The translations under genes were made by a program, and so were the position numbers. A stretch of DNA of 42,964 bases from Candidatus Rubneribacter avistercoris (GTDB taxonomy: Bacteria; Actinomycetota; Coriobacteriia; Coriobacteriales; Eggerthellaceae), in assembly GCA_019115845.1 (NCBI GenBank), contig DXCU01000060.1, positions 1 to 42,964 of the forward strand. Direction: 5' to 3'. Of this stretch, positions 1 through 42,964 are shown one piece after another (the stretch's first letter is position 1; the number at the start of each line of letters is the position of its first letter). Under the pieces are notes generated by a model. It had not been told where the DNA came from. It worked only from the letters and a program-made list of their open reading frames with translations, and made no database searches.

Positions 1-2404
1 CGGCATCGCCGCCGTTGCCGTCGCTATCGCCGTCGCCTCCGGCGCCGGTATCGCCGCCGTCGCCCGAGCCGCCGTTTCCGGTATCGCCGCCATCTCCTGC
101 GCCGCCATTGTCGCCGCCATCGTCCGCGCCGCCGTCGCCCGAGCCGCCCTCGGACGTCACCGCCACGGTGCCGACAGACGTTCCTGTGTAGTTGCCCTTA
201 AATGTCACCGTTACCACAGCCGTATCGCCCGAGCGCTCCACCACAAGGTCGTAGTCGCGCCCTTGCACGAGCGTGGTGGTGCCATCCGTTACCGCAATAT
301 GCGACAACCCCTCCAAGTCGGCTTCATCCACACTTGCAGGCAGCAAGAGACTCGGACCTTTCCGCGGTGCGATGGTAAACTCCTGCACAGCAGTAGCGCT
401 CATATAGGCGCCCTGCCCCGGCACATACGCCGTCACGCGATAGTGGCCAGCATTCACAGGCGGACCAGCTAGTTCAACCCATATGCCATTCGCATCCTGA
501 TACTCCCAGGTGAGCCGCGCCTCGGCGCCACTTCCCGTTACGGTAACCACAGGAGTAACCACCATATCGGTGGCAAACGTTAACCCATCCAGTCCGCTTA
601 TGGTAACGGAGGAGGCTTTTGGCTCAATGTGACTCGTTACGCTCACATCAACCCAACCACCGTGGTTGTAGCCACCTGATACCGCAACAGTAGTCAGGCG
701 CGCCTGTACCGCACCGGCAGGTACCTCAGCCTCCAATATTCCTGCGGGCGTTTGCCATCCGAAGTCGCCCGTTTCGCTCTGACTGAGCACATCGTAGTTC
801 CGGTCAAGAAATTCCACACGGAACCTGGCGTGAGCGATAGCCCCATGAGCCTCCTGTCGAACAGAGCCGATGATGCCCACTTTTGCAGAGAACGTTCGCA
901 CTGCATCAACATCGGCAGCTGGCAAATCGATAACCAGATTGCCCCCGTTATTAATACGATACCCTGTCGTATAGGGTACTTCCTTGCCGCCTTCCAGAAG
1001 CGTGAAGTCTACGGTTTCACCGTATTCTGTTACATCCTCCGCCACCACGTTCACACGCGCCTCGGCGCTTGCCGAGTTGCCATGGTCGTCGGTCAGGGTG
1101 ACCGTCACCGGATACGACCCCACCTCGCTGGTGTCGAACACGCTCGCAGCGCGCATGGTGGTCGGCGCACCCACCGTAAACGACAGACGATCCTCCAGAT
1201 TCTCGCCGTATATGCTGGAATAGCTGCTCACCAGCGATCTCAAGTCGAAGTCGGACCCTTGCAGCACCAGCACCGATTCGGACACATCGAGCGTCAAGCT
1301 GGGATAGCGCAGCCAGTCTAGCGGCACGCTGCCTTTCTCCACCAACGAAAGATCAAGTTCGTCGATGTACGTGCCAACAAGATAGTATTTGATGAAGGAA
1401 TGATCCCAGTCACTGTAGTTCGAACCCACGAGACACCAGCTTTCGGTACCCGAGACTCTCCCCCAGGTGGTGTCGCAAACATACCAACGGCCCTCAACCT
1501 TGACGTAGTTCCACGCATGATCGTACGGATAACCACCCCAAGAAATGGTGCCATCCACATAAACGTTCTGCACGCCCAAGTGCATGAGCAGGTACTGCCA
1601 GCCCATCGAGTAGCCGCCACAGCTGGCAACGCCGTTGATGAGCGAGCCTATGATGTCCGTCTCATGCTCCACGGGAGTCTTATAGGTCACGCTCGCCTCG
1701 TAAGCTTTCTGCATAGCGGAAATCTGCTGGTAGATGGTCATGTCGCCCTTGACGGCACCCGCTATGATCGCCTTGGCCTTCTCCTCGATCTGGGCGACGG
1801 CGTCACGATAGCGCGTACCATCCTTCCACCTATAACTGATGCCAAACTTCTGCGTCAACTGGATGCCGTCCTTCTCAGCACCCTCGCCCTCCCATAGGCG
1901 CTGACGCGAGAGCAGAAAGAGCCGCGGATCGGAAGCGGGCATCTGAGGGACGCCGTTTTGCTCCGAATAGTCGCGCAGATACCTCCGAATGGTCGCAACG
2001 TCCCCGGTGGTGGGACGGATGCCGGCGGCCTCGTAATTCACCTCCATGAAGGTGCCGTTGTCCTGCACGATAGCTTTATCCTCAGTGTAGGAGAGCAGCG
2101 TATTCACCGTGAGGATCCATGCCTTCTTGCCCTCCTCGGAAAGGTAGTTGCTCACGTAGTAGGCATCGATGGGAAACGCCTCGTACGGACTCATGTCCAG
2201 GTTCGCGCGATCGAGTCCCGCGTGCTCGGGAACGGGGGCGTCGCTGACGACGTCGTCGCGGCCCGGCGCGTCGGCGTAGGTGGATTGAGCATAGGCAGGT
2301 TGAGCGCCAAATGCTGCCACCATCGGCGCAACCGTCATGCTGCTGAACGCCACGGCGAGCACCGCCGCCAGCGAGAAAACGCCTCTGGAGATAACCTTGT
2401 CCAT
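1..2404 (-). CDS. Secreted transglutaminase-like surface protein, C-terminus beyond the left edge
   Basis: The minus-strand frame opens with ATG at 2404 and stays open to the window edge (801 codons). Residues 1 to about 40 form a signal peptide (basic start, Ala/Val-rich core, AYAQ-type cleavage region). A transglutaminase-like core follows: Cys262 in GVASCGGYSMGW, His296 in YDHAWNYV and Asp311 in VCDTTWG are spaced as the Cys-His-Asp triad of the TGc/papain-like fold. Beyond this lie beta-rich, Ig- or cadherin-like stretches (for example GSYPVTVTLTDDHGN), then from about residue 745 a Gly/Asp linker of GGD/GDGG repeats, typical of the spacer before a wall or membrane anchor. Such proteins in gut actinobacteria act at the cell surface; whether this one crosslinks or cleaves peptides cannot be told. 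Only a weak purine stretch (GGACGGG) precedes the start. The gene runs toward lower coordinates and its anchor is not visible. Confidence 0.85.
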   Translation of the reverse strand, partial: MDKVISRGVFSLAAVLAVAFSSMTVAPMVAAFGAQPAYAQSTYADAPGRDDVVSDAPVPEHAGLDRANLDMSPYEAFPIDAYYVSNYLSEEGKKAWILTVNTLLSYTEDKAIVQDNGTFMEVNYEAAGIRPTTGDVATIRRYLRDYSEQNGVPQMPASDPRLFLLSRQRLWEGEGAEKDGIQLTQKFGISYRWKDGTRYRDAVAQIEEKAKAIIAGAVKGDMTIYQQISAMQKAYEASVTYKTPVEHETDIIGSLINGVASCGGYSMGWQYLLMHLGVQNVYVDGTISWGGYPYDHAWNYVKVEGRWYVCDTTWGRVSGTESWCLVGSNYSDWDHSFIKYYLVGTYIDELDLSLVEKGSVPLDWLRYPSLTLDVSESVLVLQGSDFDLRSLVSSYSSIYGENLEDRLSFTVGAPTTMRAASVFDTSEVGSYPVTVTLTDDHGNSASAEARVNVVAEDVTEYGETVDFTLLEGGKEVPYTTGYRINNGGNLVIDLPAADVDAVRTFSAKVGIIGSVRQEAHGAIAHARFRVEFLDRNYDVLSQSETGDFGWQTPAGILEAEVPAGAVQARLTTVAVSGGYNHGGWVDVSVTSHIEPKASSVTISGLDGLTFATDMVVTPVVTVTGSGAEARLTWEYQDANGIWVELAGPPVNAGHYRVTAYVPGQGAYMSATAVQEFTIAPRKGPSLLLPASVDEADLEGLSHIAVTDGTTTLVQGRDYDLVVERSGDTAVVTVTFKGNYTGTSVGTVAVTSEGGSGDGGADDGGDNGGAGDGGDTGNGGSGDGGDTGAGGDGDSDGNGGDA

Positions 2405-2632
2405 GTCAACCCGTCCGATCTCGTTCGTTTTGCCTCAACGCCGCATGTGAAACGCATTTGCGATTCGGAAGGGGCCATAGTAACGCATAGGGCAATGCCC
2501 CCGCGACGGCAACGGCCGGCAAGCGGCCTACTTTCCGGCTTTCACCATCAATTCCGCACAAGGATTCGCTGCGAATCCGGGCGGGCCGGCGAAGCGTGAA
2601 CGCCGAAGCTTGGCGCGCGGGGTCCAAACGCC

Positions 2633-2660
2633 GCGGGCCCCGGCAGATGCCGGGGCCCGC
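2633..2660 (-). terminator. GC-rich terminator-like hairpin after the HtrA gene
   Basis: A perfect 12-bp inverted repeat (GCGGGCCCCGGC at 2633-2644 and its complement at 2649-2660) with a four-base AGAT loop lies 25 bp past the HtrA stop codon. No T-run follows on the minus strand, so this is a hairpin in terminator position rather than a textbook intrinsic terminator. Confidence 0.55.
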
Positions 2661-2684
2661 ATGTCGCAATGGGGGGCTTTGCAC

Positions 2685-4127
2685 TTACGCGGCGTCTTGC
2701 TGGGAGCCGGACCCGCCGCCGAGCAGGCGCTCGAGCAGGTCTTGGGAGCTGGAGCTGTTCTGCTGGGTGGAAGCGCCCTGCGAGCTTTCGTCGGAGCCGA
2801 GGGTGACCTCGACCTCCTTCGTCTCGCCGTTGCGGTTCACCTCAAGCGTCACCTTGTCGCCGGGGTTCTTGGACCGCACGTCCAGCATGAGATCGCTGGC
2901 GGACTCGACGGCCTGGCCGTCGAACTTCGTCACGATGTCGCCCACTTGCAGGCCGGCTTCGGCCGCGCCGCTGCCGCTGTTGACGGCCGCGATGTAGGCG
3001 CCCTCGTCAACCGGCAGCCCGTAGCGCTCGGCGGTCTGCGCGTTCACGTTGGACAGCGACACGCCCAACTGCGCATGCGTGGGAACCTTGCCGTCGATGA
3101 TCTGCTGGGCGATGTTCACCGCGTAGTTCACCGGGATGGCGAACCCGACGCCGGAGTAGTTGCCCGAGTAGGACGTGATAAGCGTGTTGATGCCGATGAG
3201 CTTGCCGTCGGCGTCGACAAGCGCGCCGCCGGAGTTACCCGGGTTGATGGCCGCGTCGGTTTGGATCATGTTCGGGTAGATGGTGGTTTCGCCCGATCCG
3301 CCCTGCTGGCTGTTGCTGTCCATGATCTGGGAGCGGCTGGTGGCCGACACGATGCCGGTGGCCACGGACTGCTCGAGGCCAAACGGGCTGCCGATGGTCA
3401 TGACCCACTCACCGATGGTCAGGTTGTCGGAGTCGCCCAGCTCTATGGCCGTGAGGCCGCTGGCGTCCTTGGCCTTGATGACGGCCAGGTCGGAACTGGG
3501 ATCGCTGCCCACCACCTCGGCGTCGTACTGCTCGCCCTCGATGGTTACCTTCAACGCGTCGGCGCCCTCGATGACGTGGTAGTTCGTCACGATGTAGCCG
3601 TCGTCGGTCAGAACCACGCCGCTGCCGAGCGACGACTGGGTGAGCGTGTCCGAACCGCCGCCGTACCCGTAGCCGTACCCGTAACCGTACATGCCGCCCA
3701 TGGAGGACTGGTTGGTGTACACGTCGATGGCGGCCACGGAGGGCAGCGCCTTCTCGGCCACGGCCTCGGCCAGCGTCTGGTTCTCGCTTCCGGCGTCGAT
3801 GACGCTGGAAGTGGTGGACCCCAGCTGCGTGGACTGCCCGCCGTCGCCGGAAGACGATCCGCCCGTGGCGGTCTGCCAAATGCCGAAGCCGCCCAGGCCG
3901 ATGACGCAGGCAAGCGCCGCTCCCGCGAACGCGACGCCGAACGTGCGGCCGTTGTGCGACTTCTTCTCCACCGTCACCGGGGTGTGCTGCGGCTGCGCGT
4001 AGCTATGCTGGTAAGCTTGCTGGTAGGAGGGCTGCTGCCCCGTTGCCTGCGCGTGCTGGGCACGATCCTCCCCCATGTTCGGCGGCAGGGGGCTGCCGCC
4101 CGGGCTGGTGTTGTTCGTATCGACCAT
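2685..4127 (-). CDS. htrA: HtrA/DegP-like trypsin-PDZ serine protease, membrane anchored
   Basis: This is a 480-residue envelope quality-control protease. A Gln/Tyr-rich cytoplasmic N-terminus (1-60) is followed by one membrane segment (about 62-84), a trypsin-like domain and a single C-terminal PDZ domain (about 365-455). The catalytic triad is visible: His184 (VTNYHVIEG), Asp213 (SSDLAVIKA) and Ser299 (NPGNSGGALVDADG). A Gly-Tyr run (146-157) and a Ser/Gln tail are low-complexity additions. The start is ATG 4127 because AAGGAG lies about 10 nt upstream; the frame extends 11 codons further with no ribosome site. The gene stands alone, divergent from the dehydrogenase operon. The family degrades or refolds misfolded exported proteins. 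Actinobacterial members of this layout (disordered tail, one TM, protease, PDZ) are common, so the assignment is firm; the natural substrate is unknown. Confidence 0.95.
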   Translation of the reverse strand: MVDTNNTSPGGSPLPPNMGEDRAQHAQATGQQPSYQQAYQHSYAQPQHTPVTVEKKSHNGRTFGVAFAGAALACVIGLGGFGIWQTATGGSSSGDGGQSTQLGSTTSSVIDAGSENQTLAEAVAEKALPSVAAIDVYTNQSSMGGMYGYGYGYGYGGGSDTLTQSSLGSGVVLTDDGYIVTNYHVIEGADALKVTIEGEQYDAEVVGSDPSSDLAVIKAKDASGLTAIELGDSDNLTIGEWVMTIGSPFGLEQSVATGIVSATSRSQIMDSNSQQGGSGETTIYPNMIQTDAAINPGNSGGALVDADGKLIGINTLITSYSGNYSGVGFAIPVNYAVNIAQQIIDGKVPTHAQLGVSLSNVNAQTAERYGLPVDEGAYIAAVNSGSGAAEAGLQVGDIVTKFDGQAVESASDLMLDVRSKNPGDKVTLEVNRNGETKEVEVTLGSDESSQGASTQQNSSSSQDLLERLLGGGSGSQQDAA

Positions 4128-4258
4128 GTCTCTCACTCTCCTTCGAGTTCCTGTATGCAAGCGGTTCGCTTTGTTTTGCAGGTGTTGGGGTCACCTTATC
4201 ATGCGAGCGGCCCGCACCGGGGCCTCCGCACGCGATTGTCATCTTCGCGTCATGGAAT

Positions 4259-4274
4259 TACACCGTTCGGTGTA
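4259..4274. promoter_or_regulatory. Palindromic operator candidate between htrA and the dehydrogenase operon
   Basis: TACACCG-TT-CGGTGTA is a 7-bp inverted repeat with a two-base centre, sitting in the 296-bp divergent intergenic region. Its size suits a dimeric repressor such as TetR or MarR, but no regulator gene is adjacent and the assignment is by shape only. Confidence 0.35.
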
Positions 4275-4362
4275 CAAAACGATGCCGATCCGTGCTTTCC
4301 AAAAGTCTCGGGACCCGAAAGGCCAAACGCCTCGGGAATCGCGTGCGAACGGTCGCCGCGCA

Positions 4363-4391
4363 TCCACAAGCGATCGGAAACGCGCTATCAT
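4363..4391 (+). promoter_or_regulatory. Candidate promoter of the SCP2-like/ADH/ALDH operon
   Basis: TCCACA (4363-4368) and TATCAT (4386-4391) are separated by exactly 17 bp and lie 33 bp before the GTG start at 4424. Both boxes match the sigma-70 consensus only partly. Confidence 0.35.
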
Positions 4392-4423
4392 GATGCCCGC
4401 ACCCGCGATCGGAAGGAGTCAAC

Positions 4424-4918
4424 GTGAACCGCGCCGTCCAAACGCTGTACGTCCGCGTGCTGCTGCGCCTCCTGCCCCACCTCATCAACGTGCTCGGACA
4501 CGTCTCGCCCAAGATCCGCGCCGAAGCGGACTACCTGCGGCCGGGATACGCCTTCATGCTGACGGTGGAGGGCGCGGGCCTTGCGGGCGCATGCCGCCGC
4601 ACCGCATCGGGGTCGTTCAAACGCGTGCGGCCCGCCGACATCGCGCGCGACGTGGAGCCGGGCAGCGGCCTTGCGAGCGCCGACCCGTCGGCTGTGAGCG
4701 TGGACTACGTGATCGCGTTCCGCTCGCTGGACTACGCGTTTCGCTGCTTCTCGGGCGGCATGACGCTTGCACGCGCGCTCGCCGAGCGCGCGTTCTCCAC
4801 GCGGGGCCCCAACGACACGGGAGTGGCCCTCACCTACCTGTTCACAGCGCTGCTTCGCATGTTCTTCGGCTGGCGGGCCGCCTACCGCGCGCCCCGCGCC
4901 GCCGCGCGCGCCAAGTGA
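4424..4918 (+). CDS. Small SCP2-like conserved protein
   Basis: A 164-residue protein starting at GTG 4424, with a strong GGAAGGAG ribosome site 6 nt upstream. It has no signal peptide. The pattern IRAEADYLRPGYAF... followed by VDYVIAFRSLDYAF, SGGMTLARALAERAF and a hydrophobic C-terminal helix (TGVALTYLFTALLRMFFGW) resembles the SCP2 sterol-carrier-like fold, which has an amphipathic sheet and helices enclosing a lipid cavity. That is a fold-level guess. It leads an operon with an iron alcohol dehydrogenase and an aldehyde dehydrogenase, so a role in presenting a hydrophobic alcohol or aldehyde to those enzymes is reasonable but unproven. The tail is Arg/Ala-rich. Confidence 0.7.
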   Translation: MNRAVQTLYVRVLLRLLPHLINVLGHVSPKIRAEADYLRPGYAFMLTVEGAGLAGACRRTASGSFKRVRPADIARDVEPGSGLASADPSAVSVDYVIAFRSLDYAFRCFSGGMTLARALAERAFSTRGPNDTGVALTYLFTALLRMFFGWRAAYRAPRAAARAK

Positions 4919-5079
4919 CGGACGCCGGAATAGCAGAGAGGCCGCGCATGCCGCAAGCCAAGCAAAGTCAGCGAGAAGCGCCAAGAAGCCCGAGAGCATC
5001 CCGTTTCGCAGCCGGGCGCGGCGGCGCTTCGCAGCGTCGAGCCGCTCCGCCGTTTGGCGAAGCGGCGGAAAGGAGAGCC

Positions 5080-6267
5080 ATGCAGGGATTCGAGTTCTTC
5101 TGCCCCACGAAGATCGTATGCGGAGAGCATGCGCTGGACAAGCTGCCGGGCGAGCTGGCCGACCGCGGCGTGAAGCGCCCGCTCGTCATGACCGACGAGA
5201 GCCTGGTGAAGCTGGGTGTGGCGGCCAAGCTCACGAGTGTGCTCGACGCCGCCGGCGTGCCCTACGAGGTGTTCGACCAGGTGCCGCCCGATTCCTCTCT
5301 GGACGTGGTGAACAAGGCGGCGCGTCTTTACGCAGAGCGCGGCTGCGACGGGTTCGTGGCCGTGGGCGGCGGCTCGGTCATCGACACCACGAAGGGCGCG
5401 GCGGCCTCGCTTGCGTGCGAAGGGGTTGATTTCACCACGCTGCAAGGGTCCGAGATACTCAAAGCCGACCTGCCTCCGCTCATCGCGGTGCCCACCACGG
5501 CCGGCACGGGCAGCGAGGTCACCCTGGTGGCCGTGGTGGCCGACACGCAGCGCCACGCCAAGCTCTCGTTCACCTCCTACAAGCTGGTGCCGCACGCAGC
5601 CATCCTCGATCCGGCGCTCACCGCGTCTTTGCCGCCCAAGCTCACGGCCACCACCGGCATGGACGCGCTCACACACGCCGTGGAGGCGTACACGTCCATC
5701 CAGAAGAACCCGGTGAGCGACGCGTTTGCCGTGAAGGCCATCGAGCTGATCGCCGCGAACCTGCCCATCGCCTGCCGAGACGGGAACAACGTGGACGCGC
5801 GCACGAGCCTGGCGCTTGGGTCGCTTCTGGCGGGCGCGGCGTTTTCCAACGCGATGGTGGGCATCGTGCATGCGGTGGGGCACGCGCTTGGCGGCCTTTG
5901 CCATATCCCGCACGGGCAGGCCATGATGATGCTTCTGCCCCACTGCGTGCGCTTCAACTTGGACGACGGGGTGCACGCCGGGCTCTACGGCGAGCTTCTG
6001 GCCGCCCTTGCGCCCGCACGCGCCGCCGCGCTGGGAGCGGCCGCCGACGCCGACGCGCGCGACGAGGCGTTTTGCGAGGAGCTTTTCGCCATGAACGAAC
6101 GCTATCGCGAGCGCTGCGGCGTGCCGTTGCGCTTGCGTGACCTGGGTGTGGAGCGCGAGCAGCTGGAAGCCGTCGCCAAGCAGGCGCGCTACGACGGCGC
6201 GGCGCTCTACAACGAGACGGAGGTCACCGCAGAAGCGGCCCTGCGCGTTCTGGAAGCCGCCTTTTAA
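5080..6267 (+). CDS. Iron-containing (group III) alcohol dehydrogenase
   Basis: A 395-residue NAD(P)-dependent alcohol dehydrogenase of the Fe-ADH family, interconverting a primary alcohol and an aldehyde in the cytoplasm. The nucleotide-binding motif GGGSVIDTTK is at 97-106. The metal ligands expected for the family are all present: Asp195 (GMDALTH), His199, His264, His268 (VHAVGHALGG) and His278 (IPHGQA). The start is ATG 5080, chosen because GGAAAGGAG lies just upstream; the frame is open far upstream but without such a site. It lies 161 bp after the SCP2-like gene and 28 bp before the aldehyde dehydrogenase, consistent with one transcript. Substrate specificity cannot be read from the sequence. 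Confidence 0.93.
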   Translation: MQGFEFFCPTKIVCGEHALDKLPGELADRGVKRPLVMTDESLVKLGVAAKLTSVLDAAGVPYEVFDQVPPDSSLDVVNKAARLYAERGCDGFVAVGGGSVIDTTKGAAASLACEGVDFTTLQGSEILKADLPPLIAVPTTAGTGSEVTLVAVVADTQRHAKLSFTSYKLVPHAAILDPALTASLPPKLTATTGMDALTHAVEAYTSIQKNPVSDAFAVKAIELIAANLPIACRDGNNVDARTSLALGSLLAGAAFSNAMVGIVHAVGHALGGLCHIPHGQAMMMLLPHCVRFNLDDGVHAGLYGELLAALAPARAAALGAAADADARDEAFCEELFAMNERYRERCGVPLRLRDLGVEREQLEAVAKQARYDGAALYNETEVTAEAALRVLEAAF

Positions 6268-6295
6268 CGCCGCATCACCCCAAGAAAGGAACCCC

Positions 6296-7705
6296 ATGGC
6301 CACCATTCCCTCCTATGAAAGCCTTGCCGATGTTGAGGCCGCCGCGCAGCGGATGCGCGATTTCCACGCCACCGGCGCGCCGGCGCACGTGCCCTATCGC
6401 CGCGAGGCGCTGGTGAAAATGAAGGCCTACCTCAAGGCGAACGAGGAGCGCATTCTGGAAGCTCTCTATGCTGATCTGGGCAAATCGCGCTTCGAGGGCT
6501 ACGCGACGGAGCTGGGCATTGTCTACGACGAGATCAACATGTGCCTGAAGCACCTCAATTCGTGGACCCGTCCGCGCCGCGTGGCCTCCCCCATCGTGCA
6601 TTTCCGCAGCTCGTCGAAGGTGTACCCCAGTCCGCTCGGCGTGGTGCTGGTGCTCTCTCCGTGGAACTACCCGCTGCAGCTGGCGCTCGTGCCGCTGGTG
6701 GACGCCATCGCCGCCGGCAACTGCGTGGCGCTCAAGCCCTCGCGCACGTCGCGGGCCACAAGCGAGCTTCTCATCGACATGCTGGCCAACATCTTCCCGC
6801 CCGAGTTCGTGTGCGGATTCCCTGGATCGGGCCAGATGAACGACTGGCTGCTGGAGGTGCGCTGGGACAAGATCTGCTTCACCGGCAGCCCGAACGTGGG
6901 CCATACCATCATGGCCGCCGCCTCGAAATTCCTCACCCCCGTGCTGCTGGAGCTGGGCGGCAAAAGCCCCTGTATCGTGGACGAAACGGCCAACGTGAAG
7001 CGCGCGGCGCAGCGCATCGCGTGGGGCAAGGGCATCAACTGCGGCCAGACCTGCGTGGCGCCCGACTACTTTTTGGTGCACGAGAACGTGGTGGACGAGT
7101 TCGTGGCGCAGGTGGATGCGTGCTTCCACCAGTATTACGGCGCGGACATTTTGGCGTGCGACGAATGGCCGCACATGATCAACCGCCGCCATTTCGACCG
7201 CGTGATGGGGCTTATCGAGAACCGCAACCCGAACGCGCGCGTGGCGTTCGGCGGGCGCAGCAACGCAGAGACGCTGCGCATCGAGCCCACATGCCTTGTC
7301 GGCGTGACCTTGGACGACCCGGTGATGGGCGAGGAGATTTTCGGGCCGGTGCTGCCCGTGCTGACGTACCGCACGCTGGATGAGGCCTTCGACATCGTGC
7401 GCACGTTCGAAAAACCGCTTGCCTGCTACGTGTTCAGCGATGACAAGCAGGTGCAGCACCGCGTGCTCACCGGGCTGCAATTCGGCGGCGCCACCGTAAA
7501 CGACGTGGTCATCCACTTGGCGAACAACCACATGGGCTTCGGCGGCGTGGGCAACTCGGGCATGGGCGCCTACCATGGCAAAGTGGGTTTCGACGCGTTC
7601 ACCCACTACAAAAGCACGCTCTCGAAGGGCACGTGGCTGGAGCTTCCCGTGCGCAACCCGCCTTTCGGCGACAAGATCAAGCTGCTGCGCCTGCTCATGC
7701 GCTGA
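6296..7705 (+). CDS. Aldehyde dehydrogenase, class 3-like
   Basis: A 469-residue NAD(P)+-dependent aldehyde dehydrogenase. Diagnostic motifs are Asn124 (LSPWNYPLQLAL), the FTGSPNVG loop (195-202), Glu219 (LLELGGKSP) and catalytic Cys253 (NCGQTCVAPDY). The length and short C-terminus fit the class 3 (fatty/aromatic aldehyde) branch rather than the longer betaine-type enzymes. ATG 6296 follows AAGAAAGGA. Coupled with the upstream alcohol dehydrogenase it would take an alcohol through the aldehyde to a carboxylate. A lipid-type substrate is suggested only by the SCP2-like neighbour and the class. No bacterial microcompartment signal peptide is seen. Confidence 0.94.
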   Translation: MATIPSYESLADVEAAAQRMRDFHATGAPAHVPYRREALVKMKAYLKANEERILEALYADLGKSRFEGYATELGIVYDEINMCLKHLNSWTRPRRVASPIVHFRSSSKVYPSPLGVVLVLSPWNYPLQLALVPLVDAIAAGNCVALKPSRTSRATSELLIDMLANIFPPEFVCGFPGSGQMNDWLLEVRWDKICFTGSPNVGHTIMAAASKFLTPVLLELGGKSPCIVDETANVKRAAQRIAWGKGINCGQTCVAPDYFLVHENVVDEFVAQVDACFHQYYGADILACDEWPHMINRRHFDRVMGLIENRNPNARVAFGGRSNAETLRIEPTCLVGVTLDDPVMGEEIFGPVLPVLTYRTLDEAFDIVRTFEKPLACYVFSDDKQVQHRVLTGLQFGGATVNDVVIHLANNHMGFGGVGNSGMGAYHGKVGFDAFTHYKSTLSKGTWLELPVRNPPFGDKIKLLRLLMR

Positions 7706-8237
7706 CCCGGGGCCAAGCGACAACCTGACCGAGAGCCGAGCGGCAACCCGGGTGCGGGCGGGAAGCCACGCGGAAGCCGAAGACGCACGGAAACCGCGAG
7801 GGCGTGCCGCACAGGCAACAACGAGGGCAGGCGGTTCGGACGAAAGGACCACCCGGACCACCTGCCCCGCTAAACCGCCGTTGCGTGGAGAGCCGGCCCG
7901 GCCCATGTCGACGACGGCCCAACAGAGCGGCGAAGCCCCTCCGGAAACAGAGCGAAAAGCCCTCCGGATGCCGAAAATTCACCGAAGATGGCGAGAATTC
8001 ACCGAAATCGGAAAGATTCGCGGCTCGATTCCCGTAAGCCGAATGGAAAATGCCTGGTCGATGGGCGCACGAAGGTCCCGATAGATCGGTCCAGCCCCTC
8101 CGATCTTCCGACTTCGGTGAATTCTCGCCATCCGGACGGCTTCCCCGCGCCAAACCATGCCCGCAACGCCCCGCGCATCGGCGCCCCCCGCGCCGGCCAA
8201 ACGGGCGGACGCGACAAACCGCTGCGGCAGCCGCGAT
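7706..8237. other. 532-bp gene-free region with a mirrored repeat
   Basis: No frame in this stretch has a ribosome site or family-like sequence. Its first half is GC-rich and featureless. The second half carries the large inverted repeat listed separately. It separates the plus-strand aldehyde dehydrogenase from the end of the minus-strand nfo gene, so it is a convergent intergenic region and could hold terminators for both. Confidence 0.6.
7988..8131. repeat. Inverted repeat with an ATTCACCGAA core, extra partial copy on the left
   Basis: The left arm, 7988-8017 (ATGGCGAGAATTCACCGAAA...), matches the reverse complement of 8103-8131 at 28 of about 30 positions. The arms are separated by 85 bp. 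A further copy of the core (CCGAAAATTCACCGAAG) lies at about 7971-7986, so the left side is a tandem one-and-a-half unit, while the right side reads TCCGGATGGCGAG in the mirrored direction. The near-perfect arms in a non-coding convergent gap suggest a REP/BIME-type mobile repeat or a transposase-mobilised non-coding unit. Confidence 0.7.
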
Positions 8238-9077
8238 TCACTCCCCTTGGCGCGCCTCTCGCAAACGGGCGATCTCAAAGGCGTATCCGGCCAGGTCGGG
8301 CTGAGGCGTCTCCAGGTAGAACGGCAGGTCGCGCAGCGCGGGGTGATTCGCGACGGCGGCAAGGGCCGCAAACCCTATCTGCCCTTCGCCGATGCGCGCG
8401 TGGCGGTCCTTGCGCGCGCCACAGGGGTTGAGCGAGTCGTTCAGGTGGATGGCGCGCAGGCGCCTCAAGCCGATGACGCGGTCGAACTCCTCGAGCACGC
8501 CGTCGAGGTCGGCGGCGATGTCGTAACCGGCATCCCACACGTGGCACGTGTCCAAGCACACGCCCACGTGGCCGGACAGCTTCACCTGCGCGATGATGGC
8601 AGCCAGTTCCTCGAACGAGCGACCGACCTCGCTGCCCTTCCCCGCCATCGTCTCCAGCAGAAGCGTGGTCGTCTGGTCGGGGCGCAGCACCTCGTTGAGC
8701 GCGTCGGCTATCCGCGCCACGGCCTCGGCCACCGGCCGGCCGACGGCGCTGCCGGGATGCATGTTGTACAGCTGATGCGGCGTCTCCTCCATACGGGCCA
8801 GGTCCTCGCCAAGCGCCATGAGCGCGAACTCGCGGGTCTGGGGCTTGTCGGAGGCCGGATTCATCGTGTAGGGCGCGTGCGCCAGGATGCGCTCGATGCC
8901 GTGCTCGGAGGCGAAGGCCGAAAACGCCGCCACGTCGGCGGGATCGAGGGCCTTCGCGCGCCCGCCACGCGGGTTGCGCGTGAAGAACTGAAACGTGTTC
9001 GCGTCGATGGAGACAGCATCCTTGGCCATGCGCAGATAGCCTTTCGCGCTCGAGAGGTGGCATCCGATGGTGAGCAT
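8238..9077 (-). CDS. nfo: Deoxyribonuclease IV (AP endonuclease, Nfo family)
   Basis: A 279-residue TIM-barrel endonuclease that incises DNA 5' to abasic sites in base-excision repair using a trinuclear zinc centre. Zinc-ligand motifs are in order: NMHPGS, LLLETMAGKG, VCLDTCHVWDAGYD, AIHLNDS, HARIGEGQIG and FYLETPQ. The start is ATG 9077, preceded by GAAAGGAAAGGA; upstream residues in the same frame are non-conserved and lack a ribosome site. The length equals the family norm. The next minus-strand gene upstream, the flavodiiron protein, is 304 bp away, so this is probably a separate transcript. Both proteins deal with oxidative or nitrosative damage, which may be coincidence. Confidence 0.96.
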   Translation of the reverse strand: MLTIGCHLSSAKGYLRMAKDAVSIDANTFQFFTRNPRGGRAKALDPADVAAFSAFASEHGIERILAHAPYTMNPASDKPQTREFALMALGEDLARMEETPHQLYNMHPGSAVGRPVAEAVARIADALNEVLRPDQTTTLLLETMAGKGSEVGRSFEELAAIIAQVKLSGHVGVCLDTCHVWDAGYDIAADLDGVLEEFDRVIGLRRLRAIHLNDSLNPCGARKDRHARIGEGQIGFAALAAVANHPALRDLPFYLETPQPDLAGYAFEIARLREARQGE

Positions 9078-9381
9078 GCGCGTCCTTTCCTTTCGCAACC
9101 AACGAAAGCGCAGGTCGATTGCACGAAGCGATGCCGCCGCATGGACGGCGGCGCAGACGACAGCGTGCCGGCCGCAACGATTCCGCATGGCCGGCCGCAA
9201 CGGTAAAAAATCCGAAGAAACAGGATGAATTTTACCGCAACCGCGCAAGATGCCGCAGCGCAATCGTCCCAGAGCGCGCCCCTGATGTGCAGCTCGCTCC
9301 AGCCGAGCGCCAAGCGCCTTGGCCTCGCGTGGCGCCCGGTCGCCGCCACGCCGGAGGCGCAATGCGGCTCCCCAAACCCGC
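9078..9381. other. 304-bp intergenic region between the flavodiiron gene and nfo
   Basis: No gene is supported here. It holds two copies of GCCGGCCGCAACG about 22 bp apart (around 9170 and 9193) and an inverted repeat listed separately. It must contain the nfo promoter, though no strong sigma-70 pair is visible. Confidence 0.5.
9201..9237. repeat. CGGTAAAA inverted repeat upstream of nfo
   Basis: CGGTAAAA (9201-9208) is mirrored by TTTTACCG (9230-9237), with ATCC and GGAT continuing the pairing inside. The element is AT-rich in a GC-rich setting and lies 124 bp upstream of the nfo start. It may be an operator or a weak terminator for the flavodiiron transcript; the sequence does not decide. 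Confidence 0.4.
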
Positions 9382-10566
9382 TCAGCGGCCGACGACGCCC
9401 GCAACGGCCGTCTGCAATTGGGCCAAGTGCTCCTCATCCTCAACCCACTGATGGGAGAGCGCGCCAAGCGGCAGGTCGAAACCGCATGCCTCCAGCACGG
9501 CGGCCACCTCGTCGGGACCGTTCGTTCCCCAGCCGTACGACCCGAACGGAATGCCCACGCGGCCCTCCCAGCCCGTTTTGGGCGAAAGGCCCTTGAGGTA
9601 GCACAGAAACGCCGCCACCGTGGGCATCATGCCGTTGTTGAGCGTGGGCGAGCCCACCGCCACGTACTTCGCCGAAAGGACCTCGGTCATGATGTCGGAG
9701 ATGTGGTCCACCTTCAGGTCGAACAGGCGCGTGGGCACATCGCGCTCGATGAACGCCTCCACTATCTCGCGCGCCATGTCCTCGGTGGTGTGCCACATGG
9801 AATCGTACACCACGATGGCGTATTCATCAGGCGCAAGCGAGCTCCACCGACAGTACGTTTCCATGATCTCGCCCACGTGGCTGCGCCAGATGACGCCGTG
9901 GCTGGGCGCCACCATGTCTATGTCCAGCCCTTCGAGCGCCCCCAGCGCGCGCACCACATGGCGGGAGTAGGGCATGACGATGTTCGCATAGTACTTTTTC
10001 GCCTGGGCGAGCACCTCCGGCAGCCCCACCTCGTCATCGAAGTGGTGGGAGGACGCGAAGTGCTGGCCGAACGCATCGTTGCTGAACAGGATGCGGTCCA
10101 CGTCCGAATAGGTGACCATGTTGTCGGGCCAGTGGACCATGAGGGTCTGCGTGAACGTGAGCGTGCGCTTGCCAATACAAAGCGTGTCGCCGGTTTTGAC
10201 CGGCAGGTAGTCGCGCTCGCCGTAGTGCGCCGCAAGACCGCTTGCTCCGTACGGGTCGCTCGTCACGATGCGCGCGTTGGGCGCAAGCTCGCAGATGGCG
10301 GGGATGGCGCCGGAATGGTCCTGCTCCACATGGTTGGCCACCACGTACTCGATGCGAGCGGGGTCCACCACCTCGCCGATGCGCTCGATCAGCTCGCCGG
10401 CAAAGCCGGGCTTGCACGTGTCGATGAGCGTGGGATGCTCGTCCATGATGAGGTACGCGTTGTACGTCGATCCGCGATCGGTCGTGTAGCCGTGGAAGTT
10501 GCGCTCGTTCCAATCGATGCCGCCTACCCAGTACACGTCGGGTTTCACCTTCACCGCATGCAGCAT
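9382..10566 (-). CDS. Flavodiiron protein (FprA-like O2/NO reductase)
   Basis: A 394-residue cytoplasmic class A flavodiiron protein reducing O2 to water and/or NO to N2O in anaerobes. The N-terminal metallo-beta-lactamase-like domain carries diiron ligands His79-x-Glu81-x-Asp83-His84 (ANHVEQDHSG), a further His in LMVHWPDN, Asp in FSNDAFGQH and His in APSHGVIW. The C-terminal flavodoxin domain (about 250-394) has the FMN-loop sequences VVYDSMWHTTE, GSPTLNNGMMPT and FGSYGWG. There is no C-terminal rubredoxin, so electrons must come from a separate donor. ATG 10566 is chosen for its AAGGAGG site; the frame continues upstream without one. A TATACT box lies about 40 bp upstream on the minus strand (10606-10611). 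Confidence 0.95.
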   Translation of the reverse strand: MLHAVKVKPDVYWVGGIDWNERNFHGYTTDRGSTYNAYLIMDEHPTLIDTCKPGFAGELIERIGEVVDPARIEYVVANHVEQDHSGAIPAICELAPNARIVTSDPYGASGLAAHYGERDYLPVKTGDTLCIGKRTLTFTQTLMVHWPDNMVTYSDVDRILFSNDAFGQHFASSHHFDDEVGLPEVLAQAKKYYANIVMPYSRHVVRALGALEGLDIDMVAPSHGVIWRSHVGEIMETYCRWSSLAPDEYAIVVYDSMWHTTEDMAREIVEAFIERDVPTRLFDLKVDHISDIMTEVLSAKYVAVGSPTLNNGMMPTVAAFLCYLKGLSPKTGWEGRVGIPFGSYGWGTNGPDEVAAVLEACGFDLPLGALSHQWVEDEEHLAQLQTAVAGVVGR

Positions 10567-10914
10567 GATGCACGCCTCCTTGGTTGTCGGTTGCGTTCGT
10601 CCCACAGTATAACGCCTGCGCGGCGCAGCACGAGGGCGAACAGCAGAACCCGCAGCGCAAGAGGAACGGGCGAATCGGCCACGTTGCCGGGCTTGGACCC
10701 CGCATGCGTCCAATCAGCTTGCGCTTGCCACGACGCAGCTTGCACTTGCACTGACGACTCAAAAGCTTTTCCGATCTCCTGAAACGGTAATATATCGCCC
10801 AAAATCTGCGGATCCATTACCGTTCCACACGACAAGCGTGCGCCAAGCGGCAGGGATCGCGCAAAACGAAGCGTGTCCGGCGAACATCCCTGCTTCGACG
10901 TAATCGCACCGCCC
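10567..10914. other. 348-bp intergenic region upstream of the flavodiiron gene
   Basis: No gene is supported. It carries a minus-strand -10-like TATACT (10606-10611), short direct repeats of CTTGC around 10715-10750 and the separated inverted repeat at 10783-10824. It lies between the start of the flavodiiron gene and the end of the aldo/keto reductase gene, both on the minus strand. Confidence 0.5.
10783..10824. repeat. AACGGTAAT / ATTACCGTT separated inverted repeat
   Basis: Nine-base arms AACGGTAAT (10783-10791) and ATTACCGTT (10816-10824) are separated by 24 bp. They lie about 220 bp upstream of the flavodiiron start. The arms could be two binding half-sites for one regulator. The CGGTAA core recurs in the repeat upstream of nfo. 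Confidence 0.4.
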
Positions 10915-11766
10915 TTATTGCGCAAACGTTATCCCGTGCAGACGACGCACCTCGTCGAGCGCGGGCACGTCCAGAATGAGGCTGCGGCCCCGGTCCAAGG
11001 CGCGCACGCGGGCCATGTCCTCTTCGGTCAGCGCGAAGTCGTCGATGGCGATGTTTTGATCGATGCGCTCCCGATGCACGGACTTCGGTATGGCGGCGAT
11101 GCCTTCCTGACGCAGCCACCGCAGCACAACCTGGGCCGGCGTCTTGCCGTACGGCCGACCGACGGCCGCAAGTTCGGGATGGGCGAACAAGCCCTCGCGC
11201 CCTTCGGCGAACGGCGCCCAGGCCATGGTGCGCACGCCGAGGTCGTCCATGAGCGCACGCAGAAGGCGCTGCTGGCAGAACGGGTGCAGCTCCACCTGAT
11301 TGACGGCGGGCACCACGTTATGGGACAACACGAGGTCGAGCAGGCGGTCGGGCAAAAAGTTGCACACGCCGATGGCGCGCACACGACCCTGCGCCAGCAG
11401 CTCCTCCATGGCGCGCCAGCTGCCGTGGTAGTTGCCGTACGGCATATGAACAAGGTAGAGGTCCAGGTAGTCGGTGCCCAGGTTGGAAAGCGTTTTCTCG
11501 AAGGACGCCTGTGTGCGCTCGAAACCTGCGTCTTGGATCCACACCTTCGACACCAAGAACGCTTCCTCGCGCGCAACGCCGCTCTTGGCAAGGGCCGCTC
11601 CCACCGCCCGCTCGTTGCCGTAACAGGCAGCCGTGTCGATAAGGCGGTAGCCCGCCTCAAGCGCGTCAAGCACCGCACGCTCGCATTCTGCCTGGTCGGT
11701 GATCTGAAACACCCCGAAACCTGTCTGCGGCATCCTCACGCCGTTGTTCAGTTCAACAATCTCCAT
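10915..11766 (-). CDS. Aldo/keto reductase
   Basis: A 283-residue NADPH-dependent (beta/alpha)8 carbonyl reductase. The catalytic tetrad is intact: Asp44 and Tyr49 (LIDTAACYGNE), Lys74 (LVSKVW) and His107 (YLVHMPYG). The cofactor region IPKSVHRERIDQN sits near the C-terminus, as in 2,5-diketo-gluconate/prostaglandin-type bacterial members. ATG 11766 is preceded by GGAAGGAGG. It lies 25 bp downstream of the alpha/beta hydrolase gene on the same strand, so the two are probably co-transcribed. The substrate is unknown; neighbouring genes suggest a stress or detoxification set. Confidence 0.93.
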   Translation of the reverse strand: MEIVELNNGVRMPQTGFGVFQITDQAECERAVLDALEAGYRLIDTAACYGNERAVGAALAKSGVAREEAFLVSKVWIQDAGFERTQASFEKTLSNLGTDYLDLYLVHMPYGNYHGSWRAMEELLAQGRVRAIGVCNFLPDRLLDLVLSHNVVPAVNQVELHPFCQQRLLRALMDDLGVRTMAWAPFAEGREGLFAHPELAAVGRPYGKTPAQVVLRWLRQEGIAAIPKSVHRERIDQNIAIDDFALTEEDMARVRALDRGRSLILDVPALDEVRRLHGITFAQ

Positions 11767-11791
11767 ACCACGCCTCCTTCCAAGCCTGCGC

Positions 11792-12739
11792 CTAACGCAG
11801 ATTCTCCCTCAAAAACGCCTCCACCGCGTCGAAGGGGATGACGTCGGTTTTATCGTAGAGGTCCACATGGTTCGCGCCCGGCACCACGAACAATTCGGCG
11901 CTTTCACCTGCACGGTCGCACACATCTTCGCTGAAGAACCGCGAGTGTGCGTGCTCGCCCACCACGCACAGGATGCGGCGCGGCGCTATCCAATCCAGAT
12001 GGTCGAGCAACTTGAAATTCATGAACGCCTGGCTGCTTGTGATGGAGAACTGGGCGATGGCGTTGTGATGCCAGCCGCGCTCGCGAGCGTAGAACTCGCA
12101 GAATTCCGAGAACACCGGGTCGGCCTCGTAGTCGGCCTCCAGGCGGCCGCGCGGCGTGAGCGTGGGATAGGGTGCCGCGAAGTCAATGTAGCGCTGCTCG
12201 GCGATGTCGGCCAGCTGCGCGGCGCGGACCTCGTCGGTCATAGTTCCGAACGCCTCCTGCGTGGCGCGGGACATGTCGTACATGCTGGCCGTGACCGCCG
12301 CCTTGACGCGCGGGTCCACCTGCATGGCCGAAAGCGCGAACCCGCCGCTGCCGCAGATGCCCGCCACGCCGATACGCTCGCGATCGACGAATGGGCGCGT
12401 GCCCAGGTAGTCCACGCCCGCATGGAAGTCTTCCACGAACGTCTCCGGCGACGAAATATGGCGCGGGTTGCCGCCGCTGTAGCCGTTGTACGACGCATCG
12501 AACGCAAGTGCCGCGAAACCACGCCGCGCCAGTTCGTTGGCGTAGACGCCCGGCCCCTGTTCCTTGACGCCGCCGTAGGGCGCACCCACGAGCACGGCGG
12601 GCAGCACATCGCCCTCCGCACGGTTTTGCGGCAGATAGAGATCGGCCGACAGCTCGATACCAAACCGGTTGCCGTAAGAAACGTGCGTGCGCTCCACGCC
12701 CTCGTTCAGTTCGAAGATGCAATTTCCATCCTGTGCCAT
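11792..12739 (-). CDS. Alpha/beta hydrolase (S15/YcjY-like)
   Basis: A 315-residue single-domain alpha/beta hydrolase. The N-terminal strand region LSADLYLPQNR, an oxyanion-side VGAPYGG and a nucleophile elbow VAGICGSGGFAL (residues 125-136) are visible; acid and base are probably in VVGEHAHSRFF and VPGANHVDLYD. The elbow is ambiguous: Cys129 in G-I-C-G-S or Ser131 in C-G-S-G-G could be the nucleophile. Cys-nucleophile members occur in the dienelactone hydrolase group, so this matters for activity. ATG 12739 follows AGAGAGGAG. It is the promoter-proximal partner of the aldo/keto reductase. No signal peptide, so cytoplasmic. Confidence 0.88.
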   Translation of the reverse strand: MAQDGNCIFELNEGVERTHVSYGNRFGIELSADLYLPQNRAEGDVLPAVLVGAPYGGVKEQGPGVYANELARRGFAALAFDASYNGYSGGNPRHISSPETFVEDFHAGVDYLGTRPFVDRERIGVAGICGSGGFALSAMQVDPRVKAAVTASMYDMSRATQEAFGTMTDEVRAAQLADIAEQRYIDFAAPYPTLTPRGRLEADYEADPVFSEFCEFYARERGWHHNAIAQFSITSSQAFMNFKLLDHLDWIAPRRILCVVGEHAHSRFFSEDVCDRAGESAELFVVPGANHVDLYDKTDVIPFDAVEAFLRENLR

Positions 12740-12810
12740 GATGGCTCCTCTCTATGATGCATGTTCGACATATCCCGGCCCTGCAAACGCTTTCCCGAAG
12801 CGGCCGGGCT

Positions 12811-13671
12811 TTAAAAAGTCGTCGCAAACCGCAGCGCGGTCTCCTCTATAGCGCAATCGACGCCCTCTTCCGCGACGATCTCCCCAATGGAGGGGGCGAC
12901 GATGGACCCCCGCAGCGGGTTCTTCACACCGTCGATATGCGTTGTCACGGTGGCCTTGACCTCGGATTTCTCGAACGCCAAATCACATCCGTCCATCTCG
13001 CAGTCAACCAGCGTGAGATTTTTGCAGTAGCACAAGGGCTGCGTGCCCGAAATGCGGCATCGGACGAGCGTGAGATGGTTCGAGTACCAACCCAGGTACT
13101 CGCCCTTCACGTCGCAATCGACCAGCGTGACGTTGTCGGTATGCCAGAAGGCGTCCTTGGTGTCCAACGCGCACCCGGACAGCTCCGCCTGGCGCACGTA
13201 CTGGAACGAGTACTTGCCCGCAAGCCGCACGTTGCGAAGATCGAGATAGGCGGCGCGCATCATGAAGTACTCGCCCGTCGCAGAAGTGTCGGCCATGCGG
13301 CAGTGCTCGGTTGACCACCCGAACTCAGGCGAGGAGATATCGCAGCCCTCGATAACCACGTCGCGGCATTCGCGCAGCGCCTTGATACCGTGCAGCTTGC
13401 TGTTGCGCACTTCCGCGTGGTCCGTGTACCACAGCGCCGCGCGGCAACGTTCGGTGAGCTCGCAGCCGTCGATCACCACACGTCTATCGTGCCAAAACGG
13501 ATAGCGAAGGTCGCAGAAGCAATCGCGCACCTCCACATCGGAGCTCTCCTTCAGAAAGCTCTCTCCGTCGGCCGGGCCGGCGAACCGGCAGTCGCGCACG
13601 ACCAGGTTCCGCGATCCGTACAGAGCCCTCTCCTCGTCGAACGTCCTTCCTTCGATAACCGTGCCTTCCAC
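12811..13671 (-). CDS. DUF3737 family right-handed beta-helix protein
   Basis: A 286-residue protein made of a repeating strand pattern: VRDCRFAG, VRDCFCDLRYPFWH, IDGCELTERCRAALWYTDH, VDCDVKGEYLGWYSNH and ISGTQPLCYCKNLTLVDCEM. The FLKES, AALWYT, EYFMM, KDAFWHTDN and SIGEIVAEE landmarks match the DUF3737 family closely. These repeats predict a parallel beta-helix like pectin lyases and pentapeptide-type proteins. No function is established for the family. The start is GTG 13671 (VEGTVIEGRTF), with GAGGAG/AGAGG upstream; no in-frame ATG precedes the conserved part. It lies 53 bp after the lipoprotein gene on the same strand. Confidence 0.9.
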   Translation of the reverse strand: MEGTVIEGRTFDEERALYGSRNLVVRDCRFAGPADGESFLKESSDVEVRDCFCDLRYPFWHDRRVVIDGCELTERCRAALWYTDHAEVRNSKLHGIKALRECRDVVIEGCDISSPEFGWSTEHCRMADTSATGEYFMMRAAYLDLRNVRLAGKYSFQYVRQAELSGCALDTKDAFWHTDNVTLVDCDVKGEYLGWYSNHLTLVRCRISGTQPLCYCKNLTLVDCEMDGCDLAFEKSEVKATVTTHIDGVKNPLRGSIVAPSIGEIVAEEGVDCAIEETALRFATTF

Positions 13672-13724
13672 CGCGTTCCTCTCTCCTCGAAGCGCATTCC
13701 TGACGTCGCTTTGCCAAAGATTCC

Positions 13725-14300
13725 TCAACCGACCGCCGTGATCTCGACGGCTCCCGACAAGCCGGCGATGTTCTCCGCGCCCGACACGGCCCGGCCCAGC
13801 TCGTAGAGGTCGGGATTCGGCGCGTAATCGCCGTAGAACATGACCACGTTGCCCCACGGCTCGTAGTAGGCGAGCGTGCCTGCGCCGCCCTCGGCCGCAG
13901 GCGCGTCCGAGCAATCGAGCGCCTTGGGCGGGTAGAATATCTTCTCGTTCGAACTGTAATTCGACACGTCTGCGGAAAGCGGCAGTTGGGCGCCAAGCCC
14001 TGCGGCGGCATCCGACGAATTCAGCTCGAACGTCACCACGGTGCCTTGCGCTCGCGCCTCGATGACCTCCGCCGGCACCACGTCGGCGACCTGCGCGTCC
14101 GGCGCCGCCTCCGCATCCTGACCGCTCGCTCCCGCCTGAGCGCCGTCCGCACCCTGCGTCTCATCGGACGGCGCGGCGGCTTGGCTTTGCGCTGCCTCAC
14201 CCACCCTCACCGACGAGCCATCGCCCGAGGCGCACCCGCCCAGCGCGCCCAACATGCCCAAAGCCGCCGCAAGGGCCATCGCCGTCACCAGCTTCCCCAT
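13725..14300 (-). CDS. Cyclophilin-like-fold lipoprotein
   Basis: A 191-residue exported lipoprotein: signal peptide 1-22 and lipobox ALGGC with Cys23, then an Ala/Gln/Asp-rich linker to about residue 85. The C-terminal domain has the pattern of the cyclophilin_like2 family: TVVTFELNSSDAA, LPLSADVSNYSSNEKIFYPP, a GTLAYYEPWGNVVMFYG core and LYELGRAVSG. These proteins share the cyclophilin barrel but lack evidence of prolyl isomerase activity. ATG 14300 is the start that yields the signal peptide; the ribosome site is modest (GGGAAGG). It is the first gene after the divergent LysR promoter region, so it probably leads the minus-strand cluster. Confidence 0.88.
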   Translation of the reverse strand: MGKLVTAMALAAALGMLGALGGCASGDGSSVRVGEAAQSQAAAPSDETQGADGAQAGASGQDAEAAPDAQVADVVPAEVIEARAQGTVVTFELNSSDAAAGLGAQLPLSADVSNYSSNEKIFYPPKALDCSDAPAAEGGAGTLAYYEPWGNVVMFYGDYAPNPDLYELGRAVSGAENIAGLSGAVEITAVG

Positions 14301-14393
14301 GTTCGCTCGCCTTCCCTTCGTCGGCGCGGCCGCGCTTTCCGCAGCCGCCGCCTCTCGCCTTAGCATGGTATCGCCGCTCTTTTAAAATAGCCA

Positions 14394-14408
14394 ATACTTC
14401 TGTAGTAT
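14394..14408. promoter_or_regulatory. Candidate LysR box (ATACT-N5-AGTAT)
   Basis: ATACTTCTGTAGTAT has perfect 5-bp arms around five bases and fits the T-N11-A rule for LysR-type regulators. It lies between the divergent lipoprotein and lysR genes, 37 bp before the lysR start, where an autoregulating activator site is expected. Confidence 0.6.
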
Positions 14409-14444
14409 GTTCAAACATAGACAAAAGGCATGACAGGAGAAGCC

Positions 14445-15329
14445 ATGATAGAAACACGTCTGCTGCGCTACTTCCTAGCGGTGGCCCGCGAGCAGAGCAT
14501 CACGCGCGCAGCGGCGGCGCTGCACGTCACGCAGCCCACGCTGTCCAAACAGATGATGGACCTCGAAAGGCAGCTGGGCGTGCAGCTGCTCGTGCGCGGC
14601 AAGAAACAGGTCACGCTCACCGACGAGGGAACCTACCTGCGCGCCCGCGCCCAGGAAATGATCGACCTCATGGAGCGCACGGAGGCCGCGCTGCGCAGCG
14701 AGGAGGGCACCCTCGGCGGAGACGTGTACCTCGGTTGCGGCGAGACGCGCGTCATGGAGTTCGTCGCCGACGTGTTCGCCCGCCTGCGCGCGGGCTTCCC
14801 CGAGATGCGCCTGCACCTGCACAGCGGGGATGCCGAGGAGGTGATGAAGCGTCTTGACGAGGGGCTTTTGGACTTCGGGCTTTTGCTGGGTCCTTTGCAC
14901 CGGGACAAGTACGACTACCTGGACCTCGGGATGCGCGACACCTACGGGCTGCTCATGCCCGCAGACTGCCCGCTGGCCGAGCGCGGTTCGGTGACGCTTG
15001 ACGACCTTAAACAGGTGCCGCTCATCTTCCCCAACCAGCCCTACAGCGGGCACCAGCGCCTCGACTGGTTCGGCGCCGACTTCGACGCGCTTCATATCGT
15101 GGCCACCTACAACCTGCTCACGAACGCAACGTTTCTTGTAGAGCGAGGGCTGGGCTACGCGTTTTGCATCGACGGCCTTGTGGATGCGCGAAACGCGCGC
15201 GGCCTTGCGTTCCGCCCGGTTGAGCCGGCCCTCACGCTGGACGCGTGCATCGCCGCGAAACGCCACCGCACCCTCTCCCCTGCTGCCAAGCTGTTTTTGG
15301 AACGCCTGCGCAAGGAAGTGGGCCGGTAG
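14445..15329 (+). CDS. LysR-family transcriptional regulator
   Basis: A 294-residue regulator. The N-terminal winged helix-turn-helix (about 1-60) reads FLAVAREQSITRAAAALHVT and QPTLSKQMMDLERQLGVQLL, the classic LysR signature. The remainder is a periplasmic-binding-protein-like effector domain (GGDVYLGCGETRVMEFVAD onward). ATG 14445 follows GACAGGAGA. It diverges from the lipoprotein/DUF3737/hydrolase/reductase cluster and shares a 144-bp control region with a candidate LysR box, so regulation of that cluster is likely. In Firmicutes similar LysR genes sit beside cyclophilin-like, aldo/keto reductase and hydrolase genes. The effector is unknown. Confidence 0.95.
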   Translation: MIETRLLRYFLAVAREQSITRAAAALHVTQPTLSKQMMDLERQLGVQLLVRGKKQVTLTDEGTYLRARAQEMIDLMERTEAALRSEEGTLGGDVYLGCGETRVMEFVADVFARLRAGFPEMRLHLHSGDAEEVMKRLDEGLLDFGLLLGPLHRDKYDYLDLGMRDTYGLLMPADCPLAERGSVTLDDLKQVPLIFPNQPYSGHQRLDWFGADFDALHIVATYNLLTNATFLVERGLGYAFCIDGLVDARNARGLAFRPVEPALTLDACIAAKRHRTLSPAAKLFLERLRKEVGR

Positions 15330-15587
15330 CTGGTCCGCAACGTACGAAGCCCCGGAACGCAAGCAAAGCAGACGCCCGAAGCAGCACACGAGCCGCCACA
15401 TCCACTAAATGGAGCGAACACCCCAATCAGTAGCCAGGTCACCACGCCCGACAAGCAGAACGGGCACCCAAACTGCAACATGCGGCAAACAGAACGAGCG
15501 CCTCGCTGCACGCAACAAAACGAGCGCTTTCCCGCGCATGATAGAATGAGGACAAACGGCAGACCAGCGCGCCGAGGGGAGGGATCG

Positions 15588-16673
15588 ATGAGCGAAGACG
15601 CGTTTCGTTATCTGAAATGGAATGATGACGTCGTGGGCATCGTGCGCCGCGACCTTTCCGTTTCCTTCGTGAACGCCAACCTCAACCCAACAGTGGCGCT
15701 CTGCACTCAGGGCGCGTCGTCATGGGGCTCCTCCGCGTTCCTGGAATTTCTCTCCGAGCGCATTGTCAGCCCGCAACGTCGCGACATTGAAAAGCTGCTG
15801 TTCAGATGCGGCCTTTCCGAATACGACACGTTCAAACTGGCCGATGCGACGCACGCCATTCACCCACGAGACGAACTATGGCTGGCAGCCCGCGCAGATG
15901 ACAAACTCTCCGATGCGACAACCGACGTGTTTGAATCGGTGTTCCTGCACCGCATCGACGCCGAGGGTGACAGCGTGAACACCCCCGAGGGCTTCAACGT
16001 CAAACGCTACGCGGCGTTCGAAGGGCGCTACGGCATTGTCAAGCAGCGCATCAGTCCGCTGACTGCGGACGTTGAGTCCGAGATAGCCGTTTACCTGCTC
16101 GCGCAGGAGATGGGAATCCCCTGCTGCCCCGCACGCCGTTTCGATGCCAACTCCGTGTTCTCGGAGTTCGTATACGATTTCGCCGAGGAGTACCTGGTGC
16201 ACATGCGCAGGCTGTTCAACAGTCCGCGCGGCAAAAACGAGCTGGACAACCTGCTCACGGTGCGGCCTGCATACGCCGACGACTTCTACCGCATGGTGCT
16301 GCTCGACTTCGTCACCAGGCAAGACGACCGACACCTGTCGAACATGGCACTCAAAATCAACACCGAAGGCGAATCGTTCTACCCGCTCTACGACAACGGG
16401 CGCAGCCTGTTCTACGAGGACACCGAGGATATGGTGCGGGCGGCCATCAAAGACCCCGCAACCCACGCCACCACGTTCGGATACGCGGGAACCTACTGGG
16501 ACCACGCGCGCGACGTCGCCGTGGGCGGCGTCAAGTTCGGCGAGCTTGCGAACCTCGACATCTCCGAGCGAACCGTGCAGGCCCTGCTTGAAGAGGCCGG
16601 CTTCACCGGTTACCGCCTTGCCGGTGCCCGCGAATGGATCATGCGCTCCCTCGCCCTCGTGCGCGAGTTGTAA
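15588..16673 (+). CDS. HipA-like kinase-fold protein, solitary
   Basis: A 361-residue protein. The C-terminal half has the landmarks of the HipA/PI3K-like kinase fold: YGIVKQRISPLTADVESEIA (nucleotide-binding side), LLAQEMGIPCCPARR, then the catalytic segment DFVTRQDDRHLSNMAL and a metal-binding loop FYPLYDNGRSLFYED. The N-terminal 140 residues are unlike canonical HipA and are not recognised. No HipB-like HTH partner is adjacent, so it is not an ordinary hipBA toxin-antitoxin. ATG 15588 follows GAGGGGAGG. Solitary HipA-fold proteins may be protein kinases of unknown targets; I am confident of the fold, not of the role. Confidence 0.75.
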   Translation: MSEDAFRYLKWNDDVVGIVRRDLSVSFVNANLNPTVALCTQGASSWGSSAFLEFLSERIVSPQRRDIEKLLFRCGLSEYDTFKLADATHAIHPRDELWLAARADDKLSDATTDVFESVFLHRIDAEGDSVNTPEGFNVKRYAAFEGRYGIVKQRISPLTADVESEIAVYLLAQEMGIPCCPARRFDANSVFSEFVYDFAEEYLVHMRRLFNSPRGKNELDNLLTVRPAYADDFYRMVLLDFVTRQDDRHLSNMALKINTEGESFYPLYDNGRSLFYEDTEDMVRAAIKDPATHATTFGYAGTYWDHARDVAVGGVKFGELANLDISERTVQALLEEAGFTGYRLAGAREWIMRSLALVREL

Positions 16674-16805
16674 ACCTGGAAAGGGTGCCGCTCCCTCTCC
16701 CTATCATGCCTATAAGGAATAACTAACAATCGAATATAAGCATTGGCTATTCTTTGCCGGCAACGTTACCGTAAGGGGCGAACGAAACCGTTGAAAGGAA
16801 CTGCC

Positions 16806-18053
16806 ATGCCCGTTGCCTCCTCCATCCCCGCCACACGCGCCGGCCTTGTATCGGCGCTGCTTGTGGCGCTTGCCTTTGCGCTCGGCTTCGCCGAGTTCGT
16901 GCTCATCGGCATCACGCCCGATGTGGCCGAAGGGATAGGCGCGCCCCTTGTCGCCGTTGGCGACCTGGTGGGCTACTACGCGCTTGCCTGCGCGGCAGCC
17001 ACCCCCATCATCTCGCTCGCCTCGGCGCGCGCCGACCGCCTCAAGCTGACGGCCGCATTGCTCGTCGTGTTCAACGCGGGCAACCTTCTCACGCTGTTCG
17101 CCAATGACTACGCGCTGCTGGTTGCCTCGCGCCTCATGCCCGCCGTCACCTCCGGCACGCTTCTGGCTGTGGCCATGACCTACGTGCCCGACATCGTGGG
17201 CAACACACGAGCACCGCGCGTCATCGGGCTGCTGCTGGCCGGCTTCTCGGTGTCAAGCGTGGTCGGCGTGCCCGTGGGAACCCTGCTCGCGGACGCGTTT
17301 GGTTGGAAGGCCGCCTATGCGTGCGTGCTCGCGCTCGGTCTTGTTGTGAGCGCAGCCCTGCTGCCCGCCCTGCCCCGGCAAGGCGCCCCCGCCACCCCCG
17401 CAGCCGAAAGGACGTCGCCCGCCCTGCGCTCACAGCTTCGCATTCTCGGCGACGGCCGCGTGCTCGCGAACACCGCGATGATCCTGCTGGGCGCGGCGGG
17501 CACCTACGTGTTCCACACCTACCTGACGCCCGTGCTCGAAGGACCCGTCGGCCTTGACAGCGTCGGTGCGAGCGCCGTGCTGCTGCTCGTAGGCGCGGCA
17601 TGCGTGGGGTCCAACCTGTTGTCGGGTTGGATAGCCGAACGCTTCGGCCTGCGCGCCCTGCCCGTCACGTTCGCCCTGCACGCAGTCGCGCTCGCTCTGC
17701 TGGCCGTCACCATCCCCTCGGGCCTGCCCGTCATCGCCAACGTCCTTGCGGTGGCGCTGCTCATGTACGTCATGAACTCCACCGTCCAGATGCTCTATCA
17801 AAACGTCGCGCGAACGGACTACCCGGCAGCTGTGACGTTTTCCGCCTCGCTCCATCCCATGTCGTTCAACGCGGGCATAGCGCTCGGCTCGCTCGTTGGC
17901 GGCGCGGTGGTGAGCACCGGCGGCCTTGCAGCCACCGGCCCGGTAGGAGCCCTTTTCGCCCTCGGCGCCTGCGCCCTCGCAGTCGCACTCGTCAAGATGA
18001 CAGCAACAACGCACGAGAAGCGCGTCGCCTCGCCAGCTATTGAGATTAGATAA
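16806..18053 (+). CDS. MFS exporter (DHA1, AraJ-like)
   Basis: A 415-residue major facilitator with 12 predicted membrane segments. The N-terminal half shows the loop-2 motif ASARADRLKL between segments 2 and 3 and the antiporter-type GLLLAGFSVSSVVGVPVGT (motif C region) in segment 5, placing it in the proton-driven drug/sugar efflux DHA1 branch. ATG 16806 follows TTGAAAGGAA. It lies 132 bp after the HipA-like gene and ends at a strong bidirectional hairpin before the convergent AAA ATPase. The exported substrate is not predictable. Confidence 0.92.
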   Translation: MPVASSIPATRAGLVSALLVALAFALGFAEFVLIGITPDVAEGIGAPLVAVGDLVGYYALACAAATPIISLASARADRLKLTAALLVVFNAGNLLTLFANDYALLVASRLMPAVTSGTLLAVAMTYVPDIVGNTRAPRVIGLLLAGFSVSSVVGVPVGTLLADAFGWKAAYACVLALGLVVSAALLPALPRQGAPATPAAERTSPALRSQLRILGDGRVLANTAMILLGAAGTYVFHTYLTPVLEGPVGLDSVGASAVLLLVGAACVGSNLLSGWIAERFGLRALPVTFALHAVALALLAVTIPSGLPVIANVLAVALLMYVMNSTVQMLYQNVARTDYPAAVTFSASLHPMSFNAGIALGSLVGGAVVSTGGLAATGPVGALFALGACALAVALVKMTATTHEKRVASPAIEIR

Positions 18054-18075
18054 CAAGCGAAACAGGCACGGAAAC

Positions 18076-18107
18076 GTCAGTGGGTGCCAAACATGGCATC
18101 CACTGAC
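18076..18107. terminator. Bidirectional hairpin between convergent MFS and ATPase genes
   Basis: GTCAGTGGGTGCCA (18076-18089), loop AACA, and TGGCATCCACTGAC (18094-18107) form a 14-bp stem with one G-T pair, centred in the 62-bp gap between two converging genes. No long T-run follows on either side. Confidence 0.75.
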
Positions 18108-18115
18108 AACTGGGT

Positions 18116-19216
18116 TTACAGCGATTCCTCCAAATAAACCGGAAGATACTCGCGCAACATAGGCAGGGCGAACGAAAACGTGCCGCGCGGACTAGCGTCT
18201 ATCACTCCGTGCTCCAATAAGCGGCGCTTGTACGTTGACACATGGCCCGACGATTTCCCCAGCCTCTCCATCAACTCCGATGCCTTGCTCACGCGGTCAT
18301 CCGCAAGCATGGCGACCAAAAATTCAAGATCGGCTGCCGATAGCTCGTCAAGCGTCGGACGCAAGACGCGCTCGCTCATGTCCTCTCGGGCACGTTCTAC
18401 CCCTTGCTGCACGTGTTCGAGAGAAACCGTACGCTCATCCCCGGCCGCCTGCCAAAAGCGAAAGCCAACGAGTTGCATCATAAACGGAAATCCCCCGATG
18501 GAAGAAACCGCCGCATCAAGAGCCTTGTCGCCAATAGCTTTCTCCGACAGTTCGACGGTGCCCCGAAGCGCCCGCCGTACGTCAGCGTCAGACACCGCAT
18601 TAAGTCTGTGCTGGCAAGCGCGCCGAAGGAACGACACCGTCTGGTGCCCAAGCAGCCTCGACACCTTATGAGGCAGCCCCGCCATGAGCAGCGACACCTT
18701 GCGCCTTTCACCAACGAAATGCTGATACACCGCCGAAAGCTCAATCATCTCGTCAAGTTCCGGATCCACTTCGTCCACGGTGACAAGCAACCCGACCCCA
18801 TGCTCATGCAGCTTTTCAAGCACATCGGTCATACGACTGCGCCAGTTGCCGGGAGCAGCCGCCGCGTACTCCCACTGCAAACCGAGCGCACGCGCAAACG
18901 TCACACCAGTCAGCCGCACACTCCCCTGCTTTTCAAGCAGATGCGCCCCCTTGCGCAGTGCCTGTTCCAACACATCTTCAAGCATACCCGGAATAGCCGT
19001 GGCATTCACAGCTATCCAACCACGCTGCTCGGCTTCAGCCGATAAATCGAGCAGGAGGGCCGTTTTGCCCGTCCCGCGCGCACCTGTAAAAATGGTGCAC
19101 AGATTCGGATCACCCGGGCCCTCATCAAAAGCGTGCTGCACGTCGGCGAGAATAACCTCACGACCCGCCATCAAAGGCGGCACCTGTCCAAAACTCGGCG
19201 TGAACGGATTACGCAT
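18116..19216 (-). CDS. AAA+ ATPase of the ORC/Cdc6-like (AAA_16) type with C-terminal winged helix
   Basis: A 366-residue protein. Walker A is GARGTGKT (45-52) and Walker B is LLVTVDEVD (143-151), followed by a sensor-like SLLMAGLP. The C-terminal 90 residues (LSAADLEFLVAMLADDRVSKA, LGKSSGHVSTYKRRLLEHGV) form a winged-helix DNA-binding domain. The N-terminal FTPSFGQVPPLMAGRE is a family hallmark seen in many actinobacteria. These proteins probably bind DNA in an ATP-dependent way, but their role is unknown. ATG 19216 follows GGAGATAGGAT. Its upstream region carries seven phased TTTAG/CTAAA motifs, the only such array in the window, which is a natural candidate binding site. Confidence 0.88.
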   Translation of the reverse strand: MRNPFTPSFGQVPPLMAGREVILADVQHAFDEGPGDPNLCTIFTGARGTGKTALLLDLSAEAEQRGWIAVNATAIPGMLEDVLEQALRKGAHLLEKQGSVRLTGVTFARALGLQWEYAAAAPGNWRSRMTDVLEKLHEHGVGLLVTVDEVDPELDEMIELSAVYQHFVGERRKVSLLMAGLPHKVSRLLGHQTVSFLRRACQHRLNAVSDADVRRALRGTVELSEKAIGDKALDAAVSSIGGFPFMMQLVGFRFWQAAGDERTVSLEHVQQGVERAREDMSERVLRPTLDELSAADLEFLVAMLADDRVSKASELMERLGKSSGHVSTYKRRLLEHGVIDASPRGTFSFALPMLREYLPVYLEESL

Positions 19217-19253
19217 ATCCTATCTCCTCTTCCGCAAGTGAACGTTGCTTGCT

Positions 19254-19315
19254 TTTAGATCTTTTAGTTCTGTTTAGTTTCTTTAGGTTGGTTTAGTCTT
19301 TTTAGTTCATTTTAG
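19254..19315. repeat. Seven phased TTTAG (CTAAA) motifs upstream of the AAA+ ATPase
   Basis: TTTAG begins at 19254, 19263, 19273, 19282, 19292, 19301 and 19311, so the intervals alternate exactly 9, 10, 9, 10, 9, 10. The block is AT-rich inside GC-rich DNA and lies 38-99 bp upstream of the ATPase start codon, where on the minus strand it reads as CTAAA. The regular near-helical spacing puts all motifs on about the same DNA face. Confidence 0.85.
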
Positions 19316-19495
19316 CAACAGGCTTGAATAGAGGAGACATGAGCTTCAATCGCGCCTGTTTGCTTGCGAATCTGTTCGGTTGTAAGCTGGTCTTGTTACA
19401 GAAACGCCCCGAGCTTTGACGCGCCTTTCCTGCGTTGGGGCCCGCAGCCACCCGTTTAGCCGGCCCGCCTTGAGCAGCCAAGAAAGGCAACCACT

Positions 19496-20338
19496 ATGGA
19501 CCAGCACGCAACCGACCTCGCCTACCTGGTGAACTACCTGCAAGAGGAGCGCGGTATGGGCGCCTCAGCCGTGGAACCGCACGATGATTCTGCATGGTTT
19601 GACCGCACATGGCGGCAGTTCCGCGCGCTCGTCAACACGCGCGAGCCCCTGTCTGCATCCCCTGAGTTCCTTGCTGTGCAAGACCGGTTTTTGCAAGGAC
19701 TCATCGCGCAAGCAGGCGTGACCGACGCCGAAACGCTGCCGCCCTGCCCCGCCGACAAACGGCTCGCGCTCTGGCGCGGCGACATCACCCGCTTGGCCGC
19801 AGACGCCATCGTGAACGCCGCGAACAGCGGCATGCTGGGCTGCTGGATTCCCGGCCACCACTGCATCGACAACGCCATCCACACCTATGCCGGCGTGCAG
19901 CTGCGCCTGGAATGCGCGCGCCTCATGCGCGAGCAGGGCTGCGAGGAACCCACGGGGCGCGCCAAGGCAACACCGGCGTTCAACCTGCCGGCGCGCATGA
20001 TCATCCACACCGTGGGACCCATCGCCAACGGCTCGCCCACCGCCGCCCATCGCGCGCAGCTGGCTCAGTGCTACCGCAGCTGCCTGGACGCCGCCGCGCA
20101 ACACGCCTGCCGCACCATCGCGTTTTGCTGCATCAGCACCGGGGAGTTCGGCTTTCCGCAGCAAGAGGCGGCCCGCATCGCGGTCGCCACCGTGCGCGCC
20201 TGGCTCGACGAACAGCAGGCCCGCCGCCCAACGGACGCGCCAAACGGCGAAACCCTGCCCGCTCGCCCCTTGCGCGTCGTGTTCGATGTGTTCGGGGAGG
20301 CCAACGAGAGCATCTACCGCGCGCTTCTTGGCTTTTGA
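19496..20338 (+). CDS. Zinc-dependent macrodomain protein (protein-ADP-ribose hydrolase)
   Basis: A 280-residue protein with an N-terminal helical extension (1-85) and a macrodomain. DAIVNAANSGMLGCW (103-117) supplies the ADP-ribose-binding loop, and the Zn-macro signature GCWIPGHHCIDNAIHTYAG follows, with Cys116, His121/122 and Cys123 as likely zinc ligands. IIHTVGPI and CCISTGEFGFP close the pocket. Zinc macrodomains remove ADP-ribose from modified proteins; Staphylococcus and Streptococcus members sit in an operon with a sirtuin and lipoate genes, but none of those is seen here. ATG 19496 follows AAGAAAGG. It is divergent from the AAA+ ATPase and convergent with the response regulator. Confidence 0.93.
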   Translation: MDQHATDLAYLVNYLQEERGMGASAVEPHDDSAWFDRTWRQFRALVNTREPLSASPEFLAVQDRFLQGLIAQAGVTDAETLPPCPADKRLALWRGDITRLAADAIVNAANSGMLGCWIPGHHCIDNAIHTYAGVQLRLECARLMREQGCEEPTGRAKATPAFNLPARMIIHTVGPIANGSPTAAHRAQLAQCYRSCLDAAAQHACRTIAFCCISTGEFGFPQQEAARIAVATVRAWLDEQQARRPTDAPNGETLPARPLRVVFDVFGEANESIYRALLGF

Positions 20339-20393
20339 AACGCCGACGCAAACGCGCGTCGCCCGTCTCACGCTCCCCCGACGGAAGTGGCAG

Positions 20394-20434
20394 CGCTAGC
20401 GGCACGACGGCGCTAGCGGGCGCGAGGCGCTAGC
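20394..20434. repeat. Three CGCTAGC motifs at exact 17-bp intervals
   Basis: CGCTAGC starts at 20394, 20411 and 20428. Units 1 and 2 are CGCTAGCGGCACGACGG and CGCTAGCGGGCGCGAGG; the third is cut short and supplies the TAG stop of the response regulator. They fill the 91-bp gap between the convergent macrodomain and regulator genes. GCTAGC itself is palindromic. Confidence 0.7.
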
Positions 20435-21143
20435 AAGACCGAAAGCGACGCATAAGGGCGCGCTGCACCTCGGCGTAGCGCGCACGGCTCACCGGAACGG
20501 TATCGCCAGTGGAAAGTGTAACGCGATAGCGCTGCACCGAACGAATGGCTTCCACGCGCACAGCGAAGGAACGATGGCACAGCACGAACTCACCTGCGGG
20601 CATTTTTTCCAATACGCCAGAGATGGATGCGCTGACGTTTTCCACATGTCCGTCAACGAAGTGCAGGTGCAGTGTGTGATTGCGGATCTCAAGATAGGCC
20701 AACTCATTGGGAACCATGCGCACGATGCGCTGAGGAGTGTCGATGACCACCGCTTCGCGAGCGGCGCGTCTGGCGATCGCACGGTCGAGCACCTGGTCAA
20801 AACGCTCCTCGTCCAACGGCTTGAGCAAATATCCCGCTGCGTCAACACCATAGCCTTCGGGCGCATACTCCAAACTCACCGTCACAAACACGATGGCCGC
20901 CGCGCTGTCGGCGCTGCGCACCGCACGCGCCACATCGATGCCGGTGCAATCTCGATCATCCAGCAGCACGTCCAGCAAATACAGGTCGAAGCGGCCAAGT
21001 TCCGCCGCATTCATCAGATCGCCCGCAGCGGTGAACCGCTCAACCTCACAGGATATGCCGCGCCGCGCAAGGCGTTCGGCCGCCATCTGGGAAAGCCGAT
21101 CGGCGAAGAGAGGCTCATCATCAAGAACGGCTACACGGTACAA
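20430..21143 (-). CDS. LytTR-type response regulator (AgrA/LytR-like)
   Basis: A 237-residue two-component regulator. The receiver domain (1-120) has acidic residues VLDDEP, phosphoacceptor Asp58 (LYLLDVLLDD), VFVTVS and Lys in GYLLKPLDEE. The C-terminal LytTR DNA-binding domain (about 135-235) reads LAYLEIRNHTLHLHFVDG, FVLCHRSFAVRVEAI and VPVSRARYAEVQRAL. The start is TTG 21143: GGAAGGAG lies 8 nt upstream and no ATG or GTG gives a full receiver domain. It overlaps the kinase gene by 13 bp, a translationally coupled arrangement. LytTR regulators bind imperfect direct repeats; targets here may include the large surface protease upstream, which is inference. Confidence 0.95.
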   Translation of the reverse strand: MYRVAVLDDEPLFADRLSQMAAERLARRGISCEVERFTAAGDLMNAAELGRFDLYLLDVLLDDRDCTGIDVARAVRSADSAAAIVFVTVSLEYAPEGYGVDAAGYLLKPLDEERFDQVLDRAIARRAAREAVVIDTPQRIVRMVPNELAYLEIRNHTLHLHFVDGHVENVSASISGVLEKMPAGEFVLCHRSFAVRVEAIRSVQRYRVTLSTGDTVPVSRARYAEVQRALMRRFRSC

Positions 21144-22507
21144 GGGTCAGTCTCCTTCCGGATGCACAGATTCGCACGCACCCAAAATCGACCATCGCGC
21201 ACTTCGCATTCGAAGCCACCTTGATACGCTTCGGCTATGTCGGCCATGATGGAAAGACCAAGACCGTGGCCACCATGGCGAGCATCGGGTTTCGTGCTGG
21301 CAAAACGCGCGCCACGACGGCGCAACGAGGCTTCGCTGCAAGGATTGTCGCACGCCGAAAACAAAAACTCCCCCTCTTGGCGAAACGTGAAGCGAATAAC
21401 GGGTTCAGCGGCATCCCCAACGCCAGCTACCGCACGGCACCCTGCCACGGCATTGTCCAGCATGTTTGCGAGCAAGCGGCACAAATCGACATCTCCCACG
21501 CCCACGTTTTCAGGCGCCGACACCTCGCACGCAAGCACCGCCCCCGCCGCCCGCGCGCGCCCATCGTAGTCAGCCAGAATGGCGTTTACCAGCGGGTTGC
21601 GGCAATACATGACACCGGGCAGCAACGCCACCTCCTCCGCGGCTTTGCCGATATAGCGACGCGCTCCCTCCGCATCGCCGCGATCCAGATAGGCGTCTAT
21701 GACCTGAAGCTGATGACCCACATCGTGACGCATGCGTCGCAACTCGTCGGCATTCTGCGCAAGACGGCGATACCCGCGCGCCTCGGCCGCCAATCGCTCA
21801 CGTTCAGCCACTTCGCGATCCATTCGGGAAAGCAGCCGAGCAAACCACCACGCAAACACCAGCCCCAAAGCGATAAGCGCCACGCACAGCAGCTCGTTTA
21901 CCGTCTGGTAAGACATGTTCAAGTTCAGCGGCATCCAGCTTCCGAGCAAGGCCACAGCCAAAAGCCCGGCAGGCGGGAAGCACATCGTCTTCCACAGGTC
22001 GTCATCTTCCACGCGATCGATCAGACGCCCCAGGTTGCGCATAAGCAGCACCATGAACGGAAAACTCACTGCGGTGACCACCGACAGCACAACTAGCGTG
22101 GGAAGTTTGTACATGTAGTCATCGACCATGTATGTGCTGTTCAAGAGCCGGTTTGCCGTATCAGTTATATACATGGCCAAACAGCCATACGATGCAACCA
22201 CCAGCAGCACGAACACTTTCTGAAACATTCTCGCCCGCACAACGCGCACGTACACGCCGCACAGAGCCACAAGCGCCGCCATGAACACCACGTTTGCGAT
22301 GAAGGCACGATAGGCACGCACCGAAGCATCAAGCGGCATCACGCCCGCAACAACAAACACAACGCCAAAAACGAGCAGCACGCTGCCAGCCAGCGCATAG
22401 GCGCGACGAGCGGAAACGGTGAAGCGACGGGCGAAGGGAATGAGGCATAATGCGGCGCACGGCAGCATTTGCAGCAAGAACCCCGCTATGCACCGAAGAG
22501 CAATCAC
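21131..22507 (-). CDS. AgrC-like sensor histidine kinase
   Basis: A 458-residue membrane kinase paired with the LytTR regulator. Six or seven hydrophobic segments occupy the N-terminal half (to about residue 220). The dimerisation region LRRMRHDVGHQLQVIDAYLD carries the phospho-accepting His, and the ATPase domain has the N box LLANMLDNAV and the G box HGGHGLGLSIM. This is the peptide/quorum-type HPK10 layout. I place the start at GTG 22507 (GAAAGGG upstream, hydrophobic segment directly after); ATG 22555 or TTG 22558 would add 16-17 charged residues with no ribosome site. No signal-peptide precursor gene of the AgrD type was found nearby. Confidence 0.92.
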   Translation of the reverse strand: MIALRCIAGFLLQMLPCAALCLIPFARRFTVSARRAYALAGSVLLVFGVVFVVAGVMPLDASVRAYRAFIANVVFMAALVALCGVYVRVVRARMFQKVFVLLVVASYGCLAMYITDTANRLLNSTYMVDDYMYKLPTLVVLSVVTAVSFPFMVLLMRNLGRLIDRVEDDDLWKTMCFPPAGLLAVALLGSWMPLNLNMSYQTVNELLCVALIALGLVFAWWFARLLSRMDREVAERERLAAEARGYRRLAQNADELRRMRHDVGHQLQVIDAYLDRGDAEGARRYIGKAAEEVALLPGVMYCRNPLVNAILADYDGRARAAGAVLACEVSAPENVGVGDVDLCRLLANMLDNAVAGCRAVAGVGDAAEPVIRFTFRQEGEFLFSACDNPCSEASLRRRGARFASTKPDARHGGHGLGLSIMADIAEAYQGGFECEVRDGRFWVRANLCIRKETDPCTV

Positions 22508-22811
22508 GCCGTCCCTTTCTCCAACACGATGCCCACCCTCTGCGCCTCGCTCCATCAACTGCCCGCAACGCTCTCAAAGAGAGCGCGGTACGAACGTCCC
22601 GACAGGCACCCCAGCGGATGTCCCAGAAAAACCCCAGCCACCACTTCTCAAAACGCCCTCATTATAACGATCCCCCCACCGCTCAACGGGGCAACCTTTG
22701 GCAACGCGCCCCTGTTTTTCATTTCCGGCAACACAAAGACGCAGGCTCGGCGGGCGCGCCATGCACCCACCGAACCTGCGTTGCCAACACACAAAGCGCG
22801 TCAGCGCATCC
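22508..22811. other. 304-bp intergenic region before the kinase gene, with hairpin CGCTCTC-AAA-GAGAGCG
   Basis: No gene is supported. A perfect 7-bp inverted repeat with an AAA centre lies at 22569-22585, 62 bp upstream of the preferred kinase start, in operator position. The protease terminator is at 22740-22780, so the kinase/regulator pair probably has its own promoter between the two. Confidence 0.45.
22740..22780 (-). terminator. Terminator of the papain-like protease gene
   Basis: On the minus strand 22780-22764 and 22756-22740 form a 17-bp stem with three G-U pairs and a seven-base loop, followed by TCTTTGTGTTG. All 17 positions pair only when read on this strand, since the G-U pairs become C-A mismatches on the other. 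That fixes the direction. It lies 32 bp past the stop codon. Confidence 0.8.
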
Positions 22812-25643
22812 TTACTGCTGCTTGCGCTTCCGATACGCGGCCGCCGCCGTCAGCGCACTTGCCAGTGCCGCAAGGAGCACCGTTCCCGCCGCGACAGACT
22901 GCGCGGTGTCGCCCGTCCTGACGAGCGCAGACGGGTCCTTCTTGTTCGCAATCGGCGTCGTTTCCACCTTGGGACCTGCCTTCAAGCCCGCCTTCTGCGC
23001 CTGCACGAACGTATCGTGAGCGTTTGCCAAAGCAAGCAGCGTGGACTGCGCATCCTCCTCTCGGGGCGTGCCCAGCACCAACTCTGCCTGATAGTTGCCA
23101 CCCGCCCGCGCCAAGAAGTCGCGCGCTTGCGCAATGGCGACGGAGAACTCGTCGTAGGCCTCCTGCGTCACCCACAGGGCGTCCTGCGCCACGTCGGAGC
23201 CGTCTGCGCTGATAGCCACACCAGCCAAAACTTGCTCCATCTTGGCAATCTCGCTTTCCAAGGAAGCCAGCGTTTCCACACTCGCATAATCTTCCACATT
23301 GGCATACGCCTTGATGGGGAAGTTGTCGTAGACCTTGGCCTTGTCAAGCTTGCCGGAAACGCCCGACCAGTCGACCCAATCGCCGTCGGAGTAAACGTAG
23401 CTTTCGCCTTCATTCACCACGGCCTCATAATACGTGTCGCCCACGCCAGCGAGGAGGTTGTCGATCATCGCTTCGATGGACACCTTCATTTCCTCGGAGT
23501 TCATGAGCTCATCGGTTTCCTTTGTGGCCTCGTCCGCAGCGTATTTGTCGGCCTCTTCTTCGCTGGCTTCGGGATGCTCGTCCATGTACTCGCTGCGGAA
23601 CGTGTCGTAGCGATTCTGATACTCTCCCATATAGATGAGCTGATAGTACATGTTGTACATCTGCTTTTTCATCTCTTCGATGGCGTCTGGGTCGATCTTG
23701 CTCATGTTGGTGGCAACATTGCAATAATACAGATTGTCGTCGTTGCAGTACTGCGTGATCTCCACGGCGTAACGCTGCCCCGCGCGCATGGGCACCCACT
23801 CGTCCTCGGGCAAGGTTATGCGATGGAAGCCGCCGTATTCGTACGTGACCTCTTCCTCTGCCCTTAACTCGCCATCGGTGGGATCTTCATCCTCGGCATC
23901 CATCAAGTACAGTCGATACGTGACCGTGGTGTTGGGTTTCACCGTCTCGCAGGCCATCGTACGCACCGTGCGGTCCTCCGTCGCTTCGAACACATTGGCG
24001 CTCGAGGCGCGGCTTTCGGAACTCTTAGACAGCGTCTCGCTGGAGATCAGGTAGTTGTACTGGTCGGCGATGTAGTAGTCGGCATCCGGCGCGTCCAAAT
24101 CAAAATCGAACGTCTCGGCTTTCGAGATGGTCTGGTCGTAATACGAAATCCAGAAATAGCCATCTTTGCCCCAGGGGTATTTGTGCGGAAACTCGTTGGC
24201 ATCGGAGCCCCAACTGTTCTTCACCAGCCACGCGCCATCCTTGGGAGGCTGGCGATCAGGATCAGTGCTGAAATACTCCTTCTTGTAATTGTCATCCCAG
24301 CCCACGATGGTCACCGCGTGATTGATGCCGGCAGGCGTATAGGTATAGTGCGCCCACGTGTTCTCGTTGATGTACTGGGCCTCCCCTTGCTCGTCGGGCT
24401 GGGAGGTGTCCGCGTAGAACGCTACTGAAATGGCACGGCCCTCCACCAACTCGCTTTTCCAAGCGTCGCGAGCCTCGTCGATAGGCTGGTAATCGCCATT
24501 GGAGTCGAGGTACCACGTGTCGGGCAGTATCTTGCTCTCTTCAAGTTCGTACGCCTGCCAATTCCACATTTCCTCAGGAAGTCCCCATGTCAGCGGCTCG
24601 TTCACCTCTTCGCCCTCTTCGGTGACGGTGGTTATAGAATCGGCATAGTACAGCTTCTCGACCGTATACCCCTGCCACTCTAAAGCGGTGATGCCTTCCT
24701 TGTCCAGAACCATCAACTGGGTCTTCGCGGTGCCACCCTCGTCATCCGTAGCACCCTCGTCAGCGCCGTCCGCAGCACCTTCCTCGACACCGTCTGCGGT
24801 GACACCGCCCTGCACGCTATCTGTGGAGCCGTCCGTGGAAACGTTGCCGGCGCCGTCCGCGGAACCACCCTCGGCATCGGCTGCGGCTTCGCCCTCGGCG
24901 CCACCCTCGGTGCCGTCGTCAGTGTCATCGGCCTCGGACTCGCCCGAAGACTCCTCGCTCAGAGAAGTCACCCTGCAGTAGACCATCTCCTGGTCGTTTT
25001 GATAGGGCGCAGTGTCCTCCGGCACGGGACCCACGCCCGCAGAGAACATCGTTGTCGCATAGACCATAAGGCCACCCAGGTTAAACATGAAGTTCGGGTT
25101 GCCTGTTGTGTTGTGCGCCCCTTCGCCCGCTTGGGACTGCTCGCCGTCAAGTTCGGTAGATTCGGGCACAGGCATGTAAGAGAAGTAGGCCAGATGTCGT
25201 TCAGAAAGGTCGAGATCCTCAGGATTCATTTTGGCGCCCGCCCGCCACATGTCGGCGAGAATGGACGACTCAGCTGCGGCGATAGCGGCAAATCCCCAGC
25301 AGGTGCCCCAAGGGTTCTGAAGCTTTACGGGCGTCACCAAACCGTAGTCGCGCAAGTCGAATTCAGAATTGGTGATAGACGCACCGGTTAGGGTTGCTTC
25401 TTCCTCCAGCGAATTCGCGGCGGGCGCCGGCGTGTCAGATGCATCCGCATACGAATAGGGCTGATACGTTGCTGCGTCCATTTGGCCAACTGCTGCCTGC
25501 CATTCGGAAATCTCCGACTGCTCGTCGGCAAGAGCCGCCGTTGGAGCCATCCCGCACAGCCCGAACGCCAGCGCAAACGCCATGCATCCGCGAAGCACCC
25601 TGTGTCTTGTGCGGACGATTCCAAGCGCCTTGGCCTTCTCCAT
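22812..25643 (-). CDS. Large surface papain-like (C1) cysteine protease with sortase-type C-terminus
   Basis: A 943-residue exported protein: signal peptide 1-39, C1 protease domain with Cys115 (QNPWGTCWGFAA), His442 (GINHAVTIVGWDD) and Asn476 (WLVKNSWGSD). An acidic, low-complexity insert (229-308, rich in Asp, Glu, Gly, Ala) splits the two halves of the catalytic domain. A lectin-like domain follows (about 540-650: ANVFEATEDRTVRTMACE, FHRITLPEDEWVPM), then a Glu/Met-rich helical part and a FIVAR-like segment (about 800-890). The end, LVRTGD plus a hydrophobic stretch and RKRKQQ, is an LPXTG-like sorting signal, so the protein is probably wall-anchored. ATG 25643 follows AAAGGAGG. Substrates may be host or dietary proteins; this is inference. 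Confidence 0.93.
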   Translation of the reverse strand: MEKAKALGIVRTRHRVLRGCMAFALAFGLCGMAPTAALADEQSEISEWQAAVGQMDAATYQPYSYADASDTPAPAANSLEEEATLTGASITNSEFDLRDYGLVTPVKLQNPWGTCWGFAAIAAAESSILADMWRAGAKMNPEDLDLSERHLAYFSYMPVPESTELDGEQSQAGEGAHNTTGNPNFMFNLGGLMVYATTMFSAGVGPVPEDTAPYQNDQEMVYCRVTSLSEESSGESEADDTDDGTEGGAEGEAAADAEGGSADGAGNVSTDGSTDSVQGGVTADGVEEGAADGADEGATDDEGGTAKTQLMVLDKEGITALEWQGYTVEKLYYADSITTVTEEGEEVNEPLTWGLPEEMWNWQAYELEESKILPDTWYLDSNGDYQPIDEARDAWKSELVEGRAISVAFYADTSQPDEQGEAQYINENTWAHYTYTPAGINHAVTIVGWDDNYKKEYFSTDPDRQPPKDGAWLVKNSWGSDANEFPHKYPWGKDGYFWISYYDQTISKAETFDFDLDAPDADYYIADQYNYLISSETLSKSSESRASSANVFEATEDRTVRTMACETVKPNTTVTYRLYLMDAEDEDPTDGELRAEEEVTYEYGGFHRITLPEDEWVPMRAGQRYAVEITQYCNDDNLYYCNVATNMSKIDPDAIEEMKKQMYNMYYQLIYMGEYQNRYDTFRSEYMDEHPEASEEEADKYAADEATKETDELMNSEEMKVSIEAMIDNLLAGVGDTYYEAVVNEGESYVYSDGDWVDWSGVSGKLDKAKVYDNFPIKAYANVEDYASVETLASLESEIAKMEQVLAGVAISADGSDVAQDALWVTQEAYDEFSVAIAQARDFLARAGGNYQAELVLGTPREEDAQSTLLALANAHDTFVQAQKAGLKAGPKVETTPIANKKDPSALVRTGDTAQSVAAGTVLLAALASALTAAAAYRKRKQQ

Positions 25644-25968
25644 ACGTCCTCCTTTGTTGCAGGAACACTACGACGCGGGGGGCTTTTTATCCAAAGCAAC
25701 GACTCACCCTCTACGCCTCAGGAAAATTATACGCAACAACACTTTGGATCAGCCAGACGCCCGTGTACCGTTCACGCACCAGAACGACTTTTTACGCGCA
25801 GATCCTCCGCATACCACCAGGCATGTTTCATGCACATGCCCCCCATATGCCCTCTGCTGAACCGCCGCCAGCATAAAACCCGCACGCAAACGCCGATACC
25901 CCGAACAACGCGGCAAAGCGCTCCTTGCGGCGTCGCCTCATCGCACCGAGCAACCTCGCGCTCGCCTC
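25644..25968. promoter_or_regulatory. 325-bp intergenic region with candidate promoter of the surface protease
   Basis: A minus-strand TATAAT lies at 25726-25731, about 80 bp upstream of the protease start, in a locally AT-rich patch; the corresponding -35 (GGCTGA or TGGCTG) is poor. No gene is supported in this stretch. The remainder is the region downstream of ecfT; no convincing terminator was found there. Confidence 0.4.
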
Positions 25969-26730
25969 CTATCCCAACGCCACGGCCAGCGCCACCAGCA
26001 GGGCGCCGCCCGCAAGCGCCGCCGCGTCCAGCACCCGCATCGGGTACTCCTTGTAGCCGCTCGCAGCCGTGCGCAGGTTGAAGCCGCGCACCTCGGCGGC
26101 GATGGCGGCGCTGTTGGTCTTGCGAACCGAGGACACCAGAAGCGGCACGCACAACGGCACCATGAGCCGCGCTTTCTGCACGATGCCGCCGCGGTCGAAC
26201 TCCACCCCGCGCGCCGTCTGCGCCTCCATGACGCCCTTCATGTCGTTCATGAACACGGGGATGAAATGGACCGTCGAGGTGAACGTGAACGCGTACTTGT
26301 ACGGCACGTGCAGCACCTTCACCGCCGCGTTGGCAAGGTCGTTGGTTTTGGTCACGTAGAACACCAAAAAGAGCGGTATGGCCGCCGCCGCAAGACGCAC
26401 GATGGTCGTGAGCGCCGCAATCAGGCTTCCCGTGCCGATGTAGCCCCACGGCAGCTGCACAAGCTGCACGCCTGCGGGCGTTGTAAGCAGCTGCACCACT
26501 GCCAAAATCAGCGAGAACGCCAGCACCGCCCGCACCAGTCCGAGCGTCTGCCGCACCATGCCGCACATTGCCGCCAGCGCAAGCCCCGCCGCCAGCAACG
26601 CCATTAAAAACACCAGGCTGCTCGTGCAAAAGCAGGCAACGGCGAACAGAGCCGCCGCGCCCAGCTTCGCCACGGGGTTCATACGGTGCAGCGGGCTTTT
26701 CCCCGGCACGTACTCCAAAAACGCGCTCAT
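25969..26730 (-). CDS. ecfT: ECF transporter transmembrane coupling protein EcfT
   Basis: A 253-residue membrane protein with about five to six hydrophobic segments (FAVACFCTSSLVFLMALLA, LAFSLILAVVQLL and so on). The two cytoplasmic coupling motifs that bind the ATPases are visible: ARG in AQTARGVEFDRGG and RG in AAEVRGFNLRT. ATG 26730 overlaps the stop of the ATPase gene as ATGA, so translation is coupled. It is the last gene of the minus-strand S-A-A-T module and links ATP hydrolysis to toppling of the substrate-binding S subunit. Confidence 0.94.
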   Translation of the reverse strand: MSAFLEYVPGKSPLHRMNPVAKLGAAALFAVACFCTSSLVFLMALLAAGLALAAMCGMVRQTLGLVRAVLAFSLILAVVQLLTTPAGVQLVQLPWGYIGTGSLIAALTTIVRLAAAAIPLFLVFYVTKTNDLANAAVKVLHVPYKYAFTFTSTVHFIPVFMNDMKGVMEAQTARGVEFDRGGIVQKARLMVPLCVPLLVSSVRKTNSAAIAAEVRGFNLRTAASGYKEYPMRVLDAAALAGGALLVALAVALG

Positions 26731-27593
26731 GCGAGTCCTCCTTCCGCAACCGTCGCCACCGCTTCCACCATGTCCTCGAGCGTGTTCGCCCTCCCCACCG
26801 GGCCTTCCGCCAAACCCGGCACACGGCGCGCAAGCTCCAAAGACACATCCACCACCTGCGGCGGCATGAGCGAGGCGCGCGCCAGCGTGTCGCGGTTGCG
26901 CAGCACTTCGAACACGGGACCGTCGTCAACCACGCGCCCGTCGTTCATCACGATGCAGCGCTTCGCGTAGTCAGCCACCACCTCCATGTCGTGGCACACC
27001 ATGAGCACCGTCGTCCCCGCCTCGTGCATACGGCGCACGATGTTCATCACCTTCGCGCATTCCCGATAGTCCAGACCCGTCGTCGGCTCGTCGAGCACCA
27101 CCACCGGCGGCGCGAGCACCACGATGGAGGCGAGCGCCAGCAGTTGACGCGCACCCCGGTTGAGCAAAAACGGGTCGGCGTCGGGGTTGAAGCCGAACTC
27201 GCGAATCATCGCGTCAACGCGCTCCTCAGCTTGTTGCGCATCCTCGAAAGCGGCACCCTTCCCCGCCAACCCGAGCGCCTTGAAGCCAAACATCAGCTCC
27301 TCGCGCACCGTGTTGCAGCAGATCTGGCTGTCGGGGTTTTGGAACAAAAAGCCCACCGTGCGCGCCAGGTGGCTCGTCTTAAGCTCGGTGGTGGAAACGC
27401 CGTCCACCAGCACCTGGCCCGCATCCGGCTTCAAAAGGCCGTTCACCAGGCGCATGGTGGTGGACTTGCCCGCGCCGTTCGTGCCTGCAAACGCCACGAA
27501 CTCCCCCTGCTCAATGGTGAAACCCACGCCTTTCAAGACGGGAAGCGCCGCCTCGTAGGACGCGCGCACCTCCCGAAACTCCACCATGCTCAT
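26727..27593 (-). CDS. ECF transporter ATPase with non-canonical signature motif
   Basis: A 288-residue ABC ATPase. Walker A is GTNGAGKS (37-44), the Q-loop FLFQNPDSQI, Walker B VVVLDEPTTGLD and the switch His in VCHDME. The ABC signature is LNRGARQLLALA instead of LSGGQ; related ECF ATPases can read LSKGERQ, but this one departs further. In an EcfA heterodimer this would weaken one of the two ATP sites. ATG 27593 gives an ATGA overlap with the upstream ATPase gene; the frame extends 21 codons further without support. Its C-terminal 60 residues (VVDVSLELARRVPGL...) form the ECF-specific extension. Confidence 0.93.
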   Translation of the reverse strand: MSMVEFREVRASYEAALPVLKGVGFTIEQGEFVAFAGTNGAGKSTTMRLVNGLLKPDAGQVLVDGVSTTELKTSHLARTVGFLFQNPDSQICCNTVREELMFGFKALGLAGKGAAFEDAQQAEERVDAMIREFGFNPDADPFLLNRGARQLLALASIVVLAPPVVVLDEPTTGLDYRECAKVMNIVRRMHEAGTTVLMVCHDMEVVADYAKRCIVMNDGRVVDDGPVFEVLRNRDTLARASLMPPQVVDVSLELARRVPGLAEGPVGRANTLEDMVEAVATVAEGGLA

Positions 27594-28429
27594 GCGACCA
27601 CCTGCTCCAACGCATCGCACGCCTCGCTCACCGTGCGCACCGCCACGCGCTCGCACACGCCCCTGTCGGCCAGGCGATTTACCAGTGTGGTTGACCGCGG
27701 GCAGTTCACCCCGATCTCCAGCAGCTCATCGGCATGAGCAAGCACCCGCCTTGGCTCGTCGGCAAAGCGGACGCGCCCGCCCTCAACCACCACCAGCATA
27801 TCGGCATAGCGCGAAAGGAGCGCGATCTTCTGCTCCACCACCACAACCGTGGTTCCATGAGTGCGCGCGTAGGAAACCAGCAGGTCGAACACGCTCTGCG
27901 AGCTGGCTGGATCAAGCTCGGCGGTCGGCTCGTCCAGCACGAGCACCTTTGGCTCCATGGCCAGCACCGAGGCGATGGCCACCTTTTGCTTCTGCCCGCC
28001 GGAAAGCGATGCGATAGTCCGCTCGCGCAGATCGGCTATGCCCATGTCGGCGAGCGCCCGTTCCAGGCGGGTTTCCATTTCGTCGCGCGGCACCCCGAAG
28101 TTCTCCATCCCGTAAAGCACCTCGTCTTCCACCACCGGCGTCACGAACTGGCTGTCAACATCCTGACACACGCTTCCCACCGCACGCGAAAGATCGGTGA
28201 GCGCCGTCTCGCAGGTGTCCAGCCCGTCTACCAGCACCGACCCGTAGAAGTCGCCCGGATAGCAGTGCGGCACAATGCCGTTCATGGCGTAGGTGAGCGT
28301 GGACTTGCCCGAACCCGCCGGGCCGGTGATGCCCACAAACGTCCCCGCCGGAATGGAGAGGTTGATGTCGCGCACCGTTGGCTCACCGCCCTCCCGGTAT
28401 TGAAACGAAAAGTCAGTGATTTCTATCAT
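27590..28429 (-). CDS. ECF transporter ATPase with canonical motifs
   Basis: A 279-residue ABC ATPase with Walker A GPAGSGKS (36-43), Q-loop CQDVDSQF, signature LSGGQKQKVAIA, Walker B VLVLDEPTAELDP and a switch region VVVVEQKIALL, in which Gln replaces the usual His (EQK instead of TH). That replacement is frequent in the ECF group. ATG 28429 follows GAAAGG; an upstream in-frame ATG lacks conservation. It overlaps the second ATPase by four bases. A 302-bp repeat-filled gap separates it from the S-component gene, the only break in this otherwise tight operon. Confidence 0.94.
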   Translation of the reverse strand: MIEITDFSFQYREGGEPTVRDINLSIPAGTFVGITGPAGSGKSTLTYAMNGIVPHCYPGDFYGSVLVDGLDTCETALTDLSRAVGSVCQDVDSQFVTPVVEDEVLYGMENFGVPRDEMETRLERALADMGIADLRERTIASLSGGQKQKVAIASVLAMEPKVLVLDEPTAELDPASSQSVFDLLVSYARTHGTTVVVVEQKIALLSRYADMLVVVEGGRVRFADEPRRVLAHADELLEIGVNCPRSTTLVNRLADRGVCERVAVRTVSEACDALEQVVA

Positions 28430-28731
28430 GGGATGCCTTTCTAAAACGAAGCAGATTGCCAAAATGACACAGGTCGAACAAAAGTCAGCGAGGGCTCGCG
28501 CGGTGTCTCAGATTGCCGAAATGGCGCAGGCGACGCGTACTTCGGTACGCAAGCCTTCGCCATCGCGGCAAGATGAGGCACCCCGCGAAGCCGCAGCGTC
28601 GGCCCATCCGTCGTTGCCTTGGCAACGATGGAACTTGGTACGCGACGAGCGCTTGGGGCGGCAAAGCTGGGTGCCTCAACGTCCCGCAGCGTCGGCCCAT
28701 CCGTCGTTGCGTCAGCGACGACGGAACAAAA
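28430..28731. repeat. Repeat-packed 302-bp gap between S component and ATPases
   Basis: Three kinds of repeat are seen. (1) A 27-bp exact direct repeat, CCGCAGCGTCGGCCCATCCG plus TCGTTGC, at 28591-28617 and 28684-28710; each copy ends in its own hairpin (CCGTCGTTGCC/GGCAACGATGG and CCGTCGTTGC/GCGACGACGG). (2) Diverged direct repeats beginning CAGATTGCC near 28451 and 28509. (3) Inverted TGAGGCACCC (28575-28584) and GGGTGCCTCA (28669-28678). A GCGTAC-TTCG-GTACGC hairpin lies at 28535-28550. No gene is supported. It looks like a REP/BIME-type insertion inside the operon. Confidence 0.75.
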
Positions 28732-29355
28732 CTAGCGCTTCAAAACCTTCTTGAGCGGCAGCGCCAAAATCTGCACCAGCACTGCGTTGAACGTGGCCGT
28801 GCCCAGCACGATGGCAGCATACGTTGCCAGCGCCACCATCATGTCGCCACCCGTGGACATCACGTTGATGTAGACCGACAAAAACGCGAACACGCCGCCG
28901 GACACCAGCGTGGAGGCAAACGTGTTCGCCAGCGGATTGAGGTCCAGCTTGTCGCCGATTTCCATGGGCACCCTCACCAGCAGGCCGCACACGAGCGCGC
29001 CCAGCACCTCGGAAGGGATGTTCAAAAGCGGCGTGGCGTTGAGCAGGGGGATTTGGCACACAAGCCCGGCCAAAAGACCGATGACAACCGCCTGCCCCAC
29101 CTTCGGCCGCGTCAAGACGATGGCCAGGCAGTACATGGCGATGATGAAGTTGGGCTTCATGCCCATGGACGAAAGCAGCGAACCCACCGTGAGTTTGAGC
29201 ACCGCACCCGCCGCCAGCAGCACGGCGATGAGGATAAGGTCCTGCGTGGAAAGCCCCGCCTGTTTTTGCGGCGCGGCCACTTCGCGCTTGCGCGCCCCGA
29301 CAGGCGATACAGCGGCCACCTGCGTTGCAACCTCGCGCTTGATCTGCTGTTCCAT
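28732..29355 (-). CDS. trpP: ECF transporter S component, TrpP-like tryptophan-uptake protein
   Basis: A 207-residue membrane protein with about six hydrophobic segments after a 45-residue basic cytoplasmic N-terminus. The core LILIAVLLAAGAVLKLTVG, GMKPNFIIAMYCLAIVLTRP and LLNIPSEVLGALVCGLL resemble TrpP-type S components. ATG 29355 is chosen for GAGGAAC upstream and because the conserved part starts soon after; the open frame upstream runs into the T-box leader. It is the first gene after a complete T-box with a UGG specifier reading and is followed by its own ATPases and EcfT. Tryptophan is the best substrate guess, from the T-box and the family resemblance together; the protein sequence alone would not prove it. 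Confidence 0.8.
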   Translation of the reverse strand: MEQQIKREVATQVAAVSPVGARKREVAAPQKQAGLSTQDLILIAVLLAAGAVLKLTVGSLLSSMGMKPNFIIAMYCLAIVLTRPKVGQAVVIGLLAGLVCQIPLLNATPLLNIPSEVLGALVCGLLVRVPMEIGDKLDLNPLANTFASTLVSGGVFAFLSVYINVMSTGGDMMVALATYAAIVLGTATFNAVLVQILALPLKKVLKR

Positions 29356-29478
29356 GTTCCTCAGTCCTTTCTTGGCGGAGCTTCCCGCCGGTCGTTGCCC
29401 CTTCCGGAGCCCATCCTTTTGCCGGCACGCGCTTCGCTGACGAGGAACCCCCACTGCCATCCAACAAAGAGCCGCAAA

Positions 29479-29515
29479 CAAAAAAGACCTGTCCTTCGAG
29501 ATAAAGGACAGGTCT
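29479..29515 (-). terminator. Intrinsic terminator of the T-box leader
   Basis: AGACCTGTCCTT (minus strand 29515-29504) pairs perfectly with AAGGACAGGTCT (29496-29485) around a seven-base loop, followed by TTTTTTG. It is the conditional terminator that competes with the GGTGGCACC antiterminator. Confidence 0.92.
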
Positions 29516-29785
29516 TCAACCTGCGGTGCCACCTTTATTGGCTCTGCAATGCAGAACCCTCTCACGAACATGCCAACACATGTTCTGCCCTTAACGCAGG
29601 CTCACGGTCCAGATACTCGGTCGCTTTCTGCAGCGCTTGCGTCTGCATCCGGCTTCCTTTCCCCTTTCCCTCGGCGAACCATTTACCGCCCAGCTTCCTA
29701 CGGGAATCCCAGCTACGCCCGCTCTCTGTGAGTGCTCATGACGGCTTGACTTTCGCCTCATCGGTTTGAGGTATTCAGTTGTGAC
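29479..29785 (-). ncRNA. T-box riboswitch leader, probably tRNA-Trp-sensing
   Basis: A transcript from about 29785 downward shows T-box landmarks: a stem I bottom helix (CTCAC pairing with GTGAG), an AGAGAG internal loop facing AGTATCTGGACC, the CGTTA linker, the T-box core GGTGGCACCGC (29533-29523) and a terminator. The specifier is best read as TGG at 29611-29609 (Trp), being followed by a purine as in other T-boxes; other triplets in the loop (for example CTG) are not excluded. Uncharged tRNA would stabilise the antiterminator and allow transcription of the ECF operon. It acts at transcription, unlike many actinobacterial T-boxes, which act at translation. Confidence 0.88.
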
Positions 29786-29789
29786 GCAA

Positions 29790-29820
29790 ACTATAGCACA
29801 ACGCTCCGGAATGCTGTCAA
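29790..29820 (-). promoter_or_regulatory. Promoter of the T-box/ECF operon
   Basis: On the minus strand a perfect TTGACA (29820-29815) is followed after 19 bp by TATAGT (29795-29790), with an extended-10 TG one base before it. GCTATA with a 17-bp spacer is an overlapping alternative. It lies directly upstream of the T-box leader. Confidence 0.75.
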
Positions 29821-30139
29821 GAGGAATTTGAGGCAATCTGGCCACCGCGAGAGAGCGCACCTTCTCAAATGCAAGGAGCTGCGAGGGCGCGGACATGGCG
29901 TGGGCACCGAAACGCGCAGGCAGTTACGAAAGCGGCTTCCCCTCTCTGCCAAACCGACGTTGCCGCAAGCACGCGTCTGCCGAACCCCGGGCCACGCCCC
30001 CCTGGCCGGGTGCGTCGACGGGTCCCGCCCGCCGGGTCAAGCCCTTCAAGGCGCCTGCGGGACCTTGCGCGGCAAGCCGACCCGCGCGTGCCGCAGGGCG
30101 CCGTTCGCGGCCAGCCTGCGATCGCGCCCTGCCCGCCGC
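29821..30139. other. 319-bp gene-free region between the T-box promoter and the TetR gene
   Basis: Several short GC-rich frames exist, but none has a ribosome site or recognisable sequence. I see no convincing RNA or regulatory element here. Confidence 0.5.
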
Positions 30140-30766
30140 TCACTCCCCGGCGGCGAGGTAGGCCATGATGAGGCGACGGGTCTCGGCGGCCGTGGGCTCG
30201 CCGTTACTATGAACGCGCAGCATGGAGCGCGTGCGCGCAAGGCCGATGGCGGTGGACGAGGCCACCAGCGCCTCCTCCTCCACCGACTGGCCGGCGAGCA
30301 TGCGGCGATCAGGGTGCTCGGCCAGATGGGAGCGCAACGCGGACGCTATGGAGTGCTGCACGGCCAGCAGGTCGCGCTGGCCCTGGAAGAACAGCTGGGG
30401 CATGGCGCACAGCGCCTCGCGACGCAGGGCCGCAACGTCCTCGTCCTCATCCGACGCCAAGCTTGCGCCCACCACGTCCACCAGCACATCCAGATAGCAC
30501 GCCTCGCTCTGCTCCGCAAGGACGGCCGTCAGCCGCTCGTCATCGGGAAACGCGTTGAACCGGCCTGTGACGGCGGCCGCCTTCGACGGGAAGTAGTTGA
30601 AGAAGGTCTTTTTCGATATCTCGGCGCGGGCGCAGATGTCCTCCACCGTCACCCCGTCGAAGCCCCGCTCCAGCACCAGTTCGAGCGCCGCCCGCTCCGC
30701 CGCAAGCCGAGCTTTGAGTTTTTTGCGGTACCTAAGCCCTTCCGAAGCTGCATGCTCCTGATCCAC
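30140..30766 (-). CDS. TetR-family repressor
   Basis: A 208-residue regulator. The N-terminal helix-turn-helix (about 15-65) reads ALELVLERGFDGVTVEDICA and RAEISKKTFFNYFPSKAAAV, the TetR/AcrR signature; the rest is a helical ligand and dimerisation domain. The start is GTG 30766 with GGGAGG about 9 nt upstream; no in-frame ATG exists nearer. It is divergent from the MFS-CBS exporter and the 220-bp spacer holds a palindrome, so repression of the exporter and of itself is the likely circuit. The ligand is unknown. Confidence 0.92.
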   Translation of the reverse strand: MDQEHAASEGLRYRKKLKARLAAERAALELVLERGFDGVTVEDICARAEISKKTFFNYFPSKAAAVTGRFNAFPDDERLTAVLAEQSEACYLDVLVDVVGASLASDEDEDVAALRREALCAMPQLFFQGQRDLLAVQHSIASALRSHLAEHPDRRMLAGQSVEEEALVASSTAIGLARTRSMLRVHSNGEPTAAETRRLIMAYLAAGE

Positions 30767-30864
30767 GTTGCGTTCCGCCTCCCGACGATGACGATGCCGA
30801 TGTGCCGTTTCCGTGCAGGGTACCACAACTTCCGTTTCGAGCACTTTTCTTTTACCGAATGAAT

Positions 30865-30883
30865 ATTTATACTGGGTGTAAAT
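30865..30883. promoter_or_regulatory. Candidate TetR operator overlapping the MFS-CBS promoter
   Basis: ATTTATAC-TGG-GTGTAAAT is a near-perfect palindrome (7 of 8 arm positions). It overlaps a plus-strand -10-like TATACT (30868-30873) with TTTTCT 17 bp upstream (30845-30850), so a bound repressor would block the exporter promoter. Confidence 0.6.
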
Positions 30884-30986
30884 TGCCGGAGCCGCCGACA
30901 GGGGCGTCTTCGGGGCCGGGCGCAAGCCCTCCCCGAGGACGCCTTTGTTTGCGGCAGCACCTCACGCATCGGAAGGAACACGCTCT

Positions 30987-32957
30987 ATGGGTCTTACGCG
31001 CAAGCAGATCGTCATGTTGGCCGTCCTCGTGTTCGGCACGTTCGTCACCGTGCTCAACCAAACCGTCGTGGCCCCGGCCCTACCGTCGGTCATGGCGGAG
31101 ATGAGCGTGGACGCCGCCACCGCGCAGTGGCTCACCACCGGGTTCACCCTGGTGAACGCCATCATGATTCCCATCACGGCGTTTCTGACCGACCGTTTCA
31201 CCACCAAGCGCCTGTTCTTGGTCTCCATGGCCGTGTTCACGCTGGGGAGCTTCTTGGCCGGCTGGGGGCCGAACTTCGCCGTGCTGCTGTTGGGACGCCT
31301 TGTGCAGGCGGCGGGCGCGGGCATCCTCATGCCGCTGGTGATGACCGTGCTCATGTGGACCTTCCCCGTGGAGAAGCGCGGCACGGCCATGGGGCTGTTC
31401 GGCGTGGTCATCGCGTTCGGCCCGGCTATCGGCCCCACGGTGGCGGGCGTCATCATCGACAGCTACACCTGGCACGACCTGTTCTACATCATCACGGCGC
31501 TGTCGGCGACCGTGGTGGTCATCGCCGCGTTCGCGCTGCAGAAAGGCGGCGACACCAACAAGGACGTCACGCTGGACGTGCCCTCGGTGATCATGTCCAC
31601 CCTCGGTTTCGGCGGGCTGCTCTACGGGCTTTCCACCATCGGGTCGTACGGTTTGAGCATCGACGCGGCCGTGGGCGCTGCGGTGGGCGTTGTGGCGCTG
31701 GTGCTGTTTTTCCGCCGCCAGCTGGCGATGGAGCGTCCCATGCTGCAGGTGCGCGTGCTGCAAAACCGCAAGTTCCTCATCGCCACCATCATCGGCATGC
31801 TGGTGCAGGGCGCGCTTTTGGCCGGCGGCATCCTCATGCCCATCTACCTGCAGTCGCTCATGGGCTACTCGGCCACGGTGTCCGGCCTGGTGCTTCTGCC
31901 CGGCGCCATTGTGATGGGCGCCATGGGCCCGGTGGCCGGCCGCCTGTTCGACAAGCACGGCCCGCGCATCTTGAGCCTCATCGGCACCGGCATGCTCGCG
32001 CTCACCACGTTCTGCTTCGCGTTTTTGGGGCCGAGCACCGGCATCATCATGCTCACCGTCGTCTACACGCTGCGCCTGTTCTCGCTGTCGCTGGTGAACA
32101 TGCCCATCACCACCTGGGGCATGAACGCGCTCGACAACGAGCTGGTCAACCACGGCACCTCGGTGAACAACACGTTCCGGCAGGTGGCAGGATCGCTGGG
32201 CACGGCCGTCATCGTGTCGGCGTCCACCATCGCCACCAACCTGGCCTCGCCCGCCATGGGAGAGCCCGCGGCCAGCTTCTTCGGCATCGACATGGCGTTC
32301 GCGGTGGCGGGCCTGCTGTGCTTGATCGGGTTCATCATGACCGTGACGCTGGTGAAGGACAAGCCCGGCGAGACGGCCGCCCGCGACAAGGGCAACGCGC
32401 GCCGCACGGTGCTCGAATCCGTTATGAGGCGCGACGTGTACACGCTGCCCGCCGACGCCACCGTGGCCGAAGCCATGAAGCTCATGGTGGACAAGGGTAT
32501 CAGCGCCGCGCCGCTCGTGGACGCGCAGGGCAAGGCCGTGGGCTTCGTGTCCGACGGCGACATCATGCGCTTTCTGGCAACGCGCAGCGCTTCGGTTATG
32601 GACCCGGTGGTCATGATAGTGCAGACCGTCCGGTCGGATTCGCGCGACTTCGGACAGAAGCTCGACGAGCTCATGGACATGCCGGCCAAAAGCATCGGGG
32701 CCCGGGGCATCATCGGCGTGGACGCGCACGCCGATTTGACCGAGGTGTGCCGCGTGCTGGGCGAAAACCACCTCAAGAAGGTGCTCGTGCTGGACGAGGG
32801 CCAGGTGGTGGGCGTCATCAACCGCTCGGACATCACGCAGCACACCATGAGCATGTACCTGGAGAAGCGCGATGCGAACGCGCAAGCCGCCCCGGCAGAT
32901 GACGGGGCCGGGGAACCTGCGGGCGACGAAGGCTCGCTGCCCGTCGTCATGCGCTAG
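30987..32957 (+). CDS. DHA2/EmrB-type MFS exporter fused to a CBS-domain pair
   Basis: A 656-residue fusion. Residues 1 to about 470 form a 14-segment MFS exporter of the EmrB/QacA type: LNQTVVAPALPSVMAEM in segment 1, the loop motif LTDRFTTKRLF, GRLVQAAGAGILMPL and motif C GLFGVVIAFGPAIGPTVAG. From about 475 to 640 two CBS repeats follow (SVMRRDVYTLPADATVAEAM, VGFVSDGDIMRF; then AHADLTEVCRVL, KVLVLDEGQVVGVINRSD). CBS pairs bind adenine nucleotides and usually gate channels or enzymes, so energy-state gating of an exporter is plausible but inferred. ATG 30987 follows GGAAGGAA. TetR is divergent upstream. Confidence 0.93.
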   Translation: MGLTRKQIVMLAVLVFGTFVTVLNQTVVAPALPSVMAEMSVDAATAQWLTTGFTLVNAIMIPITAFLTDRFTTKRLFLVSMAVFTLGSFLAGWGPNFAVLLLGRLVQAAGAGILMPLVMTVLMWTFPVEKRGTAMGLFGVVIAFGPAIGPTVAGVIIDSYTWHDLFYIITALSATVVVIAAFALQKGGDTNKDVTLDVPSVIMSTLGFGGLLYGLSTIGSYGLSIDAAVGAAVGVVALVLFFRRQLAMERPMLQVRVLQNRKFLIATIIGMLVQGALLAGGILMPIYLQSLMGYSATVSGLVLLPGAIVMGAMGPVAGRLFDKHGPRILSLIGTGMLALTTFCFAFLGPSTGIIMLTVVYTLRLFSLSLVNMPITTWGMNALDNELVNHGTSVNNTFRQVAGSLGTAVIVSASTIATNLASPAMGEPAASFFGIDMAFAVAGLLCLIGFIMTVTLVKDKPGETAARDKGNARRTVLESVMRRDVYTLPADATVAEAMKLMVDKGISAAPLVDAQGKAVGFVSDGDIMRFLATRSASVMDPVVMIVQTVRSDSRDFGQKLDELMDMPAKSIGARGIIGVDAHADLTEVCRVLGENHLKKVLVLDEGQVVGVINRSDITQHTMSMYLEKRDANAQAAPADDGAGEPAGDEGSLPVVMR

Positions 32958-32981
32958 CGACCCGGCGACAGCGTTGCGTCC

Positions 32982-33042
32982 CGCGCCTCCACCCGCGAGG
33001 CGCGAAACCCGCCGTGCGGCGTTGCCGAGCGGACGCCGCGCG
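32982..33042. terminator. Two hairpins between convergent MFS-CBS and recN genes
   Basis: CGCGCCTC (32982-32989) pairs with GAGGCGCG (32997-33004) around seven bases, and a ten-base stem at 33013-33022/33033-33042 (GCGGCGT/ACGCCGC core) follows. The pair fills the 101-bp convergent gap and may terminate both transcripts; no T-run is present. Confidence 0.6.
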
Positions 33043-33058
33043 AACGCCGGGAGGAGAG

Positions 33059-34702
33059 CTACCGAACAGCGGCGAGCATCTCGCGGGCATGGGCGAGGGA
33101 CGTCTCCGTCGCGTCGCCGGAGAGCATGCGGGCGATCTCGGCGGGGCGCTCGTCTGCGGCCAGGCGACGCAGGTCCGTCTCGGGCACGTCGCCTTCGCCC
33201 TTGGTCTTGCGCACCACGTAGTGGACTTGCCCGCGCACGGCCACCTGCGCAAGGTGCGTGACCACGATCACCTGGTGCGTGCGCGCGAGGTCGGCCAGCA
33301 CGTCGGCCAGCGCCACGGCGGTCGAGCCACCCACACCGGCATCCACCTCGTCGAACACAAGCGTGCCCACCTCGTCTGCCGCGCCCAGCACCACTTTCAC
33401 GGCCAACATCACGCGGCTCACCTCGCCGCCCGACGCGATGCGCGCAAGCGGGCGCGCCCGCATGCCGGCGCCGGGGCAGAACAAAAACTCCACCGCCTGC
33501 GAACCCGCGCGCGTCCACTGCGTGCGGTCGAGCGGACGCAGGTCGCACACAAGCTGGGCGCCGCCCATCTCCAAACGCGCCATCTGCTCCGTGACGGCGG
33601 CGGCGAAGGCGGGGGCGGCTTCCCCACGCGCTGCGGCCAAAGCGCGGGCCGCCTGCGCAAGCGCCGCCTCGGCCGCGTCGCACGCGCTTCGCGCGGCGTG
33701 CTCGCGCTCGGCCGCGTCGTCCACCAGCGACACCAGGTCGGCCGCCTCCTCGCGTTTGGCCAGCACATCGGACATGCGCGGGCCGTATGCGCGCAGAAGG
33801 CCCTGGAGCGCCGCCATGCGCTCTTGCTGTTGCGCGAGCGCCTCCGGGTCGAACTCCACGTTGTCGCGGTAGTCGCGCGCCTCGCGGGACACGTCCTCCA
33901 GCACGTAGCCCGCCTCGCGCAGCGATTCGGCGAGCGCGCCGAGCGCGGCGTCGTGGCGCGCCGCCCCGTCGAGCGCGGACGCGGCCGCGTTCAGGGCGTC
34001 GAGCGCGCCGCCCTCCCCCGCAAGCGCCTCGTGCGCGACGTTCGCGGCTGTGGCCAGAGCCTCGGCGTTCTCCACGCGCGCGAGGTCGGCCGCCAGCTCG
34101 TCGTACTCGCCCTCGCGCGGACCCACCGCGTCGATGCGCGCGAGCACGAAGCGCGCCTCGTCGAGCTTCGCCGACGACGCCTCGCCCGCCTCGCGCACCC
34201 GGTCAAGCTCGGCCGCCGCGTCCGCCGCCTGGGAAAACGCCTTCTCGTACGCCTCCCGCGCCGTCGCGACCGCCTCGCCCGCCCACGCGTCGAGCATCCG
34301 CACATGCGACGCCGGCTTCATAAGCCGCTGATGCTCGTGCTGGCCGCACAGATCGATCGCAGGCGCCACCGCATCCGCCAACTCGCCCACGCCGGCCATG
34401 CGCCCGTCGATGCTCACGCGCGACCGTCCGTCGGCCCCCACGCGGCGCACCGCCACCAGCTCGGACGCGGGATCGGCCGGATCGAGCCCCTCCCGGTAAA
34501 ACCGCCCCGACACCACGAGCGCGTCCTCGCCGTCGCGCACGGCCCCTTTGTCGGCGCGCTCGCCCATGAGCAGTTTGAGCGCGGAAAGCAGCGCCGTCTT
34601 GCCCGCGCCCGTCTCGCCCGTGAGCACGGTCAGCCCACGCGCCGGCTCGAGCGTCGCGCGCCGTATGAGCGCAAGGTTCTCAACCTGGATCTCGTCGATC
34701 AT
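33059..34702 (-). CDS. recN: DNA repair ATPase RecN
   Basis: A 547-residue SMC-like protein acting at double-strand breaks. Walker A GETGAGKT (29-36) sits in the N-terminal FENLALI-type head (here VENLALIRRATLEP), followed by DLCGQHEHQRL, two Ala/Glu/Arg-rich coiled-coil arms (about 145-355), the ABC signature RIASGGEVSRVMLA and Walker B TLVFDEVDAGVGG. The C-terminal VVTHLAQVA supplies the switch. Length is typical. ATG 34702 has GAGAGG upstream. It is transcribed alone toward the MFS-CBS gene. Confidence 0.97.
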   Translation of the reverse strand: MIDEIQVENLALIRRATLEPARGLTVLTGETGAGKTALLSALKLLMGERADKGAVRDGEDALVVSGRFYREGLDPADPASELVAVRRVGADGRSRVSIDGRMAGVGELADAVAPAIDLCGQHEHQRLMKPASHVRMLDAWAGEAVATAREAYEKAFSQAADAAAELDRVREAGEASSAKLDEARFVLARIDAVGPREGEYDELAADLARVENAEALATAANVAHEALAGEGGALDALNAAASALDGAARHDAALGALAESLREAGYVLEDVSREARDYRDNVEFDPEALAQQQERMAALQGLLRAYGPRMSDVLAKREEAADLVSLVDDAAEREHAARSACDAAEAALAQAARALAAARGEAAPAFAAAVTEQMARLEMGGAQLVCDLRPLDRTQWTRAGSQAVEFLFCPGAGMRARPLARIASGGEVSRVMLAVKVVLGAADEVGTLVFDEVDAGVGGSTAVALADVLADLARTHQVIVVTHLAQVAVRGQVHYVVRKTKGEGDVPETDLRRLAADERPAEIARMLSGDATETSLAHAREMLAAVR

Positions 34703-35225
34703 CGCACACCTCTCGCGGCATCATGTTTCGTCGATGCCCCAGTATACCAGCAGCGGCCACCCAAGCGAGGTCGATCCACCCGAACAAGAGCCGCCGACAC
34801 CGCTCTGACACTTCTTGCGAACGGCCGGTGGAAGCAAGGATGTTCGGAGCCTCGTGACGAACGATCTAAGCCGCAAGCACTCCATGAAACCTGATCAGTT
34901 CTCTTTTAGGCGATCAACAGTCTGGAGGTGGTCTTTTTTCAGACGCCGCCAGCCTTAGAAGAAGATCTCCTCCGACTTGCTCAGCAGAATGCGGCAGGCG
35001 TCTTTTCCCGCAGAAATTCCAGCATGCAGAACAGATCCGCACACTGGAAAAGCCCGAATCTTCACAACCTACTTCAGCTTCGGTTTCGACGATTCAAGCC
35101 CTCAGTTTCGGCTGCGTGTCTATTGTATGCGTCTTGCATTCCGTATTCACGCAATCGCAACCGATTGATATAATGAGCATATCGTCGGGGTCGTTTCGGA
35201 CGTAAGCCCAAGGGAGCCACATCGG
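34703..35225. other. 523-bp region of lower GC without a supported gene
   Basis: Base composition falls toward 35000-35230. Short frames exist on both strands but none has a ribosome site or family-like sequence. A small inverted GTCTG...CAGAC with a T-run between lies near 34917-34943. A good plus-strand promoter (listed separately) fires toward the PBECR remnant on the other strand. The stretch looks like degraded acquired DNA. Confidence 0.5.
35146..35174 (+). promoter_or_regulatory. Plus-strand promoter antisense to the PBECR remnant
   Basis: TTCACG (35146-35151), a 17-bp spacer and a perfect TATAAT (35169-35174). Its transcript would run antisense through the PBECR-like frame on the minus strand; no plus-strand gene follows within 600 bp with a ribosome site. 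Confidence 0.5.
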
Positions 35226-35543
35226 CTAGCACGAGGCACCCGACCTTCTCTTCCACATCGTTTTGATCTCCAGTTTACGCTTGCCACGTTGAATCGTGAC
35301 TAAATAAACGGTGTGCCCCATGTTCTTCGTCAGAAGAAACTTTTTGTTTCCCAGCTTGTCAGTGTCGGTGTGCTCGCAGGTGTCGAATTCGTTCAGTACT
35401 GTGGGTATGCGCCCAAAGTCCGAGGGTTTGACGGCAACCTGACCACGCTCCTCCTCGTTGGTGCCATGCTTGCGCTTTATATGGCGTATGTCGCTATCGG
35501 TTATGAAAACGTTCTCAAGCGCGCTTGATAGATGCTCGGACAT
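35226..35543 (-). pseudogene. PBECR-like (phage Barnase-EndoU-ColicinE5/D-RelE) nuclease, probably 5'-broken
   Basis: The readable part is 105 residues from ATG 35543: ITDSDIRHIKRKHG, QVAVKPSDFGRIPTVLN and GHTVYLVTIQRGKRKLEIKT match the layout of PBECR nuclease domains, usually found at the ends of phage MuF-type and polymorphic-toxin proteins. The frame stays open 38 codons further upstream to TAA at 35660-35658 (including EETLLIGAAES) with no usable start. The neighbouring frame reads VRVSSVKRARIP just before it, so a one-base deletion near 35645 would explain a split gene. GC is lower than the surroundings. I read it as a remnant of acquired DNA; a short functional product from ATG 35543 is the alternative. 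Confidence 0.6.
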
Positions 35544-35914
35544 GGCGACAACGAGCCTGCTGCCAACATCAATGCTTATCTTGATCCGAGCATCGCTACC
35601 ATTCCATACGCTTTCGGCAGCCCCAATGAGCAGCGTCTCTTCGGGATACGCGCCCGTTTAACAGAGGAAACACGCACCGAAGCCCAAAACGTTTTATATA
35701 TTGGCGCGAGTGTGCCCTCACAACGCTATCGCCTGACACAACGGTAAGGAATCCGTGAATGGAAGACTTCTTTACCGTAGTGATCGCGAAAAGACTGAGA
35801 AGGTTGAATCTTCGGGCTTGGGGGGGGTTGTTTGCAGGGTACTATGTCCATGACGGGGAAACAAGGAGGGCCGGAGCCGATGCGCGTCGAAAAACGGAAG
35901 ACAGGAGGGATTCG
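35544..35914. other. 371-bp region: upstream part of the PBECR remnant and amidohydrolase promoter
   Basis: The left half (35544 to about 35690) holds the broken upstream portion of the PBECR frame on the minus strand. The right half is the leader of the amidohydrolase gene, with an imperfect CGGTAA/TTACCG inverted repeat around 35742-35777 and the G-tract promoter. Confidence 0.55.
35818..35845 (+). promoter_or_regulatory. Amidohydrolase promoter with a G8 tract in the spacer
   Basis: TTGGGG (35818-35823) and TACTAT (35840-35845) are 16 bp apart; the eight-G run at 35820-35827 forms the end of the -35 and the start of the spacer. It lies 70 bp upstream of the start codon. A change in G number would change the spacer length. 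Confidence 0.45.
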
Positions 35915-37111
35915 ATGTCCGGAAACGAATTGACCCGCCGCTCGTTTGTGAAGATGGGGATGGCGGGGCTTGCCGGCGGGGCCCTGACCGCCATGGGCGG
36001 TTGCGCCGCGCAACCGCAGACGCAGTCGCAATCGCAGTCGCAAGCCGCGGAGGGCGCCGACGGAAGGAGCGACCTTCCCACAGACCAGGTGGGCACCGAC
36101 GTCGCGTCTGCGGAAAGCATCGCCCGGCCTGTCGCCGACGACATAGACATCGAAGCGCCCTCCCAGGAGATCCGCTACGACATAGTGGACAGCCACCTGC
36201 ACTACGTGGACTTCCTAGAGAAAAGCGACGGCTTTCCCGCGCTCGTCCGCGCGCAGGACATGTCGGGCGTTTCGCAGTCCGTCATCTTCGGCATGGGCAT
36301 CGCGAAGCAATGGGACGAGCACACGCCGAAAGCGCCCAGCTACTACCTCTCCAACGATAGCCGCTGCTATTACTACTTGGGCACCGACTTCATCCTGGCC
36401 GAGGAGCTGCTGGCGCAGCCCGCGTCCACCCGAGAGCGCTTCTTCCCGTTCATCTGCGGCATCAACGGCAACGACCGTTTCGCGGCCGACCATATCGAAC
36501 AGCTTTTGCGCCTCTACCCGAACTTCTGGTGCGGCATCGGCGAGATCATGAGCCGTCACGACGACCTCACGGCGCTCACCTACGGCGAGCCCCCGCACCT
36601 GGACCACCCGGCGTTTTTGGACGTGTTCGACCTGGGCGCGCAGGAGGGCCTGCCCGTGCTCGTGCACCACAACATCACCGCGCAGAGCTGCGAGGACGTT
36701 CTGTATTTGGACGAGCTGGAGGCCGCGCTTCAGCACAACCGCGACTGCAACATCATATGGGCGCACGTGGGAATCTCGCGCCGCGTGGAAATCCAGGGCC
36801 TCACCCAGATTGCGGACGGACTCTTGGAACGCAATCCCAACTGCTACATCGACATATCGTGGGTGGTGTACGACTACTACATGCAGGACAACTTCCCCAA
36901 CGACTACCGGGACGGAAACACCATGGACGATTGGGTCGCCCTCATCGAGAAGCACCCGGATCGCCTGATGATAGGCACCGACAAGGTGGGCCACTGGGCC
37001 ACCTACCCCGCCGAAGTGGTGAAGTACTACGAGCTTTTGGACAAGCTCCAGCCGGAAACGGCCGCCAAGCTCGCGAAGGAGAACATCCTTGCGCTCGTGA
37101 AGCGCTGGTAG
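35915..37111 (+). CDS. Tat-exported lipoprotein, amidohydrolase-2 family
   Basis: A 398-residue exported metal-dependent hydrolase. The N-terminus has a twin-arginine motif (TRRSFVK, Arg8-Arg9) and a lipobox ending in Cys30 (AMGGC), followed by a Gln/Ser linker. The TIM-barrel domain has the metal-binding His94-x-His96 (VDSHLHYVDF), GIGEIMSRHDD, LVHHNITAQ, IIWAHVGISRR and a final Asp in MIGTDKVGHW, as in the amidohydrolase_2/decarboxylase group. Tat export implies folding with metal in the cytoplasm. ATG 35915 follows GACAGGAGG. Substrate unknown. A G8-containing promoter lies upstream and it converges on the LRR gene. Confidence 0.92.
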   Translation: MSGNELTRRSFVKMGMAGLAGGALTAMGGCAAQPQTQSQSQSQAAEGADGRSDLPTDQVGTDVASAESIARPVADDIDIEAPSQEIRYDIVDSHLHYVDFLEKSDGFPALVRAQDMSGVSQSVIFGMGIAKQWDEHTPKAPSYYLSNDSRCYYYLGTDFILAEELLAQPASTRERFFPFICGINGNDRFAADHIEQLLRLYPNFWCGIGEIMSRHDDLTALTYGEPPHLDHPAFLDVFDLGAQEGLPVLVHHNITAQSCEDVLYLDELEAALQHNRDCNIIWAHVGISRRVEIQGLTQIADGLLERNPNCYIDISWVVYDYYMQDNFPNDYRDGNTMDDWVALIEKHPDRLMIGTDKVGHWATYPAEVVKYYELLDKLQPETAAKLAKENILALVKRW

Positions 37112-37237
37112 CGGCACCGAAGCGCGAATGCGAACCTGACGGCGACGCCGAAACGAAGCGGAGCGGAAACGCGGACCCGGCAACGGCGTTGAGGCAAGAG
37201 CGCGAACCGGGCAACAGGCGGCGAACCGCCGAACAAC

Positions 37238-37273
37238 GGGCCGGAGCATCCTCCCCAAGGGACGCCCCGGCCC
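37238..37273. terminator. Hairpin between convergent amidohydrolase and LRR genes
   Basis: GGGCCGG (37238-37244) pairs with CCGGCCC (37267-37273) around 22 bases; a smaller GGCGG-CGAA-CCGCC hairpin is at 37217-37230. They lie in the 191-bp convergent gap and could terminate both genes. No T-run. Confidence 0.4.
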
Positions 37274-37302
37274 AGCACTGGCACAGCCCGCAAGCCGCTT
37301 CC

Positions 37303-39360
37303 CTACAGCGCAAACCTATCGCGCAAAGACTTCGCACCGCCCGCGGCACCGGCATTGGCGGCCTCGCGCTGTTCGCGGTGCAACTCCATGAGGTAGGCCA
37401 CGCAATCGGTGCGGTTGCAGGCGCGCAGAAGCTCAATCTGCCTCTCGAACACCTCGTCGTCGATGAAGCCCGCTTCCACCAGCGCGCGCACCATGGCCAC
37501 GTCGCCCTCGCGCGCCACGCGTTCTAGGGCGGGCCGACCTTGGGAGCGCAACGCGCGCACGAGCGCCGCTCGCGTCTCCTCGTCCAAGCGGTACGGAACG
37601 GCCAGCCGATGCAGCAGCGCGCCCAGGCCGTCGGGCAGGCTCTCCCCCTGCCGCAGCATCTCGTCGTAGCGCGCGAAGTCGAAGGGCACGCCGTCGGCCG
37701 CATCCGCAAGCCAGCAGCTCGACAGCTGGTTCGCCGACACGTGCACCACCGCGCCGACGCGCGCAAGACGGCACACCGCGTACTCGAAGCACCCCTCGCC
37801 CACGCTGCGCACGCTGGCCGGCACCACAACGGGCCCGTCCAGCTTGCGCGACCAGAAGCAGTGCGCGCCTATGGCCTCCAGCCCCTCGGACAGCACCAGC
37901 CGCTTGGTCGCACGGCACGCGTTGTCGCGCTCGATCACGCGCACGGTGTCCGGCACGATCACCGACGGCGGCGCCCACGGCAGCGCCCGCACGCCGATGC
38001 GCACAAGCGGCCGGCCTTCCACCTCGCGCGGAAGCGCCAGAACCTCGCTTTCGCCGACAGAAACGCCTTCCACCGTGGAACCTGCGTAGCCCGCCGCCGC
38101 GAACTCCGTGGCCGCCTCGGCTGCGGCGGCGAAGGGAGACGGCGCGCCGTCCGCGGCATCCGCGTCCCCTCCGGCCTTGCGCACGGCCACCGCGCGCACG
38201 GCGGCCTGCTCGGCGAACCGCCGCGACACCGACACCGGCTGCGGCGGGCCCGCAACCAGCACCGCGCCCTCGTCGTCGAAGTCGTACCAGCAGCCGTCCA
38301 GCTCCACGGCGTCCGGCCCCGCAAGACGCACGCCGCGCTTTGCGAGCGCGCGGTGCGCAGGGGCCTCCTCGGGGCAGCGCCACACCGCGTCGTCCCAGTT
38401 CCGCGCTTCCACGCGGGCAAGCGCGCCCCCGCAGTCCACCACCGAGGGAGGCTCGCAGCCCTCGGCGAACGCCGCAGCCGCCACCCGCTCCGCATCCGCC
38501 GGAAGCACCACGCGCTCGCCGTAGGGAGACGCCAAGAACAAAAGCTCGCGCCCTCCGTCGGCGTACAGGCTGCCGTCGCGGGCAAGGTAGCGTTTGTTGC
38601 GCGCGTCCACCGAGTACTCCCGGCGCGCCAACCGCGGCGACACGCCCGCCAGGTCGCAGCGCTGCTCGCCCAGCAGCTCCACCGAGCGCCCCACGTGTAT
38701 GCGCCGCGCGCTCACCGCCAGAAACGCGTTCGCCGCCACGCTGCGCACGGTGTCGGGGATCACGAGCACCCGCACGCCCACGCCCTGCACGAAGCGACGG
38801 GAGAACGCCTCGGCGGCTATGCGCACCACCGGCACGCCGTCCACGAACGCGGGCAAAACCACGGCCGCATCCTCGCCCGCATCGGCCGCCTCGGCGAAAC
38901 GCCGCAGGTCGAATCCCACAAGCGCGTATCCGTCCGCGTCCTGGCGCACCTTGACGGCATCGCGCAGGCCAGCATCGATGCGCCCGGCCCCAACGGCACC
39001 GCCGGCAGCGGCCCCCTCCCCGCCCACCGCGAAGCGCGCGGCCTGCGCGAGCAGTTCCTCGCGCTCCTCGTCGGTGATGCCCATGCCCAAGGCCCCCACC
39101 ACGAACAGGTCGCCGTCGGTGCCGCCGCGCACGGACGCAAGGTCGTCGGCCGCACCGGCCGCCCCCTCGCCGGCGTCGCCCTCGGTCCAAGGCCGGTACG
39201 GCAGAAGCTGGGGCGACCACACCTCCCCTTCCTGGGCCCGCGCCGCCTCCACCACGTCCACGTCGGAGGCGCCAAGGTTCAGCGGGTTTTTGATCGCATG
39301 CTCAATGACATCCTCCACGGAAATGTCCGCACACCGAAACACCAGCGCGTTTTCGTTCAT
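37303..39360 (-). CDS. BspA-type leucine-rich-repeat protein beside a MoxR/VWA operon
   Basis: A 685-residue protein without a signal peptide. Segments such as VLPAFVDGVPVVRIAAEAF, VLVIPDTVRSVAANAF, VVVPASVRSVGEGCF and LVLSEGLEAIGAHCF are LRR_5/BspA-type repeats (I-P-x-x-V-x-x-I-x-x-x-A-F pattern). The C-terminal 120 residues are helical and Arg/Glu-rich (ALVRALRSQGRPALERVARE), reminiscent of ankyrin-like helices. BspA proteins are normally surface-exposed; this one has no export signal and may act inside the cell. The start is ATG 39360; its GGGAGG site is 12-13 nt away, longer than usual. It is divergent from the VWA/MoxR operon, with a 236-bp shared control region. Confidence 0.85.
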   Translation of the reverse strand: MNENALVFRCADISVEDVIEHAIKNPLNLGASDVDVVEAARAQEGEVWSPQLLPYRPWTEGDAGEGAAGAADDLASVRGGTDGDLFVVGALGMGITDEEREELLAQAARFAVGGEGAAAGGAVGAGRIDAGLRDAVKVRQDADGYALVGFDLRRFAEAADAGEDAAVVLPAFVDGVPVVRIAAEAFSRRFVQGVGVRVLVIPDTVRSVAANAFLAVSARRIHVGRSVELLGEQRCDLAGVSPRLARREYSVDARNKRYLARDGSLYADGGRELLFLASPYGERVVLPADAERVAAAAFAEGCEPPSVVDCGGALARVEARNWDDAVWRCPEEAPAHRALAKRGVRLAGPDAVELDGCWYDFDDEGAVLVAGPPQPVSVSRRFAEQAAVRAVAVRKAGGDADAADGAPSPFAAAAEAATEFAAAGYAGSTVEGVSVGESEVLALPREVEGRPLVRIGVRALPWAPPSVIVPDTVRVIERDNACRATKRLVLSEGLEAIGAHCFWSRKLDGPVVVPASVRSVGEGCFEYAVCRLARVGAVVHVSANQLSSCWLADAADGVPFDFARYDEMLRQGESLPDGLGALLHRLAVPYRLDEETRAALVRALRSQGRPALERVAREGDVAMVRALVEAGFIDDEVFERQIELLRACNRTDCVAYLMELHREQREAANAGAAGGAKSLRDRFAL

Positions 39361-39401
39361 AGTATTGTGCTACCTCCCAAAACAGCCTGCTTTGGCATCG
39401 G

Positions 39402-39430
39402 TTTACCGTCGGCGTGCTCCATGCTACACT
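39402..39430 (+). promoter_or_regulatory. Promoter of the VWA/MoxR operon
   Basis: TTTACC (39402-39407) and TACACT (39425-39430) are separated by exactly 17 bp. The implied start near 39437 leaves a leader of about 160 nt before the VWA gene. Confidence 0.55.
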
Positions 39431-39596
39431 GCGGAAAGCGGCGAAGGCAAGGGCTGCGACCGCGCTTTCCGGCTTGCCGCCGGCACGCGTCGCTCGCCCG
39501 CGCCGAACCGCGCAAACGTTCGGCTCCGCGCCCCGTCGCGACCGATGACCGAAGGGCGCGCCGCAAGGCGCGGCCGCGTTCGCACGAAGGAGCACC

Positions 39597-41177
39597 ATGG
39601 CCGCCGAAGCCGCAGGCCCGCTTGCACGCCAGGCCCTCGAACTCGTCAAGAACGAGCTGCTCGTGAGCCTCAGGTTCATGAACGCCGCCTTCTCGCGCCT
39701 GGCCCTCCTCCCCGCACCCGGATCCACCCTGGCCACCGACGGCGCGCATCTGCGCTACGACCCGGCGGGCATCGCCCGCGCCTACGCCGACGATCCCGCC
39801 GCGCTCGCGCGCGCCTATCTGCACATCGTCCTCCACAACGTGTTCCTGCACCCCTTCCCCGGCACCGACGTGGACGCCGTCCGCTGGGACGCGGCGTGCG
39901 ACATCGCGGTGGAGAAGGTCATCGCGGATTTGAACCTGCCGGCCACGCGCACAGCCGCATCCTCTCGGCAGCTTGCCGCGCTCGCCCGCATCGATGCCGC
40001 GCTTCCCCTGGTCACAGCCGAAACCGTCTATCGCCACCTGCTCGACCGGAACCTGGACGACCACGAGGTGGAAAAGCTGCGCGCGCCGTTTTTCGTGGAC
40101 GACCACGCTCCTTGGCACCGCATGGCCGCCGAAGAGGCCGCGCGCGACGCCTCCCGCGCAGAGGGGCACCGCGACGAGGGCGAGCGCCACGCGGGCGCCG
40201 AAGCGGCAGCGCGGGCCGGCAAAAACGGCATCGACATGGACGTTCCCCAGCAGGCGCGCGACGCCAAGAAGAGCCGCTCGTCGCACGGCGCGATGGACCC
40301 CGACGACATCATGCAGAAAGACGCCCCCGAGGAGGCCCACGCCACCGCCGCCGGGCGCTTCGCGGACACGGTCACGCTCGACCGGGCGCGCGACCAGTGG
40401 AAAAACGTCGCCTACGAGATGGGCGTGCAGCTGGATTCCTACATAAAGCTGTGGGGCATCGACGGAGCCAACCTGTCCATGGGTCTTAAAGCCGTCACGC
40501 GCGAGCGGCAGGATTACCGCGAGTTTCTGCGCAAGTTCGCGCGCATGGGCGAGCAGATTCGCGTGAACGATGACGAGTTCGACTACGTGTACTACTGCTA
40601 CGGCCTCACGCGTTACGGCAACCTGCCGCTCATCGAGCCGCTGGAGTACGTGGAGGAGAAGCGCATCCGCGACTTCGTCATCGCCATCGACACCTCGGCC
40701 TCCACCAAAGACGGCCTGGTGCGGCGCTTCATCGAGAAAACCTACGCCATCTTGGCCGAGGAGACGAGCTTTTTCGCCGACATGAACGTGCTCATCGTGC
40801 AGTGCGACGCCGCCGTCACGGACGTCGCCCGCATCGCCAACCTGGACGATTTGAACGACTACCTGGACAACCTGGAGATCCGCGGGCTGGGCGGCACCGA
40901 CTTCCGCCCCGTGTTCTCCTACGTGGACAACGCGCTTGACCAGGGAGACCTTGTCAACCTGGGCGGGCTTATCTACTTCACCGACGGACAGGGCACCTAC
41001 CCCGCCCGCAAGCCCGACTACGACGTGGCGTTCGCCTTCGTGGACAATCTCACCGCCCAGGCCAGCCCAACCGTGCCGCCCTGGGCGATGAAGGTGGTGC
41101 TTGAAGAAACCGCCATCATGCAGGATGAATCCGCTTTATCCGCCGCAGACCCCACACGCGGGGAAGCAGCGCGCTAG
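39597..41177 (+). CDS. VWA-domain protein with DUF2201-type metallopeptidase-like N-terminus
   Basis: A 526-residue cytoplasmic protein. The N-terminal domain resembles DUF2201 putative metallopeptidases, but the HExxH helix reads His76-Ile-Val-Leu-His80 (YLHIVLHNVFLHPF): both His are kept, the catalytic Glu is not. A charged, low-complexity centre (about 180-265) follows. The C-terminal VWA-like domain has a MIDAS motif Asp365-Thr-Ser367-Ala-Ser369 (DFVIAIDTSAST), GLGGTDFRP and IYFTDGQG. The MIDAS binds Mg2+ and protein ligands. ATG 39597 follows GAAGGAG. The next gene, 12 bp downstream, is the MoxR ATPase, the standard partner of such VWA proteins. Confidence 0.9.
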   Translation: MAAEAAGPLARQALELVKNELLVSLRFMNAAFSRLALLPAPGSTLATDGAHLRYDPAGIARAYADDPAALARAYLHIVLHNVFLHPFPGTDVDAVRWDAACDIAVEKVIADLNLPATRTAASSRQLAALARIDAALPLVTAETVYRHLLDRNLDDHEVEKLRAPFFVDDHAPWHRMAAEEAARDASRAEGHRDEGERHAGAEAAARAGKNGIDMDVPQQARDAKKSRSSHGAMDPDDIMQKDAPEEAHATAAGRFADTVTLDRARDQWKNVAYEMGVQLDSYIKLWGIDGANLSMGLKAVTRERQDYREFLRKFARMGEQIRVNDDEFDYVYYCYGLTRYGNLPLIEPLEYVEEKRIRDFVIAIDTSASTKDGLVRRFIEKTYAILAEETSFFADMNVLIVQCDAAVTDVARIANLDDLNDYLDNLEIRGLGGTDFRPVFSYVDNALDQGDLVNLGGLIYFTDGQGTYPARKPDYDVAFAFVDNLTAQASPTVPPWAMKVVLEETAIMQDESALSAADPTRGEAAR

Positions 41178-41189
41178 AAAGGACGCACC

Positions 41190-42713
41190 ATGGATATCCG
41201 CCAAGCGAAAGACCAGATCAAAAACGCCATGCTCGCCTACTTCCTCAAAGACGAGTTCGGCAACTACCGCCTTCCCACCGAACGGCAGCGTCCCGTGTTC
41301 TTGCTGGGCGCGCCCGGCATCGGCAAGACCGCCATCATGGAGCAGATCGCCCAGGAGCTGGGCGTGGGCATTGTGTCGTACTCGATGACGCACCACACGC
41401 GCCAAAGCGCGCTCGGCCTGCCGTTCATCGCGAAGAAGACCTACGGCGGCGTGGAGTACGACGTGTCCGAGTACACCATGAGCGAGATCATCGCATCGGT
41501 GTACGACGCCATGGAGGCCACGGGGCGACGCGAGGGCATCCTGTTCTTGGACGAGATCAACTGCGTGTCCGAAACGCTCACGCCCGCCATGCTGCAGTTT
41601 TTGCAGTACAAGGTGTTCGGGCGGCACCGCGTGCCCGACGGCTGGATAGTGGTGACGGCCGGCAACCCGCCCGAGTACAACCGTACGGCGCACGACTTCG
41701 ACATCGCCACCTGGGACCGCCTCAAGCGCATTGACGTGGAGCCGGACTTCTCCGCTTGGCGCGCGTTCGCCGTGGAGGCGGGCGTGCACCCGGCCGTGCT
41801 GTCGTACTTGGACATCGAGCGCGACCACTTCTACCGGGTGGAAACCACCGTGGACGGCAAGTCGTTCGTCACCGCGCGCGGGTGGGACGACCTGTCGGCC
41901 ATGATGAAACTCTACGAGGAGCAGGGCATTCCCGTAGACGAGCTGCTGATAGGCCAGTACGTGCAAAACGCCGAGATAGCCAAGCATTTTTCCGTGTACT
42001 ACGACCTGTTCACCAAGTACCGCTCAGACTACCAGGTGGACCGCATCTTGGCGGGCGAGGAGGACGCCTCGGTGGAGGAGCGCGCCCGCGAGGCCGCCTT
42101 CGACGAGCGCGTGTCGCTCATGGGGTTGCTCACCGACGCGCTGGGCGGCACCGTGCGCACCGCCGTGCTGGAGGAGCGCGCCGTGGAGTTCGCGCACGGC
42201 AAGCTGGCGGCTCTGCGCGATGCCGTTGCAGCGGGCGGGGCGACAGATGCAGACTCGGCGGATGTGCTGCCGCTTCTGCGCGAGCAGACCGCGGCCCTGC
42301 AACGGCAGCTGGAAACGGAGCGCGCAGGCGGCCTGCTTTCTGACGAGGCGTACGTGTCCTACGAGCGCACGCTTGCCCTGTTCGATGCCGCGCTGCGCGG
42401 CGCTCAGGACGGGAGGGTTGCGTTCGGCCAGATCAAAGAGCTGTTCGGCGAATCGGTTGACGCGCTTGAAGCCCAGGTGGACACCGCCTCGCGCGCGCTG
42501 GACAACGCGTTTGCGTTCGTGGAGCGCGCGTTTGGCGAGGGCCAGGAGATGCTGCTTTTGGTGACCGACCTTTCGGCCAACCGCTACAGCATGGCGTTCA
42601 TCAACGACCACGGATGCGAGCGCTACTTCGCCCACAACAAAAGCCTGCTGTTCTACGAACGCGGCACCGACCTGGCCGAGCGCATCAACCGCTTGGACCT
42701 GGACGCGGAATGA
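41190..42713 (+). CDS. MoxR-family AAA+ ATPase
   Basis: A 507-residue AAA+ protein. Walker A is GAPGIGKT (40-47), Walker B GILFLDEIN (116-124), followed by sensor-1 VVTAGNPPEYNRT and the arginine-finger/lid segment ATWDRLKRIDVEPD. From about 290 the C-terminus is a long helical region (EERAREAAFDERVSLMG, QTAALQRQLETERAGG) not typical of short MoxR proteins and possibly a partner-binding arm. MoxR ATPases act as chaperones that load or remodel partners through a VWA protein; here the pair is VWA/DUF2201 + MoxR. ATG 41190 follows GAAAGGA. The operon ends at a strong hairpin. Confidence 0.93.
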   Translation: MDIRQAKDQIKNAMLAYFLKDEFGNYRLPTERQRPVFLLGAPGIGKTAIMEQIAQELGVGIVSYSMTHHTRQSALGLPFIAKKTYGGVEYDVSEYTMSEIIASVYDAMEATGRREGILFLDEINCVSETLTPAMLQFLQYKVFGRHRVPDGWIVVTAGNPPEYNRTAHDFDIATWDRLKRIDVEPDFSAWRAFAVEAGVHPAVLSYLDIERDHFYRVETTVDGKSFVTARGWDDLSAMMKLYEEQGIPVDELLIGQYVQNAEIAKHFSVYYDLFTKYRSDYQVDRILAGEEDASVEERAREAAFDERVSLMGLLTDALGGTVRTAVLEERAVEFAHGKLAALRDAVAAGGATDADSADVLPLLREQTAALQRQLETERAGGLLSDEAYVSYERTLALFDAALRGAQDGRVAFGQIKELFGESVDALEAQVDTASRALDNAFAFVERAFGEGQEMLLLVTDLSANRYSMAFINDHGCERYFAHNKSLLFYERGTDLAERINRLDLDAE

Positions 42714-42719
42714 GCCCAA

Positions 42720-42758
42720 GCGGGCTTGCGGGCACGCCATCCCCGCCCGCAAGCCCGC
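42720..42758 (+). terminator. Terminator-like hairpin of the VWA/MoxR operon
   Basis: GCGGGCTTGCGGGC (42720-42733) and GCCCGCAAGCCCGC (42745-42758) form a perfect 14-bp stem with an 11-base loop, starting 7 bases after the MoxR stop. No T-run follows. Confidence 0.65.
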
Positions 42759-42862
42759 CGTCCACGTCCCGCTCTCTGAGCCTCTGAACAAGCGAACTTG
42801 AATTTTGCAGGAATTCGCGATTTCCCAATTGGAATGGGGGTGCGGACGTTTTTCCGGACGGC

Positions 42863-42964
42863 CTAGGCGGCCAGCCCCAGCCGCCTCCTGCGGCCGGCTA
42901 TCGTATCGTACACCTTGCGCCCTCCCTCGTCGAACGCCTTCAGCCTCCCCTCCCGGTACCAGCG
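42863..42964 (-). CDS. C-terminus of an unidentified gene entering from the right edge
   Basis: The last 33 codons of a minus-strand gene are visible, ending at TAG 42865-42863. The residues are basic (YREGRLKAFDEGG, TIAGRRRRLGLAA) and the frame and codon use look coding. I do not recognise the family; a transposase end is conceivable given the basic tail and the AT-richer 80 bases beyond it, but nothing in the sequence proves this. Confidence 0.5.
   Translation of the reverse strand, partial: RWYREGRLKAFDEGGRKVYDTIAGRRRRLGLAA

Follow-up and report, generated by a model that had tools for sequence, protein, structure and literature searches.

Which protein reads a run of seven short, evenly phased motifs lying ahead of an ATPase gene in Candidatus Rubneribacter avistercoris, and to what effect? 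The question arises from the window, i.e. the whole stretch of 42,964 nucleotides that was analysed, in which the array was originally predicted, from the letters alone, to serve as an operator or a set of iterons, perhaps with the ATPase itself as the binder.

The array and the ATPase in the window

The array occupies positions 19254..19315 (minus strand) and is proposed as the operator of the ATPase gene. On the plus strand TTTAG starts at 19254, 19263, 19273, 19282, 19292, 19301 and 19311, in the predicted alternating steps of 9, 10, 9, 10, 9 and 10 bp (mean 9.5 bp). Because the ATPase gene runs on the minus strand (18116..19216, ATG at 19214-19216), the motif is CTAAA on the gene strand, where the array extends from about -38 to -100 relative to the start codon. 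A probable Shine-Dalgarno sequence, GAGGAG on the gene strand, was read by eye at 19224..19229 (minus strand). Five three-unit matches with 9/10 spacing were present in the window versus none in 100 dinucleotide shuffles of the whole window, and the longest TTTAG chain with such steps counted seven motifs versus three, reached once, in 100,000 shuffles of the local 111 bp. Chance as the source of the seven-motif array is excluded. The inter-motif bases differ across the array, also in agreement with the prediction, and all repeats are direct. Inverted ORB elements around an AT-rich unwinding region were not found at the window array, the sole inverted pair nearby being a weak 14-nt match unrelated to the motif. 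A macro-domain protein gene (19496-20338, plus strand) diverges from the ATPase gene and has the array about 180 bp before its start; the array could also affect this neighbour, which is not conserved elsewhere.

The 366-aa product, our candidate for the array binder, combines a P-loop ATPase, a lid and a C-terminal winged helix in a STAND/ORC fold. That it should carry AAA+ and winged-helix domains had been foreseen, and both Pfam (AAA_22 above cut-off, AAA_16 just below) and an AlphaFold2 model (pLDDT 91, pTM 0.87) agreed with this; no specific family model matched in Pfam, NCBIfam or PADLOC. Walker A (GARGTGKT, residues 45-52) is encoded at 19061..19084 (minus strand), Walker B reads VDE, and R198 closes the helix preceding the fifth strand, where AAA+ proteins normally carry their arginine finger; R198 and the key residues of both motifs do not vary among 71 homologous sequences. 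Over the whole chain, VIA-align placed 2qen (Z 23.3) and 2fna (Z 22.6) closest, followed by archaeal Orc2 (1w5t, Z 21.4), then plant NLR NB-ARC domains (Z about 18) and Orc1/Cdc6, while Foldseek ranked archaeal Cdc6/Orc1 first. The domain order is that of 2qen/2fna and NB-ARC proteins. STAND ATPases are defined by an N-terminal hhGRE-type motif and a GxP motif in the lid. The former is represented here by AGR at residues 17-19 (G18 and R19 invariant) and the latter by GFPF at 242-245 (G242 invariant, third position P or A). Judged from the model, the term "ORC-like" is right as to fold, and "STAND/archaeal-type ATPase" describes the protein more closely. No additional domain of sensor or effector type was found in its 366 aa.

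Arrays and motifs among homologues

The original prediction proposed looking for arrays of the same motif and phasing ahead of homologous ATPase genes. As the first step, a pattern search for arrays in 100 relatives returned strong arrays at four further places, one of them in the window genome itself; all four lie upstream of ATPase homologues. Then 80 homologues were gathered regardless of array presence. An unbiased search for any 5-mer repeated at 9-11 bp in chains of at least four gave hits in 34 of 80 upstream regions versus 0 of 80 gene interiors. The autocorrelation of 82 upstream regions peaked at lags 9-10, 19, 28-29 and 38, as a period of 9.5 bp would produce; that of gene interiors displayed codon periodicity only. 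A degenerate-motif scan with shuffles, in which steps of 8, 10.5, 11, 12, 13 and 14 were also allowed, called an upstream array in 42 of 50 dereplicated homologues, and all 42 had steps of 9, 9/10 or 10 bp. The same scan called arrays in 0/50 control regions inside genes, 3/50 downstream and 1/48 at -1000 to -820. More distant homologues, kept out of the method set-up, carried arrays in 25 of 40 cases (gene interiors, 0/40), and among nine sampled plasmid homologues (Actinomycetia, Collinsella, Bacillus) the 9/10 pattern occurred in five, strongly in four. The spacing was thus conserved, whereas the exact motif was not. This spacing pattern upstream of a bacterial ORC-related ATPase family is widespread and apparently undescribed: no description of the family or its arrays was found in the open-access literature searched, which is weak evidence of novelty.

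Arrays in the family comprise 4-8 phased motifs. Their orientation relative to the gene is flipped in one clade (L025, L104) and therefore DNA binding fits better than an RNA element. A recognisable array was absent in the clade with an RVY helix (L036, L040, L041, L050 and L052; Collinsella and Thermophilibacter), which offers a natural negative case. The motifs include CTAAA, GCAAA, CGAAA, GGAAA, GTAAA, ATCAA, TGATAA, TGCTATA and others. The window genome alone holds five ATPase copies, one of them truncated, and five motif types: CTAAA; TTTAG at 10 bp; TTCAAA/TGCAAA; TTTAAA/AATCAAG, a weaker array of two pairs only; and AAAGGAA. A further homologue in this genome (G000:C3:37076-38242) matched only in two separate parts and is preceded by an AT-rich stretch without clear array. 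In some arrays (L029, L091) two half-sites alternate every 19 bp; L031, L061 and L088 are also of the alternating type, exemplified by TGCCTAA/TGCAAAA, and in these either one winged helix may read both half-sites or a paralogue may take the second.

DNA bending by phased A-tracts, or a functionless simple minisatellite, might produce a similar picture, given that many motifs contain AAA and that Collinsella strains differ in unit number by 19 bp (eight units in L045, six in L037). Such explanations are hardly credible. The spacing is 9.5 and not 10.5 bp; AGGCGAA, ACTCACA, TGATAGA and TGCTATA are not A-tracts; motif and spacing are kept while the bases in between differ; and the arrays stand beside the ATPase only.

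The recognition helix of the winged helix (residues 322-332, SSGHVSTYKRR) is encoded at 18221..18253 (minus strand) and contains residue 328, which co-varies with the motif. With overall protein distance removed, recognition-helix windows were among those best correlated with array sequence (partial r 0.34-0.37, reached by 0 of 500 permutations). Residues 1-10 and 31-40 correlated as strongly, probably through clade history, which was therefore incompletely removed. At position 328, Lys was accompanied by G before AA in 16 of 18 dereplicated families, compared with 1 of 44 without Lys, a contrast for which the Fisher test ignores kinship, inflating the p value. One of the two Lys exceptions, L238, is a register artefact, as its upstream region holds GGAAAA repeats. 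Having emerged from the first set, the rule reappeared in a distant "FSPSFGNRP" subfamily, where GGAA occurs in the Lys members with arrays and not in four non-Lys members. It also separates a sister pair, L033 (K, GGGAAA) versus L053 (Q, GCAAA/GTTAAA). Supported independent pairs on the tree numbered four only, of which three agree and none oppose (sign test p 0.25). A code of one base per residue at position 328 held only for Lys, since Thr and Gln go with several motifs. On these sequence comparisons, the array motif appears to track the recognition helix. Binding of the array by the ATPase itself, as originally suggested, thus gains support from the family-wide spacing together with the helix co-variation, and may be narrowed to a private sequence for each ATPase.

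Genomic context and proposed mechanism

Three-unit GCAAA arrays in nine genomes were all located at the ATPase and none elsewhere. Outside its two arrays the window genome contained only two stray CTAAA pairs of two units each, a count below that of the reversed control. One motif shared by many promoters was not found in scans that covered multi-unit arrays rather than single motifs; in the genomes tested, multi-unit arrays lie only beside the ATPase. No conserved partner gene was found in 55 loci. Where related copies have different surroundings, their alignment is confined to the array and the gene up to its stop codon, e.g. from -76 to +5 in L072/L087 and from -70 to +4 in L075/L102. A HipA-like gene lies near the ATPase in the window (15480-16673, plus strand; HipA_C below cut-off) and, by eye, in G024 (L012 505-1359, minus strand); at the other loci no such gene recurred beside the ATPase.

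Distribution of the family is patchy, with multiple copies and many fragments. At one Collinsella locus the gene is present, absent or broken by two shared internal deletions, and in six species-level Collinsella genomes (L283-L286, L290 and L291) the ATPase is broken in this way while the six-unit 9/10 array is almost intact; the gene may have decayed recently, or the array may have a second reader. Transposition of array plus gene was considered and rejected: the Collinsella empty site swaps the whole intergenic stretch, and no target duplication was visible by eye. On a plasmid of Bacillus subtilis DK01 and one of Brevibacterium spongiae (L162, L164), the ATPase genes are equally long, have similar TATAAA arrays and are each followed by a hypothetical gene and a recombinase gene; apparently there was transfer between phyla. 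Affiliation with a known defence system was dismissed, PADLOC matches being weak (best 8e-4) and covering fragments, as was a phage gene, with one distant match each in phage records and viral contigs.

The array that outlasts its broken gene in Collinsella would suit a different host protein as the binder, the ATPase being merely the gene that this protein regulates. We regard this as very unlikely, for the motif changes with the recognition helix of the ATPase and differs among paralogues of one genome, and no other gene is conserved nearby. Another conceivable arrangement is an initiator-origin pair, such as archaeal orc/cdc6 beside ORB repeats, in which autoregulation would come second to DNA opening or helicase recruitment by the ATPase at the array. 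The first rank of archaeal Cdc6/Orc1 in Foldseek and the Z of 21 for Orc2 in VIA-align speak for it, as does the abundance of the family on plasmids (107 records). Nevertheless, it is improbable: single bacterial chromosomes have several ATPase copies along with remnants and empty sites, and therefore no copy looks essential; no helicase or loader was found linked to the ATPase genes; and the arrays are direct repeats over promoter and leader, not inverted pairs around an AT-rich element.

Regarding the sign of control, a sigma-70 promoter scan of the window array region gave nothing above chance. Promoter placement versus arrays over 49 loci was uninformative, the best matches often falling inside the A-rich motifs themselves. 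By eye, the arrays of homologues such as L028, L027, L042, L061, L066, L101 and L103 occupy the customary -35 position and are closely followed by a TATAAT-like hexamer. These could be taken for operators through which the ATPase activates its own promoter, a one-gene switch with positive feedback instead of repression. We find this rather unlikely, although less so than an origin, because a -10-like box precedes the array in L051, L056 and L094, and in L045, L063 and L072 the array reaches the ribosome-binding site, where bound protein would block transcription. Repression is favoured because many arrays span the stretch between core promoter and ribosome-binding site.

Taken together, the array is probably the private operator of the adjacent gene, bound cooperatively by its own ATPase, autorepressed and ATP-switched, the two forming a self-contained module. 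Direct binding, a cooperative filament, the ATP switch and repression rather than activation are what we infer for it, in the following manner. Each subunit would read one motif via its C-terminal winged helix, with neighbouring subunits 9.5 bp apart (a 19-bp pair) touching through their ATPase domains. These contacts would set the 9.5 bp per subunit and turn each site by roughly -35 degrees relative to a 10.5-bp helix; owing to them, binding by several subunits would be cooperative and would mask promoter and leader of the ATPase gene itself. Enough ATP-bound protein would then shut the gene down, and ATP hydrolysis would release the protein from the array. Array and gene would be gained, lost and passed between genomes as one unit, and since each copy would have drifted to its own motif, paralogues could coexist without cross-talk. 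The Collinsella arrays beside broken genes and the RVY clade without array count against this private-operator reading.

ORC-like and STAND ATPases are at the base of replication initiation and innate-immune signalling, and for many prokaryotic members neither a function nor a DNA target is known. The dozens of natural protein-site pairs found here, with fixed geometry and changing motif, would make specificity, cooperativity and ATP control testable in small and simple proteins, and the family may supply mutually orthogonal array-binding regulators. More speculatively, we may be dealing with a large undescribed bacterial ORC/STAND family, each member with its cognate array as a one-gene module, forming ATP-switched filaments at 9.5 bp per subunit, with a readable code from residue 328 to the base before AA and a role beyond autoregulation, such as marking or maintaining the carrier DNA or sensing invaders.

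Comparison with known systems

The best whole-chain structural matches, archaeal STAND/AAA+ ATPases PABY2304 (2qen) and SSO1545 (2fna), share only 14% identity with the protein, and we know of no function or DNA site assigned to either. Rep proteins of iteron plasmids possess two winged helices and no ATPase domain, and their iterons are about 20-22 bp apart; the present system differs from them by its ATPase domain and 9.5-bp steps.

Orc1-2 of Sulfolobus/Saccharolobus islandicus is a non-initiator ORC that regulates transcription, binding the short motif ANTTTC in its own promoter strongly with ATP and being turned off by hydrolysis (PMC9738581). It resembles our protein as an ORC-like ATPase with winged helix, and own-promoter binding is proposed here from array position and co-variation. 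Orc1-2, however, uses one motif for many target genes, in contrast to 4-8 phased motifs at one site per genome where tested, and the present family is bacterial and closer in fold to the archaeal Walker ATPases 2qen/2fna. Haloarchaeal origins adjacent to orc/cdc6 provide a second parallel, in which one genome has several paralogues of the gene and each lies next to repeats that match its own protein (PMC3528665). The arrangement of several paralogues, each next to its own repeats, is the same, but haloarchaeal ORBs are longer, include inverted pairs and serve replication. BldC of Streptomyces is the third: its winged helix binds cooperatively, in head-to-tail fashion, to direct repeats that vary in number and are spaced by about one DNA turn (PMC5859096). 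The arrays described here are likewise direct repeats about one turn apart, in 9.5-bp steps; BldC, though, is a MerR-like protein of 68 residues without ATPase domain that regulates many genes, as opposed to 366 aa with an ATPase domain. By analogy, the ATPase/array pair would work like Orc1-2, BldC and the haloarchaeal Orc/ORB pairs, yet it departs from each of them in a defining feature.
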